Shown here one piece after another: positions 1-64,000 of a stretch of DNA of 64,000 nucleotides. Made by a program: the position numbers and the translations under genes. Source of the DNA: Asaia bogorensis (lineage in GTDB: Bacteria; Pseudomonadota; Alphaproteobacteria; Acetobacterales; Acetobacteraceae); contig NZ_UEGO01000034.1 in the NCBI RefSeq assembly GCF_900465345.1, forward strand, positions 1 through 64,000, given 5' to 3'. Every line of letters starts with the position of its first letter. The first letter of the stretch is position 1. The notes beneath the pieces are model-generated. The model searched no databases and was not told the origin of the DNA. It saw only the letters and a list, made by a program, of their open reading frames with translations.

Positions 1-671
1 TCCCCTATGCGCCCCCGCCTGCTGCGATCGCCATTGATCTTGCACCCGAGCCCGCCAGTATTCCTTCTCCGCCCCAGGAGCGGCCGCCCGGGCCACCTCA
101 GGTCGCCACGCCGGAACTGCCCGCACCTGAAAAACCTCCCGAGATCATGGCTCCTCCGTCGCCCGCCCCCCTGCCGCCCGTGCCGGTGCCTGCCAAAATC
201 AAGGTGCCGCCGGTGCGTCGCAAGGTAACGCCCACACCGCCCGTACCGCGCCACGTCGCTCCACTCGTGCCAACGCAGTCGACAGCGAATGCCGCACCCC
301 CACCTTCGGATGCGCCCCCCTCGGCCGTATCGGCCACCAGCGCCAAGGGAGCGCCTTCGACGCGGGAAATGTCACAGGCCAAGGCAAGCTGGCAGGGCAG
401 TCTTCTGGCGCGGCTTGAACGCTTCAAGCGCTATCCGGCACAGGCACAGGCCGAGCATCAGGAAGGAACCGTGATGCTGCGCTTTACGATGGACCGCAAA
501 GGCCATGTGCTCTCGGCCAGTCTCGTCAGACCGACCGGCTATGCCCTGCTGGATGACGAGACCCTCGCGCTTGTCCGGCGCGCCGAGCCTCTGCCCGCCC
601 CGCCCGATACCATACCGGGTGCCACGCTGAGCCTTACCGTTCCTGTGGAATTCTATATGGAGGAACATTGA
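1..671 (+). CDS. tonB: TonB-family energy transducer, C-terminal part (5' end outside window)
   Basis: The reading frame is open from the left edge (codons in phase with position 3) to the TGA at 669-671, so the gene starts before the window. The visible part opens with a long Pro/Glu/Lys-rich stretch of the kind that spans the periplasm in TonB. It ends in about 80 residues matching the TonB C-terminal domain: a YPAQA-type motif, VMLRFTMDRKGHV, then a YALLDDETLALVRRAEPLP segment and a final VPVEFY strand. By family knowledge it couples ExbB/ExbD proton-motive force to TonB-dependent receptors, two of which lie in this window. The N-terminal membrane anchor cannot be seen. exbB/exbD may lie upstream, but this cannot be checked here. 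Confidence 0.85.
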   Translation, partial: PYAPPPAAIAIDLAPEPASIPSPPQERPPGPPQVATPELPAPEKPPEIMAPPSPAPLPPVPVPAKIKVPPVRRKVTPTPPVPRHVAPLVPTQSTANAAPPPSDAPPSAVSATSAKGAPSTREMSQAKASWQGSLLARLERFKRYPAQAQAEHQEGTVMLRFTMDRKGHVLSASLVRPTGYALLDDETLALVRRAEPLPAPPDTIPGATLSLTVPVEFYMEEH

Positions 672-762
672 TCGAACGGCCTGACCCTGGATGTCTGGGC
701 GAAAAGGCGACCTGAACGCCGCCGCCCGGAACGGTCTGCAATGATCACATGTCGGGCAGCCT

Positions 763-776
763 GCCCCGGGTGGGGC
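763..776 (+). terminator. Possible terminator hairpin after tonB
   Basis: GCCCC (763-767) and GGGGC (772-776) can pair around a GGGT loop about 90 bases downstream of the tonB stop. No clear T-run follows, so this is weak. Apart from it, the 672-904 spacer shows nothing I recognise. Confidence 0.3.
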
Positions 777-904
777 CCGCTGTTCTTGCGCGGGCGCCGT
801 CTTGCCCTCACAATACCACCGCATGATGGCAGTAAACCAAAAGCCTCCGCTACGGCACCGACAATACGCCTCCTGTCCAGCTAACCTGACAGCGTGACGG
901 CCTG

Positions 905-2128
905 ATGCGCCAAACCCCCGACACCCCAGACACATCGCCTGTCCTGAACGCGCGTCCAACGGCCGACGCGGCAGGGACGACGCCAACCGGCCGGTTTGAG
1001 ATCATCCCGCCCCCTGATCGCATGACGCAGGACATGGCATCTCCCCCGGCACGACTCGTCCTGACGGGATCCTGGCTTAGTCATGATTCAGCGCTGCCGG
1101 ACTGCACGGTTGAGGCACTCGCGCCGATGGGCAAGGCCACCACACTGACCTGCGATGTCTCTGGCGTCACGGGCTGGGATACCGGGCTGATCGCATTTTT
1201 GTGGGATGTGCGCCGCCTGTGCGATGCGTCACAGCGCGTGTTCGACACTACGTCCCTGCCGCATCCGATGCAGCAATTGCTCGATTTGCTTCCTGATCAG
1301 GCTGGCCCCGCGACGCCGAGGAGAAAACCCCGCCAGCCCTTCCTCGAACATGTCGGGGGCAAAGCGATTGATGTATTCGCCGAGACAGGCATCGTTGCCG
1401 GCATGGCCTCACGCACGGCGCTGGCCGCGTTCCGCTCGCTGTTCCGGCGTGTTGGCCTACGGCGTAGTGACCTCTTTTCCGATCTGTTCAACGCAGGCCC
1501 GTCAGCACTGTTGATCGTCGGGGTCGTCAATTTTCTCGTCGGGGCCATTCTGGCCTTCGTCGGTGCCGTACAGCTGCAGAAATTTGCCGCAGGTATCTAT
1601 GTCGCCAGTCTGGTCGGCATTGCGACCGTGCGCGAAATGGCAGCGGTCATGACGGCCATCATCATGGCCGGGCGCACAGGCGGGGCCTATGCCGCACGCA
1701 TATCCACCATGCAGGGCAATGAGGAAATCGACGCGCTGAAGGTTTTCGGCATCTCGGTTTCTTCCTATCTCATCCTGCCCGCCGTGCTCTCGCTCGTCGT
1801 CACCATGCCGTTTCTCTATCTCTATGGCTGCCTGATTGGCATGCTGGGTGGTTATGTGGTGGCCATATCGATGCTCGACATCACGAGCCTTGGCTATTTT
1901 CATCAGACCGTCATTGCCTTTGGCATCGGCCAGTTCATCTTTGGTTTCATAAAGAGCATCGTTTTTGGCGCATTCATCGGGCTGACGAGCTGCCGCATCG
2001 GCCTCAAGGCAGGGCGATCGGCGGCAGATGTCGGTATTGCCGCAACGCGGGCCGTGGTGATTGGCATCGTCGGGGTCATTGCACTCGATGCCATCTTTGC
2101 TGTCATCGCCAATAGTCTGGGGGTCTGA
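905..2128 (+). CDS. mlaE: MlaE-family ABC transporter permease with fused N-terminal STAS-like domain
   Basis: The protein has 407 residues, about 150 more than a plain MlaE permease. Residues ~40-125 look like a STAS/MlaB-type domain (LVLTGSW..., TTLTCDVSGVTGWDTGL). The remainder is a classical MlaE permease with several hydrophobic segments and the conserved region around AAVMTAIIMAGRTGGAYAA. In the Mla family the permease works with an ATPase, an MCE protein and a lipoprotein to move phospholipids between the outer and inner membranes. The N-terminal domain probably replaces a separate MlaB, since no mlaB gene is present. The gene leads an operon: mlaF starts 3 bases after its stop. Whether net transport is retrograde is not readable from sequence. 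Confidence 0.88.
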   Translation: MRQTPDTPDTSPVLNARPTADAAGTTPTGRFEIIPPPDRMTQDMASPPARLVLTGSWLSHDSALPDCTVEALAPMGKATTLTCDVSGVTGWDTGLIAFLWDVRRLCDASQRVFDTTSLPHPMQQLLDLLPDQAGPATPRRKPRQPFLEHVGGKAIDVFAETGIVAGMASRTALAAFRSLFRRVGLRRSDLFSDLFNAGPSALLIVGVVNFLVGAILAFVGAVQLQKFAAGIYVASLVGIATVREMAAVMTAIIMAGRTGGAYAARISTMQGNEEIDALKVFGISVSSYLILPAVLSLVVTMPFLYLYGCLIGMLGGYVVAISMLDITSLGYFHQTVIAFGIGQFIFGFIKSIVFGAFIGLTSCRIGLKAGRSAADVGIAATRAVVIGIVGVIALDAIFAVIANSLGV

Positions 2129-2131
2129 GCC

Positions 2132-2926
2132 ATGAGCCACGAGACAGACACACAGCCCCCTGCTCCCGCCATCCTGACAATGCAGGACGTGACCCTCGCT
2201 TTCGGCCCCAAAATCATCCAGTCGCATATCGATCTATCGGTGCGGCGGGGCAGCATTTTCGCGGTGATGGGGGGCTCGGGCTGCGGCAAATCCACCCTGC
2301 TCAAAAGCATGATCGGCCTGCTGCGTCCCAGTACAGGCCGCTTCATGGTTGGCGAGCAGGACTACTGGAAAGGCACGGATGCCGATCGCACGCAGATCAA
2401 TCACCGCTTTGGCGTGCTGTTCCAGAGCGGTGCCCTGTGGAGCTCCATGACTGTGGGCGAGAATGTCGCCCTGCCCCTGCAGATGTTCACCTCTCTCGAT
2501 GCCCGGGCCATCAGACGACTGGTGGAGCTCAAACTCGCTCTGGTGGGCCTGCTCGACGCCATCGATCTCGCACCGTCGGAAATCAGCGGCGGCATGCGCA
2601 AGCGCGCCGGCCTTGCACGCGCTCTGGCCCTAGACCCCGATATCCTGTTTTTCGACGAGCCCTCTGCGGGGCTCGATCCGATCACCTCAGCGCGTCTGGA
2701 TGACCTCATCCTTAATCTGCGTGACGGTCTGGGCGCGACCATCGTCATCGTGAGCCATGAACTGCCCAGTCTGTTCAGTATCGCAGACGATGGCATCTTT
2801 CTCGATGCCATCACCAAAAGACCCATCGCGCACGGCTCGCCGCGCTTTCTGCGCGATCACTGCGACGACAGTCAGGTCCATGCTTTCATGAACCGGCAAC
2901 GCAACGAAGAAGGATCCCCCTCATGA
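2132..2926 (+). CDS. mlaF: MlaF-type ABC transporter ATP-binding protein
   Basis: This 264-residue ATPase has an intact Walker A (GGSGCGKST, residues 47-55), a signature region ISGGMRKRAGLARAL near 152-166 as in MlaF/Ttg2A proteins, Walker B ILFFDE (172-177) and an SHE-type switch histidine (VSHELP). It should energise the MlaE permease on the cytoplasmic face. It follows mlaE by 3 bases and overlaps the mlaD start through ATGA, so it is translationally coupled in the middle of the operon. The signature ISGGM instead of LSGGQ is normal for this family. Confidence 0.92.
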   Translation: MSHETDTQPPAPAILTMQDVTLAFGPKIIQSHIDLSVRRGSIFAVMGGSGCGKSTLLKSMIGLLRPSTGRFMVGEQDYWKGTDADRTQINHRFGVLFQSGALWSSMTVGENVALPLQMFTSLDARAIRRLVELKLALVGLLDAIDLAPSEISGGMRKRAGLARALALDPDILFFDEPSAGLDPITSARLDDLILNLRDGLGATIVIVSHELPSLFSIADDGIFLDAITKRPIAHGSPRFLRDHCDDSQVHAFMNRQRNEEGSPS

Positions 2927-3885
2927 ACAGGCAAGCCCTTGTCGGCGCATTCGTGCTGGGTGGTATGGCCCTCATGGTGGCGGCCTTTGTCTTTTTCGGC
3001 AATTTCCATCCGTTCACCCATACAGATCGGGCGGTTCTGATCTTTCGTGGGTCAACCAACGGTCTCTCTGTGGGTGCACCGGTCAATTTCCGTGGCGTTC
3101 AGGTCGGCGCGGTCGATCGCATTGCCATCGAATACGATCCGAAAAACCGCGAGGCCTATATCCCGGTCTATGTCACGCTGCGACGCGACGATATTCTGGT
3201 GGCCGGGCAGAAGCATGGCCATCTTCCGAGCCTGAAAAGCCTCGTCGATCATGGTCTGCGCGGTGAGATGAACCTCAAGAGCTTTGTCACGGGCACGTCG
3301 CAGATCGATCTCGACATCTCACCCAATACGCCGGCAATCCTGCATCCCGAACTCACGAACGAAACCGAGATCCCGACGCGCCAATCGTCCATTCAGGCCA
3401 TTACCAACACCATCACCCATCTGCCTTTGCGCAAGCTTAGCGATGACGCGGCTGCAACAATCGCCATCATGCACCATCTGGCAGAGATGCTCGATGAGCG
3501 CCTGCCGGCCCTTGCCGACAACCTGCAACAGACATCGCAGAGCACACGCGCGACACTCGATGCCGCCCATGACATGATCACAGCCGTCCAGCCGCAATTG
3601 CTGCGCACCCTGGCCAGCGTGGACCGGCTGGCCACGACCGGGTCCGATCAATTGACGGCGCGCGGGCAGGAATTGCGTCTGCTGCTGCAAAACAGCCGCG
3701 AAACCATGGTGACCGCCAACAAGACGCTGTCGAACCTGCAAGGCATGACCTCACCCCGCTCGATTGATCGCGCCAATCTGGATGCCAGCTTGCGCGATAT
3801 TGCCTCGGCGGCTGCAGCGTTGCGCGGCTTTGCCAATGATGTGGAGCGCAACCCGCAACTTCTGCTGACAGGACGCCGCCAATGA
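2923..3885 (+). CDS. mlaD: MlaD/MCE-family lipid-transport protein
   Basis: The 320-residue protein begins with one membrane anchor (ALVGAFVLGGMALMVAAFVF) followed by a single MCE domain (roughly residues 40-130: GLSVGAPVNFRGVQVGAV). Its C-terminal half is long and helix-rich, with leucine/glutamine-rich stretches such as LADNLQQTSQSTRATLD. In the family this is the periplasmic lipid-binding component, forming a ring on the permease. The start overlaps the mlaF stop (ATGA), and the stop overlaps the next start the same way. The extended helical C-terminus is longer than in E. coli MlaD and closer to MCE proteins whose tail forms a channel. That comparison is inference. Confidence 0.88.
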   Translation: MNRQALVGAFVLGGMALMVAAFVFFGNFHPFTHTDRAVLIFRGSTNGLSVGAPVNFRGVQVGAVDRIAIEYDPKNREAYIPVYVTLRRDDILVAGQKHGHLPSLKSLVDHGLRGEMNLKSFVTGTSQIDLDISPNTPAILHPELTNETEIPTRQSSIQAITNTITHLPLRKLSDDAAATIAIMHHLAEMLDERLPALADNLQQTSQSTRATLDAAHDMITAVQPQLLRTLASVDRLATTGSDQLTARGQELRLLLQNSRETMVTANKTLSNLQGMTSPRSIDRANLDASLRDIASAAAALRGFANDVERNPQLLLTGRRQ

Positions 3886-4448
3886 AAACGCGCCAGCTTA
3901 TTCCGGCCATCGCTCTGGGCCTGCTGACGGGCTGTGCCTCGGCGCCCGTACAGTTCTATACAATTGCCCCGGATCCGGGCACGGCCTTACCGGCAGGCAC
4001 AGGAACGGCGGTGGTCTATGTTCCGCGTATCGTCATGCCGGACTATCTGGATACACAAGACATCCTGGTCCGTGATGGCAGCCGATTGATACGCAGCAGC
4101 AACGGACGCTGGGCCAGCCGCCTGTCGCAATCAGCGACCGATCTGATCGTGGCACGCCTTTCGCAGGACTGGCCGCAACGCACGGTCACGGCCCACTCAC
4201 CGCTGGAAACCCCGGAGTCACGCCTGAGCATCACAATTGAACGTATGGATCTGACCAGGCAGGGTCAGGCTATTCTGCTCGCCTCATGGACTGATCTGCC
4301 CGGCGACGAGTCCCGCCCTGCGCGTCAGGGCCGTGCCAGTCTGACCGTGCAGGGCAGTGTGGCCGATGATGCGGCCAAGGCAGCCCTGCTGCAGAAACTG
4401 TTCGAGCAATTGGCTGACCGCATCGCCAGCCCCTCGCCACCGCGCTGA
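3882..4448 (+). CDS. ABC-type transport auxiliary lipoprotein (PqiC/YmbA-like)
   Basis: The 188-residue product has a lipoprotein signal ending in a clear lipobox (ALGLLTGC, Cys ~18). Then comes VQFYTIAPDPG, the hallmark N-terminal strand of the PqiC/ABC-type transport auxiliary family, and a region VVYVPRIVMPDYLDTQDILVRDGS matching that family's core. It is the last gene of the mla-like operon, overlapping mlaD by ATGA. It most likely provides the outer-membrane contact of the lipid-transport system. Partner choice is inferred from operon position. Confidence 0.85.
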   Translation: MKTRQLIPAIALGLLTGCASAPVQFYTIAPDPGTALPAGTGTAVVYVPRIVMPDYLDTQDILVRDGSRLIRSSNGRWASRLSQSATDLIVARLSQDWPQRTVTAHSPLETPESRLSITIERMDLTRQGQAILLASWTDLPGDESRPARQGRASLTVQGSVADDAAKAALLQKLFEQLADRIASPSPPR

Positions 4449-4506
4449 GGCCATTAGTACTGAACCGGCCCTCTGGTAAAATACCCCCAGCGCGGACACC
4501 ATTGAC

Positions 4507-4519
4507 GGCTCAAGGAGCC
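4507..4519 (+). terminator. Probable terminator of the mla operon
   Basis: GGCTC-AAG-GAGCC followed by TTAT lies about 60 bases after the last mla gene. The stem is short (5 bp), so confidence is moderate. Confidence 0.4.
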
Positions 4520-4814
4520 TTATCGGGTTGGTGTCGTGCCGCTACTCCAGGGGCCTGACCATGATTCGTCGAGGTTTGATCTGGTCCCTGAGCAGCCAGT
4601 GTCAGCCTATCAGGAGAGATCCTATCTGGCGTCTGTCGAACCAAAGCCCGGACAGGCAGTGCGGACGAGACAGCGTCACGCATAAACAGCAACTTACGGC
4701 TCACCCCAGTTGCATAAAGCATGTGGGCGCAGGGACTGAAATTCGAGAGCCTGTCGCCAGTCAGACCGTACGTTCCCACCCCGGCTCAATCGAGATCGGC
4801 TATGCCTGCGTATT
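4520..4814. other. Intergenic stretch with no recognised gene
   Basis: Between the mla operon terminator and the end of idnD there are about 300 bases with no reading frame I can assign. A long plus-strand frame running through here into idnD is antisense to that gene and has no family features. I see no tRNA, repeat or insertion-sequence end. Confidence 0.4.
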
Positions 4815-5837
4815 TTACAGCGTCAGAAGTACCTTCATGGCCTCTTTGCGATTTGACGCCAGATCAAATGCCTCTCTCGCCTTATCGAGCGCAAAACGAT
4901 GGGTCACGAGGGCAGAGAGATCGGCCTTGCCGCTATCGATCAACTCAACGGCGAGGGCAAATTCCTCGCGGAACCGGAATGACCCGACCCAGTTCAATTC
5001 ACCCGCCACGACCCGACTTTGCGGCAGGGTCACATCGTCGCCGAGACCAAGCTGCACAATGGTTCCGCAAGGGCTCATCAGATCGATCCCGCTCCTGAGT
5101 GCCTGCTCATTGCCTGAACACTCGATCATCACATCGACCTGCCCCTTGAGGGCCGCAAGCGCATCAGGATTGTCGCGTCCGTTGATGACCTCGTCCGCCC
5201 CTGCTTCGCGCGCAATCACAAGCGGCTCAGGCAGGACATCCGTGACGACCACCCGCCGCGCACCATTCAGCCGCGCAGCGATCGCAACAAGCGTTCCGAT
5301 TGGGCCGGCCCCGGTGACGAGAACCTTTTTGCCGAGCAATGCCCCTGCCCGATTTACGGCATGAAGCGCGACCGCGAAGGGTTCGGCCAAGGCAAGATCA
5401 GCGGGTGATTTCTCAAAACCCCTGACGCATTGCACGGCCTTGCAAACCAGTTCCTGCCGGAAGGCACCGTCCACATGCGGGTTGCGCATGGCGCTGCCGT
5501 AAAAGCGCATATCAGTGCAGTGGTTGGACAGCCCCGACAGACACATGGCGCAGTGACCGCAGGCCAGTCCCGGATTGACGGCCACAACATCGCCAATCGC
5601 GAGCCCCTGCACGTCCGGAGCTTTTTGCGCAATGCGCCCGGCAACTTCGTGTCCAAGCACCATCTTGTGGCGGATGCGCACCGCGCCAAAACCACCATGA
5701 TGATAATAATGCAGGTCTGAGCCGCAAATGCCCCCTGCTTCAACACGCACCATGACTTCGCCTGCCCCAAGGGGGGGCGTCTCAAAGGCTTCAAGACGCA
5801 GGTCACGGGGTGCGTGAATGACGAGAGCTTGATTCAT
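4815..5837 (-). CDS. idnD: Zinc-dependent L-idonate 5-dehydrogenase / sorbitol-type dehydrogenase
   Basis: The 340-residue protein is a medium-chain zinc dehydrogenase. Catalytic zinc ligands are visible as GGICGSDLHYYHHG (Cys38) and GHEVAG (His63, Glu64). The structural-zinc cysteines follow in CGHCAMCLSGLSNHC (93, 96, 99, 107), and the NAD(P) fold carries GAGPIG. Segments such as ICGSDLHYY, NHCTDMRF(Y/F)GSAM and PHVDG(A/G)F match E. coli L-idonate 5-dehydrogenase closely. It would interconvert L-idonate and 5-keto-gluconate, a typical reaction for acetic acid bacteria, although substrate choice within this family is easily mistaken. It is a single minus-strand gene with its own upstream spacer. 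Confidence 0.82.
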   Translation of the reverse strand: MNQALVIHAPRDLRLEAFETPPLGAGEVMVRVEAGGICGSDLHYYHHGGFGAVRIRHKMVLGHEVAGRIAQKAPDVQGLAIGDVVAVNPGLACGHCAMCLSGLSNHCTDMRFYGSAMRNPHVDGAFRQELVCKAVQCVRGFEKSPADLALAEPFAVALHAVNRAGALLGKKVLVTGAGPIGTLVAIAARLNGARRVVVTDVLPEPLVIAREAGADEVINGRDNPDALAALKGQVDVMIECSGNEQALRSGIDLMSPCGTIVQLGLGDDVTLPQSRVVAGELNWVGSFRFREEFALAVELIDSGKADLSALVTHRFALDKAREAFDLASNRKEAMKVLLTL

Positions 5838-6070
5838 CGGTCAGGACGGCCTTTCGCAACGGGTGAAGTGAGAAAGGCAGTGATGCGCCACTTGTTCCGG
5901 TCGCGTTCGCTCAATTAGCCGTGTTTCCGTCTCGACGACGATCGGCTGACTTTAGAAAAGTGGTCATCAGGCCGGCGAATTCGCCCCCCTCTCCCATAGG
6001 TAAGAGACTGTCACATTTATGAGACAGACTGACCGATGGTAAGAGTCGACCCGGCTCGTCCTTTTCACTT

Positions 6071-6106
6071 CATTCCGAGACGACTCTCGGACGCCTCGCC
6101 GGAATG
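6071..6106. terminator. Nested inverted repeat after the small lipoprotein gene
   Basis: CATTCCG (6071-6077) pairs with CGGAATG (6100-6106), and inside it CCGAGA (6075-6080) can pair with TCTCGG (6085-6090). It lies just downstream of the minus-strand stop at 6116, so a terminator is plausible. There is no strong T-run. Confidence 0.35.
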
Positions 6107-6115
6107 AAAGGACGA

Positions 6116-6259
6116 TCAGTTGCAGGTATGCAGGACCGATTTTGCGCTCGTCACCTGATAGGAGGTGGCCGTCGGATCATTGGCGCAGGCCGCATGATCG
6201 ATCCCGTTACAGGAAGTGAGAGCGAGTGCGCCCACCAGAAATGCCATCAATTTGCCCAT
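6116..6259 (-). CDS. Small 47-residue lipoprotein, function unknown
   Basis: A short minus-strand frame encodes a 47-residue protein that begins MGKLMAFLVGALALTSC, which is a compact lipoprotein signal with a lipobox LTSC at Cys17. About 30 hydrophilic residues follow, with further cysteines at 25 and 46 that could form a disulphide. An AAAGGA ribosome-binding site sits about 8 bases before the ATG. The size and signal resemble entericidin-like lipoproteins, but the mature part does not match one I recognise. It lies between anmK and idnD on the same strand, with spacers on both sides, so it is probably transcribed alone or as an operon tail. Confidence 0.62.
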   Translation of the reverse strand: MGKLMAFLVGALALTSCNGIDHAACANDPTATSYQVTSAKSVLHTCN

Positions 6260-6402
6260 GCTCGGTCCATCCTTTGTTACAGGTCATCAACGCACCAGCC
6301 TGCACAGAGTGTCAATCGGGGTCAGTCGAGATCCGCATCACGCCTTGGGGATGGCTGGACTGACGCGATAAAAGAACGCGCAGACCCACGCCCGCAACAC
6401 CC

Positions 6403-7599
6403 TCAACGGGCGAACGCCCCTGCAAGAACCGACGACGGCACGAGGGCTGAACAGCTCAGCCTGCCCCCCGAGCCGAAACCGGGCGCCCCTGTGATGCCAG
6501 GCGATGAGAGCGGCAAGCCGCGCAAGCTGCGCATGGCGAGAAAGGCGAAGCACTCCGCCTCGACCATATCGCCATTCCACCCCAATGCTTCCACCGGCGC
6601 GACCGTGCCCGGCAAATTCTGGCCGAGCGCCTGCATGATCGACGGATTGTGACGCCCTCCCCCGCACACAAACCAGCCACGCGGCACCTCTGGCAGGACG
6701 CTTTGGGCAATACTGCGCACCGTGAATGCCACAAGGGTCGCGGCGCCATCCTCTGCCCCCAGGCCCGACACGCGCTCCAGCGCCATCGCAAAAGCCTGCC
6801 GATCCAGCGATTTGGGCAGGGGCCGTGCGAAAAAAGGATCGGCCATCAGACTGGCCAGAATAGCCTGATCGACCTGCCCCGCACGCGCCAGAGCGCCATC
6901 CCGGTCGCACGCCACGCCTGTATGGCGCAGGGCCCAGTCATCGAGCAGCGCGTTCCCCGGGCCAGTGTCGCCTGCCAGTATGGTCCCATCCGCCCCGACG
7001 AAGGTGACATTGGCCACGCCGCCGATATTGAGGATCGCCACGGGCCCCTGCATATCGCCCAGACAGGCCGCATGATACCAAGGTGCCAAAGGGGCGCCCT
7101 GCCCGCCTGCCGCGACATCGGCCGAACGAAAATCATGGATGACCGGCAGCCCGGTCAGATGGGATAGACGAGAGGCATCACCCATCTGCCATGTCCGCCC
7201 CCGTTCCGGCGCGTGATAGAGTGTCTGGCCATGAAACCCGACAAGATCGGCCGTGCCTTCCTGCTCCAGCACCTGCTGCACGGCCCGCACATGGGCATCG
7301 GTCAACTCACGCTCGACCGCCCTGAATTCTTCCGGCAGGGCGTCGAGCGTCTCACCGGCAAAGGCGGCTGCCTGGCCGAACAGGGCATAAACACGCTCAC
7401 GCAACGAGGCCTCATAAGGCAAACTGAGCGCAGCGCCGCGATACCGTACGCTCACGCCATCCGTCTCGATCAGGGCAGCATCCACCCCATCGAGCGATGT
7501 ACCGCTCATCAGCCCGATCACGCGCAGAAATCTGCCCGCGCCTTCAGATCTGCCGTCATGCCCCGTTGGGGGCCCGTCATCCTGTCGGGACGGGATCAT
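6403..7599 (-). CDS. anmK: Anhydro-N-acetylmuramic acid kinase
   Basis: The 398-residue protein carries the AnmK opening signature LMSGTSLDGVDAAL (residues ~31-44), followed by GFHGQTLYH, NIGGVANVTF and ACDTGPGN-like (LAGDTGPGNALLDDW) motifs of this ASKHA-fold kinase. It opens and phosphorylates 1,6-anhydro-MurNAc to MurNAc-6-phosphate, feeding MurQ. Its ATG overlaps the murQ stop (ATGA), so the two are co-translated. A short N-terminal extension of about 25 polar residues precedes the conserved core; a downstream start is possible, but the overlap favours this one. Confidence 0.93.
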   Translation of the reverse strand: MIPSRQDDGPPTGHDGRSEGAGRFLRVIGLMSGTSLDGVDAALIETDGVSVRYRGAALSLPYEASLRERVYALFGQAAAFAGETLDALPEEFRAVERELTDAHVRAVQQVLEQEGTADLVGFHGQTLYHAPERGRTWQMGDASRLSHLTGLPVIHDFRSADVAAGGQGAPLAPWYHAACLGDMQGPVAILNIGGVANVTFVGADGTILAGDTGPGNALLDDWALRHTGVACDRDGALARAGQVDQAILASLMADPFFARPLPKSLDRQAFAMALERVSGLGAEDGAATLVAFTVRSIAQSVLPEVPRGWFVCGGGRHNPSIMQALGQNLPGTVAPVEALGWNGDMVEAECFAFLAMRSLRGLPLSSPGITGAPGFGSGGRLSCSALVPSSVLAGAFAR

Positions 7600-8540
7600 G
7601 AATCGGTCTCTGTCTCGCGGCCCAGTATCGCATGCAGATCACCCCCATGCGTCCTCAGGGCGAGTTCGGCCTCCTCGAGCGTCATGCCGTGACGGAGCAG
7701 CACAGCACGTTTGACATTGCCATCAGCCTGTTTCAGCGCATTCCCGATCTCCGCGTCGGTTCCCCCGGCAATGCGGCGCACCATGCCGATCGCACGCCGC
7801 GCCAGCTTGGCGTTGGTGACACGCATATCCACCATCAGCCCCTGATAGACATGCCCGAGACGGATCATGAGCGTGGTCGAGAGCAGGTTGAGCGCTGCTT
7901 TCTGCGCCGTCCCTGCCTTGAGCCGTGTCGAGCCCGCAACCGCTTCGGCGCCTGTTGGCAGTGCAATGCCAAGCTCGGCCTCACGCAGCAGGCGACCCTC
8001 TGCCACGCAGCTTATGCCAATGGTAAGCGCGCCCTTGCTGCGCGCGAAACCGAGCGCCGCGCAACTGTAAGGCGTGTTGCCGCTCGCCGCGATGCCAAAC
8101 ACCACGTCATCGGGACCCACATGGTTGGCGTCCATCTCAGCACAGGCCGCCTTCTCATCATCTTCGGCACCCTCGGCAGCCTGCGATACGGCGGCACTGC
8201 CTCCTGCCAGCAGCATCACCAGCTTCTCCGGCGGCCAACCATAGGTGGGAGTCAGTTCCACCCCGTCCTGCATACCTACCCGGCCCGCCGTGCCGGCACC
8301 GACATAAAAGAGCCTTCCTCCCCGCCGCAAACGCGGCAGGGCCGCCTCGACGACTGCTTCAAGCGATGGAACAGCCGCCCGGACAAGCGCCGTGGCCGCC
8401 ATCTGCGCTTCAGCCAGCGCATCGAGGATCGTTGCCGTCGGCCAAAGCTCGATCGTGGCGTAGCGCGGGTCCTGCTGCTCCGTCTGGAGTTTCTCCACAG
8501 CGTGCTTCTGCGGAAGGATATCTGACGGTGTTTCAGTCAC
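7596..8540 (-). CDS. murQ: N-acetylmuramic acid 6-phosphate etherase
   Basis: I place the start at the GTG at 8538-8540. An AGGAG site sits about 8 bases upstream, and the resulting 314-residue length fits the family; a longer frame exists upstream but runs into the symporter gene. The product shows the SIS-domain etherase features GGRLFYVGAGTAGRVGMQDG, ELTPTYGWPP and SGNTPYSCAALGFARSKGA. It removes lactate from MurNAc-6-P to give GlcNAc-6-P in cell-wall recycling. The GTG overlaps the symporter stop by 8 bases and the murQ stop overlaps anmK, so the three genes form one operon. Confidence 0.92.
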   Translation of the reverse strand: MTETPSDILPQKHAVEKLQTEQQDPRYATIELWPTATILDALAEAQMAATALVRAAVPSLEAVVEAALPRLRRGGRLFYVGAGTAGRVGMQDGVELTPTYGWPPEKLVMLLAGGSAAVSQAAEGAEDDEKAACAEMDANHVGPDDVVFGIAASGNTPYSCAALGFARSKGALTIGISCVAEGRLLREAELGIALPTGAEAVAGSTRLKAGTAQKAALNLLSTTLMIRLGHVYQGLMVDMRVTNAKLARRAIGMVRRIAGGTDAEIGNALKQADGNVKRAVLLRHGMTLEEAELALRTHGGDLHAILGRETETDS

Positions 8541-10092
8541 GTTGGGGCTCCTGACTGGCAGCTTCTGGGCGAGCGGCGCGCTGTCCCGCCAAAGCGCGAT
8601 ACAGCCCCGCGGCGCCAAGGTGAAACAGGATGCCCAGTGGCACAAGCCATGAAAAGGCAATCGCGATACCACGCAACTGACCAACGATCAGTACCAGCGC
8701 CATACCCGCAAGGGATGCGACATACCCCACCATGACCGCCCGTGCCCCGAGGCGGGGCAGAAACAGCGCGCAGAGAAACGCCCCCAATGTCGGCCCATAG
8801 GACCACCCGGCGATGGTAAGCCCCAGAACAACCGCCGATTTGCTTCCCATCGTGAACAGGGCGGCCCCGACAAGCAGCACAGCCCCCCATAAAAGGGTCA
8901 TGAAGCGTGGCACAGAGAGCGGGCCAGGCCGATAGCCGATATGCTGCATCGCCTGTTCGATCCACCGACGGGGCCTCGGACCGAAATCAGTCAGGCTTGC
9001 CCCGGCCATCGCGTTGAGCGTGGAAGAGAGCGACCCCATCGTGGCGCTCAGCACCCCGGCAATGAGCAGACCGGCAATCCCGGCGGGCAAGGCCTCAATC
9101 ATGAAATGAGGAAAAAGCGCGTCGGAAGACATCATATGATCCGCAGCAAGGCTGCGTCCTGCACGGGCAACCCAGAGCTGAACCCCCAGAAGGGAGAGAA
9201 GCCCGAACAGGGCCGCCACCACAACAGCGCTGCCAATCAGGGCCATGCGGGCTTCCCGCAATGAACGCGCTGCCAGAATACGCTGCACCATGAGCTGGTC
9301 TGTGCCGTGAGAAGCAATGGAGAGCACAGCCCCACCAAAAAGGGAGGCGGCGAGGGTGAAGGGATCACCCAGCCAGTTCTGTGCGGTCAGGGGATGAAAG
9401 ACTGCGAGCTTGCCCGACTGAACGGCCATGGACCAGCCCTGCCCTGCTGCACCAGATCCCGGCGCGCCATGCCCCGCCATGCCGAGCCGGACATACACCA
9501 CGCAGAACACTGCCCCGAAACCGTAAATGCCAAGCTGGATGGCGTCTGACCACACAACCGCACGAAGACCGCCGAGAATTGTGTAGAACAACGTGAAAAC
9601 CAGAATAGCGGACAGGACGCTCCAGCGGCCCATAGGCAGCCCGCTTTGCGTGAACAGCCAGACGATGGGCAATGCGCCGGCAAGCAGGCGGATACTCTCG
9701 GCCATGAAACGCGTGACCAGAAATGCACCGGACGCCAGACGCTGCATGGGGGGCCCGTAACGCGCGCCCAGCACGGTATAGGCGCTCGTCATCGAGCCCT
9801 CGACATAGCGCGGCAGAAACCACAGGGCGACCAGGCCACGCCCGATGAAATATCCCCCGGCGATACCGAGGAAAACCATCCCCTGCGTATAGCCGATACC
9901 CGGGATACTGATGAATGTCAGGGTCGATGTCTCGGTCGCCACAAGGGAGAGACACAGGGCCCACCACGGCAGGTCATGATGCGCAGAGAGGAAATCCCGC
10001 GACGACCCTGCAGAGCGGCGACTGACACGCCAGACCAGGAAACAAAGCCCCGCGAAATAGAGCAGAATGACAAGACGATCGAGCGGATGCAT
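8533..10092 (-). CDS. Sodium:solute symporter (SSS family), probable MurNAc/anhydro-MurNAc-type importer
   Basis: This 519-residue polytopic protein has about 13-14 hydrophobic segments. Early conserved motifs are SAHHDLPWWALCLSLVATETSTLTFISIPG and GRGLVALWFLPRY, typical of SLC5-like sodium:solute symporters. The sodium-site region around LIAGVLSATMGSLSSTLNAMAG is also present. Family membership is clear; the substrate is not. Because it is translationally coupled to murQ and anmK, I infer that it imports a muropeptide sugar such as MurNAc or anhydro-MurNAc. A general sugar or sialate-like substrate remains possible. Confidence 0.83.
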   Translation of the reverse strand: MHPLDRLVILLYFAGLCFLVWRVSRRSAGSSRDFLSAHHDLPWWALCLSLVATETSTLTFISIPGIGYTQGMVFLGIAGGYFIGRGLVALWFLPRYVEGSMTSAYTVLGARYGPPMQRLASGAFLVTRFMAESIRLLAGALPIVWLFTQSGLPMGRWSVLSAILVFTLFYTILGGLRAVVWSDAIQLGIYGFGAVFCVVYVRLGMAGHGAPGSGAAGQGWSMAVQSGKLAVFHPLTAQNWLGDPFTLAASLFGGAVLSIASHGTDQLMVQRILAARSLREARMALIGSAVVVAALFGLLSLLGVQLWVARAGRSLAADHMMSSDALFPHFMIEALPAGIAGLLIAGVLSATMGSLSSTLNAMAGASLTDFGPRPRRWIEQAMQHIGYRPGPLSVPRFMTLLWGAVLLVGAALFTMGSKSAVVLGLTIAGWSYGPTLGAFLCALFLPRLGARAVMVGYVASLAGMALVLIVGQLRGIAIAFSWLVPLGILFHLGAAGLYRALAGQRAARPEAASQEPQRD

Positions 10093-10220
10093 GGCGTCGG
10101 ACCCGGCAGAAAGGCGAATAAGTGCCCATGATGGCGAAGAACACCATCATGGCAAGCACGCGGCCTGAGCTTTTCGCCAGTTCAGCCTGTCCGGCCCTGC
10201 ATCCCGTGGCCCGGGGCGGG

Positions 10221-10937
10221 TTATTTCTCGATACGGTGGATCATGTCATCGAGCTTGTCCGTCTCGATGGTTCGATTCCGGAACGAGTCGCTTTGCGGGT
10301 TGGTAATCTCGATGGTCGGTTTTTCCTCCGCGCTGAGCGTTGCATGACGGGCGGCAAATTCCAGCACATGCCCGCTTATCTGGCGTTCATCGTCGAGAAA
10401 ATGGAAGTGAAAGCCGGGAACCGAAATGCGACCAAACAGGGCGGGCGTCCAGAAACCGATCAATCGGCCCCTTATCCCCTCGAACCTGTCGATTTTCTGG
10501 CTCGCGGCAACAGCTTCAACATCGCGATGCTGATCGTTCTCGCCTGCAGCGCGATGGGGGCGGCGAAGCACGAGATGGTCGAACAGCCCCGTCACGCTGA
10601 CCGCCATGAAGATATTATCGGGCGCGATCAGGGTGCAAAGCCTGTCATAAACCGTCTCGTGGGTGATGTTCTCGACCTCGACCTGAAACTGAGGCTGAAA
10701 CGCCGTGATCTGCACGAAAGGGACCGCGTCGTGCTGCGGCAACTCGTGCAAGGGCTCGCCCGCCGTTGCTTCATAAACACGCCCTTCGCAGATCGTGAGT
10801 TCGCCATTGAGCCCGGCAGAACAACCGAGACCGAACCCGGTTTCGTGGCAGGCGCATAGCGATGCGATTTTCTGCTCAGCCTGCAGATGTCCGGCCATCA
10901 GGGCCCCGATGGTCGAAAACTGGGTAATACGGCTCAC
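10221..10937 (-). CDS. budA: Alpha-acetolactate decarboxylase
   Basis: I choose the GTG at 10935-10937 because AAGGAG lies about 10 bases upstream; the frame also has an ATG 33 bases earlier without such a site. The 238-residue product begins SRITQFSTIGALMAG, the family's opening motif. It carries the metal-binding cluster FHFHF (His177, His179) and SGHVLEF (His190). It converts acetolactate to acetoin, so pyruvate-derived acetolactate is diverted to a neutral product, a well-known trait of acetic acid bacteria. It sits downstream of glsA on the same strand and may share its transcript. Confidence 0.9.
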   Translation of the reverse strand: MSRITQFSTIGALMAGHLQAEQKIASLCACHETGFGLGCSAGLNGELTICEGRVYEATAGEPLHELPQHDAVPFVQITAFQPQFQVEVENITHETVYDRLCTLIAPDNIFMAVSVTGLFDHLVLRRPHRAAGENDQHRDVEAVAASQKIDRFEGIRGRLIGFWTPALFGRISVPGFHFHFLDDERQISGHVLEFAARHATLSAEEKPTIEITNPQSDSFRNRTIETDKLDDMIHRIEK

Positions 10938-11005
10938 GACGGTTACTCTCCTTCCATTCTTCAACGCCACTGCGCAGCGTCATCCTGTCAGGTCTAACGC
11001 ATCAA

Positions 11006-11965
11006 TCAGGGAATGGTCTGAACCGAGAGGGGGAACGGGTTGAACACCGACCAGCCGGTTCGCTGCACCAGACGCTCAAGCGCGAGCGTTCCGAGCAGGG
11101 AATTTCCCTGGCTGTTCAGCCCCGGCGACCACACGGCAACCGAAGCCAGCCCGGGCGCAATGGCCAGAATACCGCCGCCCACGCCGGATTTGCCCGGCAG
11201 CCCCACCCGGATGGCAAAGGCACCAGACCCGTCATAATGCCCGCACATCATCATAAGGGCCATGGTGGTACGGGCATCGGGCACAGAGGTGATCATCCGC
11301 CCCGAACGCAGATCCACCCCGCCCGTCATGAGGTAACAACCGATTTCAGCCAGTTGACGACACGACATGGTAAGCGCGCATTGGTGGAAATACAGATCGA
11401 GCGTGTCCTCGATCGGATTTCTGATATTGCCGAAAGTACGCATGTAATTGGCGAGGGCGGCATTGCGAAACCCCGTATCGCGCTCCTGGCGGGCCATGTT
11501 CTCATCGATATGCAGCCCCTGTGGCGCGCCGGACTGCGAAAGCGCAAAATCGAGCAACGCCTGACGCGCACCCAGACGACCCAGCCGGGAGACCAGAATA
11601 TCGGAAATGACGATGGCCCCGGCATTGATGAACGGATTGCGGGGAATACCGTGCTCGCTCTCCAGCTGGACGATCGAGTTGAAGGCACTTCCCGACGGCT
11701 CCTGACGCACGCGGCTCCAGAGCTCGCTTCCCTCCAGCGTGAGGGCGAGGGTCAGGCCGAATACCTTGGAGAGACTCTGGATCGAGAAGGCTTCATCCGC
11801 ATCGCCGGCCACATGAGCGGTGCCCCCTGCGTCAATGACCGCAATACCGAATTTGGCAGGATCGACGCAGGCAAGCGGCGGGATGTAATCTGCCACATGG
11901 CCACGCTCGGTAATCATCTGCATGTCACGCGCGATTTCGGCAACGATGCTGTCGAGATCGGCCAT
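11006..11965 (-). CDS. glsA: Glutaminase A
   Basis: The 319-residue protein has the serine-dependent glutaminase fold: [11 protein letters not shown] provides the SxxK dyad (Ser64, Lys67). Also present are [13 protein letters not shown], a YMRTFGNI(R/E)N segment, and [14 protein letters not shown] near the end. It hydrolyses glutamine to glutamate and ammonia, and could contribute to acid tolerance through ammonia release; that role is inference. It is divergent from mntR, with a 269-base shared upstream region, and is followed by budA 68 bases after its stop. Confidence 0.93.
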
Positions 11966-12234
11966 ATCCTGTCCTTCCTGCCTTTTCCTGTTCCGTCGTG
12001 GGGCCCGCCTTCGTCACGAAACATCGGCCCTTCATCACCCGGTCCAAACAGCCGGCTGAGGCCAGAGACATGACATGCACGAGGGCGGCGCACAATGCCG
12101 GATCAGGCGGGCCGCGGTCAGGCACCGTGACGTGATCACAGGACGGCTATGGCCCTATGACACCGCCTCTTTTCTGACTGTGCCATATCGGCGCCACGGT
12201 TGAGCTTGCCCGCCTAATCTGCGATGAGAAACCC
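11966..12234. promoter_or_regulatory. Divergent upstream region of glsA and mntR
   Basis: These 269 bases separate two divergent genes and must hold both promoters. I could not pick a convincing -35/-10 pair or operator by eye. Confidence 0.4.
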
Positions 12235-12798
12235 ATGAATGGCGGCAAGACACGATCGGGTAAGGATGCAGGCGGAAAGGCGGATGTAAAGCCGGGCGAG
12301 AAGGCGTTTGCCTTGCCGGGTCTGCCTGATAGCGGCGCAGGTGACATGACCCTGCCCGATATCGACACGCAGTCCGAAGGCTTTCGTCTCAATCGGGCGG
12401 CGCGGCGCAATGCCCTGATAGAAGACTATGTGGAACTCATTGCCGATCTTCTGGCTGAGGGCCATGAGGCGCGGCAGGTGGATATCGCAACCCGCCTGGG
12501 GGTTTCACAGCCAACAGTCGCCAAGATGCTCACCCGCCTTGCCAATGAGGGCTACGTGCATCGCCGCCCCTATCGCGGCGTGTTCCTGACCGAGATGGGG
12601 CAGGATGTCGCCAATCAGGCCAAGAACCGTCATCAGATCGTCGAGAATTTCCTCCGCGCTCTGGGTATCAGCGAAGAGACGGTGCGGGTCGATGCAGAGG
12701 GGATCGAGCATTATGTCAGTGACGAGACCCTGGCCGCTTTCCACAAGGCGCTTGAAGCAGGCCTGACCGCTTTCATGACGCCATCCCCCCGGTCCTGA
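12235..12798 (+). CDS. mntR: Manganese-responsive DtxR-family repressor
   Basis: The 187-residue protein carries an N-terminal extension of about 45 charged residues. A winged helix-turn-helix follows ([41 protein letters not shown] is its span in order), then a wing with [10 protein letters not shown]. The C-terminal metal-binding/dimerisation part contains [10 protein letters not shown] and the GIEHYVS motif with conserved Glu-His. This layout matches proteobacterial MntR rather than iron-sensing DtxR. It probably represses the adjacent mntH when manganese is plentiful. The gene is followed by a 448-base spacer, so mntH has its own promoter. Confidence 0.9.
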
Positions 12799-13246
12799 CC
12801 TCGCTTTCTGGCAACCCTGCAACGGGAACGCGGTAGCGCCAGCGCTCCAGCCATCTCATGCCTGTCTTCACCGCCCGCAGCAGCCTTGCGCGGCAGATCG
12901 ACTGAACGAACACCCTCCCCTTCGGCAGTCCACGCGTTGCTCGCAGGACAGCCCGCCCTGACACGGTAGACGAAGCGTGCATCTCGTTTGGGGTATGGAC
13001 GGCTGACAACATCCTCTACCGGACGACATCTCTTCGCCCGCCGCGTATCCCTTCCTCCATTCTGCCTGTCTCCCCCCATGACGAGGCTGCGTGATCGGTC
13101 CAGACGTTGCCGCTCGCAGTCTCATCAGCCCGCGCGGAAATACCTGCTCAACTTCGCGCCATCAGGACCGTTAGCGTCCACAAAACTGTCCACTCGTGAA
13201 TATAGTATATTGCATATTTCTAAGCCTTGGGTTTGAGTAACGCATC
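12799..13246. promoter_or_regulatory. Long spacer and probable regulatory region of mntH
   Basis: No convincing gene is seen in these 448 bases. The final part turns abruptly AT-rich: around 13199-13223 there is an imperfect inverted repeat (half-sites GAATATAG and CATATTTC) ending 24 bases before the mntH start. Spacing and form resemble an MntR box (two half-sites with a 6-7 base centre), and mntR lies next door. It could instead be only an AT-rich promoter. Confidence 0.4.
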
Positions 13247-14632
13247 ATGTCCTCTCTTCCACCTGCTCGCGGGACGCATCCCGACCCGGCTCCTCCCGGG
13301 CCCAAAGCCCGGCGGTTCGTCCGCGCATTGGGCAGTGAGGGACAAAGCCTGCCGGAAGTCTTCTCATCCGTGCGTCTTGCGCCGGAAGGGTCGGGCTGGA
13401 TAAGGCGTTTCCTCTCCTTCGTCGGTCCGGGCTACATGGTGGCTGTGGGCTATATGGACCCCGGCAACTGGGCGACCGATCTGCAAGGTGGCGCGCAGTT
13501 TGGCTACACGCTGCTTTCGGTCATCATGATCTCCAACCTGATGGCCATTCTCCTTCAGGCCCTTGCAGCGCGTCTGGGTATCGTCACCGGACGCGATCTG
13601 GCGCAGGCCTGCCGCGACCACTTTCCGCCCGCTCTGAACCTCGTGCTCTGGCTCACCTGCGAGCTTGCGATCATTGCCTGTGATCTGGCCGAGGTGATCG
13701 GCACGGCCGTGGCCCTGCAACTCCTGTTCCATATCCCGCTACTGGCAGGCGCGCTGATTTCGGCCTTTGACGCGCTGATCGTCCTGTTTCTGATGAATCG
13801 GGGCTTCCGCTATCTCGAAGCCTTCATTATCGCGCTTCTGAGCATCATCGCCCTGTGTTTTACGGCACAGATCGTGGCGGCAGCCCCCCCTGTGGCAGAA
13901 GTGCTGGCCGGTTTCATCCCACGGGCTGAAATCGTCACGCATCCCGCCATGCTCTATATCGCGATCGGCATCATCGGCGCGACGGTCATGCCCCATAATC
14001 TCTATCTGCACTCATCCATCGTGCAGACACGTGACTACCCGCGTACCGAGACCGGGCGGCGTGAGGCCCTGCGATGGGCGACACTCGACAGCAGCGTGGC
14101 GCTCATGCTGGCGCTCTTCATCAACGCCGCCATCCTGATTGTTTCGGCCGCCGCTTTTCACAATACCGGCCATCAGGACGTAGCGGAAATCGAGGACGCC
14201 TATCGCCTGCTTTCGCCCATTCTGGGCATGGGCATGGCCTCAACCCTGTTTGCGGTCGCGCTTCTCGCTGCAGGCACGAACTCGACAGTTACCGGCACAC
14301 TCGCCGGGCAGATCGTGATGGAGGGGTTTCTTCATCTTGGCCTGCCCCATTGGGCCCGACGCCTCGTCACACGTGGCCTCGCCATTCTGCCCGTCGTGGT
14401 GGTCACGGCGCTCTACGGCAATCATGGCGTGGGCACGTTGCTGATTTTCAGCCAGGTCGTCCTGTCGCTCCAGCTACCCTTTGCGGTCATCCCACTCGTG
14501 ATGTTCGTTTCTGACAAGCGCAAGATGGGTCAATTCACGATTGGCACACCCATGAAGCTGCTCTCCTGGGGCGTCGCTGGCGTGATCCTGCTGCTCAACT
14601 TCAAGCTGCTCTACGATACGCTTATGAGCTGA
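13247..14632 (+). CDS. mntH: NRAMP-family Mn2+/H+ symporter
   Basis: The 461-residue membrane protein has the NRAMP signature MDPGNWATD in the first transmembrane segment (metal-binding Asp and Asn) and the second signature [10 protein letters not shown] in segment 6. About 11 hydrophobic segments are visible. It imports manganese (and possibly iron) with protons. The start ATG follows an AT-rich repeat that may be the MntR operator. The first 60 residues are hydrophilic and longer than in E. coli MntH, so a later start cannot be excluded. Confidence 0.94.
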
Positions 14633-14804
14633 TCCCCGCACTTTTCGCCGCGTCATGGCTCAGCCTGCAACACGGCGGGCCATAATGCCTCGGCAATCCC
14701 GCATCTTACCGCTTCCTTTCATCTTCTGGCCCCTCAATCCTGCTCAGGACCCTTTCATGTCTCGTCTCGAATTCGAAATTAGCAAATGCTATAATACTGA
14801 GTAT

Positions 14805-17111
14805 ATGAAATTCAGTAGAGCACTCACTCATAATTCCAGCTTCTGCTGCCGCCCTGCGCTCTGGGTTGGCCTGCCGACGGCCCTCCTTCTTATGGCGGGT
14901 ACAACCCTTGCCGATCCCGTGCGAAAATCCCCATTGGCATCACCGCCGGAGCCACCTGCGCATCGGGATCGCCCGGCACCGTCTGCCACACATACAGGCC
15001 GCCAATCTGTTGCGAGGTCAAAGGACAGGGCAAAGCCGTCGAAAGCAGGCAGCGAGCCTGCCGTGGCAAGTGCCGCCCCTCCCCCGCATCGGGAGGAAAT
15101 TACTGTCACAGCCCATATGGATCAGGCCCGTGGCCGTCTCGCACCGGGGTTGGGGGCGGTTTCCTATGGCATCGACCAACGGCAGATACAGGTCACACCG
15201 GGAGGTGAAAACGCCGCATTCAGCCAGATCCTGCTCCGGCTCCCCGGTGTCGTGATGGACAGCTATGGCGAGGTGCATGTGCGTGGCGAGCATGGCGGCC
15301 TCACCTATCGTGTGAACGGCGTCCTGTTGCCTGAGGGGCTGAACGGCTTCGGGCAGGAACTCGATAGTCGTATCATCCAGTCGGTGGACCTGCTGACAGG
15401 CACGCTCCCCGCCCAGTTCGGTTTTCGCACATCGGGCGTCATCGACGTCAAGACCAAGAGTGGCGCAACGCTGAGGGAAAACCAGGTCTCACTCTATGGC
15501 GGGAGCTACAACACGTTCATTCCGTCACTGCAACTGGGAGGATCGAAGGGCCGGTGGGACTACTTCGTGACGGCCTCCTACAACCGGAACGACATCGGCA
15601 TTGAAAACCCGACGAACAGCTTTCGCGCCACGCATGACACGACCCAGCAGGGCAAGGCCTTCGGTTATGCCGCCTATCAGATTGACGATGAAAGCCGGCT
15701 GAGTTTCCTGACCAGCGCCTCCTACGCCGATTTCGAGCTGCCCAACACAACCGCCCTGCCCATACTTTATCAGTCCTCCACCATTGCACCCGGTGATCCG
15801 GACATCCAGTCGCGTCTGTTGCGCGACGGCCAAAGCGAGCAGAACTACTATGCTGTGATGTCCTATCAGCGCAGCACAGAGAATTTGAACCTGCAGATCT
15901 CGCCCTATTTCCGCTACGGACGCATCGGCTATCGCAATGACCCGAACAGGGATCTCGCTTTTTCAGGCATATCGCAGCACGAGGTGAATGATTTCACCAC
16001 GGGCGGTCTGCAAATCGACAATTCCTACGATATTGCCCCCCATCACGTGCTGCGCTTCGGCCTGCTCGCGCAATATACGGCCGAAAAGCTCGATACCGAC
16101 ACGCTGGCCTTTCCTGTTGATGAGACCGGTGCCCAAAGCACGATCGACCCGAGGCGCATCATCGATCATAGCGGAAACTGGGCCGTCGAGGCCGGGGCCT
16201 ATATCCAGGATGAATTCCACATCACACCGCGCCTGACGTTCAATTACGGGCTGCGCTATGACCGCTTTGCCTCGTCCTTCCATAGTGAGGGACAGGTCAG
16301 CCCGCGCGCCAATATGGTCTGGAAAGCCAGCCCGTCGACCACGGTACATTTCGGCTATTCCCGTTACTTCGCGCCGCCCTCGCCGCAATACATATCGGAT
16401 GCGACGCTTCAGAAATTCGCGGGCACGACCAATGCGCCCGATACGATGCTCAACACACCCACACGGGTTGAGAAATCCCATTACGTCGATGTCGGTATTC
16501 TCCAGCATGTCACGCGCGACTATCAGATCACGATCGATGCGTTTGGCAAATGGGCGCATGACCAGGGCGATCTGGGGCAGTTCGGGCGCGCGGTCATTCT
16601 TGCACCGTTCAGTTATCGCCGCGGCCGCGTTTACGGGGCGGAAATCGGCAACTCATGGCGTCACGGAGGCTGGTCGGTCTATGGCAATTTCTCCTTCGTC
16701 AAGACCTGGGCGAAGGACATCAACTCAGCGCAATACCAGTTCGAGGCAGCAGAACTGGCCTATATCCAGCGCCACGGCATACAGCTCGATCATCAGGGGG
16801 AGTTCACCTCCTCAGCCGGGGTCTCCTATGCCAACAAGCATGATATGGCCTATCTCGATTTCCTGTATGGCTACGGCCTGCGCAGCGGCTTTGCCAATCT
16901 TGAGAAGCAGCCAGCCTATGCCATTTTCAACATTGGCTACGCCCATACCTTCACGAAGGTGCCGGTTGGGCATTCCCTCAAGGTCAGGGCCGATGTGGTC
17001 AATCTGTTCGACCATCGTTACCAGCTGCGCGACGGCAGCGGCGTGGGCGTCACCCAGGCCCAGTACGGCCAGCGGCGGGGCATGTTCTTCTCGGTGGTCA
17101 GCAGTTTCTGA
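14805..17111 (+). CDS. TonB-dependent outer-membrane receptor, possible manganese receptor
   Basis: I use the ATG at 14805: it gives a signal peptide ending near AGTTLA-DP, whereas the longer frame begins about 50 residues earlier without one. The 768-residue product has a Pro/Arg-rich linker and a plug domain (PGGENAAFSQILLRLPGVV, VRGEHGGLTYRVNGV). A beta-barrel of aromatic-rich strands follows, ending in a terminal Phe (SVVSSF), which suits BAM recognition. The position directly after mntR-mntH suggests metal uptake, as for the rhizobial MnoT receptor. This is inference; no substrate can be read from the barrel. The ribosome-binding site is poor. Confidence 0.85.
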   Translation: MKFSRALTHNSSFCCRPALWVGLPTALLLMAGTTLADPVRKSPLASPPEPPAHRDRPAPSATHTGRQSVARSKDRAKPSKAGSEPAVASAAPPPHREEITVTAHMDQARGRLAPGLGAVSYGIDQRQIQVTPGGENAAFSQILLRLPGVVMDSYGEVHVRGEHGGLTYRVNGVLLPEGLNGFGQELDSRIIQSVDLLTGTLPAQFGFRTSGVIDVKTKSGATLRENQVSLYGGSYNTFIPSLQLGGSKGRWDYFVTASYNRNDIGIENPTNSFRATHDTTQQGKAFGYAAYQIDDESRLSFLTSASYADFELPNTTALPILYQSSTIAPGDPDIQSRLLRDGQSEQNYYAVMSYQRSTENLNLQISPYFRYGRIGYRNDPNRDLAFSGISQHEVNDFTTGGLQIDNSYDIAPHHVLRFGLLAQYTAEKLDTDTLAFPVDETGAQSTIDPRRIIDHSGNWAVEAGAYIQDEFHITPRLTFNYGLRYDRFASSFHSEGQVSPRANMVWKASPSTTVHFGYSRYFAPPSPQYISDATLQKFAGTTNAPDTMLNTPTRVEKSHYVDVGILQHVTRDYQITIDAFGKWAHDQGDLGQFGRAVILAPFSYRRGRVYGAEIGNSWRHGGWSVYGNFSFVKTWAKDINSAQYQFEAAELAYIQRHGIQLDHQGEFTSSAGVSYANKHDMAYLDFLYGYGLRSGFANLEKQPAYAIFNIGYAHTFTKVPVGHSLKVRADVVNLFDHRYQLRDGSGVGVTQAQYGQRRGMFFSVVSSF

Positions 17112-17132
17112 ACTGGTCAGCAATGCCGGGGC

Positions 17133-17170
17133 TTCTGCGTGAGGGGTATTGTGCTTTCCCTCACGCAGAA
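17133..17170 (+). terminator. Strong hairpin terminator after the TonB receptor
   Basis: TTCTGCGTGAGGG (17133-17145) and CCCTCACGCAGAA (17158-17170) form a perfect 13-bp stem with a 12-base loop, 21 bases after the receptor stop. There is no long T-run, but the stem is the strongest in the window. Confidence 0.65.
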
Positions 17171-17246
17171 ATGAGACCGCGATTTCGACGCTGGCAAGGT
17201 TCATGCGTTTAAGATGAGGTTCTGCCCCCTCACCGGAGACCCGTCC

Positions 17247-19526
17247 ATGTCCGAACGCAAGACCGTTTATCGCCCTTATCACCATCCTGCGGGTGGATGG
17301 GGTGCGGTCAAGGCAACGGCCAAGGCCCTGCTGGAGCAGAGCGTGGTGGGCAAGGGATCGCGGGCGCTTCTGGCCATGAACCAGCCGGGCGGTTTCAAAT
17401 GTCCGAGTTGCGCCTTTCCGGACCCCACGCGGCACAAGAAGATCGAGTTCTGCGAAAACGGTGTGAAGGGTCTGGCGGTCGAGGCCACCAAGCGACGCGT
17501 CACACGGGAGTTTTTTGCGCAGTACAGCGTCAGCGATCTTGCCGCACAGAGCGATTACTGGCTTGAGGAACAGGGCCGCCTGACGGAGCCCATGCGCTAT
17601 GATGCCCAGACGGATCACTATGTTCCGTGCAGCTGGCCCGAAGCCTTCGCCCTGATCGGGCAGCATCTGCGGGGACTTACCTCGCCACATCAGGCCGAAT
17701 TCTACACCTCGGGACGAACCTCGAACGAGGCAGCATTTCTCTATTCCGTCTTTGTGCGGGCCTATGGCACGAACAATTTCCCCGACTGCTCCAACATGTG
17801 CCATGAGCCGACAAGTCGCGGCCTTCCGGGTGCCATTGGCATTGGCAAGGGCACAGTGGTCATGGATGATTTCGACCATGCCGAGGCCATTTTCATTGTC
17901 GGGCAGAATACCGGCACCAATTCACCGCGCATGATGGGGCTTCTGGCCCATGCCCGCAAACGCAACGTGCCGATCGTTGTGGTCAATCCCATGCCGGAGC
18001 GATCGCTCATACGCTTCACTGAACCACAGGATGCCGTGCAGATGGCAACCGGGGGATCGACAGCGATTGCGACCGAATTTGTTCATATCCGGATCGGCGG
18101 CGATCTCGCTTTCTTCAAGGGCATGATGAAGGCATTGTTCGAGCGGGATCAGGCAGGCGAAAGCGTGCTGGATCATGACTTCATCACCACCCACACTGAA
18201 GGTTTTGCGGCCCTGCGCCAGGAGGTGATGCAGCAGGACTGGGCGGAAATCGAGCGTATTGCTGGTATCGACAAGGCCCAGATCGAGCGCGCAGCCGACA
18301 TCTATGCCCGGTCGAATGCCACGATCATCTGCTTTGGCATGGGCATTACCCAGCACCAGCAGGGTGCCCGCATGATCCAGCAGATTGCGGCCTTTCTCAT
18401 GCTGCGGGGTAACTTTGGCAAGAAGGGCGCAGGAATTGCGCCGATCAGGGGCCATTCCAACGTTCAGGGCGATCGCACCGTCGGCATCGATGAAAAGCCA
18501 AGCCAGGTCTATCTCGACCGGCTGCGCGATGTCTTTGGTTTCGAGCCTCCGCGGGACCATGGCCATCATGCTGTTGATTCGGTCGAGGCAATGCTTGCCG
18601 GTACGGCCCGCGTCTTTATCGGCATGGGCGGCAATTTCGTGCATGCCATACCCGACACACCGCGCGCCTATGAGGCCATGCGCCGTCTGGACCTGACCGT
18701 GGGTATCGCGACCAAACTCAACAGAGGACATATCGTCCACGGGCGCGATGCGCTCATCCTGCCGGTCGTGGCCCGCTCGGAGATTGACCGTCAGGCGACC
18801 GGCGAGCAATTCGTGACGATCGAAGACGCCATGTCGAACGTCACCGCCTCGCGCGGCGTGCTCGAGCCCGCCAGCCCGGACCTGCTTTCGGAAGTCGCCA
18901 TTGTCTGTGGCATGGCACAAGCCACTCTACCCGACAGCACCATCCCATGGGCATTGTTCCCGACTGATTACAGTCTGATCCGCGACAAAATTGCGGCGGT
19001 CTATCCCGACATCTATGCCGATTTCAACGCGCGCATACGCAACCCTCAAGGGTTTCATCTCGACATTCCGCCGCGTCGTCGCGCGTGGAAAACCCCGACC
19101 GGAAAGGCACAGTTCCTGCTCTTTCCGGGCCTCGCCGTCGATGATGCGGTCGATGATCCTGACATGCTGCGTCTTTCCACCATACGCTCTCATGACCAGT
19201 TCAACACGACCATCTACAGCATGAATGATCGCTATCGGGGCATCTACAACACCCGCATGGTCGTGTTCATGAATGATGAGGACATGGAAGAGCGCGGCAT
19301 TACGCAGGAAATGGTTGTCAGCCTGGAAACGATCTCGACAGACGGCATCCATCGCCGCGTGAACGATCTCGTGGCGGTGGCCTATCCCATGCCGCGCGGC
19401 GCAATTGCGGGCTACTACCCCGAACTCAACCCCTTGCTGCCTCTCAACCATTTCGACGAGATCAGTGGCACACCCGCTGCCAAATCGATCCCGGTGCGTG
19501 TTTTCCTCGCGGAGGGGACATCATGA
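17247..19526 (+). CDS. FdhF/YdeP-family molybdopterin oxidoreductase
   Basis: I start at ATG 17247 (MSERKTVYRPYHHPAGGWG), with GGAGA upstream; a frame 11 residues longer also exists. The 759-residue protein has the YdeP-type N-terminus with the CPSCAFPDP cysteine pair. Also visible are the molybdopterin-binding SGRTSNEAAFLYSVF and NMCHEPTSRGL motifs, a GMGITQHQQG region and the C-terminal dinucleotide-binding domain. These enzymes resemble formate dehydrogenase H, but their true substrate is often unknown; E. coli YdeP is linked to acid resistance. fdhD follows through an ATGA overlap, and mobA lies nearby, so cofactor maturation is locally supplied. Confidence 0.88.
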   Translation: MSERKTVYRPYHHPAGGWGAVKATAKALLEQSVVGKGSRALLAMNQPGGFKCPSCAFPDPTRHKKIEFCENGVKGLAVEATKRRVTREFFAQYSVSDLAAQSDYWLEEQGRLTEPMRYDAQTDHYVPCSWPEAFALIGQHLRGLTSPHQAEFYTSGRTSNEAAFLYSVFVRAYGTNNFPDCSNMCHEPTSRGLPGAIGIGKGTVVMDDFDHAEAIFIVGQNTGTNSPRMMGLLAHARKRNVPIVVVNPMPERSLIRFTEPQDAVQMATGGSTAIATEFVHIRIGGDLAFFKGMMKALFERDQAGESVLDHDFITTHTEGFAALRQEVMQQDWAEIERIAGIDKAQIERAADIYARSNATIICFGMGITQHQQGARMIQQIAAFLMLRGNFGKKGAGIAPIRGHSNVQGDRTVGIDEKPSQVYLDRLRDVFGFEPPRDHGHHAVDSVEAMLAGTARVFIGMGGNFVHAIPDTPRAYEAMRRLDLTVGIATKLNRGHIVHGRDALILPVVARSEIDRQATGEQFVTIEDAMSNVTASRGVLEPASPDLLSEVAIVCGMAQATLPDSTIPWALFPTDYSLIRDKIAAVYPDIYADFNARIRNPQGFHLDIPPRRRAWKTPTGKAQFLLFPGLAVDDAVDDPDMLRLSTIRSHDQFNTTIYSMNDRYRGIYNTRMVVFMNDEDMEERGITQEMVVSLETISTDGIHRRVNDLVAVAYPMPRGAIAGYYPELNPLLPLNHFDEISGTPAAKSIPVRVFLAEGTS

Positions 19527-20374
19527 CCACGAGACCGGATAGTCTTGCAGCGGCCCATGTGCTGCGCCACGCCATCGAAATTGGCCCCGAGGGCGATCAG
19601 GAGCGGATCGAGCTTGGCATTGCCGAAGAGATACCGCTCACCCTGATTTTCAATGAATTCCATGTTCATGCGGTCATGATGGTGACACCGCTTGATCTGC
19701 ATGATTTCGTGCTCGGTTTCGTGCTTACCGAGAAGATCATTGCTGCGCCGAGCGATATGATCTCCTGCCATATCGAACGTCATGAGGAACAGCTCACGGC
19801 GCATATACGCATCACCGGTGCCGATTTCAGCCGATTGATCCGTCGGGGTCAGCGCCTGTTGACCGGGGGCAGTTCGTGCGGGCTTTGCGGCGTGACCTCG
19901 CTGGACGATATTGCCACCGCAACACCGAGCCTGCCTGCGCATAGTATCCCGGTGTCATCCATACGCGCGGCGCTCAATGCCCTGCCAGACCAGCAGGTCC
20001 TGAACCAGCAGGTTCATATGGTGCATGCTGCGGCCTGGGCCTCCCCCGATGGCATCATCCATTACGTGCGTGAGGATGTCGGGCGTCATAACGCGCTGGA
20101 CAAGCTGATCGGCATACTAAGCCAGTCACCAAGGGATCCGGGACGAGGCTTTTGCCTGCTGACCAGCCGTTGCTCATACGAAATGGTTGAAAAAGCACTG
20201 ACCCTGGGTATCTCGACACTGGTCGCGGTCTCCTCTCCAACCGATCGCGCCATCCAGATTGCCCGCAAGGCAGATATGACCCTGATCGGCAATGCGCGGC
20301 GGGATCGCTTCTCTGTATTCTGCGGCGGCCATCGCCTTGTCAGACCCGAAACTCTGGAAATGATGACCACATGA
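19523..20374 (+). CDS. fdhD: Formate dehydrogenase accessory sulfurtransferase
   Basis: The 283-residue protein has the FdhD catalytic CxxC loop (GGSSCGLCGV, around residues 113-122). The HAAAW and REDVGRHNALDKLIG motifs follow, then SRCSYEMVEKA and a C-terminal FCGGHRL. FdhD moves sulfur from a cysteine desulfurase to the molybdenum cofactor of formate-dehydrogenase-type enzymes, which fits its ATGA overlap with the upstream molybdoenzyme. Its own stop overlaps the next gene in the same way. Confidence 0.94.
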   Translation: MTTRPDSLAAAHVLRHAIEIGPEGDQERIELGIAEEIPLTLIFNEFHVHAVMMVTPLDLHDFVLGFVLTEKIIAAPSDMISCHIERHEEQLTAHIRITGADFSRLIRRGQRLLTGGSSCGLCGVTSLDDIATATPSLPAHSIPVSSIRAALNALPDQQVLNQQVHMVHAAAWASPDGIIHYVREDVGRHNALDKLIGILSQSPRDPGRGFCLLTSRCSYEMVEKALTLGISTLVAVSSPTDRAIQIARKADMTLIGNARRDRFSVFCGGHRLVRPETLEMMTT

Positions 20375-20865
20375 CACCCAGCTCCTCACCAGCTTCACAG
20401 GAAATTTTCGGTTTCGAGCAGGATTTTGCAGGATCGTTACGTTGCATACCGATGTGCGTGCGAATGAAGCTCGATCTGACAGGTATCAAGCTAAGCCTGC
20501 GCCAATGGAGCCAGTTTCTTCCGGACGAACGTCGTGATTTACTGGAACGCGCCTGCGTCACGCCAGACGAGCAAAACCGCTATCACGCTCATCTTCTGTC
20601 CCTTATCGCGCAACGCTGTGACGCGCCACCCAAGCCCCTTCCGGCAAATGAGGATCATCTCTGGCGTGATAGCGCGGCGATTCCTGACTGTGTCCTTCAG
20701 CAGGCCGCTTCAGATGGAGTCTCTCCGCCGACACGCGAGGCATGGGGCTCGCTGACGTCGCTGCAACGCTTCGCCTTGGTCAAGCTTGCCCGCTCACGCC
20801 ATGAAAACGAGAATTTCGTTCCGGCAATGCGTGAGTTCGGGCTGTTGACAACTGAGCCCGCTTAA
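20371..20865 (+). CDS. Nitrate reductase associated protein family
   Basis: This 164-residue protein resembles the small family annotated as nitrate reductase associated. Shared segments include FGFEQDFAGSLRCIPMCVRMKLDLTG, LSLRQWSQFLP and a C-terminal WGSLTSLQRFALVKLARSRHENENFVPAM. Its biochemical role is not established in what I know. It begins inside the fdhD stop (ATGA), so it belongs to the molybdoenzyme operon and may assist that enzyme. Its stop abuts mobA, which runs in the opposite direction. Confidence 0.8.
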   Translation: MTPSSSPASQEIFGFEQDFAGSLRCIPMCVRMKLDLTGIKLSLRQWSQFLPDERRDLLERACVTPDEQNRYHAHLLSLIAQRCDAPPKPLPANEDHLWRDSAAIPDCVLQQAASDGVSPPTREAWGSLTSLQRFALVKLARSRHENENFVPAMREFGLLTTEPA

Positions 20866-21456
20866 TCACGCGTCAAGAAGCGTTGTCAGAGCCAGCAGAT
20901 CATCGGGCGTATTCACGTTGAAGAAAGGATCCGGCCCCTCATCATCAAAGGGGATGGGGGTCATGTTAATGCGTCGCGCAAAGTTCCAGACGGCCAGTTG
21001 ACGGTGATCGCCGGATGCCACGCCCGCGCTCAGGTAGTCATCCAACAGGGGCAGAGACGATACGGGCCACAGCGCAACAAGAGGATGGATGCGACCTCGG
21101 CTCATGGCACAACAGGGCGGCGCTTCCAGCCGTCTGACGAGATCGTTCGGGACAAAAGCTGTATCCACTGGCACGGTCAATACGGCCGTCTCGCCAAGAT
21201 CCTGTGCCCATTCAAGTGCCGCAAGCACACCGGAGAGAGGGCCTGCCTCGGTATGTCGATCCTGAAGCTGCGTCAGGTTGCGGCCATAGGCTGTTTCGCA
21301 ATCGCGTCGTGTCGAGAGCGCAACCAGACCGGTCTGGGGCCGTAACCGGTTAAGGAGCTGATCGATCAGAGCCCCCCTCCCGGCTGGGATGAGCGCCTTG
21401 TCCCGATACCCCAGCCGACTGCCTTGTCCCCCTGCCAGAATGACAGCAGGGGTCAT
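20866..21456 (-). CDS. mobA: Molybdenum cofactor guanylyltransferase
   Basis: The 196-residue protein starts with the nucleotidyltransferase motif LAGGQGSRLGYRDKALIP (residues 7-24) and has a TVPVDTAFVP strand with the catalytic Asp. The C-terminal part FFNVNTPDDLLAL is typical of MobA. It attaches GMP to molybdopterin, giving the bis-MGD cofactor needed by enzymes like the convergent YdeP/FdhF homologue. It is the last gene of a minus-strand run after the Pro-rich protein, 13 bases downstream. Confidence 0.92.
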   Translation of the reverse strand: MTPAVILAGGQGSRLGYRDKALIPAGRGALIDQLLNRLRPQTGLVALSTRRDCETAYGRNLTQLQDRHTEAGPLSGVLAALEWAQDLGETAVLTVPVDTAFVPNDLVRRLEAPPCCAMSRGRIHPLVALWPVSSLPLLDDYLSAGVASGDHRQLAVWNFARRINMTPIPFDDEGPDPFFNVNTPDDLLALTTLLDA

Positions 21457-21469
21457 GGGCAGGACCTGC

Positions 21470-21811
21470 TCAGCGTGGACCGCCGGGGGAAACGGGTTGA
21501 ATGGGTCCGGGAGGTACCGGGTGCGGGCGATAATGATGCCTGTGCGGGCGTACAGGGGGTGGCGGCGGCGGCGGTGGCTGCACCTGCACGGGCCTGAACG
21601 GCGGTGGCGCCTCTCCGCGGTTGTAATACGGCCCCTTGTAATTGTTGTTCAGCTGGGATGAATTCAGCTGCTCAATCATGTTGTTGCCAGTCCCGTCCGC
21701 ATAGCGGTGGGGTGCCGGGCCTTGCTGCGCGAACGCAAGCGAGGGGGCAGCCAGAGAGAGCGCCGAAAGGGCTACCCCCAGAATACGCTTTGACCCGAAA
21801 TGACGAATCAT
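21470..21811 (-). CDS. Secreted proline/histidine-rich small protein, function unknown
   Basis: The 113-residue product has a good signal peptide (GVALSALSLAAPSLAFA-QQG). A short Asn/Gln-rich region follows (MIEQLNSSQLNNNYKGPYY), then a tail with eight consecutive prolines and a HRHHYRPHP cluster. Eight prolines in a row should need EF-P for translation, and the histidines could bind metal; both are inference. It overlaps the amidohydrolase stop through ATGA and is followed by mobA, so the three genes are probably co-transcribed. I recognise no family. Confidence 0.72.
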   Translation of the reverse strand: MIRHFGSKRILGVALSALSLAAPSLAFAQQGPAPHRYADGTGNNMIEQLNSSQLNNNYKGPYYNRGEAPPPFRPVQVQPPPPPPPPVRPHRHHYRPHPVPPGPIQPVSPGGPR

Positions 21812-23238
21812 GGTGTCTTCCCTTTAGCGACGAGCCCGTCCGAGACCGGCATGCCGCGCTGCCAGACCTGAGAAATCAGGTCGATGTCAGATATGGTGCG
21901 GTCTGGCGCGCCGTCAATGACAAGGAAGTCAGCTCGTTTCCCGACAGCCAGCACGCCACGATCCTGCAGCCCCAGAAGAGCCGCTGCCTTCTGGGTCGCC
22001 AGATTGATAGCCTGCAACGGCGTAAGGCCTGACTGCACAAGCAGGACAAGCTCGCGATGCTCGGCGTAGCCGGGCAGGCGAAGCGGCGTCGCTCCTGAGT
22101 CGGTTCCAAACCCGATCTTTGCTCCAGCACGATACAGGGCAAGAACATTGCGTTCGTTCATTGCCAATGCTGCGCGCGCCGCGCTGACCGAAGGTTTCGC
22201 CAGACTATCCTTGCGCCATTGCTCATCGGCAATCCTGTCGCGAAGGGCCGGCGACATGGCATCATGTGCGACAGGCTGCCCCAGTGTCTCCGGATGCTCG
22301 GCAAAATAATAGGTCGACTCATCCAGCGACAATGTCGGGATATACCACGCTCCGGTGGATCTGATCTGGGTGATGAAGCCCTGATCGACCGGCTTGTCCC
22401 GCACACCATGCGCCAGAATATCGGCCCCATGTTGGAGGGCCGTTTTGGCGAGATCCAGATCGTGAATATGGACCGCCACGCGCAGATGGCGTCGGTGGGC
22501 CTCCTTGATGGCTGCATCCCAGACAGACGCGCCGAGCAGTGGCAAGGGCGGTTTGCCCGGGTTGGTCAGACGCAGATCATCGAGCCAGATCTTGACGAAA
22601 TCCGTCCCCTCATCGGCCATCCGGTCCACAGCCTGTCGCGCCTGTTGCGGGGTGGACGGGCGGAAAATCTGGTCACGCCCCATGCCATCAATCATGGCTT
22701 CAGGCGGCATCCCGGCAGGTGCACCTATACCCTGATCGACACCGAAAAGATCAGCCCCCTCATTGGCCCCTTCATGCTGCTCGTGACGCAGCTGATCGAA
22801 CAGGGGGGATTTGTTCAACCCGAGCGACGTCACGGTCAGGACCCCGTAGCGTATGTACTGGTTGAGCGCTGCCAGGATATTGGCGCGTGTGTAGTTGGCC
22901 GACGCTGCACTCATCCCGTCCACCAGCCCGACATGACTGTGGTCACTGATCAACGCGGGCATGATTGTCTTGCCCTGAAGGTCGATGATCCTGACGCCCG
23001 CGGGCGGTGTCGTGGCCAGGCCTATGATCTGACCATGATCGACCACCATTGCGAGATCGGTGCGTGCCGGCGCGCCTGTCCCATCGACAACACGGGCGTG
23101 GATCAGCGCAACCGGCTGGGCCTGGGCCGGTTCGCCGCTGGCAAACGACACACCAAGGGCAGCGATGAGGGAAACCGCTGGAACCGCGAGCCGACTGCGC
23201 CTGACCGGTGATAGCGGGACCTGACCGGAATATCGCAT
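21808..23238 (-). CDS. Secreted amidohydrolase (imidazolonepropionase-like metal-dependent hydrolase)
   Basis: I use the ATG at 23236-23238, which has a perfect AAAGGAG nine bases upstream and gives a signal peptide ending near PAQAQP. The 476-residue protein has the amidohydrolase pattern: a VDGTGAP strand, metal-binding HSH in MPALISDHSHVG, then HIHDLDLAKTAL, DILAHG and GTDSGATP with the catalytic Asp. Secreted members of this group cleave diverse amides or peptides, and the substrate cannot be told. It heads an operon with the Pro-rich protein and mobA. Confidence 0.85.
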   Translation of the reverse strand: MRYSGQVPLSPVRRSRLAVPAVSLIAALGVSFASGEPAQAQPVALIHARVVDGTGAPARTDLAMVVDHGQIIGLATTPPAGVRIIDLQGKTIMPALISDHSHVGLVDGMSAASANYTRANILAALNQYIRYGVLTVTSLGLNKSPLFDQLRHEQHEGANEGADLFGVDQGIGAPAGMPPEAMIDGMGRDQIFRPSTPQQARQAVDRMADEGTDFVKIWLDDLRLTNPGKPPLPLLGASVWDAAIKEAHRRHLRVAVHIHDLDLAKTALQHGADILAHGVRDKPVDQGFITQIRSTGAWYIPTLSLDESTYYFAEHPETLGQPVAHDAMSPALRDRIADEQWRKDSLAKPSVSAARAALAMNERNVLALYRAGAKIGFGTDSGATPLRLPGYAEHRELVLLVQSGLTPLQAINLATQKAAALLGLQDRGVLAVGKRADFLVIDGAPDRTISDIDLISQVWQRGMPVSDGLVAKGKTP

Positions 23239-23489
23239 GAAAGCTCCTTTATCGCCCTCAGAGGCCCGCCACGCCGCGACAATCCGGGTGGCATACAGGC
23301 CATTTGAAGCCACCTCCCGAACGCGGCAGAGCGGCACAGGATCCATTGCCCGTGCAAACGATATCGCATCTGTGAAGCGTTGTTGGCTCTGCGAAAGAAA
23401 CGGAGCGCCCGCGCATCAGTTAAACAGCGGTATGATGGTCGCCCGGAAACTCGAAAATGACGGGCATGACAGTAAAACAGGAGCGTTTC

Positions 23490-24404
23490 ATGTCACTTAC
23501 GCCGCAGGTCAAAGCGATTCTTGCCAATTACGAGTCAGATAATCCCGGCACCAAGGCCAATCTTGTCCGTCTGATGAACACGGGCGTTCTGGCTGGCACC
23601 GGCAAACTTGTCATTCTGCCCGTCGATCAGGGATTCGAACACGGACCCGCCCGCTCCTTTGCAGCAAACCCTCCGGCCTATGACCCGCATTATCATTTTT
23701 CGCTGGCGATCGAAGCCGGACTTAATGCTTTTGCAGCTCCCCTCGGGATGCTTGAGGCTGGTGCTTCGACCTTTGCCGGTCAGTTGCCGCTCATCCTCAA
23801 ATGCAACAGCTCGAACTCGCTGGCCACCGAGAAGAACCAGGCCGTCACCGGCACGGTTGCCGATGCCCTGCGGCTGGGCTGCTCGGCCATCGGCTTCACC
23901 ATCTATCCCGGCAGCGAATACTGCTTCGATCAGATGAACGAACTGCGTGAACTGGCCCAAGAGGCGAAGGCCGCTGGTCTTGTTGTCATCGTCTGGAGTT
24001 ACCCACGCGGCCCGATGCTGGACAAGGCTGGCGAAACCGCCATCGATATCTGCGCCTATGCAGCGCATATGGCCGCTGAATGCGGGGCGCACATCATCAA
24101 GGTCAAACCTCCGACAGACGCGCTTTCCTTGCCGGCAGCCAAAAAGGTCTATCTCGATCAGAAGATCGACATCTCGACCATGGAGGCTCGTGTGCGCCAC
24201 GTCGTACAGTCAACCTTCGCCGGGCGTCGCATCGTGATCTTCTCGGGCGGTGAACATGAGAGCACCGAGGCCCTGCTGGACACCATCCGCGGCATCCATG
24301 CGGGCGGCGGGTTTGGCTCGATCATCGGCCGCAACACATTCCAGCGCCCGCGTGAGGAGGCTCTTTCGCTTCTGTCGACCATCACGGGCATTTTCAAAAG
24401 CTGA
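23490..24404 (+). CDS. fbaB: Class I fructose-bisphosphate aldolase (DhnA/FbaB type)
   Basis: The start at ATG 23490 is preceded by AGGAG with good spacing; a frame 11 residues longer lacks one. The 304-residue protein has the DhnA-family motifs LPVDQGFEHGP, LKCNSSNSL and VIVWSYPRGP. The Schiff-base lysine lies in HIIKVKPPTD and the phosphate-binding end in GGGFGSIIGRNTFQRP. It splits or forms fructose-1,6-bisphosphate. It is a single gene with its own spacer on both sides. Confidence 0.93.
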   Translation: MSLTPQVKAILANYESDNPGTKANLVRLMNTGVLAGTGKLVILPVDQGFEHGPARSFAANPPAYDPHYHFSLAIEAGLNAFAAPLGMLEAGASTFAGQLPLILKCNSSNSLATEKNQAVTGTVADALRLGCSAIGFTIYPGSEYCFDQMNELRELAQEAKAAGLVVIVWSYPRGPMLDKAGETAIDICAYAAHMAAECGAHIIKVKPPTDALSLPAAKKVYLDQKIDISTMEARVRHVVQSTFAGRRIVIFSGGEHESTEALLDTIRGIHAGGGFGSIIGRNTFQRPREEALSLLSTITGIFKS

Positions 24405-24476
24405 AGGCCCCCTGACTGTGGCGGCGGCCTTTCGACAAGACCGTCTGAAAGGCCACCATCGCAGGATATCCTTCGT

Positions 24477-24501
24477 GGTTCCCGGCGCAGCTGCGGGAAC
24501 C
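24477..24501. terminator. Hairpin between convergent aldolase and ABC genes
   Basis: GGTTCCCG (24477-24484) pairs with CGGGAACC (24494-24501) in a perfect 8-bp stem between two convergent genes. It could stop transcription from either side. A second weaker pair (AAGGCC/GGCCTT) lies just after the aldolase stop. Confidence 0.5.
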
Positions 24502-24507
24502 TTACCC

Positions 24508-25284
24508 TCAGCCCTGCCCCGCTGACTTGTACGCCTCGATTATTGTGTCAGGCGCACCATCCATCCTGATACGGCCTCCTTCCATCCAGATGATGCGCGT
24601 GCACCACTTTTCCAGGATGGGAAGGGAATGCGACGTAACGACGAGGATGCGAACGTATTCGATCAGGCGCGCAAGTCTGTCATGAGCCTTCTTCTGGAAA
24701 TGACTATCCCCTGCCATGAACCATTCATCCATGAGCAGGATGTCTGGGCGCGGCGATGTGGCCAGACCAAAGCCCAGACGGACAATCATGCCTGAAGAAT
24801 AATGTCTGACCGGCAAATCGAGAAAGGCACCCAGTTCCGCGAAAGCCTCGACATCCTTTTCCAGGGTCAGGGTTTCCTGCTTGTTCATGCCGAGTACACG
24901 GGCATACAGGCGGATATTCTCCCGCCCTGTCAGCTCGGGATTCATCCCGGCCTGCGGGCTCAGAAGCGCATGAACCTCACCTTGCACGTCAAACTGGCCG
25001 ATCGAGGACTCATAGATTCCGGCGAGCGCCCTGAGCAGGGTCGACTTCCCTGCACCGTTATGGCCGATCAGGCCGACACGCTCGCCAGCCGTGATGGACA
25101 GCGAGATCGCATCAAGAGCCACGATGATTGTCGTATCGTCCTGGCTGACGATGCTGCCGCCCACGGCCTGGCGGCTCTGGATCTTCTGCCGAACGCCCTT
25201 GAAGAGACTTTTCTTGAACGATCGCGCACTGCCATGGAACATGGGATAGATAAGGGAGTAATCCCGCAGGGTAATGGAAGACAT
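24508..25284 (-). CDS. Polysaccharide-export ABC transporter ATPase (Wzt/KpsT/TagH type)
   Basis: The 258-residue ATPase has Walker A GHNGAGKST, a signature YSSGMIVRLGFGLATS and Walker B DILLMDEWFMAGD, with VVTSHSL as switch. The YSSGM signature and DEW in Walker B mark the polysaccharide/teichoate/O-antigen exporter group. The 40-residue N-terminal lead before the core is also typical. It follows its permease by 5 bases. No glycosyltransferases are adjacent, so the exported glycan is unknown. Confidence 0.88.
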   Translation of the reverse strand: MSSITLRDYSLIYPMFHGSARSFKKSLFKGVRQKIQSRQAVGGSIVSQDDTTIIVALDAISLSITAGERVGLIGHNGAGKSTLLRALAGIYESSIGQFDVQGEVHALLSPQAGMNPELTGRENIRLYARVLGMNKQETLTLEKDVEAFAELGAFLDLPVRHYSSGMIVRLGFGLATSPRPDILLMDEWFMAGDSHFQKKAHDRLARLIEYVRILVVTSHSLPILEKWCTRIIWMEGGRIRMDGAPDTIIEAYKSAGQG

Positions 25285-25289
25285 CGTTC

Positions 25290-26087
25290 TTACACCCAGA
25301 ACGCAAGACGCTCACGCGTTCTGACGAATGTCAGAAAGCCGAGCAGGCACCATACAAGACTGACCCCGCAGGAGACAGCGACAACGCTCGGACTGGGGAG
25401 ATGCCCCAGAATCGGACCGCGTACCATTTCAAGAAGATCGTAGAACGGGTTGAAAATCAGATATCGGCTGCGCGGACCCAGCTGGGTCGGCTGCCAGATG
25501 ATCGGCGTGACATAGAACGCGATCTGCATGAAGGCCCCCACAACGGAGGTGATGTCGCGAAAACGTGCACAGAACGGCCCCAGAAGCAGACAGGCAGCAT
25601 AACCGTTCAGCGTCCACAAGACGAGCCCGGGCAGCGCTGCGATACTGATCAGACCCGGCCATGCACCATAAAGGATAAAGACACCGATCGGCACGATGAT
25701 GCTGTGAGCGAAAACGATCAGATTACGTACCAGCAGCCTGATGGCATGAAGCGTATAGGGCAGCTTCATGGCATGAATCGTTCCCTCCGCCTCAACGAAG
25801 CAGGTGCAGGATTCCATCAGCAGACTTGATAGACCGACCTGCCAGAGAGCGAGGGAAAGTGACAGGAAAGGCAGATAATCACGAAGCACCATTTGAAAGA
25901 TGCGCGCATAGATCACCCCCATGGAGGCGACCATGATAAGGGCCGAGAGGGTGAGCCAGAACGGACCAAGCACCGAACCTCGATAACGCAGTCGAATATC
26001 GGTCCACCCGAGAGTAGCTGCCAGCCGCCACATGCGCAGCCCTGAAACTATATCTTCCAATGCGAGGGCATAACGACGCTGGCTCAT
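25290..26087 (-). CDS. Polysaccharide-export ABC transporter permease (Wzm/KpsM type)
   Basis: I choose ATG 26085-26087 (MSQRRYALAL), with GGAGA just upstream; a longer frame lacks a site. The 265-residue protein has the ABC-2 layout: an amphipathic N-terminus with WTDIRLRYRGSVLGPFW, the family signature, then six hydrophobic segments. It pairs with the downstream ATPase to export a lipid-linked polysaccharide. It lies divergent from the SLT-SPOR lipoprotein gene across a 246-base spacer that should hold promoters for both. Confidence 0.87.
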   Translation of the reverse strand: MSQRRYALALEDIVSGLRMWRLAATLGWTDIRLRYRGSVLGPFWLTLSALIMVASMGVIYARIFQMVLRDYLPFLSLSLALWQVGLSSLLMESCTCFVEAEGTIHAMKLPYTLHAIRLLVRNLIVFAHSIIVPIGVFILYGAWPGLISIAALPGLVLWTLNGYAACLLLGPFCARFRDITSVVGAFMQIAFYVTPIIWQPTQLGPRSRYLIFNPFYDLLEMVRGPILGHLPSPSVVAVSCGVSLVWCLLGFLTFVRTRERLAFWV

Positions 26088-26333
26088 GTCTCTCCGGGAA
26101 TTGCTTACGGTCTCTTTATGGGACAGGCGCCTGAAAATACGCTTTGCGCTGGACAATTCGCGTAGCGGATCACACCCGTTTTCGCAACAGCGGCGCAACA
26201 GCCGGCGCCGAATCTTCCCAGGCCACGCGATAACACCATTTTTCGCTTTCTTTCTCTTATCGCACTCCGTAGTTTTGCCTCATTCCCGCCCCATATTACG
26301 GATCACACTCGGTTGCATCAGGTGAAATCCATC

Positions 26334-27680
26334 ATGGCCCCTCCCCGTCACTCGACCATCCAGGCTGGCAAAGCTGAACCAGGCCGGTCCCGTCATGTGG
26401 GGATGCCACCGAGGAACATACTGGCAATCACGGGGATAGCCGTGCTTCTGAGCGCTTGCGCCAGCACAGCCCAGCGACCGCAAGTCCCTGTCGCCCAGGA
26501 AGCCGCGCATTACCGCGAGCGCGCCAAGTCCTATTATGCGCCGCCTGGACCGGCAGATGACCCATGGGGCCCTTACATCGAGGAAGCCTCACAGCGTTTC
26601 GACGTGCCTACGACATGGATTCGTTCTGTCATGATGCAGGAATCCGGCGGGCGGCTATATGACCGGAACGGCCAGTTCACGACATCTGCGCCAGGCGCGA
26701 TGGGGCTCATGCAGCTCATGCCACCCACCTATGATGACATGCGCACGCAATATAGCCTGGGTGACGATGCGTATGACCCCCATGATAATATCATGGCAGG
26801 TACGGCCTATATCCGTCAGATGTATGACATCTATGGGTCTCCGGGCTTTCTGGCAGCCTATAATGACGGTCCAGGCAGCCTGGACTCCTATCTTCGCCGG
26901 GGACGCGCCCTCCCCCGTGAGACACGCCGCTATGTCGCTCATGTCGGCCCCCAGATTGCGGGGATCTGGCCACGCAACCGCTCTGCGGCCGATCTGCTTG
27001 TTGCCCAGCACGACCCCTCGGCCTCAACCATGGTCGCCCAGAATGACAGCGAGACCGCCTCCGTTCGTGCAGCCTGGCGTCGTCAGGCCCAGTCAGCGAC
27101 TTACCAGGCCGACCAGCAGGATATGCAGGTGGCAGAAGCCCCTGCACCCAGTTCGGCTCGCGCTTCTGTCAGCTCTGCCTGGGCAGCGCGAGGCATCGTA
27201 CAAACGCCCACGGCCGCTCCTGTCCAGATGGCAAGCCTGACAAGTTCGGCGTCGGAGTCTTCCACGGATTCCAGTCCTGACAATGTGGCCCAGGCCTGGG
27301 CGGGACGGGCACCCGTACAGCCCATTCCCGTTAGCCGCCATCTCTCCGCCGAGCCCGTTCTGGCGGTCATGACGCCCCGCTCCGTGCGACAATCTGCCGT
27401 CATGCACACGGCTCCGACCGTTACGCCCGGCAACTGGGCCATTCAGGTCGGTGCCTATAATTCTGCCGTGCAGGCCACACGCGCCGTAGCTCAGGCCCAG
27501 AATCACGCCGGAACTTCGCTCTCCGGTGCGCGTAGTCAGGTTTCCACGGTGCAGTCGGGCCGGGCGCATCTGTATCGGGCGCGCCTGGTCAATCTATCCC
27601 ATGACAATGCCGTGGCCGCCTGCCGGAAAATGGGCCGCGACACACCCTGCGTCGTCGTCTCTCCGGGATCATCATTCTGA
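26334..27680 (+). CDS. Lytic transglycosylase lipoprotein with C-terminal SPOR domain
   Basis: The ATG at 26334 is preceded by AGGTGA eight bases upstream; a TTG at 26313 is in frame but poorer. Of 448 residues, a hydrophobic segment with lipobox LLSAC appears around residue 40, so an even later ATG (26403) is possible. The SLT core follows (SVMMQESGG with catalytic Glu, APGAMGLMQLMPPT, AGTAYIRQM, LAAYNDGPG). The last ~75 residues (GNWAIQVGAYNSAVQA to CVVVSP) are a SPOR domain, which binds glycan strands lacking stem peptides at division sites. It should cleave septal peptidoglycan. A 150-residue Ala/Ser/Gln-rich linker separates the domains. Confidence 0.87.
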   Translation: MAPPRHSTIQAGKAEPGRSRHVGMPPRNILAITGIAVLLSACASTAQRPQVPVAQEAAHYRERAKSYYAPPGPADDPWGPYIEEASQRFDVPTTWIRSVMMQESGGRLYDRNGQFTTSAPGAMGLMQLMPPTYDDMRTQYSLGDDAYDPHDNIMAGTAYIRQMYDIYGSPGFLAAYNDGPGSLDSYLRRGRALPRETRRYVAHVGPQIAGIWPRNRSAADLLVAQHDPSASTMVAQNDSETASVRAAWRRQAQSATYQADQQDMQVAEAPAPSSARASVSSAWAARGIVQTPTAAPVQMASLTSSASESSTDSSPDNVAQAWAGRAPVQPIPVSRHLSAEPVLAVMTPRSVRQSAVMHTAPTVTPGNWAIQVGAYNSAVQATRAVAQAQNHAGTSLSGARSQVSTVQSGRAHLYRARLVNLSHDNAVAACRKMGRDTPCVVVSPGSSF

Positions 27681-27702
27681 CCCTGCTCCCTGTGGAGACA
27701 TC

Positions 27703-28269
27703 ATGAAACGCCGTTTTATCCCCGTTTCCGCCGCTCTCCTGTCACTCTCGATAGCGGCGGCGGTCCCTTCCGCACACGCTGCGTTGAAACAGGGGGGTGA
27801 AGCACCGGATTTCACGCTTCCCGCCACGCAGAATGGCCAGGAAACCAGCTATACGCTGCACGATGCTCTCAAGAACGGCCCTGTCGTGCTTTACTTCTAC
27901 CCGGCCGCCTTTACCAAGGGTTGCACGGCCGAGGCGCATGGCTTTGCAGATGCCATGCCCCAGTTCAAGGCACTTGGAGCCAGTGTCATTGGCGTGTCGA
28001 TGGACAACATCCACAAACTGGATGATTTCTCGGTCAGCCAGATCAAGGGTCAATTCCCTGTGGCTTCTGATACCGATGGCAAGGTCACGCGCCTGTATGA
28101 TGCCAAGATGCCCATGCTCGATATTGCGCAGCGTATTACCTATGTGATCGCACCTGAAGGGCAGATCATTGAAACAATAAGCGCGGACTCCCCCGGCAAC
28201 CATGTCAGCAAGGCTCTGGCTGCTCTGAAGATGTTCAAGTCCGACACCATGAAAAATCGCCATAAGTAA
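27703..28269 (+). CDS. Periplasmic peroxiredoxin (AhpC/TSA, Bcp-like)
   Basis: The start at ATG 27703 follows GGAGA. The 188-residue protein has a signal peptide ending at SAHA-ALKQ, so it is exported. The catalytic PxxxTxxC motif is FYPAAFTKGCT with the peroxidatic Cys at 74. A second cysteine for a resolving role is not seen, so it would be a 1-Cys enzyme reduced by an external thiol. It is 22 bases downstream of the SLT-SPOR gene and could share its transcript. A hairpin follows it. Confidence 0.88.
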   Translation: MKRRFIPVSAALLSLSIAAAVPSAHAALKQGGEAPDFTLPATQNGQETSYTLHDALKNGPVVLYFYPAAFTKGCTAEAHGFADAMPQFKALGASVIGVSMDNIHKLDDFSVSQIKGQFPVASDTDGKVTRLYDAKMPMLDIAQRITYVIAPEGQIIETISADSPGNHVSKALAALKMFKSDTMKNRHK

Positions 28270-28275
28270 GGACCG

Positions 28276-28299
28276 GGCCGCCCATAACACAGGGCGGCC
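28276..28299 (+). terminator. Hairpin after the peroxiredoxin gene
   Basis: GGCCGCCC (28276-28283) and GGGCGGCC (28292-28299) form a perfect 8-bp stem with an 8-base loop, 6 bases after the peroxiredoxin stop. It ends 8 bases before the DUF1643 start. Confidence 0.55.
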
Positions 28300-28307
28300 G
28301 ATCATTC

Positions 28308-28895
28308 ATGACCTTCTCAGCCAAGACCCACCATGTTGGCGCTTCGCGTCCCCTGCGCCTGCAGGGTGACGTGACCAGCACCGCCCTCTACGATGGCCCC
28401 GGTGACTGCTACCGCTACCGCCTGCACAGGGTATGGGCGCCGGAAAAGCCCAGCATCATGTGGCTTATGATGAACCCGTCTGTTGCCACCGAGTATGGCG
28501 ATGACCGGACCGTTGCCAAATGCCAGCGCTACGCCCGCGAGTGGGGGTATGGCGCGATGTTTGTCGGCAACAGCTTCGGCTATCGCTGCACGGACCAGAA
28601 GCGTCTGCTTGAAGTCGACGATCCCGTGGGGCCAGGCAATGATGCGGCTTTGCTCGATATGGCGCGGCAGGCCGACAAGGTGATACTAGCCTATGGCTCA
28701 CCCACCCACCCTTCATTACGGGCGCGCGGCAATCATGTTGCGCAGACCCTGCATGCCGCCGGGATCCCCCTGTTCGTTCTGAGGCTGAGCAAGGGAGGCC
28801 GACCCGAGCACCCCCTCTACCTTCCGTCTGCCCTGACACCGGTCCGGCTGGACGAAGCCTTCTTCAAGGCTCTGGATGGTCAGCCCGCCCCTTGA
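28308..28895 (+). CDS. DUF1643 domain protein
   Basis: The 195-residue protein matches the DUF1643 pattern: an N-terminal YRYRLHRVW, then LMMNPSVATEYGDDRTVAKCQRYAREWGYGAMFVGNSFGYR, and later ILAYGSPTHPSLRARGNH. The conserved MNPS(T/V)A and DDxTV motifs define the family. Its biochemical activity is not known to me. It follows a terminator-like hairpin and is convergent with the POTRA protein gene. Confidence 0.85.
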   Translation: MTFSAKTHHVGASRPLRLQGDVTSTALYDGPGDCYRYRLHRVWAPEKPSIMWLMMNPSVATEYGDDRTVAKCQRYAREWGYGAMFVGNSFGYRCTDQKRLLEVDDPVGPGNDAALLDMARQADKVILAYGSPTHPSLRARGNHVAQTLHAAGIPLFVLRLSKGGRPEHPLYLPSALTPVRLDEAFFKALDGQPAP

Positions 28896-28920
28896 CGGGA
28901 AGGGTCGGGCGATCCGGCAG

Positions 28921-28942
28921 GCAGGGTACCGCGGCACCCTGC
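28921..28942. terminator. Bidirectional hairpin between convergent genes
   Basis: GCAGGGT (28921-28927) and ACCCTGC (28936-28942) form a perfect 7-bp stem between the convergent DUF1643 and POTRA genes. Confidence 0.55.
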
Positions 28943-28976
28943 ACCGGTTTATAGCGAGAGACGATATCGGATCGCC

Positions 28977-29603
28977 TTACTTCTCGGTGATCTGATAGGT
29001 CAGCACGACATGGTTGTCGTGATTGGGCTGGGTGGCGACTGGCTGGATCTGCACGCCCAGATCATGCTTCTGATAGACCTTCTGGATAGCTTGTGTATCA
29101 GCGGTTGCGGCTTCTGCCGTCACAGTGGCACCAGGACGCAGCTTCGTCACAGCCTCAAGTTCGGCGGTCGGCACTTTCTTGTTGCCAACGAACTCGACCT
29201 TGTCGAGCACGAACGGCGCGGGGGCTGCGGCGGCCTGCGGTGCCTGTTCTTCGATCACCAGATAGAACTGCACCGTGTTTTTGACAAAGCGCTCCTTCTC
29301 GCTGAACTTGGCGCCCATGTTCTTGGCCTTGTAGAGATCCGCCACTTTCTGCACGCCTGCATCGAGCTGATCGCGCGTGACGGTATCACCCACATGATAG
29401 GGGAGCGCTGCCATGATTTCGTCAGTCGAGACGGCCTTGTTGCCCTCAACCTTGAGAATCTTGAGCGTCAGCGGTGCGTCGGCAGCCGGGGCACTGGCAG
29501 CCGATGCTGGTGAAACAAGCCCTGTGACGGGCAGGCAGGGCAGAGCTGCCGTACCGGCCATGAGAGCAAGACCGGCGAGAGCGAGACGGGAGTTCGGCTT
29601 CAT
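28977..29603 (-). CDS. Exported POTRA-domain protein without a beta-barrel
   Basis: The ATG at 29601-29603 is preceded by AAGGA and yields a signal peptide (RLALAGLALMAGTAALPCL). The 208-residue mature part appears to hold two POTRA-like repeats. The first is ILKVEGNKAVSTDEIMAALPYHVGDTVTRDQLDAGVQKVADLY. The second is FVLDKVEFVGNKKVPTAELEAVTKLRPGATV and on. In BamA/TamA/FhaC such repeats precede a membrane barrel, but here the frame ends after the second repeat. It may be a periplasmic accessory of outer-membrane protein or surface assembly; function is inferred only from the fold. Confidence 0.72.
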   Translation of the reverse strand: MKPNSRLALAGLALMAGTAALPCLPVTGLVSPASAASAPAADAPLTLKILKVEGNKAVSTDEIMAALPYHVGDTVTRDQLDAGVQKVADLYKAKNMGAKFSEKERFVKNTVQFYLVIEEQAPQAAAAPAPFVLDKVEFVGNKKVPTAELEAVTKLRPGATVTAEAATADTQAIQKVYQKHDLGVQIQPVATQPNHDNHVVLTYQITEK

Positions 29604-30018
29604 GTTGTCGTCCTTCTGAACAGGGTCATTCTGAACGGCAGGATCATAGGCATCATGCGAAGCAATTGGCAAAACCCGCGCGTGCGGTGCCATTCTGCCT
29701 CTCATCGTTCAGGGATATCAGGATGTTGGAAACGGGCCTGAATCAGGTTGCCTTGTCAGCACTCGACCTCGCACGCGCCGGAGGCGGCGTGTCGAGAGCA
29801 AGGGGCGCTTGCGAGAAACGCCCGCTCTCAAGAGCAAAAGAACGGCACGTTTCGGCCTTGCACCCATAACCGGGTGACAAAGAAGCGCCTCTGCCGGGGA
29901 GTAGAAACGATACACTGCGGCAAAGCATCAAATGCTCCTGCCGTCCCCTGCGACCTGCAAAACAGGATCACAGCTGCGGGTCGAGGCGGCCCAGAGAGAC
30001 CGCCCTGCCCGGGGAAGA
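29604..30018. other. 415-base spacer with two adjacent hairpins
   Basis: No gene is convincing here. Two structured segments stand out. At 29794-29829, GAGAGC and GGGCG pair with CGCCC and GCTCTC across a 3-base bulge. Just to the left, about 29766-29796, CTCG/ACGC/GCC can pair with GGC/GCGT/CGAG. Located after the POT transporter stop on the minus strand, they may terminate that gene, form the leader of the POTRA gene, or belong to a small RNA. Confidence 0.4.
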
Positions 30019-31551
30019 CTAGCCTTCCATTTCGGCAGGCATGGCGGGTCGGGCATCAGGATTGGCGTGCAGTCCTGTCGCCAGAACATGCTCACGATCC
30101 CAGCGCTTCGCCAGCGGCAAGAGGCATACGAGAACACCCGTCAGGATCAACCCTGCCACGAACAGATCGCGGAAGAGAGGCACATAGAGCGCCGCCGCAG
30201 CAGCACCCGTCGCCGGGGTGCCCGTGGCCGCCGCGAAATTGGCAACCAGACTGCCGGCGTACATGGCCACGCCCCATAGCAAATAGAGCGACCCCATCAT
30301 GAAGCCACTGCTTTCGGGCAGGGTGTAGCGAGCGATAATCGCCAGCCCCAGCGCCATGGTCAGAAGCTCGGCAATCGAGATCAGACCGTAACCCAGAACC
30401 ATGACCCAAGCCGAAACCAGAGGCTGGGCGTGAGAAGCGGCAATCCACCAGATGAGAAAGCCCAGCGTCACGAGGCCGAAGCCAAGCACCATCTTGTGCG
30501 CAAGGGACAGGTCGCGTCCCTGACGGGCCAGACGGTTATACAGCGCTGCCAGAACCGGGCTCGCCAGCATGATCCAGATCGGGTTGAGCGCCTGGAACTG
30601 GCCAGCGCTGAGATGCACCAGGGTGACGCCACCGATACGAAGATCACCATCGACAGCGCGCAGCGCAAACAGCGTGAGCGATGTCATCATCTGCTGATAG
30701 AAAATCAGATAGGCCATGCTCTCCAGACAGAGCAGGAAGGTCAGGCGCAAACCGGGTCGGGCTGCATTGCCCGAGCGCCAGTAGAGACGCCCCCACAGGA
30801 AGGCGATGGCCGCCGTGGCACACCAGACGCAGAGCCGCGCGATACCGGGGCTCGCGATGATGCCTGTCAGCACGAGCACGGCCAGCACAAACCCGCCAAA
30901 CACCGTCAGAAACGGTTTGAGCTGGAAGGGCCCCTGATCCAGCGCTGAGCCAGCGTGATGGATCCAGCGGCGACGCCAGAAATAATAGGCCAGACCCACG
31001 ACAAGCCCGCCCGAACAGGTCAGGAAGGCGCTTGCAGGTCCATAGCGATCCTGCAGCAGCGGGGTGATGAGCATTGAGACGGTCGAGCCCACATTGACCG
31101 ACATGTAATAGATGGTGAACGCGGCATCGAGCGCGGCGTCGTCGCCTTCATAGATACGACGTACCAGATTGGCCGCATTGGGCTTGAACAGGCCATTCCC
31201 TGCCGAGATCAGGGCCATTGCGAAAAACAGCAATGAGCGATGCTGGTCAGCAAGCGCCAGCGCCGCATAACCGAAGACCAAGGCAAAGGCGCCCATCAGC
31301 ATGGTGCGCCTCGGGCCAAGGATGCGATCGCCGGCAAAGCCACCAAGAACCGGGGTGATGTAGGTAAGACCAACAAAGGCGGCGATCATGACATTGGCTG
31401 CCACGTCGCTCAGCCCCAGACGCTGAACCAGATAGAGCGTCAGTACGGCCTGCATGCCGTAATAGCCAAAACGTTCCCAGAGTTCGATCGCGAAGACGAC
31501 CGAGAAGGCCTGTCGTCGCGTCGGAAGCTCCGTGAGAGAGGATGCGCTCAT
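30019..31551 (-). CDS. POT-family proton-coupled di/tripeptide transporter
   Basis: The 510-residue membrane protein has the PTR2 signature ELWERFGYYGMQAVLTLYLV near the N-terminus (E-x-x-E-R-F-type proton motif). The second family motif region, ISAGNGLFKPNAANLVRRIY, is also present. About 14 hydrophobic segments are visible. It would import small peptides with protons. A clear start ATG is at 31549-31551. It stands alone, followed by a structured spacer. Confidence 0.9.
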   Translation of the reverse strand: MSASSLTELPTRRQAFSVVFAIELWERFGYYGMQAVLTLYLVQRLGLSDVAANVMIAAFVGLTYITPVLGGFAGDRILGPRRTMLMGAFALVFGYAALALADQHRSLLFFAMALISAGNGLFKPNAANLVRRIYEGDDAALDAAFTIYYMSVNVGSTVSMLITPLLQDRYGPASAFLTCSGGLVVGLAYYFWRRRWIHHAGSALDQGPFQLKPFLTVFGGFVLAVLVLTGIIASPGIARLCVWCATAAIAFLWGRLYWRSGNAARPGLRLTFLLCLESMAYLIFYQQMMTSLTLFALRAVDGDLRIGGVTLVHLSAGQFQALNPIWIMLASPVLAALYNRLARQGRDLSLAHKMVLGFGLVTLGFLIWWIAASHAQPLVSAWVMVLGYGLISIAELLTMALGLAIIARYTLPESSGFMMGSLYLLWGVAMYAGSLVANFAAATGTPATGAAAAALYVPLFRDLFVAGLILTGVLVCLLPLAKRWDREHVLATGLHANPDARPAMPAEMEG

Positions 31552-31621
31552 GAGGGGGGGGTCCGGGTCAAGAAATCAGATCAGTGGACCCGAGATATCA
31601 CACTCCCCCGTGATGGAAAGA

Positions 31622-31765
31622 CTAAAGTCCGGCCCAGATCCCCGAGATCCTCATGCCGCCATAGCAGAGGACCACGAGCAATGCGGTGGAAAGAAGGGCA
31701 ACAATCGCCCCCATCACTTCACGGGTGAAGATCAGCTTCCAGTCGAAAAAACCGGGCCTCGCCAC
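31622..31765 (-). CDS. Small 47-residue single-span membrane protein
   Basis: A GTG at 31763-31765 opens a 47-residue frame ending in TAG. A perfect GGAGG lies 10 bases upstream, inside the last codons of the J-domain gene, so it is translationally linked to that gene (stop at 31771). The product starts MARPGFFDWKLIFTREVMGA and then has one hydrophobic helix (IVALLSTALLVVLCYGG) with a short tail. Its role is unknown; a small membrane partner of the chaperone is conceivable, but only position supports it. Confidence 0.6.
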   Translation of the reverse strand: MARPGFFDWKLIFTREVMGAIVALLSTALLVVLCYGGMRISGIWAGL

Positions 31766-31770
31766 CGTTA

Positions 31771-32682
31771 TCAGGCCTCCTCAGCCTGCTGCGCGCGCTG
31801 TTCGGCAAAGAACGCCTCGAGCTTGGGATCGACGTCACCGATCCTGACCTGAAGCGTGACGTACAGGTTCCCTGCCTTGTGCTGGCCGTGCTCGGCGACA
31901 CCACGGCCACCCAACCGCAGCACCGTACCGGTATCGGAATGAGGAGGCACCTTCATGGTCACCTGCCCCTTGGGCGTCGGGATCACGATCTTGCCGCCAA
32001 GAATGGCTGTTTCCAGATCAACCGGCACATTTGCCCTGAGATCGCGGCCATCGCGGGTATAGATCGTGCTTGGCGTCACCGAGATCGTAATGAGCGCATC
32101 ACCGGCAGGGGCATTCTCTCCCATACCTGCACCACCCTTGCCACTCAGGCGCAGGGTCTGACCATCCTCGATTCCGGCAGGAATCTTGACCTCAACCGTT
32201 CCTGCCTCGGGCAAGGTCACACGGCTCGTCGTGCCCAGTACGGAATCCTCGAACGAGACTGTCAGCGTATAGGATCGGTCTGCCCCCCGGCGCGTCCGAC
32301 GACGTCCGCCAAATGGCCCCCCACCAAAATCGGCGCCGGTGCCACCGCCGCTGAACATGTCCGAGAAAAAAGCCCCCAGATCTTCCTGATTGAACTGGTT
32401 ACCGCCGCCATGGAAACCCTGGCCGCCACCAAAGCCACCGCCACCGAAGGGCCCTCTCTCATTCCCCTCGGCATCGATTTCGCCGCGATCGAAGCGCGCG
32501 CGCTTTTCCTTGTCGCCCAGAATGGCATAGGCGGCACCAACAGCCTTGAAGGCCTCCTCAGCCTTCTTGTTGTTCGGATTATGGTCCGGATGATGTTCCT
32601 TGGCGAGTTTGCGATAGGCGCTGCGGATCTCCTTATCCGTGGCGCTGCGCGTCAGGCCAAGCGCTGCATAAGGATCTTTCAC
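31771..32682 (-). CDS. DnaJ-like co-chaperone without zinc finger (CbpA type)
   Basis: The GTG start at 32680-32682 has AAGGAG eight bases upstream. The 303-residue protein has a J domain with HPD at residues 31-33 (KEHHPDHN), then a Gly/Phe-rich linker (GGGGFGGGQGFHGGGNQ). Two C-terminal substrate-binding lobes follow (YTLTVSFEDSVLGTT, VKIPAGIEDGQTLRL, VPVDLETAILGG). No CxxCxGxG zinc repeats are present, so it is a CbpA-type rather than DnaJ-type partner for Hsp70. A small membrane protein follows within the same transcript. Confidence 0.9.
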   Translation of the reverse strand: MKDPYAALGLTRSATDKEIRSAYRKLAKEHHPDHNPNNKKAEEAFKAVGAAYAILGDKEKRARFDRGEIDAEGNERGPFGGGGFGGGQGFHGGGNQFNQEDLGAFFSDMFSGGGTGADFGGGPFGGRRRTRRGADRSYTLTVSFEDSVLGTTSRVTLPEAGTVEVKIPAGIEDGQTLRLSGKGGAGMGENAPAGDALITISVTPSTIYTRDGRDLRANVPVDLETAILGGKIVIPTPKGQVTMKVPPHSDTGTVLRLGGRGVAEHGQHKAGNLYVTLQVRIGDVDPKLEAFFAEQRAQQAEEA

Positions 32683-32762
32683 GCCTGTATCTCCTTGCTT
32701 TTCGTGAATACTACAGAATTCATAAGTTGTATATTGTGACCATCATCCGCAATTCAAGTGAG

Positions 32763-34286
32763 CTAGCGCGAGAAGGCCTTTGCAAGGATACTTTGCTTTG
32801 CCGCATCAATTGGCAAGGCCGTATCGCGCATTGCCACACCCTGCCACCCTGCACCCATCGCCGTATACAGCGCCACGGAATCGTGCAGCCTGGCCGTACG
32901 GGCCACAGCCTCACGGTCCTGAGCCCCCAGCAAGGTGCGTTGCGTCGTCAGGACATTCAGGTAATCGGTCAGACCCGCGGCATAGAGCCGCCTCGCCCTG
33001 TCCGCTGCCAGACCACTATCGGTTGCTGCCTGATGCAGCTGGGCGACATAATGGTCGTTATGCAGCCATGACGTCATGGCGTCCTCAACCTCGCGGAAGG
33101 CATTGAGCACGGTCTTGCGATAGGTCAGACGGCTGGCCTCGGCCCGTGCGCGCACCTCGACCACCTGCGAGGTGAAACGCCCCCCGTGCATGACCGGCAG
33201 GGTTGCCAGCATCATGAACGACCAGCTCATCGCATTGACCTGAAACGCCTGATACATGGCGGAGGCATTCGGATTGAATGTCAGGGGAATCGAGAATTTG
33301 GGGTAGAGCTGTGCCACGGCCACGCCGATGCGAGCCGTCGCTTCGGCATAGCCGCGCTCGGCGGCACGAATATCGGGGCGATTGGCCACGACGATCGAGG
33401 GCAATGTGGCTGGAAAGCGCGGCATGACCGGCAGGGAGGCTGTCCCGTCGGGCAATGCCTCCAGTTCTGCCTTGAGATCGCCCGGCATATCACCCAGCAA
33501 GACGCTTACCCCGTGGCTCAGCGTGTCGATCTGGGCCTTGAGAGGTTCGAGCGAAGCCAGTTCGCTATCGAGCTCGCTCTGCGCCTGTGCGGTCTGAAGC
33601 GTGTTGCCTATGCCCTCCAGATAAAGACGCTTGGTCAGATCGACCTCGCTCTGGGCATTCTTGACGTTGGCCTGCGCGATCGAGAAACGCAGCTGCGCCC
33701 CCCGGAGCGAGATATAGGCGCGTACCAGATCCGAAAGCAGCGTCATCAGCGTGGCGCGTCGGTCCTCGATGCTGACATCGATGGCGCGCTCGCTGGCCTC
33801 GACCTCGCGCCTGATACGCCCGAACGCGTCGATTTCCCAACTGGCCTGGGCACCATAGGTCAGGACCGATGCCTCTGGCCGGTTCTGCGGATTGCCGGGC
33901 CTGATGGGCCAGTTGTCGATATTGATGGAATATCGGCTTGAGCCACCGCCTGCGTTGACATCGAGCTGCGGGTACCAGGCCGAGGCCGCCTCTTCACGCA
34001 TGGCGCGACCGGCGATGATACGCTGGTCGGCAATGAGGAGGTCGTAATTACCCTTGATGGCCTGAGCCACAAGCCGGTTAAGCAGCGGATCGTTATACTG
34101 TCCCCACCACTCCTTCATCTCGGCCTCAGTGCGGGCGATTTCCTCTGCGGTGGCCGCGTGATCGGTCTCGACAAAGCCATCTGGCAGTTTCATGCGGTCG
34201 GGCTTGTAAGCGGGCCCGACCGTGCATCCGGCAAGAAGCGAGGCAGCAAAAGTGAGGGCGCAAAGCCTGCGGGGAAGAGACACCAT
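32763..34286 (-). CDS. NodT-family outer-membrane efflux lipoprotein
   Basis: The 507-residue protein has a lipobox LLAGC and the NodT/OprM family opening VGPAYKPD. Typical segments are EWWGQYNDPLLNRLVAQAI and long coiled-coil helices with the VDLTKRLYLEGIGNTLQTAQAQSELD pattern, present in two repeats. It forms the trimeric outer-membrane exit duct of tripartite efflux pumps. It is the last gene of the DUF1656-HlyD-NodT run, starting 2 bases after the HlyD stop. Confidence 0.92.
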   Translation of the reverse strand: MVSLPRRLCALTFAASLLAGCTVGPAYKPDRMKLPDGFVETDHAATAEEIARTEAEMKEWWGQYNDPLLNRLVAQAIKGNYDLLIADQRIIAGRAMREEAASAWYPQLDVNAGGGSSRYSINIDNWPIRPGNPQNRPEASVLTYGAQASWEIDAFGRIRREVEASERAIDVSIEDRRATLMTLLSDLVRAYISLRGAQLRFSIAQANVKNAQSEVDLTKRLYLEGIGNTLQTAQAQSELDSELASLEPLKAQIDTLSHGVSVLLGDMPGDLKAELEALPDGTASLPVMPRFPATLPSIVVANRPDIRAAERGYAEATARIGVAVAQLYPKFSIPLTFNPNASAMYQAFQVNAMSWSFMMLATLPVMHGGRFTSQVVEVRARAEASRLTYRKTVLNAFREVEDAMTSWLHNDHYVAQLHQAATDSGLAADRARRLYAAGLTDYLNVLTTQRTLLGAQDREAVARTARLHDSVALYTAMGAGWQGVAMRDTALPIDAAKQSILAKAFSR

Positions 34287-34288
34287 GA

Positions 34289-35200
34289 TCAGAGATGGTT
34301 CTGCAGCCAGGTGGTCAGACGGCCCCGTTGCCCTTGTGGCGGAGTGCCTACCGTGACCGTGCAGGTCATTCCGGCCGCCAGAATGACCTCGGGCGGCACG
34401 CGATCAAGATGGATACGCACGGGAATACGCTGCGCCAGACGGACCCAGGTGAAAATGGGATTCACATCCTGCAGTCCCAGCTTGTCTGGCGATCCGTTCT
34501 GATCGTTGATACCACGAGCGATGGAAACGACATGGGCCGGGATGATTTCGCGGTAGCCCATGAGCTTCACGCGGGCAACGTCACCCACATGCACGCCCCA
34601 CATCTTCGTTTCCTCGAAATAGGCGTTGATCCAGAAGCTGTCAGCATCGATGACCGCCATGCGCGACTGCCCCTCATGCGCATAGTCACCCACGCGCAGA
34701 TTGAGGTTGGTCACGTAGCCTTCAACCGGCGAGTAGACGATGGAGCGCTGGAGGTTCAGCCTCGCCACATCGAGCGTGGCACGCGCCGCATTGACCGCAT
34801 CCTCCTGCGTCTCAACATTGGAGTTGTAGATTTCCTGCTCTTCGGCCGAGACGATACCGCTCAATCCCATGCGGCGCTTGGCATCGTTGCGGCGCAGCTT
34901 GAGATCTTCCTCGGCGCTCGCAAGATGGGCCTCCGCCTCCTTGATCGCGAGGCGGAACCGCACCGGGTCGATCACGAAAAGCGGGTCGCCACGATGAACA
35001 AAATCATTGTCGTGCACCGGCACACTGACCACCGTACCCGACACTTCAGGCGCCGCATCGACCACATACACGCGAACGCGCCCATCACGCGTCCACGGTG
35101 CGATCATGTAAGTCTCCCACAGCGTGTAGCCCAGAAGGATCGTCACCCCGAGCACTGCGAATGTCAGAAAGACCCGGATCAGTGTACGAGCGAGCAACAC
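34289..35200 (-). CDS. HlyD-family periplasmic adaptor (AaeA-like)
   Basis: The start is GTG at 35198-35200, with AAGGA nine bases upstream. The 303-residue protein has one N-terminal membrane anchor and a biotinyl-lipoyl-like motif (DAAPEVSGTVVSVPVHDNDFVHRGD). A coiled-coil hairpin follows, then a beta-barrel part with SFWINAYFEETKMWGV, which resembles AaeA (p-hydroxybenzoate efflux). It should link an inner-membrane pump to the NodT duct. The expected FUSC-type AaeB pump gene is not adjacent. Confidence 0.88.
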   Translation of the reverse strand: MLLARTLIRVFLTFAVLGVTILLGYTLWETYMIAPWTRDGRVRVYVVDAAPEVSGTVVSVPVHDNDFVHRGDPLFVIDPVRFRLAIKEAEAHLASAEEDLKLRRNDAKRRMGLSGIVSAEEQEIYNSNVETQEDAVNAARATLDVARLNLQRSIVYSPVEGYVTNLNLRVGDYAHEGQSRMAVIDADSFWINAYFEETKMWGVHVGDVARVKLMGYREIIPAHVVSIARGINDQNGSPDKLGLQDVNPIFTWVRLAQRIPVRIHLDRVPPEVILAAGMTCTVTVGTPPQGQRGRLTTWLQNHL

Positions 35201-35341
35201 GGAGGCATTTCCTTGTAAGAGGCCAAGTTAGTCGGGGCGGGGAAGCAGGCAGCATGCATGGTAGAACGCCAGACACCACAGGCGACATGACCCATCATAC
35301 GCCTCTGTGAGGCGGGCAGGGAGCCGCGCTGCCTCTCGACC

Positions 35342-35536
35342 TCACACATAGAGCACCATCAGGCAGAGCACGCAGACATAGAGCGCCACTTCGAACAGGG
35401 CGACATGCCAGAACCACTCGATAGCGCCTGTGCGCCAGAGGAGGAAGCGGATAAAAAGCGTGATGGGGATGGCGGCGAGGGAATAGACGGCAATGGGAGA
35501 TATGAACACGCCGAAAAGATCAAATTCCGCGAGCAT
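35342..35536 (-). CDS. DUF1656 small membrane protein (AaeX-like)
   Basis: The ATG at 35534-35536 has a strong GGAGG upstream. The 64-residue protein begins MLAEFDLFGVFISP and has two hydrophobic segments. This matches the DUF1656/AaeX family, which accompanies AaeA/AaeB efflux genes. It is separated from the HlyD gene by 141 bases, longer than is usual in these operons, and a GGCAG/CTGCC hairpin lies in that gap. Confidence 0.85.
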   Translation of the reverse strand: MLAEFDLFGVFISPIAVYSLAAIPITLFIRFLLWRTGAIEWFWHVALFEVALYVCVLCLMVLYV

Positions 35537-35800
35537 CAGTCTCCCTCCTCCTTCTGCTATCAACCTTGCGGGATCAGAAGGGAGAGAGCCAAGCCCGAGC
35601 GCATGAAACGCGGAATATCCCGCAATGCTATCGGGGCGCAGACACCGGACGACCTGACCGAACCCGGATGAGCCCCGGACCTGACGCCTGAGGCAATTGA
35701 TGGAAGATCATAGGGGAAAGCCAGGTTCGCCGCCAGCAGGCAAACCTGAATTTTGCATTACATTCGAGGCGAATGACTTCACGTCGCAGTCAACTGGGTG

Positions 35801-36232
35801 TCAGCGCCGGGCGAAGATGTTGCGGAGCACCTCGAAGAGTTGCTTGCCCGTGAAGCGACCGACAGGGCCGAGCAGCAGACCCGTGAGCGTGGAAAGGGCC
35901 AGAGTCTGTCTAAATTCAATCATCTTGCGATCACGGCGCAGCCTTGCCTCGAACTCGACAGGATCAGCAACGTTGCGCGTACCAAGGAGGGCAAAAATAA
36001 CGACGAAAAGCAGATCCAGCCCGAATACCGAACATGCTGCGCCAAATGCCGAGAAATGGAGCACACTATAAGCGAACGCCCAGAGCACCGCATGGAAGGA
36101 CACGAGTGCGAACAGACCGAATATGGCGGCGACGATGAAATAGGCAACGCGACGACCGATGCGCATTGCTACGCGCTGCAGAACTTCGCCTTGAGCCTGA
36201 AGGGCTTCCTGCCCGACATCAATGACCTTCAT
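35801..36232 (-). CDS. Holin-X-like two/three-span membrane protein
   Basis: The frame can open at a TTG (36244) or an ATG (36232); I take the ATG, though its ribosome site is poor. The 143-residue product has an amphipathic lead, two strong hydrophobic segments (YFIVAAIFGLFALVSFHAVLW and a second around ACSVFGLDLLFVVIFALL) and a basic tail. This pattern fits the phage-holin superfamily III / YqjE-like group often found beside DUF883 proteins. The role is unknown; it is probably envelope-associated. Confidence 0.65.
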   Translation of the reverse strand: MKVIDVGQEALQAQGEVLQRVAMRIGRRVAYFIVAAIFGLFALVSFHAVLWAFAYSVLHFSAFGAACSVFGLDLLFVVIFALLGTRNVADPVEFEARLRRDRKMIEFRQTLALSTLTGLLLGPVGRFTGKQLFEVLRNIFARR

Positions 36233-36355
36233 GGAGATTCGCAAGCCTTTACGGTGTGGTCGTGCCAGCGCCAGACATTCCGGGAGCGCGCCTGCCAGAG
36301 ATCAGCGCAGGCAGGGCATCCTTGAACATCCACCCCTGAGACGGGTTGGAACATA

Positions 36356-36385
36356 AGGCTGCCCTGCAGGAAAGACGGACAGCCT
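36356..36385 (-). terminator. Terminator hairpin at the end of the DUF883 gene
   Basis: On the minus strand AGGCTGTCC pairs with GGGCAGCCT (one G.U), 9 bp with a 12-base loop. It overlaps the stop of the DUF883 gene, followed by TATG. It may separate DUF883 from the holin-like gene. Confidence 0.5.
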
Positions 36386-36662
36386 ATTTGGAGACTCGTC
36401 CTGCAATAAAGCCAATGACCGCAGAAATCAAAACAGCAGCGATCGGACGGGCACGGACACGCGCTTCGGCATTGTGCAGCTGCACATCGGTGATCTCACG
36501 GGCATTGGCCACTGCCTGATCAGCACGACCGGCAACGTCGAGCAATGCGGGGTTGATGCGATCCTTGAGCAATTGCTCCAGCTGGTCTTTCAGGCTGTCG
36601 ATCTGCTCCTGTGCCGACTTGCTGGCAACGTCGACAGATTTCTTGACGTCAGATTTGCTCAT
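36384..36662 (-). CDS. DUF883/YqjD-ElaB-like membrane-anchored protein
   Basis: I use ATG 36660-36662 (MSKSDVKK). The 92-residue protein is a long charged amphipathic helix (SAQEQIDSLKDQLEQLLKDRINPAL) followed by a C-terminal membrane segment ARPIAAVLISAVIGFIAGRVSK. This is the hallmark of the YqjD/ElaB/DUF883 family, reported to bind ribosomes or envelope partners in E. coli. It is divergent from the ATPase-like gene at 36738. Confidence 0.85.
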   Translation of the reverse strand: MSKSDVKKSVDVASKSAQEQIDSLKDQLEQLLKDRINPALLDVAGRADQAVANAREITDVQLHNAEARVRARPIAAVLISAVIGFIAGRVSK

Positions 36663-36737
36663 GTCACAACTCCTCACGCGGCCTGCACCGCATCTTTATG
36701 GTTTCGGATACAACGCTGTGGGTTCAGGCGAGGTTTC

Positions 36738-37847
36738 ATGTCAGGTTCATCACGAGGTCATCAGCCGCTACTGTCGATACAGTCGCTTTCGATGGCAGCT
36801 GGCGCGCCAGGATTTTCGCTCGACGTCAGGAGAGGTGAGGCCATAAGCCTGCTGGGCGACTTGCCTGAGAGGCTCAGCCTGTTCTGTGATATTCTTGGGG
36901 GCTTTGCACAGCCCGCATCAGGAAAAATCACGTTAAACAGCCGAGAAATCTCTCATGCGCCGCCCGAACAGCGCGATATCGCCCTCGTCTCGGGGCGCGA
37001 GCCCGTGTTCAGCCATCTCGATGTTGCCGGAAATATTGCCTTTCCTCTCCGCGTTCGCGGCATCCCGCTTCACGAGATCAAAGCCGTCGTCAGCAACAGG
37101 CTCGCGCTCCTCGGGCTGGACGCATTTGCCTCAACACGCGCCAATCATCTGCCGCCCGAATACGACCTGAGGCTTCGGCTCGCGCGGGCGCTTGCCTGCA
37201 GCCCAGCCATTCTGGTGATGGACGATATCCTGTCCGGCCTCGATTTTCAGGCCGCTGGTCGAACACGTCAGTTGATTACGAAACTGCACAAGGCACTCGG
37301 CCTGACACTTCTCTACACCGCCAAAAGCCGTGAGGACGCGGTATGGCTGGGCGGACGTATCGCGCTTTTCGACAGACAGACACTGGTCCAGTGCGACAAC
37401 GCCAGTGTGCTGCTGGATCGTCCGGCCAGTCCCTGGGTTGCATCGTTGTTCGCCGAGGCCAATCTGCTCACGGGGCGCACTCTGTCAGTCGAGGATGATA
37501 TTGCCACGGTGCATCTCGCCTGTGGCGGCGTAGTGGAGGCCCTGGCGGATGCCGATCTGGAGGAGGACAGCCTTTGTGTCGTGTGCATACGTCCTGATCG
37601 CATGACCCCGCTCTTCTCGTCAGTCACGGGGGATGATGACGGCCCGCAGCCTCTTGTCGCAAGCCTGCAATCAGTGTTGCACACAGGAGAGCAGATGCGT
37701 TTACGGCTACGGCTGTCAGACGGCGTGGAAATCGAGATGCGACGCCCGCTTATTCAGTCAACACGCCATCTGACGCCTGGCACGGCGATGCAACTGGCGT
37801 GGCAAGCCAGCCAGGCTGTGGCCTTTCCCATGAAAGACGATCTATAA
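36738..37847 (+). CDS. PotA-like ABC ATPase with degenerate catalytic motifs
   Basis: The 369-residue protein aligns over its length with PotA-type ATPases (VFSHLDVAGNIAFPLRVRG, LARALACSPAILVMDDILSGLD, a C-terminal TOBE part). However, Walker A is LGDLPERLS (residues 39-47) with no Gly-Lys-Ser, the Q-loop Gln is lost, and the signature is LPPEY instead of LSGGQ. Walker B has Asp-Asp (162-163), not Asp-Glu, and the switch His is Ala. It should not hydrolyse ATP. The frame is intact, so it may be a pseudo-ATPase with a new role, or a young relic. The next gene starts 18 bases downstream. Confidence 0.72.
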   Translation: MSGSSRGHQPLLSIQSLSMAAGAPGFSLDVRRGEAISLLGDLPERLSLFCDILGGFAQPASGKITLNSREISHAPPEQRDIALVSGREPVFSHLDVAGNIAFPLRVRGIPLHEIKAVVSNRLALLGLDAFASTRANHLPPEYDLRLRLARALACSPAILVMDDILSGLDFQAAGRTRQLITKLHKALGLTLLYTAKSREDAVWLGGRIALFDRQTLVQCDNASVLLDRPASPWVASLFAEANLLTGRTLSVEDDIATVHLACGGVVEALADADLEEDSLCVVCIRPDRMTPLFSSVTGDDDGPQPLVASLQSVLHTGEQMRLRLRLSDGVEIEMRRPLIQSTRHLTPGTAMQLAWQASQAVAFPMKDDL

Positions 37848-37865
37848 GGAGCATTCGAAAATTAT

Positions 37866-38960
37866 TTGCCACAGAAAGGCTGTTTCCTGAGCGCGTCGCC
37901 CACCCTTTTCCGACATGACCGCCTGACACGTGACGCTTGCAGCAAAGCGATACACGCGCTGCTTGCATTGTTCTGCCTGTCTGTGCTCTCGCCTGCATCT
38001 CGATGTCAGGCAGCGGTGCCGGGACATCATGCCCGCCATGTCACCAATCATGCGAAAAACCGGAAGGCAAACCGACCAGCGCCGGCTCAACTTGGCCTTG
38101 CCGTGCTGTCAGGCAGTCTTGATGCGCATTCGCTCCTGATGCCCGACCAGCCTTATCCGCTGCGTGAGTGGGATGGCACCCTTGCCACCCTGCGACTGGC
38201 TGCACAGGCACGCAAGCCAGCCTGGCTGGCCGCCATGATGGATAACATGACGCTCTACGCTGCTTGCCGCGACGGCGTGGTGCAGACCCTGCCGACGGCC
38301 GCTGCGGCGCCGACGCCCGCCCATACTCCTTCGGGCTCGCCCTGTGGTATAGCTGCGGGGGAAGACAGCCTCGTTCTGGCATGGGACCGCGGGAGACTGG
38401 GGGATGACGCCCCGGGCTGGAATGATTTCTGGGATATCGCCCGTCACCCCGGCAAGAGAGCCCTGCGCCTTGACCCTCGGGGAACGCTCGAAATTGCGCT
38501 CATGGCGGATGGTGTCGCACCCGGCGATATTTATACCGTACTCTCATCACCCGCAGGGGTAGATCGTGCTTTTCGCAAACTCGATCAACTCCGTCCCTAC
38601 CTGGTCTGGTGGCGCACCCCTGAGGAAGCGTCGCGAATCATGAGCAGTGGGGCTGCGCTCATGCTTTCCACACCGCATGATCGTCTGGCAGATCTGGGAG
38701 ACAAGGCGAGTTTTGCCGCGCAGTGGCGTCAGTCCCTTCGTCAGAAAATCTCCTGGGCCATACCGCGCAACGTCCCCCCCGAGCAGACAGATGCCATTCT
38801 TAAAATGCTGCGCGATCAGACTCCTCTCCATGATGACACGCAGGATGCTCCACAGGACGGACGAGATATCCGTATGCTGGCGGTGAATGACAATTTCTGG
38901 GCGATCAACTACTATGCCCTGCAGAAACGCTTTCAGGCATGGCTGACGGCAACTCCATGA
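37866..38960 (+). CDS. PotD-like periplasmic solute-binding protein
   Basis: The start is a TTG at 37866, 13 bases after AAGGAG; no better in-frame start is visible. Of 364 residues, the first ~45 form a signal peptide (HALLALFCLSVLSPASRCQA). The middle matches PotD, the polyamine-binding protein: WNDFWDIARHPGKRALRL, TLEIALMADGVAPGDIY, GVDRAFRKLDQLRPYLVWW and a SGAALMLS strand. The N-terminal lobe is less like PotD. It begins just after the degenerate ATPase and overlaps the truncated permease through ATGA, so the three are one transcription unit. Ligand is unknown. Confidence 0.78.
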   Translation: MPQKGCFLSASPTLFRHDRLTRDACSKAIHALLALFCLSVLSPASRCQAAVPGHHARHVTNHAKNRKANRPAPAQLGLAVLSGSLDAHSLLMPDQPYPLREWDGTLATLRLAAQARKPAWLAAMMDNMTLYAACRDGVVQTLPTAAAAPTPAHTPSGSPCGIAAGEDSLVLAWDRGRLGDDAPGWNDFWDIARHPGKRALRLDPRGTLEIALMADGVAPGDIYTVLSSPAGVDRAFRKLDQLRPYLVWWRTPEEASRIMSSGAALMLSTPHDRLADLGDKASFAAQWRQSLRQKISWAIPRNVPPEQTDAILKMLRDQTPLHDDTQDAPQDGRDIRMLAVNDNFWAINYYALQKRFQAWLTATP

Positions 38961-39385
38961 TAATTCCTTCCCTGGCCCTTATTGGCGGCTGGGCCTTCTG
39001 CCTTGGCCTGCTATCCGTTTTCGCTCTTTTGTCTGCAAAACTGAAAATATCTCGCAGGGCGAGAGGGTTCTTCACGCATACGGCCTGTGCGTCCCTCGTG
39101 GGGGCATTCTGGTTGAGCAGAGCCATGCCCAACTGGCCTGTTCATGGCGCAATGTTCATCGCAGGCTTTCTCTCAGCGCCTTTTTGCACGTTGCCTGTTT
39201 ACCAGAGACTCTCATGCAGAGTTGAGGGACTGACACGCGCGGCGTCCGGCCTGGGGGCTGGACCGCGCATGCGTATGCGCCTCTTGTGGTTTCCCTTGCT
39301 GAGAGGCCCGATGCTGCTTTCCGGTCTGATTTCTCTCGCTACCCTCGGATTTTGCCTCGCTCTCGGCCGGATTGCCCATGTCTGA
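38957..39385 (+). CDS. Truncated ABC permease-like membrane protein
   Basis: The ATG at 38957 overlaps the PotD-like stop (ATGA). The 142-residue protein has three to four hydrophobic segments. It contains a cytoplasmic stretch LTRAASGLGAGPRMRMRLLW that resembles the EAA loop (EAA---G---------I-LP) by which ABC permeases dock on their ATPase. Full PotB/PotC permeases are about 270-290 residues, so this is half length. Either it is a relic or a minimal membrane partner. It overlaps the next gene by 8 bases. Confidence 0.6.
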   Translation: MIIPSLALIGGWAFCLGLLSVFALLSAKLKISRRARGFFTHTACASLVGAFWLSRAMPNWPVHGAMFIAGFLSAPFCTLPVYQRLSCRVEGLTRAASGLGAGPRMRMRLLWFPLLRGPMLLSGLISLATLGFCLALGRIAHV

Positions 39386-39881
39386 TACTGAGCACCCTTT
39401 CTGGCAGATGGTCCCCCTGTCAGAAATGACGAAGGAACAATGGGAGTCGTTATGCGATGGCTGCGGCAAATGCTGCCTGCACAAGCTGCGCGACGAAGAG
39501 ACCGACGCGATCCATTTCACGAATGTCGCGTGCCGTCTGCTCAACCTGGAAACCTGCCAGTGTTCGGAGTATCCCACACGGTTTCGCAAGGTGCCGGATT
39601 GCGTGTCGCTCACGCCGGCAATTCTCGCCGATATCGACTGGCTCCCTCCAAGCTGCGCCTATATCCTGATCCGTGACGGACAGGACCTCCCCGCATGGCA
39701 CCATCTGCGCACGGGCTCGGTTGACTCTGTGCACGAGGCGGGAATCTCGGGAAAGGGCCGTATGGTTAGCGAGCGCGAAGCAGGTATGCTTGAAGACCAT
39801 ATCGTTGAGTGGCCAGCAGATATTCCACCCGGCGTGGCGAAAAAACGGCGCAAGCGACCGTCGAATAAACGACGCTGGTGA
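39378..39881 (+). CDS. YcgN-family cysteine-cluster protein
   Basis: The ATG at 39378 gives 167 residues. The conserved YcgN (UPF0260) cysteines are seen in CDGCGKCCLHKL, CRLLNLETCQCSEYPTR and KVPDC, followed by DWLPPSCAY and a C-terminal basic tail (KKRRKRPSNKRRW). The family may bind a metal or iron-sulfur cluster, but its activity is unknown. It overlaps the truncated permease upstream and the metallopeptidase downstream (GTGA), so the row is translationally coupled. Confidence 0.88.
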   Translation: MSDTEHPFWQMVPLSEMTKEQWESLCDGCGKCCLHKLRDEETDAIHFTNVACRLLNLETCQCSEYPTRFRKVPDCVSLTPAILADIDWLPPSCAYILIRDGQDLPAWHHLRTGSVDSVHEAGISGKGRMVSEREAGMLEDHIVEWPADIPPGVAKKRRKRPSNKRRW

Positions 39882-40549
39882 CAGATCCCGCCTACCCGGT
39901 AACGTGGCGACACTCTGCGCGTGCCAAGCGTATTTCGCTCCGTATCGACGGCGCTAACCGTCAGGTCGTGGTGACCTGCCCTCGTCATCTACCGCTGCAT
40001 CATGCGCGACGCTTTCTGCTCGCTCATGACAACTGGGTGCGCGAACGACTCAATGCCCTGCCAGCTGTGACTGTCCTTGTTCCGGGAAGCACCATCCTAC
40101 TCGATGATCGCCCTGTTACCTTGGTTCATGCGCCTGAGCAAAGACAAAGCGCTCTTTTGGAAGAGGGGATTTTACAGATAAACGGTCCCATTGAGCGCTA
40201 TGAGCATCGGGTTCTGGTTTTTCTCAGGCATCGGGCCGGGCTGATGCTCCCCGCCGAACTCGCTCATGAGGCAGAGCGAATGTCGTGCCAGATCGCGCGT
40301 TTCGCTTGCAGCAATGCCCGCACCCGCTGGGGGAGTTGCACACGAACCGGACGGGTCATGCTGAACTGGCGCCTGATCATGATGCCCGAATCTGTCCGCC
40401 GTTACGTGATGGTGCACGAGCTCGCCCATCTGACGCATTTCGACCATAGTCCGGCCTTCTGGGCTTTGGTGGAGCGGTTTCATGAACACCGCAAGCCAGC
40501 GCAAGCCTGGCTCAGGCAGCATGGTACAGCGTTGATGGCACTTGGATAA
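39878..40549 (+). CDS. YgjP-like zinc metallopeptidase (DUF45, chromosomal copy)
   Basis: The GTG at 39878 overlaps the YcgN stop. The 223-residue protein carries a TRWGSCT motif and the zinc site HELAHLTHFDHSPAFW (HExxH plus a downstream His and Trp). This is the YgjP/SprT-like metallopeptidase signature, also called DUF45. Substrate is unknown. It lies just outside the left edge of the genomic island, and a second member of this family is inside it at 43043. Confidence 0.87.
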   Translation: MTDPAYPVTWRHSARAKRISLRIDGANRQVVVTCPRHLPLHHARRFLLAHDNWVRERLNALPAVTVLVPGSTILLDDRPVTLVHAPEQRQSALLEEGILQINGPIERYEHRVLVFLRHRAGLMLPAELAHEAERMSCQIARFACSNARTRWGSCTRTGRVMLNWRLIMMPESVRRYVMVHELAHLTHFDHSPAFWALVERFHEHRKPAQAWLRQHGTALMALG

Positions 40550-40614
40550 TAGCTATGCTGCCCGCAAGGGATTTCCACCCCCTCGCCCACGTGCTAGAGC
40601 CTGAGCCGTGTTGT

Positions 40615-40700
40615 GCGAACTTGGCGGAATGGTAGACGCACGAGACTTAAAATCTCGAGTCCGTAAGGGCGTATGGGTTCGAGTCCCATAGTTCGCACCA
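40615..40700 (+). tRNA. tRNA-Leu (anticodon TAA)
   Basis: The acceptor strands GCGAACT and AGTTCGC pair over 7 bp, with discriminator A and an encoded CCA. The anticodon stem CGAGACT/AATCTCG surrounds TAA, a long variable arm is present (class II), and the T-loop is GGTTCGAGTCCC. Total length is 86 bases. Its 3' end forms the left attachment site of the downstream island. Confidence 0.95.
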
Positions 40701-40711
40701 CTATCTCATTG
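40686..40711 (+). repeat. attL-like direct repeat (3' end of tRNA-Leu)
   Basis: These 26 bases, covering the tRNA 3' end with CCA and running on to CTATCTCATTG, recur identically at 51307-51332. The match extends left to 36 bases with two mismatches. This is the classical footprint of tyrosine-integrase insertion at a tRNA gene. Confidence 0.88.
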
Positions 40712-40786
40712 ATATTGATAGTTTTTTTGCTCTCAACGCGTCAAACCGGGATTTTCCCGGAATTCTTCCCAGAACGGGAAAGTTTG

Positions 40787-41854
40787 ATGCTGCGTCTGAT
40801 AGGGTCCCGCTACCATTTTCGCAGGGCCGTGCCGAAGGATATCCAGCCTCTCCTGAGGCGGTCCGAGATCTCCCTTTCGCTTGATACTTCGGCTAAACTC
40901 GAGGCTCGCAGACGGGCGGCACAGCTATATGACCGGACCTGACAGTTCTTCGACAAGGTGCGCGCCATGAGTGACTCGAAAGCCCGACCGCCCACACCAG
41001 ACGAGATCATCACTTTCTAAGAGAGCTTCGTTCGCGATACCGAGTCTGCCCATGCCATTGAAATGCGCCTGCTCGAGCTCAAGCATGAGAGGGAAATGAC
41101 AGAGGTTCAGGTACGCTTCCTCGAGTTCAACAACCTCGTGACGCGTTTTCTCTCCATCATCGGCCCCTATCTTGCCAAGGATACCGAGCGGCTCGAAACG
41201 ATGCGGAAAATCGTGAAGAAAGATCTGCCTGAAGCGCGTGCGGAGGCCGCTAATCTGGCCGCTCAGGTCAATCTCCTGAAAAGCATCGTCGTCGACATTG
41301 GAACCGCCACGAAGAGCGAACCTATCGCCCCAGTGCCGCTGACTGCTGAACCAGACCCGCGCGGACCAACCACACCAAAGAAAAAGCTTGCAAGCTCAGG
41401 TTCCCGCTCAAAGCTTCTGACGGTCAGCATGGCGGCGGAGCGTTTTATTTACCCAGATACCAATCGCTCAGAGGATACGAAACGCGGCACGCGCAAAGCG
41501 CTTACCCTGTTCATCGATGCCTTCGGCGACATGGAGGTCGAACGGATTACCGGCGAGACCGCTGGCGAGTTCCGTGATCTCCTCTTCCGTCTTCCCTCCA
41601 CCCACGGCAAGGAACGCAACGGTCGCTCGATCCGTGACGAGGTCGTGCGCGCTGAAACCGAAAAGCTCGAGACCATCAGCGCCAAGACGGTCAAGAACCA
41701 CTTCTCTCGTCTCTCCGCTCTTTGGGCGCTCCTGCTGCAACGTGATCTGGTGTCACGCAACGTCTGGGCAGGCTGGGACTACCATGTCACGAAGAAGGTC
41801 GAACGACGCTGCTTCAGAGATGCTGAACTGGCGCAGCTCAGTGCGACACCATGA
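40787..41854 (+). pseudogene. Decayed tyrosine integrase of the island
   Basis: The frame starts at ATG 40787 with MLRLIGSRYHFRRAVPKDI, the N-terminal DUF6538 domain seen in phage-like integrases. It is broken by an in-frame TGA at 40940-40942 and a TAA at 41018-41020. It then continues in the same frame through a core-binding SAM-like domain (GTRKALTLFIDAFGDMEVERIT). It stops at 41854, just after FRDAELAQL, so the C-terminal catalytic domain with Arg-His-Arg-Tyr is missing. The gene cannot make an active recombinase. It lies next to the tRNA-Leu attachment site, as expected. Confidence 0.85.
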
Positions 41855-41897
41855 TGGTGTGCTGATCGGGCCTTTCACGCGTCTGACGAAAACACGC

Positions 41898-42947
41898 ATG
41901 AAGGATTTCCGCCAACTCCTCGTAGAGGAAGCTGCCAGACCGAGATGCGGTGATATCAGGGCAGCAGTCAAGCCGCTCCTGGAGCGTGCCCCTCTGGAGA
42001 TGGCTTCGATGGTGCGCCATGGAGAGGAGAGTGGTCTGCTCCCGCCGCCCCTTGAGGAGCTCAGGCGTGACCCGGAAGCATTCGCGAGAGCGGCTGCGAA
42101 AACAAGGCCGTCACATCCCTCGCCCAGACAGCCGAAAATCGTTTCGCTGGATCGTATCGACAAACTGCCACCGAACTTTGCTCACTACATCCGCCAGTGG
42201 AAGCAGGAAGTCAGAGCATGCCGGACGGTACTCAATGCAAAGCCGCCTCTGGAGTATGGCCCGCGGCGCTCTGTCGACGAGCAAGGCGCAGCTCTGTTTG
42301 CGCAGATAGAACGAACATGCAAACAGCTCTGGCAGACCGGAAAACAGCTGCAGAAAACACGACAGGAGCGTGACGCTCTGCGTGACAGGGTATTTATCCT
42401 TTCAAAGCAGAAACGCCTCTCCCATCTCGATGAGGAAATCGAACGGTTTTCGAAAATGCTGGCCGAGATCCTGCGCTATCTGCTGGAAACCGTATTCTGG
42501 CATCTGGGTCTACGCGGCATACTGCCCGAGCCGCTTTGCTTGCCCGTGCCGACGGAACGTGAAAAAGCCAATGCGCAGTTGCAGAGAGAGAACCATGAGC
42601 TGTTTCGGAAGATCGCCAGACGGGACACATGTAGGGAGTGGCTTGTCACGCTCTATCGCGAGGCCGTTAGGCGAAGGCAGGAGGAGATCACCGCTTGGAA
42701 AAGACGCCACGTTGCACAGTGCAATAGGGCCAGAAAAAATCTAAAACTGCTGGACGCGATCTGGATACCACCAGAAAAACTGCCGCCTGAGACACAGGCG
42801 GAGATCATGAAATACAAGCTGGCCGGCAATCTTGAACAAGCCAAATATGTGACGCGGGTCGCTTCGAGGAAATTGGACGAGGCTGAGGCAGAACGACTGG
42901 CAGAGGAAATGGAGAGCGAAAAAGCCGCACCTGTCGCTAAGGCCTAA
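41898..42947 (+). CDS. Coiled-coil-rich protein fragment, possibly mobilisation-related
   Basis: After the integrase breaks off, a different reading frame continues to 42947. Its first ATG is 41898, but the frame extends further left without a clear start, suggesting the 5' part was lost when the integrase was truncated. The product (349 residues from that ATG) is rich in Arg, Glu and Gln, with predicted coiled coils (EQIERTCKQLWQTGK-like, REKANAQLQRENHELFRK). I recognise no catalytic motif. A relaxase or mobilisation C-terminus is a guess based on composition and location. Confidence 0.45.
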   Translation: MKDFRQLLVEEAARPRCGDIRAAVKPLLERAPLEMASMVRHGEESGLLPPPLEELRRDPEAFARAAAKTRPSHPSPRQPKIVSLDRIDKLPPNFAHYIRQWKQEVRACRTVLNAKPPLEYGPRRSVDEQGAALFAQIERTCKQLWQTGKQLQKTRQERDALRDRVFILSKQKRLSHLDEEIERFSKMLAEILRYLLETVFWHLGLRGILPEPLCLPVPTEREKANAQLQRENHELFRKIARRDTCREWLVTLYREAVRRRQEEITAWKRRHVAQCNRARKNLKLLDAIWIPPEKLPPETQAEIMKYKLAGNLEQAKYVTRVASRKLDEAEAERLAEEMESEKAAPVAKA

Positions 42948-43042
42948 ATTCCCTCCTCGGTGAAGCTATCTCACACCTTCGATCCCTAGTGACGTGGTCA
43001 AATTCGGATGCAGCACAGGCTTCCATCGTGCACATGGCAAGA

Positions 43043-43777
43043 TCATGTCTGGAGGAGCAGCTCGGCCATATTATCAAGCCTTGTCTTGTGCCGCTCCCAA
43101 TCGGGCATGACGCGGTCCAGCAGAGACCAGAAAGCCGCACCGTGGTGATGCTCCTGTATATGACAAAGCTCATGGAGAATGACGTAGTCGATACAGTCGC
43201 GTGGCGCTTTCACGAGCCACGGATTGAGCGTCACCGCACCGTCAGGCGAGCAATTGCCCCACTGGGTCTGCATGATCTGCAATTTCAGCGCGGGTGGTGA
43301 CGTCACCCACAAGGCCGAGGGCAGTACGGCCTGAAACCGGGAGCGAAATACCTCCTGCGCTCTTGCAAAATACCATAATTCCATCAGCTTTCGGATACGC
43401 AGGGCATGGCGCTCACGCACCCTGACTTCGAGACGCCCACGAAGCAGGCGAACGGTTTCAGATGCATCCGGCGCAATCTCGACTTTCAGCAGATGTCTGC
43501 GCCCCAGATAGAAGTGACTTTCACCGCTGACATAATCGCGGGCCGTCGCATGTTCCTGCACTGCACGGAAATCACGCAGCTTCTGCCAGATCCAGCGTGT
43601 TTTTGCCGCAAGAGCCTTTTTCAGCGCCTCCTGTGTCGTGCCTTCGGGCACAAGGGCCTGCACGCTCAGGTCCGGATGGACCTTGACCAGCAGCCTTGTA
43701 CCTGGCCGACCTCGCGACTGCAGCGTCACGCGGATCTGCTCGCCACCATAGGTCAGGATATGTTCTTCCAGCGTCAC
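43043..43777 (-). CDS. YgjP-like zinc metallopeptidase, island copy linked to hsdR
   Basis: The 244-residue protein has TQWGNCSPDG and the zinc motif HELCHIQEHHHGAAFW, the same family as the chromosomal gene at 39878 but clearly divergent. Such DUF45 peptidases are common neighbours of type I restriction genes. Its ATG overlaps the hsdR stop (ATGA), so it is translated with hsdR and probably serves the restriction system; what it cleaves is unknown. Confidence 0.88.
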   Translation of the reverse strand: MTLEEHILTYGGEQIRVTLQSRGRPGTRLLVKVHPDLSVQALVPEGTTQEALKKALAAKTRWIWQKLRDFRAVQEHATARDYVSGESHFYLGRRHLLKVEIAPDASETVRLLRGRLEVRVRERHALRIRKLMELWYFARAQEVFRSRFQAVLPSALWVTSPPALKLQIMQTQWGNCSPDGAVTLNPWLVKAPRDCIDYVILHELCHIQEHHHGAAFWSLLDRVMPDWERHKTRLDNMAELLLQT

Positions 43778-46700
43778 AGCGCGGCGCTGGCAGGGCCGAC
43801 GCGCATGATCTGGATAACATGTTCGACAATGACATCACGTTTTGCACGATCGACACCAGCCCCGAACAAGCGCGGTAGCAGCATGAGCCTGACTTTATTC
43901 TCCATATCGGACCGATTGAGCGAATGCTCCTGCACCGCCTGCTCGACCATGCGGTCGATCTCGAAGGCCAGATCGACCCAGTCCTTATGGGCATCGGGAC
44001 TTTCGGCCTCTGGTTTGTCCGACAGCGTCTGCAGCAACACGCCATAATAGCCCTGCGCATAACGCCGCCCTTCAAAAACCGAAGGGATGGCATCCAGCTT
44101 GCGTCGGGCGACCTGCTCCTCGAATTCCTGAAAAAGCATGTACTGCTTCAGAGGGTGGTCAAACAGGCTCTCGGTCTGTTCGATCACCTTGCGCAGCAGC
44201 GCCGAGAAAGCCTCTTTCGCATAGGGATCGTCCTGCATCTCGTGTTCGATGGTTTTGGTGATGCGTGTGCGGATCAGATCGGTTTCGTTACGGGTCTTGT
44301 CCTCACTCCAGTCCTCAGGCGCTTCATCGCTTTTCTGGCCCATCTTGCCCACGGCATATACACCGGAGGAGTCCTGCACCCGCACGCCTGCCACATGACG
44401 GTCGAGCAGCTTTTTCACCTGATCGGCATATTGATCGTAATCGATCCGCTCGCCCGTATCCTGCAGGATCATCTGACGCAGGTTCGTGAGCTGCTTCAAT
44501 GTCTCCTTATACGTGCGACGATCCTTTTCGGTAACACTGCTATCCTGGAAAAAAGCCAGTGACTGCAAGGCCACTTTCAGACAGGTCGCAAATTTCGTCA
44601 GAGCCTCGTAAAAATCGTCACGCCGTTTGAGATTGGCGTCCACCATTTGACCGTTCTCTTCGGTCATGCGGGGCATGAGCTCGCTGCGCAGCTGTTCGAG
44701 ATCGCTCTTGTTCTTCACCCCATCGAAAATCGCCCAGAGCGTTTTGTGCAGCGCAGGCAATTCGCGATATTCCGAACTCATCTGGCTATAAAGCCCGACA
44801 AGATCGGCAGGATCGTACCCACCGACATTCTGCGCTGCGAGCTGGTCATAACGGGCAAGCGTGGTATCAAGCTCTGCCAGAATACCGCGATAATCGATCA
44901 ACAGGCCGAATTTCTTCTTCTCATGCAGACGGTTCACACGCGCAATGGCCTGAAGCAGGTTATGCTGCTTGAGCGGCTTGTCGATATAGAGCACCGTATT
45001 CTGGGGCTCGTCGAACCCCGTCAGCAGCTTGTCGACCACGATGATCAGCCTGAGCGCCGGGTCTTTCTCAAAACGCGCGACCGTCTCGCGGGTGTAATCT
45101 TCCTCGTCCTTGTCGCCGATATTTTCTTTCCACCATTGCTGGATCTCGGGCAGTTTGCGTTCGTCCACCTCCTCATGCCCCTCACGCGTATCAGGCGGGC
45201 TCATGACGACAGCACTTTCAAACAGACCGACTTCATCGAGATAACGCTTGTAGCGTATGGCCGAGAGCTTGCTGTCGCAGGCCAGCATGGCTTTGAGCCC
45301 GTCATCGATATTGGCGTCGAGATGAACCGCGAGATCGTTGGCGATCAGGCGGATGCGATCATCAGCCTTGTAGAGCTGATTAGCGCGGCTGAAACGCTTT
45401 TTGAGGTCGGCTTTCTGCTCCTCGCCCAGATCCTGCGTGATGCGCTCGAACCAGGCATCAATAGCCCGGTCATTCACATCCAGATCGGGCTTGCGCTCTT
45501 CATAGAGCAGAGGCGTGACGGTCTCATCCTCCACGGCCTGCTGCATGGTGTAGGAATGGATGATCTTGCCAAAGCGACTGGTCGTCTGCTGCCCCTTGAG
45601 CAAAGGCGTGCCGGTAAAAGCGATGAACGCCGCATTGGGTAGCGCCGTTTTCATGCGGTTATGGCTTTCACCGCCCTGCGTGCGATGCCCCTCATCCACC
45701 AGCACGATGATATCGGCGCTATCGTTATGGCATTCGGGGTAGGACGTGGCCTTGAAAAATTTATGGATCAGCGAAAAAACAATGCGCTCATGGCTCTGGC
45801 CGATCTGCTGGGCCAGATGACGGCTTGAGCTGGCAAAAACGTCGCTTTTGTTCTTCCTGTCTCCCAGTTCGCCCCCTGTGGCGAAGGTGGCGCTGAGCTG
45901 ACGTTCGAGATCCTTGCGGTCTGTCACCACCAGAAGGCGACATTGCTTGAGCGTGTCATCCAGAAGCAGCGCACGGCTGAGAAACACCATGGTGAAGGAT
46001 TTACCCGATCCGGTCGTATGCCAGATGACCCCTCCTTCGCGCCCGCCATCGCTGCGCCGTGTCTTGATGCGCTCCAGCAGCCGCTTGATGCCAAAAACCT
46101 GCTGATAGCGTGCGACAATCTTGCCTGCCTTGCGGTCCACCAGCGTAAAGAACCGGGCCATCTCCAGCAGGCGCTCAGGCGCAAGCAGGCCGATCAACAG
46201 GCGATCCTGCCCCGTGACGGAAAGCGGGCGTGAGGCCCAGTCATCAAACCAGGCACGGTCCGACGGCTTGCGCCCGGCGAAAATCGCCTGTTTCTGGTCA
46301 GGCGACAGAGGCATGTTCTTGAGCGCTTCCATCTGCGCCTCTGACACATCTTCTTCTTTCCACCGTGCCCAGAATTTCTTCGGTGTACCGCAGGTTCCGT
46401 AACGGCCTTCATGCCCGGTAATGGACAAGAGCAACTGGCTATAGGCAAAAAGCTGCGGGATTTCATCTTTGTGCTGGTTACGAAGGGATTGCGAAATCCC
46501 CTCATCCACCGTCGGGCCTTTGCCTGCCTGACCGTCGGGGCGCTTGGCCTCGATCACAGCCAGCGGTATACCATTGACGAAACACACGATATCGGGCCGA
46601 CGGGTGGCTGCCTGATCGGTGCGCAGCACGCTGAATTCTTCGGTGAAGCTGAAATCGTTGTTCTGCGGGTTTTGCCAGTCGATCAGGGGGATGGTGGGCG

Positions 46701-47049
46701 TGGCCTTGCGCCCATCGATAAATTCCGTGACCGCTATGCCGTAGAGCAGATGGGTAGTGATGCCCTCATTCGCGCCCTTCAGCCCGCTGACGAAATCAGG
46801 ATGGGTGATACGAGAGACCAGAATGTCGATGGTCTTGTCCGAAAGAGCGCGCTCCTGCCCCTCGAAGCTGTAGCGCCGCTTTTTCAGCTCTGCCCGCAGG
46901 ATCGGTTCGAGCACTACGCGGCTGCGGTTATTCTCCCGCAAGGTCAGCGCCTGACCGGACGAAATAAAGTGCCAGCCCAGTGTGCTCAACAATGCCAAGG
47001 CGGGCAGTTTGGCGCTGTATTCTTCCTGAAATTTCGGGTTGACGCTCAT
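43774..47049 (-). CDS. hsdR: Type I restriction enzyme, R subunit
   Basis: The full-length 1091-residue protein has an N-terminal nuclease domain with RRPDIV (Asp153) and AVIEAKR (Glu167, Lys169), the PD-(D/E)xK site. A translocase follows with Walker A TTGSGKS (345-351), DEGH (452-455), FTGTPL and the motif VI region around AIARVNR. Together with HsdM and HsdS it cleaves unmethylated DNA after ATP-driven translocation. No frameshift is visible, so it should be active. Its start lies 7 bases after the hsdS stop. Confidence 0.95.
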   Translation of the reverse strand: MSVNPKFQEEYSAKLPALALLSTLGWHFISSGQALTLRENNRSRVVLEPILRAELKKRRYSFEGQERALSDKTIDILVSRITHPDFVSGLKGANEGITTHLLYGIAVTEFIDGRKATPTIPLIDWQNPQNNDFSFTEEFSVLRTDQAATRRPDIVCFVNGIPLAVIEAKRPDGQAGKGPTVDEGISQSLRNQHKDEIPQLFAYSQLLLSITGHEGRYGTCGTPKKFWARWKEEDVSEAQMEALKNMPLSPDQKQAIFAGRKPSDRAWFDDWASRPLSVTGQDRLLIGLLAPERLLEMARFFTLVDRKAGKIVARYQQVFGIKRLLERIKTRRSDGGREGGVIWHTTGSGKSFTMVFLSRALLLDDTLKQCRLLVVTDRKDLERQLSATFATGGELGDRKNKSDVFASSSRHLAQQIGQSHERIVFSLIHKFFKATSYPECHNDSADIIVLVDEGHRTQGGESHNRMKTALPNAAFIAFTGTPLLKGQQTTSRFGKIIHSYTMQQAVEDETVTPLLYEERKPDLDVNDRAIDAWFERITQDLGEEQKADLKKRFSRANQLYKADDRIRLIANDLAVHLDANIDDGLKAMLACDSKLSAIRYKRYLDEVGLFESAVVMSPPDTREGHEEVDERKLPEIQQWWKENIGDKDEEDYTRETVARFEKDPALRLIIVVDKLLTGFDEPQNTVLYIDKPLKQHNLLQAIARVNRLHEKKKFGLLIDYRGILAELDTTLARYDQLAAQNVGGYDPADLVGLYSQMSSEYRELPALHKTLWAIFDGVKNKSDLEQLRSELMPRMTEENGQMVDANLKRRDDFYEALTKFATCLKVALQSLAFFQDSSVTEKDRRTYKETLKQLTNLRQMILQDTGERIDYDQYADQVKKLLDRHVAGVRVQDSSGVYAVGKMGQKSDEAPEDWSEDKTRNETDLIRTRITKTIEHEMQDDPYAKEAFSALLRKVIEQTESLFDHPLKQYMLFQEFEEQVARRKLDAIPSVFEGRRYAQGYYGVLLQTLSDKPEAESPDAHKDWVDLAFEIDRMVEQAVQEHSLNRSDMENKVRLMLLPRLFGAGVDRAKRDVIVEHVIQIMRVGPASAAL

Positions 47050-47056
47050 GGCTGGA

Positions 47057-48214
47057 TTATCCCGCGTCCGCTTCGATCTTCACCCGACGCTTGCCGGTCA
47101 GAAGCTGCTGCATCAGCGCCTTCTTTTCCTGACGCAGGCGGGAGAGATCGGATTCCAAAAGCGTGATTTCTTCGTCGGCTTTGGTAAGGACGGAGGCAAT
47201 CGCCTTTTGTTCGGAGAAGGAAGGGAGTGTTATTTCCCTTAGCAACGAATCTTTCATCTTCACAAAAGGCTGACCTGAGCCACCGCGAATCCAAAAATCT
47301 TCTCGATCTATCAAGCAAAGCAGAAAATAGTTATCTAAAGCGCCTTCTTTCGGCCAAATAATATGTGTGTTTGCAATAGCACTCCACTTACCTGATGCTA
47401 AAAAACATTTTCCACATCGTGAGCCAACTGCAGACACAATGATTGCAGCTCCATCATGTTCATAAAAACTCAGCCATAGATCTTGTCCCGAAGCACTGTA
47501 AGCGGGAAAAGAATTCGCCGTTCGCATAGAATTCAAAACGCCCTTTATGAGTTTTCCATTACCACTTTTGGTTTTTACAATTTGGGCTATCGAGACTCTT
47601 AACCACTCCCCAGTGAACCCCGGCAGGCGTTTTTTGCCTGTGAGGAGCTGCTGCATGAGGGCTTTTTTCTGGTGCTGGCTATTGGCCAGAAGCTTTTCCG
47701 TCACCTCAATCGCCCGATCCCACGTCGAAAGGATCGCCGCGATCTTTTTCTGTTCGAGGAGAGGGGGAAAAATGATTTTTAAATTCCGTATATCTTTCAG
47801 ATTAATTCTAAAAAAAGTCGATCCACCGCCAATTTTTTTGATATTATTTTGCACAATGTCAGATTGAAGATAATAATAAACATACGAAGCATCGACGCTT
47901 AAAGGACTTATCAGCACAGTATCTTGGCCGAGAATAAATTTTTTATCATCAGATACGTAAGATGCCACCCCGACATTTTGGTTGCGTCCAAAAACTATAT
48001 CCCCAGAAACGGGCGCACAATGACCCATGTATTCAAAATAGTCTATAGGATTAATATATCTTTTTACATTAGTTGTATTCAATTTCCCCCACGAAATATC
48101 TCCAGGCGATATAATTGGAATACCAAAATTGATAGATTTTGGTGTCTTGTGCCTACAGTCCGTAATTTTTGTGACTAGATCGAGCGTGCGGCAATCCCAC
48201 CCCTCAGGAAGCAT
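47057..48214 (-). CDS. hsdS: Type I restriction enzyme, specificity subunit
   Basis: The 385-residue protein has two target-recognition domains, each followed by a conserved helical segment ending in KKALMQQLLTGK(K/R)R. The domains are visibly more AT-rich than the flanking genes, the normal sign of exchanged recognition domains. It fixes which sequence is methylated or cut; that sequence cannot be predicted by eye. The start overlaps the hsdM stop by 11 bases. Confidence 0.93.
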   Translation of the reverse strand: MLPEGWDCRTLDLVTKITDCRHKTPKSINFGIPIISPGDISWGKLNTTNVKRYINPIDYFEYMGHCAPVSGDIVFGRNQNVGVASYVSDDKKFILGQDTVLISPLSVDASYVYYYLQSDIVQNNIKKIGGGSTFFRINLKDIRNLKIIFPPLLEQKKIAAILSTWDRAIEVTEKLLANSQHQKKALMQQLLTGKKRLPGFTGEWLRVSIAQIVKTKSGNGKLIKGVLNSMRTANSFPAYSASGQDLWLSFYEHDGAAIIVSAVGSRCGKCFLASGKWSAIANTHIIWPKEGALDNYFLLCLIDREDFWIRGGSGQPFVKMKDSLLREITLPSFSEQKAIASVLTKADEEITLLESDLSRLRQEKKALMQQLLTGKRRVKIEADAG

Positions 48215-49730
48215 AACCCAGCTCCTTCAGATAAACATCCATCTGCGCTTCAAGCGTCAGAAGCTCTTCGCGGATGGCGACACGCTCCGCCCGAATGGCG
48301 GTCAGGTCGATTTCCTCTTCTTCCTCGAACGTATCCACATAACGCGGAATGTTCAGATTGAAGTCGTTCTCGGCAATTTCTTCCGGTGTGGCGAGATGGG
48401 CGTATTTCGGGACGCTTTGCCTGGCGCGATAGGTAGCAACGATTGTCTCGATTGCCTCATCGCTCAGCGTGTTCTGGTTCTTGCCCGGTTTGAATTCCCG
48501 ACTGGCATCGATAAACAGCACGTCCCGTGTCTTGCGGTCCTTGCGGAAGATCAGAATAGCCGCCGGGATGCCGGTACCGAAAAAGAGCTTTTCCGGCAGA
48601 CCGATCACGGCGTCGAGGAGATTCTCCTCGATCAGCTTGCGCCGTATCTTTCCTTCCGAGCTTCCACGGAACAGCACGCCATGGGGCACCACCACGCCCA
48701 TGCGCCCGGTGCGTTCCTTCAGCGTGGCGATCATGTGCAGGATGAAAGCGTAATCGCCCTTTGTCTTGGGGGGAATGCCACGGGCAAAACGATGATACGG
48801 GTCGTGTTCAGCCTCGTCATGGCCCCATTTATCGAGGCTGAAAGGCGGGTTGGCCGTCACGATATCAAAGCGCAGGAGATGACCCTTGTCTTCCAGCAGC
48901 TTGGGGCTGCGTATGGTATCGCCCCATTCGATGCGATGGTTATCCTCACCATGCAGGAACATGTTCATTTTGGCGAAAGACCAGGTTGACCCAATCGCCT
49001 CCTGCCCCAGCAGGGCGTAGTTCTTGCTGCCCTTGTGGTTCTGCGTGACCTGACGCCCGCATTTCATGAGCAGCGAGGCCGAGCCGCAGGCAGGATCGCA
49101 GATGCTGTCACCCGGCTGCGGATCGAGCAGACGGGCCAGAAGTTCGCTGACTTCGGGTGGGGTGTAGAACTCACCCGCTTTCTGCCCGCCACTGGCGGCG
49201 AAGTTCTTGATGAGGAACTCATAGCCATTACCGATGACATCGAGATTGCCCACGCGGGAGGGGCGTAGATTCAGGCTTGGCTTGGCAAAGTCTTCCAGCA
49301 GATGACGCAGGATGCTGTTTTTCTGCTTTTCATCGCCAAGGCGGTCGGAGTTGAAGCTGATATCCTGGAAAACGCTCTTCCCGGCGTCCTTGAGCTTGGT
49401 GCCGTTGGCTTCTTCAATGGCATGAAGCGCCTTGTCGATACGCTCGCCATTGCCGGGGGCGTTGCGCTCCTTGAACAGCGCGTAAAAATCAGCCCCTTTC
49501 GGCAGAACGAAGCGTTCGGAGGCGAGCATGGACTCGATCATCTCGGGATGATCGCCGAACTGGGCCTTGTAGCCATCATAATGGTCCTGCCACACATCGG
49601 AGATGTATTTCAGGAACAGCATGGTCAGAACATAGTCGCGATAGGTATCGGCGCTGACAGTGCCGCGAAACGTGTCGCAGGCGCTCCAGAGCGCCTTGTT
49701 GATGGTGTCCTGTGAAATCTGCTCAGTCAC
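48204..49730 (-). CDS. hsdM: Type I DNA methyltransferase (M subunit)
   Basis: The start is GTG at 49728-49730, preceded by AGGAC. The 508-residue protein carries an N-terminal HsdM domain (KALWSACDTFRGTVSADTYRDY), the AdoMet motif DPACGSASLLMK (212-223) and the catalytic NPPF (294-297) of N6-adenine methyltransferases. It modifies host DNA with HsdS and completes the restriction complex. A 163-base spacer separates it from fic, so it may have its own promoter. Confidence 0.96.
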   Translation of the reverse strand: MTEQISQDTINKALWSACDTFRGTVSADTYRDYVLTMLFLKYISDVWQDHYDGYKAQFGDHPEMIESMLASERFVLPKGADFYALFKERNAPGNGERIDKALHAIEEANGTKLKDAGKSVFQDISFNSDRLGDEKQKNSILRHLLEDFAKPSLNLRPSRVGNLDVIGNGYEFLIKNFAASGGQKAGEFYTPPEVSELLARLLDPQPGDSICDPACGSASLLMKCGRQVTQNHKGSKNYALLGQEAIGSTWSFAKMNMFLHGEDNHRIEWGDTIRSPKLLEDKGHLLRFDIVTANPPFSLDKWGHDEAEHDPYHRFARGIPPKTKGDYAFILHMIATLKERTGRMGVVVPHGVLFRGSSEGKIRRKLIEENLLDAVIGLPEKLFFGTGIPAAILIFRKDRKTRDVLFIDASREFKPGKNQNTLSDEAIETIVATYRARQSVPKYAHLATPEEIAENDFNLNIPRYVDTFEEEEEIDLTAIRAERVAIREELLTLEAQMDVYLKELGYAS

Positions 49731-49893
49731 GTTCTGGGTCCTGCTTCGTCACGTCATGATGGACCGTTATCCGGCCCGTTGTTACACACGATCTTATACC
49801 GATACCCGGCCAAGGGAAGCGTGGAAGTCGAGAGAGACCGCTTCGCGTGAGCCATGCCCGGCCGGACAGAAGCTTTCCAATATGCGGTGGCGG

Positions 49894-51015
49894 TCAATCA
49901 GATCCGGAACGATGCTTGAGATTGAGAGAATAACGGGCATAGCGGTTCTCTCCAGTCCTGATGAACGCCCCAAGCGCGACCAGCTCCGCCAGATCGCGCG
50001 TGGCTGTGGCGGAGGTTGCTCCTGTGATTGCGCGATAGTTCTGGGCGCTCAAACCACCCTGGAATCCGTCTATTCCTTCAGCCAGCATCCGGAGTACGGC
50101 TTTCTCCTGGCGAGGGTTGAGCTGTCCTTTGAGCCCATCAAGGAACCGCGCCTTTTCCACGACGAAACTGATCGTGGCAATTGTCCGGGATTGTGCTTCG
50201 AGAACGATGCTTGCGAACCATGCCATCCAGCTCTCGATGTGATTGGATGTACTCGCCCGGTGCAGCTCATCGTAGTACGCTTTTTTATGAGTATTGATGG
50301 TTGCGGCCAGCCCCGTCACTACCGGGGTTTCGAGACTTTGCGCCAAAGCCTTTTCAGCGAGAGCCCGACCAAGACGACCATTCCCATCCGCAAAAGGGTG
50401 AATGGTTTCGAACCAAAGATGAGCGATCCCGGCCCGCTCTATAGCTGGCAAAGGGTCTGCGCCATTTGGCGCCGTCCTGTTATACCAGTCGATAAATTGG
50501 GCCATCTCCGCAGACACACGCTGGGAAGGTGGCGCTTCAAAATGAATATGCGGCGCATGCATGGGACCAGAGATAATCTGCATCGCCTCTCTATGTGTCC
50601 GATAACCACCAATAATCTCCAGATCACGACGGCCGTTCATCAGCATGGCATGCCAAGCGAACAGGCCCTGATCCGTCAGAGGCGTCGAACAGTTTCTATA
50701 GAGATCGGTCATCAATTCCGCAGCGCCTGCTTCAGCGGGGCTGGAACGACGCCTGTCTGCGGCAAAGCCTAATTGTCGAGCTATCGATGATTGGACGCTC
50801 GCACGATCGAGCACTTCGCCCTCAATAGCCGAACTCTGCACCATTTCCTGAGACAGCAATTGCACGACAAGATGCTGAGTGGCCGCGTTATCCAGATGTT
50901 GCATGGACCCGACGACGACGCCCGAACCTTTTAAAATCCGCTTCTCAGCCTCTTCCAAACGAGCCCTGTCGAACTGGAAACATGTCCAGTCCTGAAGCTG
51001 CCAGTTCCAACGCAT
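49894..51015 (-). CDS. Fic-family AMP-transferase with C-terminal winged helix
   Basis: I use ATG 51013-51015 (MRWNWQLQDW, a DUF4172-type start); a GTG six codons earlier also exists. The 373-residue protein has the inhibitory motif SSAIEG (61-66), the catalytic Fic motif HPFADGNGRLGR (206-217) and a C-terminal winged helix (about 299-365: LNPRQEKAVLRML to FIRTGENRYARY). The inhibitory motif in front of the Fic domain makes it a self-inhibited class II protein. It would add AMP to a target protein when released. The winged helix suggests DNA binding, perhaps at its own promoter repeat. Confidence 0.92.
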   Translation of the reverse strand: MRWNWQLQDWTCFQFDRARLEEAEKRILKGSGVVVGSMQHLDNAATQHLVVQLLSQEMVQSSAIEGEVLDRASVQSSIARQLGFAADRRRSSPAEAGAAELMTDLYRNCSTPLTDQGLFAWHAMLMNGRRDLEIIGGYRTHREAMQIISGPMHAPHIHFEAPPSQRVSAEMAQFIDWYNRTAPNGADPLPAIERAGIAHLWFETIHPFADGNGRLGRALAEKALAQSLETPVVTGLAATINTHKKAYYDELHRASTSNHIESWMAWFASIVLEAQSRTIATISFVVEKARFLDGLKGQLNPRQEKAVLRMLAEGIDGFQGGLSAQNYRAITGATSATATRDLAELVALGAFIRTGENRYARYSLNLKHRSGSD

Positions 51016-51033
51016 AATCGATATCCCCACCAC

Positions 51034-51069
51034 CTATCGATCACTATAAGTACATTTTATGATCGATAG
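51034..51069 (-). promoter_or_regulatory. Perfect inverted repeat over the fic promoter (operator)
   Basis: CTATCGATCA (51034-51043) is mirrored by TGATCGATAG (51060-51069) with a 16-base spacer. It lies 18 bases upstream of the fic ATG and covers the -10 element. Further CTATCAATCG follows at 51075, perhaps a third half-site. Confidence 0.65.
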
Positions 51070-51081
51070 AAGCGCTATCAA
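51054..51081 (-). promoter_or_regulatory. Sigma-70-like promoter of fic
   Basis: On the minus strand, TTGATA (51076-51081) and TAAAAT (51054-51059) are separated by 16 bases. Both are good matches to -35 and -10 elements, and the -10 lies between the halves of the inverted repeat. Confidence 0.55.
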
Positions 51082-51306
51082 TCGCTCATTCTCCCCGCGA
51101 TCACCGGTCGAACTCTACCAGCGCTCCATCCGATCATGACGAGCCAATCACAAGCCATAAGAGCCTTCGAAATCAGCTCTTGCCTTCCCGGATTGTTTGT
51201 CCAATAATGGGAATGGAAAGAAACAGGAAGAAGCGTATAGAAGGCGAAATACCTCAAATCATTGGAAATAGTGATGCGATCAACCCGAAGTATTGAGGTT
51301 CGATTT

Positions 51307-51332
51307 CCATAGTTCGCACCACTATCTCATTG
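51307..51332 (+). repeat. attR-like direct repeat
   Basis: Identical to 40686-40711 over 26 bases; the similarity extends left to 51297 with two mismatches (TTCGATTTCCAT against TTCGAGTCCCAT). It marks the right end of the 10.6 kb island. Confidence 0.88.
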
Positions 51333-51384
51333 CGGGTAAGGTACCTGCCTTTCTAGACATCCAACCGGGAGGCAAAAGGCCTCG

Positions 51385-51468
51385 CTAGGTCTTGATCCAA
51401 TCTGCTGTGGCCACCCTGCAGATGACGGCTCTGAAGAGCTTGGTCGTTTTCGCATATCGGCTGGCGAC
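51385..51468 (-). pseudogene. IS5-like transposase C-terminal remnant
   Basis: Read on the minus strand, 28 codons encode VASRYAKTTKLFRAVICRVATADWIKT and a stop. This resembles the extreme C-terminus of IS5-family transposases (arginine-tyrosine-lysine stretch, then a hydrophobic helix ending WIK). No upstream transposase body or terminal repeats are visible, so it is a scar. Confidence 0.45.
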
Positions 51469-51627
51469 ACTACCCGCCGCAGAGTGCGTGGCGAGCTTTG
51501 ACTTCCCGTTGGACCGCCTTGGTCAGCGGTTCCCCCGCCAACCGTGCATCATCGGCAAACGCAGCTAACATTTCGCGCATCGCAAGGCTTAGTCAGGCCC
51601 CATTCGCGTTTGATACTTGGATAGAGC

Positions 51628-52023
51628 CTACCCGAAAGCCAGCGCCCAGAGCGTGAGAAGCAGGCCCAGAAGCGAGATCATGAAAACCATGGTTCGCACA
51701 ACAGGCACACCGGCGGCATAAAGCGGCAGATAGATCACTCTTGCTGCAAGATAGATGCAGCTACCCCATTGCGTCTTCCATCCCGCATGGCCCGCAAGCA
51801 ACGCTGCCAGCAGCGTCGCAAGGAAAAGGGGTAGCGTCTCGAACAGATTGGCCTGCGCACGCGCCAGCCGTGCCGGTACAGGCTGCAATTCCGGCATTTT
51901 GCCGTCTCGTGCGCCCATATTCCATTCCGTGCCATACTGGCGCGTCTTGGCGGCTCCTGCCCAGAATATGTTCACCAGTGCGACCAGAACCAGCCCCGCA
52001 ATGACATAAAATTCGATACGCAT
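51628..52023 (-). CDS. MAPEG-family membrane protein
   Basis: The 131-residue protein has four hydrophobic segments. The MAPEG hallmark is seen in the central RLARAQANLFETLPLFLA stretch and in AARVIYLPLYAAGVPVVRT. The family includes glutathione-dependent membrane enzymes, but bacterial members of this size mostly have unknown substrates. It is 89 bases downstream of the catalase-family gene and may share its transcript. Confidence 0.87.
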   Translation of the reverse strand: MRIEFYVIAGLVLVALVNIFWAGAAKTRQYGTEWNMGARDGKMPELQPVPARLARAQANLFETLPLFLATLLAALLAGHAGWKTQWGSCIYLAARVIYLPLYAAGVPVVRTMVFMISLLGLLLTLWALAFG

Positions 52024-52112
52024 GATCAGGGGTCTTTCCTTCAGTTGGTAGCTTCACCGCGCAGGACCGGCAGGCGGGAAGCAGGTATATGTCGAACAGC
52101 CTGTCTGGAGAT

Positions 52113-53204
52113 TCAGGCGGGGATTTGCTCGATGCTGACCGGCTGGATTTCGTCTTGTCCGTTCTCACCGTGTCGAAAGGCAGATAGCGCTTTGTAGACC
52201 TGCATCCTTGCCCGCATGACCGAACCCAGTGGACGATGCGCACTGAGCCCCTGTGACGGGCGGAAAACCAAATGATCCTCAAAAAACGCCGAGCGTTGGG
52301 CACTGAAGGCGTTCTGTACGGGAAAGCTCAGCCTGCCTACTGATCGAAAGGGTGCCTCATCGGTCGGCCAGATGATTGAGGCATCCTCGATAGGTTGCGT
52401 CTCGGCGTTGTTCCAGAGCTGAACGCGTATGTCGAACACCACCTCACGCCCACCGAAATAGGTGATCGTCTCATGCCGGAACCCATCCTCATCATGATGG
52501 GGGTCGAGCCGCCATGATTGCAAGGCTTCGAGGTCCGGCATTATTGGAAATGCCGCGATCTTGGCAACATAGGCACCATAACGCAGGGGTGCCTGGCTGT
52601 AATACGGCTCAGAAAGCGGGTGGGAGTAGGGATGGCCCAGAAAATCAGCCATAGGGCTCTGTGTACCCACATGACCAAGGGCATGATTGAAACCACGCGC
52701 CACGGACGAGACCGCACTCTTCACCCCTTCAGGCAAAGCAGCGGCCTTGCCGATCACCCCACCATCACGCAGGAAGCCCGCGGCCGTGCCCGATGGGAAA
52801 GTCGGGCCTGACGCCAGGATGAAATCCTGCGTTTCGGTGTCATGACCGGGCAGTTTCTCCCCCTTCACACCAAACAGTTTGAGGGAAAGGCCATGATGAA
52901 TCGAGACGCGATCGCCCAGTGTCTCGCCCGCCCCCTGTGCAAAACGTGCCGCAACGGGATACTGGCCTGGCGTGGCAAAAACGCCCTGGGCGAGTTCAGC
53001 TGGCAGATGCGCTGCAACATCGAGTGTACCAACGGCCAGCGCCGTCGGTTTGGCATGGCTGGCACGCACCATGCGGCCCTCGCGTTTGCCGACCACACGG
53101 CTCTGCTCCATCATGCCATCAATGATGCCCTGAATAACATGCTGCTCGTCTTCCTCCGGCGTTTCGACATCCGGGGAAAAACGCAAGGGCGGGTTGAGCA
53201 TCAT
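52113..53204 (-). CDS. Catalase-family heme protein (SrpA-like)
   Basis: The 363-residue protein resembles the small catalase-related family rather than classical katA. An ASHAKP segment holds the likely distal His, and GQYPVAARFAQG and SIHHGLSLKLFGVKGE match catalase core strands. RPSQGLSAHRPLGSVMRARMQVY stands where the heme ligand region is expected. A standard Tyr-heme motif is not evident, so peroxidatic rather than catalatic activity is likely. It is divergent from the TonB receptor across 252 bases. Confidence 0.78.
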   Translation of the reverse strand: MMLNPPLRFSPDVETPEEDEQHVIQGIIDGMMEQSRVVGKREGRMVRASHAKPTALAVGTLDVAAHLPAELAQGVFATPGQYPVAARFAQGAGETLGDRVSIHHGLSLKLFGVKGEKLPGHDTETQDFILASGPTFPSGTAAGFLRDGGVIGKAAALPEGVKSAVSSVARGFNHALGHVGTQSPMADFLGHPYSHPLSEPYYSQAPLRYGAYVAKIAAFPIMPDLEALQSWRLDPHHDEDGFRHETITYFGGREVVFDIRVQLWNNAETQPIEDASIIWPTDEAPFRSVGRLSFPVQNAFSAQRSAFFEDHLVFRPSQGLSAHRPLGSVMRARMQVYKALSAFRHGENGQDEIQPVSIEQIPA

Positions 53205-53456
53205 CTGAAGTTCCTGAAGTGCCAGTCTGCTCCTCCAACAGGCAGAACCCGCACAAGTTGCAAGCGGGAAACAACGCCTGCCGATCGGTTAAGCGCTGCC
53301 AGGCAAGATCCCTCTAGGGTGCGCGACTGAACCGCCAACCCTTAACAGAAAGTTATGGGTTGGGCGTCGTTCCGAAATCGACACGAGAGGAGCGGGTTGC
53401 CCATATTGGTTCGATATCGCAATGTTGCGATTGTTACCGGCCCCAGGAGCAGCGTC
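53205..53456. promoter_or_regulatory. Divergent upstream region, catalase-like gene and TonB receptor
   Basis: These 252 bases must contain the promoters of both genes. I see no convincing Fur box or other operator by eye. Confidence 0.35.
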
Positions 53457-56384
53457 ATGACATCAAGGCATCACATTCGCAGCGCGCTTCTGGCTTTCAC
53501 TATCCTGTCCGCCCCCCATGCCGTGAGTAGGGGTTTTATAGGCACGGCACAGGCTCAGATCACGCCGCTCGCGCCGCAGGGCGCACCTTCAGGCACAGTT
53601 TCAGACAAGCACGCCAAGGCGGGGCCCGCCAGGTCACCCGCCATCGCGCAAAGGAGGGCAGACAAGGCCAGTGATCGCCCATCCGGCAATCGTGAGGTTC
53701 TGACTGTCACCGGCAGCCATATCGCCAATAGCCGTATCAAATCGCCCACGCCGGTCAGCACGCTCAGCGCACAGGAGATACGCAACCAGTCCCCCACCAA
53801 CAATCTGGCTGATCTGGTCAATCAGCTTCCACAGTTTGCAGGCAGTACCACTCCGCAGAACTCGACCCTTGCTCTCAGCTCGGGTCTGGCCGGTATCAAT
53901 GCGCTGAACCTGCGCAACCTCGGCGCCGTGCGCTCGCTGGTTCTGATTGATGGGCGGCGCACCGCGCCGTCTGCCATTACGGGTATCGTCGATATCAATA
54001 CCCTGCCCCAGCAACTCGTGAAGCGCGTGGATGTCGTTACCGGGGGCGCCTCGGCGCAGTACGGGTCCGATGCTGTAGCGGGCGTGACCAATTTCGTTCT
54101 CGACAAGACCTATACCGGGCTCAAGGTCGATGCCGATTCAGGCATTTCCAATTACGGTGATGGCCAGAACGAGCATGCTGCCATTGCCGGCGGCTTCGGG
54201 TTCGCCAAGGGCAAGGGCCATGTCCTGCTTAGTGGCGATTACGCTCATCAGGACGGTATTTTCAAGATCACGCGCGGCTGGAACCAGAATGGCGAGCGCA
54301 TTATTGCCAACCCCGCTTATGTCGCCGGAAACGGCCAGCCCTATTACATCCGCGTGGGCAATGCAGGCACGAACAACGCCCTGCCCGGCGGCATCATCAA
54401 CGCCTCGACAGGCGCTGTGGCCAACAGCCTGCGTGGCGTCTATTTCGGTCAGGGCGGCAGCGTCAATCATTACAATTACGGCTCACCCTCCACTTCCAGC
54501 GTGTCGGTCGGTGGGGATGAAGGTCTTGCCAATAACAACGTCAATCTCGGCTTACAACCGGAGAGCGACCGCAAGAACCTCTATGGGCGCCTGAGCTATG
54601 ACGTTGCTTCATGGATGACCCTCTATGCCGAGGGTGCCTATAACCAGAGCAACTACGTTTATAACGCCGGGCCGCAATACCTGACCTCCATTGCGATCAA
54701 GAGCACCAACCCGTATCTGATCGACGCGCTGGGCGCGGATGCCCTCAGGAACGTGACGGGCGTCACCGTGGGCACAACCGCGCTCGACATGCCCTATCGC
54801 CAGATCACCAACACACGTGACGTGCAGCGTTATACCTTTGGCGGCGAGGGTAATTTCACGCTTTTCGGGCGCAAGGCCTCATGGACGGCCTATGCTCAAT
54901 ATGGCGTCACGCACTCGCATGAGCAGATCAACAATGTGATGAATACAGCAAAGATCGCCAACGCGACAGATGCGGTGCGCAATGCCTCTGGCCAGATTGT
55001 CTGTCGATCCAGCCTGACGGATCCGGGTAATGGCTGCGCGCCCATCGACTGGCTTGGTACAGGCGTCATGTCACAGGCCGCCATCAGCTATGTGCTCGGC
55101 AACCCATGGCGCGAGCAGCGTTTTCAGGAGATCGTTTCCGGCGTCAATCTCTCCACCATTCCGTTTGCCACCTGGGCCGGCGACGTGAATGTAGCGATCG
55201 GCGGCGAATATCGCGATGAGCGCGCCTCAGGCTATGTGCCGACGGAATATCAGAAGGGCTGGTCGGTCGGTAACTACCTGCCCACTTTCGGCAATTACAA
55301 CGTCAAGGAAGCCTATGTCGAAACCGCGGTGCCTCTTGCACGCGGGCTGGCCGCCAATGGCGCGGTACGCGCCACCGACTATTCCACATCGGGTTATGTC
55401 ACGACATGGAAGATCGGCGGCACGTGGCAGCCGATACGCGATATTCTCTTTCGCGCCACGCAGTCCCATGACATCCGCGCGCCGAACATCAACGAACTCT
55501 ATAACGCTGGCACGTCGCAAACGACCACGGTGCTCGACCCGGCCACGGGCAAGACCGACACAGTTTTGTCCACCACGACAGGCAACCCCAACCTGAAGCC
55601 GGAGACTGCCAATACAACCGTGGTGGGTGCCGTCATCACGCCCCGCTACGTACCGGGGCTGGCCCTCTCCATCGACTGGTTTCACACCAAGATCAAACAC
55701 GCCATCCAGCAATTCTACCCGCAATCGATCATCGACGAGTGTTATCAGGGCTACACGACTTTCTGTTCCGCCATTCGCCCCGACCCGAGCGGCACGCGTG
55801 ACCTGCTGATCAGCGCCTCGCCCTTCAACTTCGCCAAGCTTGAAACCAGCGGTATCGATATCGACGCTTCCTATACCTTCCCGCTGCGCCGCATCCTGCC
55901 CAAGGCAGGAGGAGCCTTCACACTGCATGGTCAGGCCAGCAATTACCTCAAATACGTTTCTGACTCGGGTGTAGGTTATGTGGTCGATACGGCAGGTGAC
56001 ATCACCAACGGACCACCAAAATGGATCTATCGTTTCTCGGCCACCTATAGCGCGGAGAGCTACAGCATCACAGCAGTGGCCCGCGGCATCAGCGCAGGGA
56101 ATTACTCGAACAGTTATGTGCAGTGCACGACAACCTGCGGCGTGTATAATGCCAATTACCCATCGATCAACAATAACCGGGTAGCAGGCACCTTCTATTT
56201 CGACATGAACTTTACCTACAAACTGCCTGTTCAGAATATCGGCCAGATGCAGATTTTCCTGAACGTCACCAATCTGGGCAACGCCCCGCCGATCCTGCTG
56301 CCCACCAGCGGGCTGGCTGCGGATTCCACCTATAGCAGCCTGCTGGGGCGGACCTATCGCGGCGGCATACGCATGGAATTCTGA
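53457..56384 (+). CDS. Large TonB-dependent receptor
   Basis: The ATG at 53457 has AGGAGC upstream and gives a signal peptide ending near GTAQAQ. The 975-residue protein has a TonB-box-like TVTGSHI, then a plug (SPTPVSTLSAQEIRNQSPTNNLADLVNQLPQ spans its start; VTGGASAQYGSDAVAGVTNF its end). A large barrel follows that ends in MEF. The 'TGSHI...STPVS' plug style is common in receptors for complex organic substrates. dacB overlaps its stop by one base, so the pair is coupled. The ligand is unknown. Confidence 0.88.
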   Translation: MTSRHHIRSALLAFTILSAPHAVSRGFIGTAQAQITPLAPQGAPSGTVSDKHAKAGPARSPAIAQRRADKASDRPSGNREVLTVTGSHIANSRIKSPTPVSTLSAQEIRNQSPTNNLADLVNQLPQFAGSTTPQNSTLALSSGLAGINALNLRNLGAVRSLVLIDGRRTAPSAITGIVDINTLPQQLVKRVDVVTGGASAQYGSDAVAGVTNFVLDKTYTGLKVDADSGISNYGDGQNEHAAIAGGFGFAKGKGHVLLSGDYAHQDGIFKITRGWNQNGERIIANPAYVAGNGQPYYIRVGNAGTNNALPGGIINASTGAVANSLRGVYFGQGGSVNHYNYGSPSTSSVSVGGDEGLANNNVNLGLQPESDRKNLYGRLSYDVASWMTLYAEGAYNQSNYVYNAGPQYLTSIAIKSTNPYLIDALGADALRNVTGVTVGTTALDMPYRQITNTRDVQRYTFGGEGNFTLFGRKASWTAYAQYGVTHSHEQINNVMNTAKIANATDAVRNASGQIVCRSSLTDPGNGCAPIDWLGTGVMSQAAISYVLGNPWREQRFQEIVSGVNLSTIPFATWAGDVNVAIGGEYRDERASGYVPTEYQKGWSVGNYLPTFGNYNVKEAYVETAVPLARGLAANGAVRATDYSTSGYVTTWKIGGTWQPIRDILFRATQSHDIRAPNINELYNAGTSQTTTVLDPATGKTDTVLSTTTGNPNLKPETANTTVVGAVITPRYVPGLALSIDWFHTKIKHAIQQFYPQSIIDECYQGYTTFCSAIRPDPSGTRDLLISASPFNFAKLETSGIDIDASYTFPLRRILPKAGGAFTLHGQASNYLKYVSDSGVGYVVDTAGDITNGPPKWIYRFSATYSAESYSITAVARGISAGNYSNSYVQCTTTCGVYNANYPSINNNRVAGTFYFDMNFTYKLPVQNIGQMQIFLNVTNLGNAPPILLPTSGLAADSTYSSLLGRTYRGGIRMEF

Positions 56385-57913
56385 TGCTCATGCGCCCTGC
56401 CCTCCTGTTTCTCGCCTCCCTCGCCTCGGCGCTCGGGCTCTCCGCCTGTGTGCCTGCCCCCGGCCACGACAGGCTGGCCGCCCGCCTCGCCCCCCTGCTG
56501 GCCCCGATGGAGGCCCGAGGCGCCCGCTGGGGCATTCTGGTCACTGACGACACAGGGCGCGTGCTCTACGCGCGTCATGAAGGGCAGCGCTTCGTTCCAG
56601 CCTCGAACGCCAAGCTTTTCACGACGGCTGCTGCGCTCGTCGCCTATGACACGCTCACACGCCCGCCCTATCAGCTCGATACGACCCTGTTCCTGGCACC
56701 ACGCAACAACGGAGCGCCCGATCTTATCCTGCGCGGCGCGGCAGATCCGTTTCTCTCCGCCGCGCCGGGTTGCACGCAGCAATGCCTGACCGAACTTGCC
56801 GATTCCGCCGCCAAAGCTGGCCTCAAACACGTTCATGCCGTGATCGGTGACGACACCCTGTTTGCCGATACGCGCTGGGGCGATGGCTGGAGTTGGAACA
56901 ATCTCTCCACCCGCTATGGCACAGCCATTTCAGCCCTGACGCTTGACGACAATATCGCCTCTCTGATCGTGATGCCCGGCCCAGTCGAGGGCGCACCCGC
57001 CACCGTGTCGGCCATCACCCCGGCCTATCGCGTGGTGAACCATGTCGTGACACGCAGTGATGCGGCCGAGGCACCGGCAATAAGGCTCTTCCCCGACAGC
57101 GACACGGAGCGCGGTACCGGCATCCTCACAGGCGCCATCAAGCCGGGTCCCACTCCCCTGACTGTGCACTCTGGCATCGTCGATCCCGCGCAACTTGCCG
57201 CAAGGCTACTGGGGGACATGCTGGTCGCCCGTGGGGTGCGCGTTGATGAAACGAAAGCCCGTCATCGCCCAGAGGGTGAGGACGCCGCCCCACAGGACCT
57301 CCCGTTTGTCCGTCTGGGCGCCATGCCGCAAAGACCGCTTGCCATCGATATCAGACATATCCTCAAGAACAGTCAGAACCTTCACGCCGAACTTCTTCTG
57401 CGCCGGCTTGGCCTCCTGGCCGGTAAGGGAACGGTTCAGGCCGGGCTGGAGGAACGCGAAAAGCTTCTGGCTTCAAGCGGCGTGGATTTCAGCCGCGTTT
57501 CGCTGGCCGATGGCTCTGGCATGTCGCCCTATGACCGTGCCACTCCACGCGATATCGTCTCGCTGCTGCTCTGGGCGCAACACCAGCGCTGGGGCGGTGA
57601 ATGGGCCGATGATCTGCCTCTTGCCGCGACCGATGGCACGTTGTCTCATCGCTTCGAGGGCACCGCTGTCGCAGGCAGGCTCCACGCCAAGACAGGTACG
57701 CTCAACGGCACCCACGCCCTTTCCGGCTATCTCGTTACGGCAAGTGGTCGCAGGCTTGCGCTGTCCATCCTGCTCAATGACGTGCCGGAACCCCTCTCCG
57801 TCGCAACCGCACCTGCAAGACCGCCGAACGACGTGGCCCCACGCCCGGCGGCCGGTGAGCGTCCCACCGACGCCATCGACCGCGTAGTTGAAGCGCTTGC
57901 CGCCGTGGAATGA
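56384..57913 (+). CDS. dacB: D-alanyl-D-alanine carboxypeptidase/endopeptidase (PBP4 type)
   Basis: The 509-residue lipoprotein-like product has an N-terminal signal with LSAC (Cys22) and the S13 peptidase motifs: SNAK (74-77), SGMSPYDR for the second motif and HAKTGTLNG for KTG. It removes or cleaves D-Ala links in peptidoglycan. Its ATG shares one base with the TonB receptor stop, an unusual coupling for a cell-wall enzyme. It is convergent with the LysR gene 12 bases downstream. Confidence 0.9.
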   Translation: MLMRPALLFLASLASALGLSACVPAPGHDRLAARLAPLLAPMEARGARWGILVTDDTGRVLYARHEGQRFVPASNAKLFTTAAALVAYDTLTRPPYQLDTTLFLAPRNNGAPDLILRGAADPFLSAAPGCTQQCLTELADSAAKAGLKHVHAVIGDDTLFADTRWGDGWSWNNLSTRYGTAISALTLDDNIASLIVMPGPVEGAPATVSAITPAYRVVNHVVTRSDAAEAPAIRLFPDSDTERGTGILTGAIKPGPTPLTVHSGIVDPAQLAARLLGDMLVARGVRVDETKARHRPEGEDAAPQDLPFVRLGAMPQRPLAIDIRHILKNSQNLHAELLLRRLGLLAGKGTVQAGLEEREKLLASSGVDFSRVSLADGSGMSPYDRATPRDIVSLLLWAQHQRWGGEWADDLPLAATDGTLSHRFEGTAVAGRLHAKTGTLNGTHALSGYLVTASGRRLALSILLNDVPEPLSVATAPARPPNDVAPRPAAGERPTDAIDRVVEALAAVE

Positions 57914-57925
57914 CAGCCGCGTTCG

Positions 57926-58816
57926 CTAGAGCCGCGCCATCTCGCGGGTAAATTCCTGACGCAGGATCTGGATGAAACTGCGGGCAATGCGTCGCAGGGC
58001 GTGATCTTCGCGATACACGGCAGAACAGGTTATCGTCATGGGTGGATCAAGGCGACGCGCTGTGGGCAGGCTCGAATCATGCAGGGCGGTGAAAGCGTCC
58101 ACAATCGCCCATCCTGCGCCGAGCCTTGCCAGTTCTGCCGCCATATAATGCGTGCGCACCCTGATGGCAGGAGACACCTCCCAGCCTGCCTTTTTCCAGG
58201 CACTACTGAGCGCCCATGATGTCGGATCGTGATCGGCCAGCCCGATCCAGCGCGCCGGGTCAATCGTCTCAAGCCGCACCGGCCCCTCTTCTGTCGTACT
58301 GTCGAGCAGCACCAGAGGTATCTCGGCCAGTGCCTCACAGATCAGCCCGGGCTCTTCGGCCACGCCGAAGATAATCCCGAAATCGAGATCGCGCTTGCGC
58401 AGGCCCGCGATGATCTCGGCTCCATGCAGCGTATCCACACTGAGCATGTTATCGCCCGATTTCTCGCGATAGCGGTTGATCACGCGTGGCACCACGCTGA
58501 GCCCAAGGCTCGGCACGCAACCAATCGACAACTCATGCCCTCCTCTGCCGGTGCGCAGGTTTTCGGCCAGACGGGAGAGATCGGCGAACTGATCGAACAG
58601 GGCTGTAATGCGCGGCAGCATGATCTGTGCCTCACGCGTGGGCACAAGACGGCCTTTCACGCGATCGAACAGCGCGAAACCAAGAGACTGCTCAGCATAG
58701 CGCAGCGCCTTGCTGGCAGCGGGTTGCGACACGTTCAGCGCCTCGGCAGCCTGACGCAGCGAGCCCGTTCGCATGACGTAATACACCAGTTCGATGGAGC
58801 GCAGGCGCAGTGCCAT
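57926..58816 (-). CDS. LysR-family transcriptional regulator
   Basis: The 296-residue protein has an N-terminal helix-turn-helix (GSLRQAAEALNVSQPAASKALRYAEQ) followed by a LysR effector domain. It starts 2 bases after the serine hydrolase stop, so it is co-transcribed with it, and faces dadA-like and acylase genes across the 60001-60260 spacer. It may control that group; the effector is unknown. Confidence 0.92.
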   Translation of the reverse strand: MALRLRSIELVYYVMRTGSLRQAAEALNVSQPAASKALRYAEQSLGFALFDRVKGRLVPTREAQIMLPRITALFDQFADLSRLAENLRTGRGGHELSIGCVPSLGLSVVPRVINRYREKSGDNMLSVDTLHGAEIIAGLRKRDLDFGIIFGVAEEPGLICEALAEIPLVLLDSTTEEGPVRLETIDPARWIGLADHDPTSWALSSAWKKAGWEVSPAIRVRTHYMAAELARLGAGWAIVDAFTALHDSSLPTARRLDPPMTITCSAVYREDHALRRIARSFIQILRQEFTREMARL

Positions 58817-58818
58817 GA

Positions 58819-60000
58819 TCAGCCCTGCACCCTGCCCGTTCTGTCGATACCGAGCGCACGGGCGGCCTCCGTTGCAATTGCGCGCCGAAGCGCCACCACG
58901 CTGTGACCGCCTGAGGGATGCACACGATTGGTGAGGATCAGCACATAGCTGTCGCTCACAGGATCAATCCAGAGAGACGTGCCAGTAAAACCCGTATGCC
59001 CGAAGGAGCGGGGCGAAAACAAATCACCGCGCGGTGTGGAGTAATGGGTGGCAATATCCCAGCCCAGACCGCGCAGATCGGTCTTGCCGGAAGGCTGCTG
59101 CGGCGTCGTCATCATTTCCAGTGTCTCACGACGCAACGGGAAAATGCTCGCACGACCGGCCAGCCGGTCCAGCAGAGCCTGAGCGTACAGACACATGTCA
59201 TGCGCATCGGAGAAAAGCCCGGCATGCCCCGCCACACCGCCCATGCGACGTGTCGTTGGATCATGCACCACGCCACGCAGCATGATGCCTTTTTCGTCGT
59301 ACTGGGTCGGGGCGATCAGGGTGCCCAGCGCCGGGTCGGGCCGATATCCGCTATGGGTCATGCCTATAGGCCCGAGGATGTAGCGGGCGACATAGGTATC
59401 AAGCGCGAGACCGCTCAGCTTTTCCACCACCAGCCCGAGCGTGATGTAGTTCACATCGCTATAGACAAAGGCATTGCCCGGTATGGTGGCGGGGCGCATG
59501 GCCATGACGCGTTTCACCGCCTCCTCCTTGCCCTGCCAGGGCTGACTGAGATCGATATCGGGAGGCAGGCCGGAATAATGGGTCAGCAGCAGGCGTATGG
59601 TCAGAGCGCCTTTTCCACCGGCCTCGAAACCCGGCAACACGGACGAGACAGGCTGATCGAGGCTGAGTCTGTTCTGCTCGACAAGCTGCATGATCGCGAG
59701 CGCCGTCATGGTCGGCTTGGTCAGGGAGGCCATATCGAAGCGCGTATCCCAGCTTTCGGCCTCGCGATGGGGAACCAGCGCACGGGCACCATAGACAAAA
59801 CGGTGAACGATGGCCCCGTGATGCCCGATAGCCAGTACGATACCGGGGCACTGACCGGCTTTCACAGCATCCCGCGCCAGGCGGTCCACCCCGGCAAAGG
59901 CCGAGGGTGTCTCACAGCCAGCAAGACCGAACAACGCCACGCCCCCGCACAGCAATGCACGGCGGGGCAGACCCATTTTTGTCTCAAGCTTCGTGATCAT
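58819..60000 (-). CDS. Beta-lactamase-family serine hydrolase lipoprotein
   Basis: The 393-residue protein has a lipobox LAGC (Cys29), the serine motif SLTK (92-95), a YSDVNYITLG motif in place of YxN, and HTGFTG near the end for KTG. This is the class C / esterase-EstB type, covering D-amino-peptidases, esterases and peptidoglycan hydrolases. It is probably tethered to the periplasmic face of a membrane. It is the first gene of the LysR operon, divergent from the dadA-like gene. Confidence 0.88.
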   Translation of the reverse strand: MITKLETKMGLPRRALLCGGVALFGLAGCETPSAFAGVDRLARDAVKAGQCPGIVLAIGHHGAIVHRFVYGARALVPHREAESWDTRFDMASLTKPTMTALAIMQLVEQNRLSLDQPVSSVLPGFEAGGKGALTIRLLLTHYSGLPPDIDLSQPWQGKEEAVKRVMAMRPATIPGNAFVYSDVNYITLGLVVEKLSGLALDTYVARYILGPIGMTHSGYRPDPALGTLIAPTQYDEKGIMLRGVVHDPTTRRMGGVAGHAGLFSDAHDMCLYAQALLDRLAGRASIFPLRRETLEMMTTPQQPSGKTDLRGLGWDIATHYSTPRGDLFSPRSFGHTGFTGTSLWIDPVSDSYVLILTNRVHPSGGHSVVALRRAIATEAARALGIDRTGRVQG

Positions 60001-60260
60001 GTCGCATCCGGTATGACGGTCCAGTTCGGTTGCGCAACATCACCACACCCTGTGGCATCGTGATAGCCCTGGAATACGACACAAACCCCGCGCGTTCGAC
60101 ATGCTGAAAGAGCAGATTGCCTGCACTCTCAGCCACTTGGATCGAATGACGTGCGCCGGGTCATAACCTGAGGTTAAGGGAGGGCATTATCTTCCCAATG
60201 GATGACGCGCCCCACGCCCCCTAGGCTTGACCTGTTACACGAAAAACAAAGGCAGGGTCC
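60001..60260. promoter_or_regulatory. Divergent promoter region, hydrolase/LysR versus dadA-like genes
   Basis: The 260-base spacer separates two opposite transcription units. LysR regulators commonly bind such gaps (T-N11-A sites), but I cannot single one out by eye. Confidence 0.4.
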
Positions 60261-61463
60261 GTGGCGCAGCGTCAGTCCGTTACTGTTATAGGGGCCGGTG
60301 TCATCGGTCTCTCGACCGCTTTTGCCCTTTGGCGCGACGGGCATCATGTCACCCTTGTCGAACGTCACGACACCCCCGCCAGCGGTGCCAGCCGGGCCAA
60401 TGGGGGCCAGCTCAGCTATCGTTACGTATCCCCTCTGGCCAGCCCATCGGCCCCGCGTGAGGCACTGTCATGGCTGGGGCGACCCGGCTCGCCTGTAGCC
60501 TTGCACCCCAATACCAACCCGGCACAATGGGTCTGGCTCGCGCAGTTCCTGCGGGCCTGCACCCCGGACAGGTTCCGGATGGGTAGCCAGGCCTTGCTCA
60601 CTTTGGCCCTCGAAAGCCAGAGCGAACTCGCGACATGGCGCAGCGCGGGTCTGGGGGGTTTCGACTGGGAGAGGCCGGGGAAACTCATTCTGTTTCGCAA
60701 TCCACGCAGCATGCAGCGCAATGTGGCCAATCTGGCCGATCCGCAGAATCAGCGCGTCCTGTCGCCTGATGCATGCCTCGAACTCGAACCGGCTTTTGCC
60801 GCACTCCGGCCCGGGCTGGCTGGTGGTCTCTTCACGAAGGGCGAGGAAGTGGCCGATTGTCATGCCTTCTGCCTGAAACTGATCGAGACCATGCGCGAGT
60901 CCGAACGCTTCCGGCAGGTTCAGGGCGAGGCCAGTCTGTCACGACAGGGCACACGCTGCATCGTGCATGTCGACAACAGGGCTTTGCCCTCGCGTCTGGT
61001 CGTGCTGGCAGCAGGGCTGGGGTCAAGAGCACTGGCACGCCAGATCGGGCTCAACCTGCCGCTCTATCCGTTGCAGGGTTATTCACTCACCCTCACGCCC
61101 GCGCCAGGCCATCTGCCTGCCGTCAGCGTCACCGATTATGACCGGCGTGTGGTCTATGCCCGCCACGGTGCAAGACTGCGCATCGCTGCGATGGTCGATA
61201 TCGGTCGGTCGGGCCCGCGGGCCGATGCGAACAGGATTGCGCAGCTGCGTCACCTTGCGCAGGAAGCCCTGCCCGGCTCAGGCCCTTACGAGCAGGCCGA
61301 AAGCTGGATTGGCCAGCGCCCCGCCACACCGGACAGCGTGCCGATTATCAAACGCGGCCCGTGCGAGAACCTGCTACTCAATGTCGGTCACGGGGCGCTC
61401 GGCTTTACCCTGGCCGCCGGATCGGCCCGCCGGATTGCAAGGCTCGCGGCCCAGACCGCGTGA
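60261..61463 (+). CDS. D-amino acid dehydrogenase-like FAD oxidoreductase (DadA family)
   Basis: The GTG at 60261 is preceded by AGGG. The 400-residue protein starts with the dinucleotide-binding motif VTVIGAGVIGLSTAF and has the DadA-specific SRANGGQLSYRYVSPLASP. Later segments include a YPLQGYSLTL strand and GHGALGFTLAAGSARRIA at the end. It oxidises D-amino acids to keto acids, probably feeding electrons to the respiratory chain. The acylase gene follows 73 bases downstream. Confidence 0.88.
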   Translation: MAQRQSVTVIGAGVIGLSTAFALWRDGHHVTLVERHDTPASGASRANGGQLSYRYVSPLASPSAPREALSWLGRPGSPVALHPNTNPAQWVWLAQFLRACTPDRFRMGSQALLTLALESQSELATWRSAGLGGFDWERPGKLILFRNPRSMQRNVANLADPQNQRVLSPDACLELEPAFAALRPGLAGGLFTKGEEVADCHAFCLKLIETMRESERFRQVQGEASLSRQGTRCIVHVDNRALPSRLVVLAAGLGSRALARQIGLNLPLYPLQGYSLTLTPAPGHLPAVSVTDYDRRVVYARHGARLRIAAMVDIGRSGPRADANRIAQLRHLAQEALPGSGPYEQAESWIGQRPATPDSVPIIKRGPCENLLLNVGHGALGFTLAAGSARRIARLAAQTA

Positions 61464-61535
61464 TACGTGGTGCTACACCCTCGCTCCCACAACCCTCGCT
61501 CTCGACCAACAGCATCCTTGGAAAGGACAAGCGCC

Positions 61536-63953
61536 ATGCCCTCTTCCCCCCTGACAGGTCGGCGCGCCCTGCTGCAGGCCAGCGCCTGTGCGGCTCTGGC
61601 TGCCTGCCTGCCACGCCATGCCCGTGCGAGCGCCAAACCTGCCTCCATGCAGGGTCTTGAAGGATTGAAAGCCCCGGTCACGGTCATCGAGGATCAGTGG
61701 GGTGTCCCTCACGTGCGTGCCGAGACATCAGGGGATGCCTTCTTCGCCAATGGTTATCTGATTGCCCGGGATCGCCTGTGGCAGCTCGATTTTGGGTACC
61801 GGCAATCGATCGGTCGGCTGGCAGAGGTTTTCGGCCCTGATTTCCTGCCTTCCGATCAGGCCAACAGGCTTTTTCTGTTTCAGGGTGATTGTCAGGCCGA
61901 ATGGGCGCAATACGACCCGGCCATACGCGAGGCCGCAAGCGCCTATGTTGCCGGGATCAACGCCTTTATCCGCACCCTGACCGACGAGGAGAGGCTACCG
62001 CCGGAATTCGCGCTTTATGCCTATCGCCCTCTGGAATGGTCACTGGATGACCTGATCCGCATGAGGGCCGAGCCTACAGGCAACACAGCGCTTGAAGTCA
62101 GAAGGGCGCGTCTCGCGGCAAGGGGCGAGGCACTCCTCGATCTTGATGGCCTCATCACCCCCCGCGAACCCGATGGCCCGCTCATTGTCCCGCAGGGGCT
62201 GGATACGGGCGCCGTGTCACATGACGATCTTGGCGCGCTGGGCGTGCTGCAAAAGCGCCTGCCTCTTGGGGCCATTCATGCCGCAACCCTGCATGGCGAT
62301 ATGGGCCATCGCCGCGCCAATGAAGGCAGTAATGCCTGGTGCATTGCCCCGCATCGCACGGCGACGGGACGCCCCATTCTGGCCAATGATCCACACCTCT
62401 CCTTCGGCGTGCCGGGCCCTCGTCATGTCATCCACCTCACAGCCCCGGGCCTGGATGTGATCGGGGCAGGTACGCCGGGGATGCCTGGCATCATGCAGGG
62501 CCATAATGCCGATATTGCCTTCGGGCGTACCAACTTCCATATCGATCAGGAGGATCTGTTCGTTCTGAACACCCATCCCGATCATCCTGACCGCTACTGG
62601 CATGACGGGGCATGGCGGGAGATGACACACAGGCGCGAGACCATCGCCATACGCGGTGCCGCCCCTCGGGAAATCGTGCTGCGCTACGCCGCGCAGGGGC
62701 CGGTGATTGCACAGGATCTCTCCCGGCGACGTGCCATTGCGGTATCCGCCACATGGCTGGCACCGGGGGCCAATGCCCTGCTGGGTAATATCGGCATCAA
62801 TCTTGCCAGGGACTGGCCCCAGTTCCGTGAGGCTCTGCGCCATCACACAAGCCCGACCAATTTCACCTATGCAGACCGGCACGGTAATATCGGCTGGCAG
62901 GCGGCTGGCGGGCTTCCCCGCCGTCGCCCGCATCATGATGGCCTCATGCCTGCCCCCGGCGATGGCCATTTCGACTGGCTGGGATTACGCCCGCTGGAGG
63001 ACCTGCCCCACCAGTTCAATCCGGCCAAGGGCTGGTTCAGCACCTCCAATGAAATGAACCTGCCAGAGCCCCCGGGTTTCACCATCAGCCATGAATGGAG
63101 CCCGCCCTATCGCCATGAACGGGTGGAGCAGGTGCTTGATGCCACCCCTCGGGCCAGCCTGGCGGACAGCATCGCTCTGCAGCACGACACACTTTCGCTA
63201 CTGGCGCTGCGGATGGTCGCGCTGCTACCGGAGCATGACACGCGTGATACGCTCTCCCGGCCCGCGCTGCCCCTGTTGAAAAACTGGGATGGTCATGTGA
63301 CGGCCAGCAGTGCTGCCGCAGCGCTTTACGAAGTCTGGGTGACCCGGCTTGGCAAGGCTCTGCATGAGCGCTTCATCCCCTCCGCACTCAATGATCTTCT
63401 CGCAGCCGAACTCAGCCCCGTGACGCAGCTTGGTCTTCTGGAAAACGCCCGGAATTTCGGTGGCACGTCGCCGGAGCAGAGCCGCGAGGCGTTCATGCTG
63501 GAACAACTCGACCGGGCCTATGCCGAATGTGTTTCGCTGATGGGGCCATTGCCCGCTGCCTGGCAATGGGGACGCCTGCATAGTTTGACCCTGCATCATG
63601 CTCTGGAAAACGACCCGGCCATCGCCGCCAGATTTCCCTCGCCGGGCGGTCCTGGTTTTGGTTCGGGCGGTGACCATTACACCGTCATGGCGCGTTGGTA
63701 CGATCCTGGCCATGTGAAGGACAACCCCTACGCCGTAACAGGCGGGGCGAGCTTCCTGATGGTTTGCGATGTAGGTGCATGGGATAATTCGCTCTTTCTC
63801 AATTTCCCCGGGCAATCAGGCGATCCGGCCTCGCCCCATTATGCCGATCTGTTTTCGCCCTGGTACAAGGGCGAGATGCAGCGCTTGCCGTTTTCCCCTG
63901 CCCAAGTGGATCGCCTTGGCGTCAAACGCGCGCTTCTGACACCCCAAGGGTAA
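61536..63953 (+). CDS. Penicillin acylase-family hydrolase, Tat-exported
   Basis: I start at ATG 61536, which has AAGGA upstream; a longer frame begins about 23 residues earlier. The 805-residue protein has a Tat-like signal (TGRRALLQASA) and the N-terminal nucleophile family pattern. Self-cleavage in EGSNAW would expose Ser265 as the catalytic residue, with ILANDPHL and FTYADRHGNIGW as further family markers. It cleaves side-chain amides of penicillins, N-acyl-homoserine lactones or N-acyl amino acids; the substrate is open. The dadA-like neighbour suggests use of acyl-D-amino acids. Confidence 0.9.
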   Translation: MPSSPLTGRRALLQASACAALAACLPRHARASAKPASMQGLEGLKAPVTVIEDQWGVPHVRAETSGDAFFANGYLIARDRLWQLDFGYRQSIGRLAEVFGPDFLPSDQANRLFLFQGDCQAEWAQYDPAIREAASAYVAGINAFIRTLTDEERLPPEFALYAYRPLEWSLDDLIRMRAEPTGNTALEVRRARLAARGEALLDLDGLITPREPDGPLIVPQGLDTGAVSHDDLGALGVLQKRLPLGAIHAATLHGDMGHRRANEGSNAWCIAPHRTATGRPILANDPHLSFGVPGPRHVIHLTAPGLDVIGAGTPGMPGIMQGHNADIAFGRTNFHIDQEDLFVLNTHPDHPDRYWHDGAWREMTHRRETIAIRGAAPREIVLRYAAQGPVIAQDLSRRRAIAVSATWLAPGANALLGNIGINLARDWPQFREALRHHTSPTNFTYADRHGNIGWQAAGGLPRRRPHHDGLMPAPGDGHFDWLGLRPLEDLPHQFNPAKGWFSTSNEMNLPEPPGFTISHEWSPPYRHERVEQVLDATPRASLADSIALQHDTLSLLALRMVALLPEHDTRDTLSRPALPLLKNWDGHVTASSAAAALYEVWVTRLGKALHERFIPSALNDLLAAELSPVTQLGLLENARNFGGTSPEQSREAFMLEQLDRAYAECVSLMGPLPAAWQWGRLHSLTLHHALENDPAIAARFPSPGGPGFGSGGDHYTVMARWYDPGHVKDNPYAVTGGASFLMVCDVGAWDNSLFLNFPGQSGDPASPHYADLFSPWYKGEMQRLPFSPAQVDRLGVKRALLTPQG

Positions 63954-64000
63954 GATTTGCTTCGAGCCATACAGGCCGAGCTTTTCAGAGGCGTGAGAGC

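Follow-up and report, generated by a model that had tools for sequence, protein, structure and literature searches.

What is an NBD for when it does not use ATP? The question is posed by a cassette of three genes in a 64,000-nucleotide stretch of Asaia bogorensis DNA (contig NZ_UEGO01000034.1), referred to below as the window. A sequence-only reading had taken the cassette for a polyamine (Pot) importer that was stripped and then kept for some other use, perhaps as a sensor or scaffold. The explanation that we favour, with our confidence poised evenly between acceptance and doubt, is that it encodes a non-transporting receptor or scaffold complex that descended once from a Pot-type importer and was retained by purifying selection.

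The Cassette and Its Operon

The first gene (36738..37847, + strand) encodes a 369-aa PotA-like ABC ATPase with a TOBE domain, here called the pseudo-NBD, the second (37866..38960, +) a PotD-like periplasmic substrate-binding protein (SBP), and the third (38957..39385, +) a mini-permease with an EAA-type coupling helix. All three reading frames are open in the window. The pseudo-NBD scored above the Pfam gathering cut-offs with both ABC_tran (4.3e-9, 37.5 bits, cut-off 25) and TOBE_2 (4e-9, 36.9 bits, cut-off 21). The SBP, already recognised as PotD-like in the sequence-only reading, matched SBP_bac_8 above the cut-off (1.9e-16) and the PDB entry 4i1d (5.1e-26). Because these genes fall in ABC-importer families, automatic annotation is likely to call the cassette a polyamine importer.

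The SBP frame is listed with an uncertain TTG start. The permease-like frame was listed as 38939-39385 (148 aa). Most mini-permease homologues begin aligning at a later ATG, at 38957; read from there, the protein has 142 aa and its start codon overlaps the stop of the SBP gene as ATGA. The three genes had been described as translationally linked; this holds for the SBP and the mini-permease, but the NBD and SBP frames as listed are separated by 18 nt, and the coupled operon does not end with the cassette. The stop of the mini-permease is overlapped by a gene for a YcgN family cysteine-cluster protein (39378..39881, +; NF003501, 4.8e-66), which is overlapped in turn by a gene for a YgjP-like metallopeptidase-fold protein (39878..40549, +; 1.7e-45). 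Upstream and divergent are a small helical protein (36384..36662, -; in Pfam, a sub-threshold DUF7602 match only), here called DUF883-like, and a Phage_holin_3_6-type membrane protein (35801..36244, -; 5.8e-7).

Loss of the ATP Site and Conservation of the Docking Groove

The motifs of the window NBD were compared with those of L059, an intact NBD of the same family. Walker A changes from GPSGSGKTT to GDLPERLSL with loss of the Lys, the Q-loop from VFQSFALF to VSGREPVF, the signature from LSGGQQQR to LPPEYDLR and the switch from VTHD to TAKS. Walker B changes from LVLMDEP to ILVMDDI, where the Asp is kept and the catalytic Glu is now Asp; the D-loop is retained as well. The earlier description of a dead ATPase is therefore upheld motif by motif. 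Of the features of a type I importer, the cassette has the periplasmic SBP and, in the mini-permease, the EAA coupling helix; it lacks two full transmembrane subunits and an NBD with Walker A, Q-loop, LSGGQ, Walker B Glu and switch His.

The same degeneration was found in every readable NBD of the 80 genomes that carry the mini-permease (79 of 80; the NBD of the remaining genome, G157, is frame-broken and its motifs stand outside the count). Together with G017 (L123) and G148 (L229) these genomes yielded 81 degenerate NBDs, read as a set of 50, in which L041 is frame-broken before the Walker A region and the other 49 include it, and a set of 31. GK[ST] in Walker A, LSGGQ and the catalytic Glu are absent from all 81, and a few of the NBDs retain a single motif letter (Gln in the Q-loop column of L099, His in the switch column of L208 and L216).

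The conservation of the dead NBDs concentrates at the docking groove rather than at the ATP site. The Q-loop/groove stretch has the lowest mean entropy of the stretches measured (1.08 bits), and the former Q-loop now approximates S-x-R-D-P-L-F, while the Walker A loop (2.47 bits) is about as variable as the N-terminus (2.50 bits). The TOBE domain (1.64 bits) is on par with the better-conserved parts of the NBD, and R145, R150, Q218, N242, P286 and R336 are present in 50/50 dead NBDs. In MalK, according to the accessible portion of PMC7658222, the EAA coupling helix sits in the Q-loop cleft. AlphaFold models built from three-row alignments reached pLDDT values of 54 and 33, too low to be usable.

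The Mini-Permease and Its Probable Contact with the NBD

The mini-permease stays below the cut-off for Pfam BPD_transp_1 (E 0.35, 11 bits, cut-off 26.4), and its family profile finds E. coli PotC (7.8e-10) and PotB (8.4e-6). The matched stretch of PotC is residues 68-197 of 264, and the mini-permease lacks equivalents of the first and last permease helices, in agreement with the proposal of a half-size permease with an EAA-like loop. Hydropathy averaged over the family has four peaks. With median counts of basic residues of 2 in loop 1, 1 in loop 2 and 5 in loop 3, loops 1 and 3 would be cytoplasmic. The best conserved columns (R94, L99, G100, A101, W111 and P113) lie in or beside the coupling loop, P75 being the only one located in a helix. 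Each of the 49 loci of a first set encodes one membrane protein, of 109-190 aa. As to descent from PotB or PotC, the evidence is divided: E. coli PotC is the top match in the PDB, but the score of PotB exceeds that of PotC in L228, and L223 gives a match to PotB only.

At the EAA-Glu position the mini-permease has Arg in 73/80 genomes, and residue 51 of the NBD is Asp in 69 of these 73; the others have Glu, Ala (L052) and two unreadable residues. Six genomes have Ala or Leu at the EAA position, and in these residue 51 is Glu four times, Arg once, Leu once and never Asp. All six are from one genus, on which the covariation depends, and position 51 ranks first of 369 NBD columns by a trivial margin (0.399 vs 0.395). 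We take this position to be that of MalK Arg47, which contacts the EAA Glu; it aligns with Arg in the MalK of T. litoralis (1g29), with Glu in 3d31 and with Leu in 2yyz.

A double charge swap, in which both the Arg in place of the EAA Glu and the Asp in place of the NBD Arg would be new in the dead lineage, was considered and is rejected in part, since the EAA Arg predates that lineage. It is already present in both permeases of L058, in two permease ORFs of L127 and in the PotB of L223 (the PotC of L223 has Leu), all of them intact relatives, and the relatives with this Arg have Met at NBD position 51. Only the NBD side of the contact has thus changed, and the acidic residue 51 is the sole contact change particular to the dead clade. 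In LptB/LptFG, substitution of an NBD Arg suppresses the effect of substituting the coupling-helix Glu (PMC5082905). The Arg/Asp51 pattern supports, short of proof, a docking of the pseudo-NBD on the mini-permease.

The Binding Protein

The core of the SBP is retained and its N-lobe is shortened. A conserved cysteine pair (Cys134/Cys160 in the window) is found in 48/49 dead-cassette SBPs, and the second cysteine is not a novelty of these proteins, both Cys being present in 8/9 comparator SBPs. In the segment that reads A-Y-N-G-R in the intact L127, the dead SBPs have Pro for Tyr in 43/49 and Glu for Arg in 31/49. A clearly changed binding pocket is a weak proposal on these data, and an altered ligand may be considered possible only, because the comparators vary too (Tyr in 3/8, Arg in 5/8) and the SBP of the window, despite the Pro, retains the original Arg.

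Distribution and Synteny in the Acetobacteraceae

The mini-permease profile was run on 397 genomes of the family, that of the window included, with a threshold of 57.7 bits. Matches at or above the threshold were found in 80 genomes of 17 genera, among them 9/9 of the genus itself; the next matches listed reach at most 51.8 bits and lie in full permease-length frames, and several small genomes are among the 317 under the threshold. In a sample of 385 genomes of the class, 5 of which are shown as the same family, nothing comparable was present among the matches listed for the 380 genomes of other families (best 55.3 bits, in a long frame). A search with the SBP in 60 relatives found close orthologues in 8/8 congeners and in three other genera, and in each of these relatives the NBD and the mini-permease adjoin the SBP.

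The DNA of all 80 loci was examined, as the first set of 49 and a further 31. The SBP lies on the contig of the mini-permease in 80/80 and the NBD in 79/80, G364 being split over two contigs. In 49/49 loci of the first set the order NBD, SBP, mini-permease, YcgN, YgjP is the same and all five genes are on a single strand; the holin-like gene is divergent upstream in 49/49 and the DUF883-like gene in 46/49. Among the further loci, 30/31 were assessable with the NBD on the same contig, and these have YcgN in 30/30 and YgjP in 29/30; YgjP was not found in L215 by the search used. Conservation in 8/8 congeners and across 17 genera is the outcome that a retained cassette had been expected to give. 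L229 (G148) has the NBD and the SBP with a weak mini-permease match (2.6e-6) under the census threshold.

In two genomes of one genus (L113, 10796-12001, -; L119, 11392-12597, -) a gene on the opposite strand stands between the SBP and the mini-permease. It is not PotB-like; by eye we take it to be a hemA-like gene, for 5-aminolevulinate synthase. The mini-permease persists there as a separate gene with this other gene in front of it.

The genome of the window has no second relative of the SBP at E 0.001, and 12/12 of its PF00528 matches lie within about 1.3 kb of an ABC_tran match, so no orphan full permease was seen. With neither a second SBP relative nor a full permease lacking an NBD, it is improbable that the cassette works for an intact Pot system in its own genome.

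Purifying Selection and Broken Frames

The dN/dS ratios were calculated pairwise (NG86) within the genus, after removal of the rows with broken frames, L041 in the NBD set and L047 in the SBP set; the trees, too, were built without L041. At the closest pairs (dS up to 1.00) they were 0.104 and 0.111 for the NBD, 0.088 for the SBP, and 0.193 and 0.202 for the mini-permease, the fastest-evolving of the three. Medians were 0.17 for the NBD (27/28 pairs), 0.11 for the SBP (25/28) and 0.29 for the mini-permease (30/36), with dS near saturation. Pseudogenes would have broken frames and a dN/dS near 1, and here the closest pairs give 0.09-0.2. Retention of the cassette by purifying selection, as the sequence-only reading anticipated, is well supported.

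Frame breaks occur in 3/80 genomes, namely in L041 (NBD), L047 (SBP) and L194 (NBD and SBP), and may be sequencing errors or real decay. L041 and L047 are congeners of the window's strain, both many-contig drafts. L194 is from a 2.0-Mb single-contig genome with one frame break in the NBD and two in the SBP, while its sister G078 is intact; either early decay or an assembly error would account for this. The young relic that had been offered as an alternative, and the outcome named beforehand as refuting (the cassette in this strain only, with frameshifts in its sisters), do not agree with a cassette in 80/397 family genomes and 17 genera, a dN/dS far below 1 and frame breaks in three genomes, two of them congeners.

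Descent from an Intact Importer

In a tree of 60 rows the 49 dead NBDs group together in a single clade (100/99), to which L053 is adjacent (98/96, midpoint root). A tree with more comparators gives the order intact, L222, L227, L053, dead; its dead side (28 rows) has 100/100 and the L227 step is weak (86/42). L222, L227 and L053 have kept Walker A and lost the Q, the signature and the switch His, and L227 also retains the catalytic Glu. L223 is an intact NBD-SBP-PotB-PotC operon with a DUF883-like gene upstream. The intact operon and the partly eroded NBDs show that the stripping took place, and the ancestry, the loss of the catalytic motifs and the single origin are well supported.

The loss of the permeases did not take a single course, since L059 (7222-9496: intact NBD and SBP with DUF883-like and holin-like genes) and L227 (-, 1508-3753: eroded NBD and SBP by a DUF883-like gene) both have no adjacent permease. 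A complete importer of the PotA-PotD-PotB-PotC type would have lost its ATPase a single time, in an ancestor shared by a large group of Acetobacteraceae. Judged by the living intermediates, the Q-loop, the signature and the switch His would have gone first and Walker A later; of the two permeases one would have disappeared, and only the four helices that surround the coupling helix would be left of the other.

What the Cassette May Do

Selection keeps the stripped pump intact, so that it probably has a different job now, such as sensing or scaffolding. Synteny, low dN/dS, the intact L223 operon and the partly eroded NBDs give good support to the proposal that a stripped Pot importer was kept for another use. 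Most likely, ATP-driven transport was lost and the docking of SBP, membrane part and NBD was kept, in a receptor or scaffold tied to YcgN and YgjP; we infer the assembly of the complex, its signalling or scaffolding and the role of these two proteins. The SBP would stand in the periplasm, the mini-permease in the membrane and the pseudo-NBD, perhaps as a homodimer by analogy with PotA and MalK, docked at the coupling helix on the cytoplasmic side. The state of the SBP might be relayed through the mini-permease to the pseudo-NBD and its TOBE domain, with an output at the membrane surface that could act on the co-translated YcgN and YgjP.

A more specific reading, which we regard as less likely than not, is that the importer turned once, step by step, into a transmembrane receptor that works without ATP and signals from the periplasm to YcgN and YgjP. 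If true, it would describe a class of bacterial sensors built from a dead ABC importer and widespread in acetic acid bacteria.

Rather doubtful is a model in which the pseudo-NBD with its TOBE domain is a cytoplasmic regulator or chaperone of YcgN and YgjP, as a unit of metal or protein maturation, and the SBP and the mini-permease are only its tether. The gene overlaps in the window, the fixed order in 49/49 loci and the conservation of TOBE about like the better NBD parts would fit it, but gene neighbourhood by itself does not demonstrate interaction, and L215 gave no YgjP match.

We consider it improbable that the cassette is an ATP-independent facilitator, with the SBP and a mini-permease dimer as a passive or gradient-driven channel and the pseudo-NBD as a structural cap. 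SBP-dependent transporters that do without ATP (TRAP) exist, going by excerpts of the literature, and the SBP core and the membrane part are both under selection; yet that part covers only the middle of PotC, is encoded by a single small gene per locus, and is best conserved in and beside the coupling loop, with P75 alone in a helix. Quite improbable, too, is a hybrid transporter in which the mini-permease or the SBP borrows an active ATPase or a full permease of another importer, as MsmX serves several Bacillus importers. Shared NBDs are known (PMC7658222, in the text open to us) and other importers are present in the genome, but apart from the split assembly G364, every one of the 80 genomes has the dead NBD next to the mini-permease, 12/12 full permeases lie near an NBD gene of their own, and half a permease would have to replace a full one. 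A functionless relic in slow decay, which the three genomes with frame breaks, the shortened SBP N-lobe and permease and the missing matches in several small-genome relatives might suggest, is very improbable against the low dN/dS of the closest pairs, a single dead clade across 17 genera and six residues present in 50/50 dead NBDs.

Relation to Known Systems

The cassette resembles PotABCD of E. coli (PDB 8Y5F-8Y5I; PMC11414716, as far as its text was available) in an NBD with a C-terminal regulatory domain, a PotD-like SBP and a permease core with a coupling helix; it differs in having no working ATP site and one half-size permease in place of PotB and PotC. With the L223 operon it shares the divergent upstream DUF883-like gene, the gene order and the Arg in the EAA loop of PotB, whereas L223 has all NBD motifs, two full-length permeases and no holin-like BLAST match. 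Heterodimeric exporters and SUR-type ABC proteins keep the NBD fold after hydrolysis is lost at their own site, but in those proteins another active site or a channel is still present, while no intact NBD is encoded in the cassette. MalK-type NBDs have regulatory functions, a regulatory domain and a groove in which coupling helices dock; the pseudo-NBD has both the domain and the groove, while MalK is an active ATPase.

No description of the cassette was found in the literature searched, which was consulted in part and mostly did not extend to subscription papers. In Acetobacter pasteurianus, putrescine ABC transporter genes, possibly other genes than those of the cassette, are counted among acid-resistance factors in the section of PMC4686929 that was accessible. 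Living relatives at the intact, half-dead and dead stages open the way from transporter to non-transporter to study by ordinary genetics in harmless laboratory strains.

Two features of the window flank the operon and its divergent neighbours. On one side (32763-35563, -) are genes for an OEP outer-membrane factor, an HlyD-type fusion protein and a DUF1656 protein, which we take to resemble an AaeAB-type efflux set. On the other (40615-40942), a tRNA-Leu(taa) lies directly after ygjP, and next comes an ORF whose DUF6538 domain is presumably integrase-associated; an integrated element adjoining the conserved operon probably has its attachment site here.
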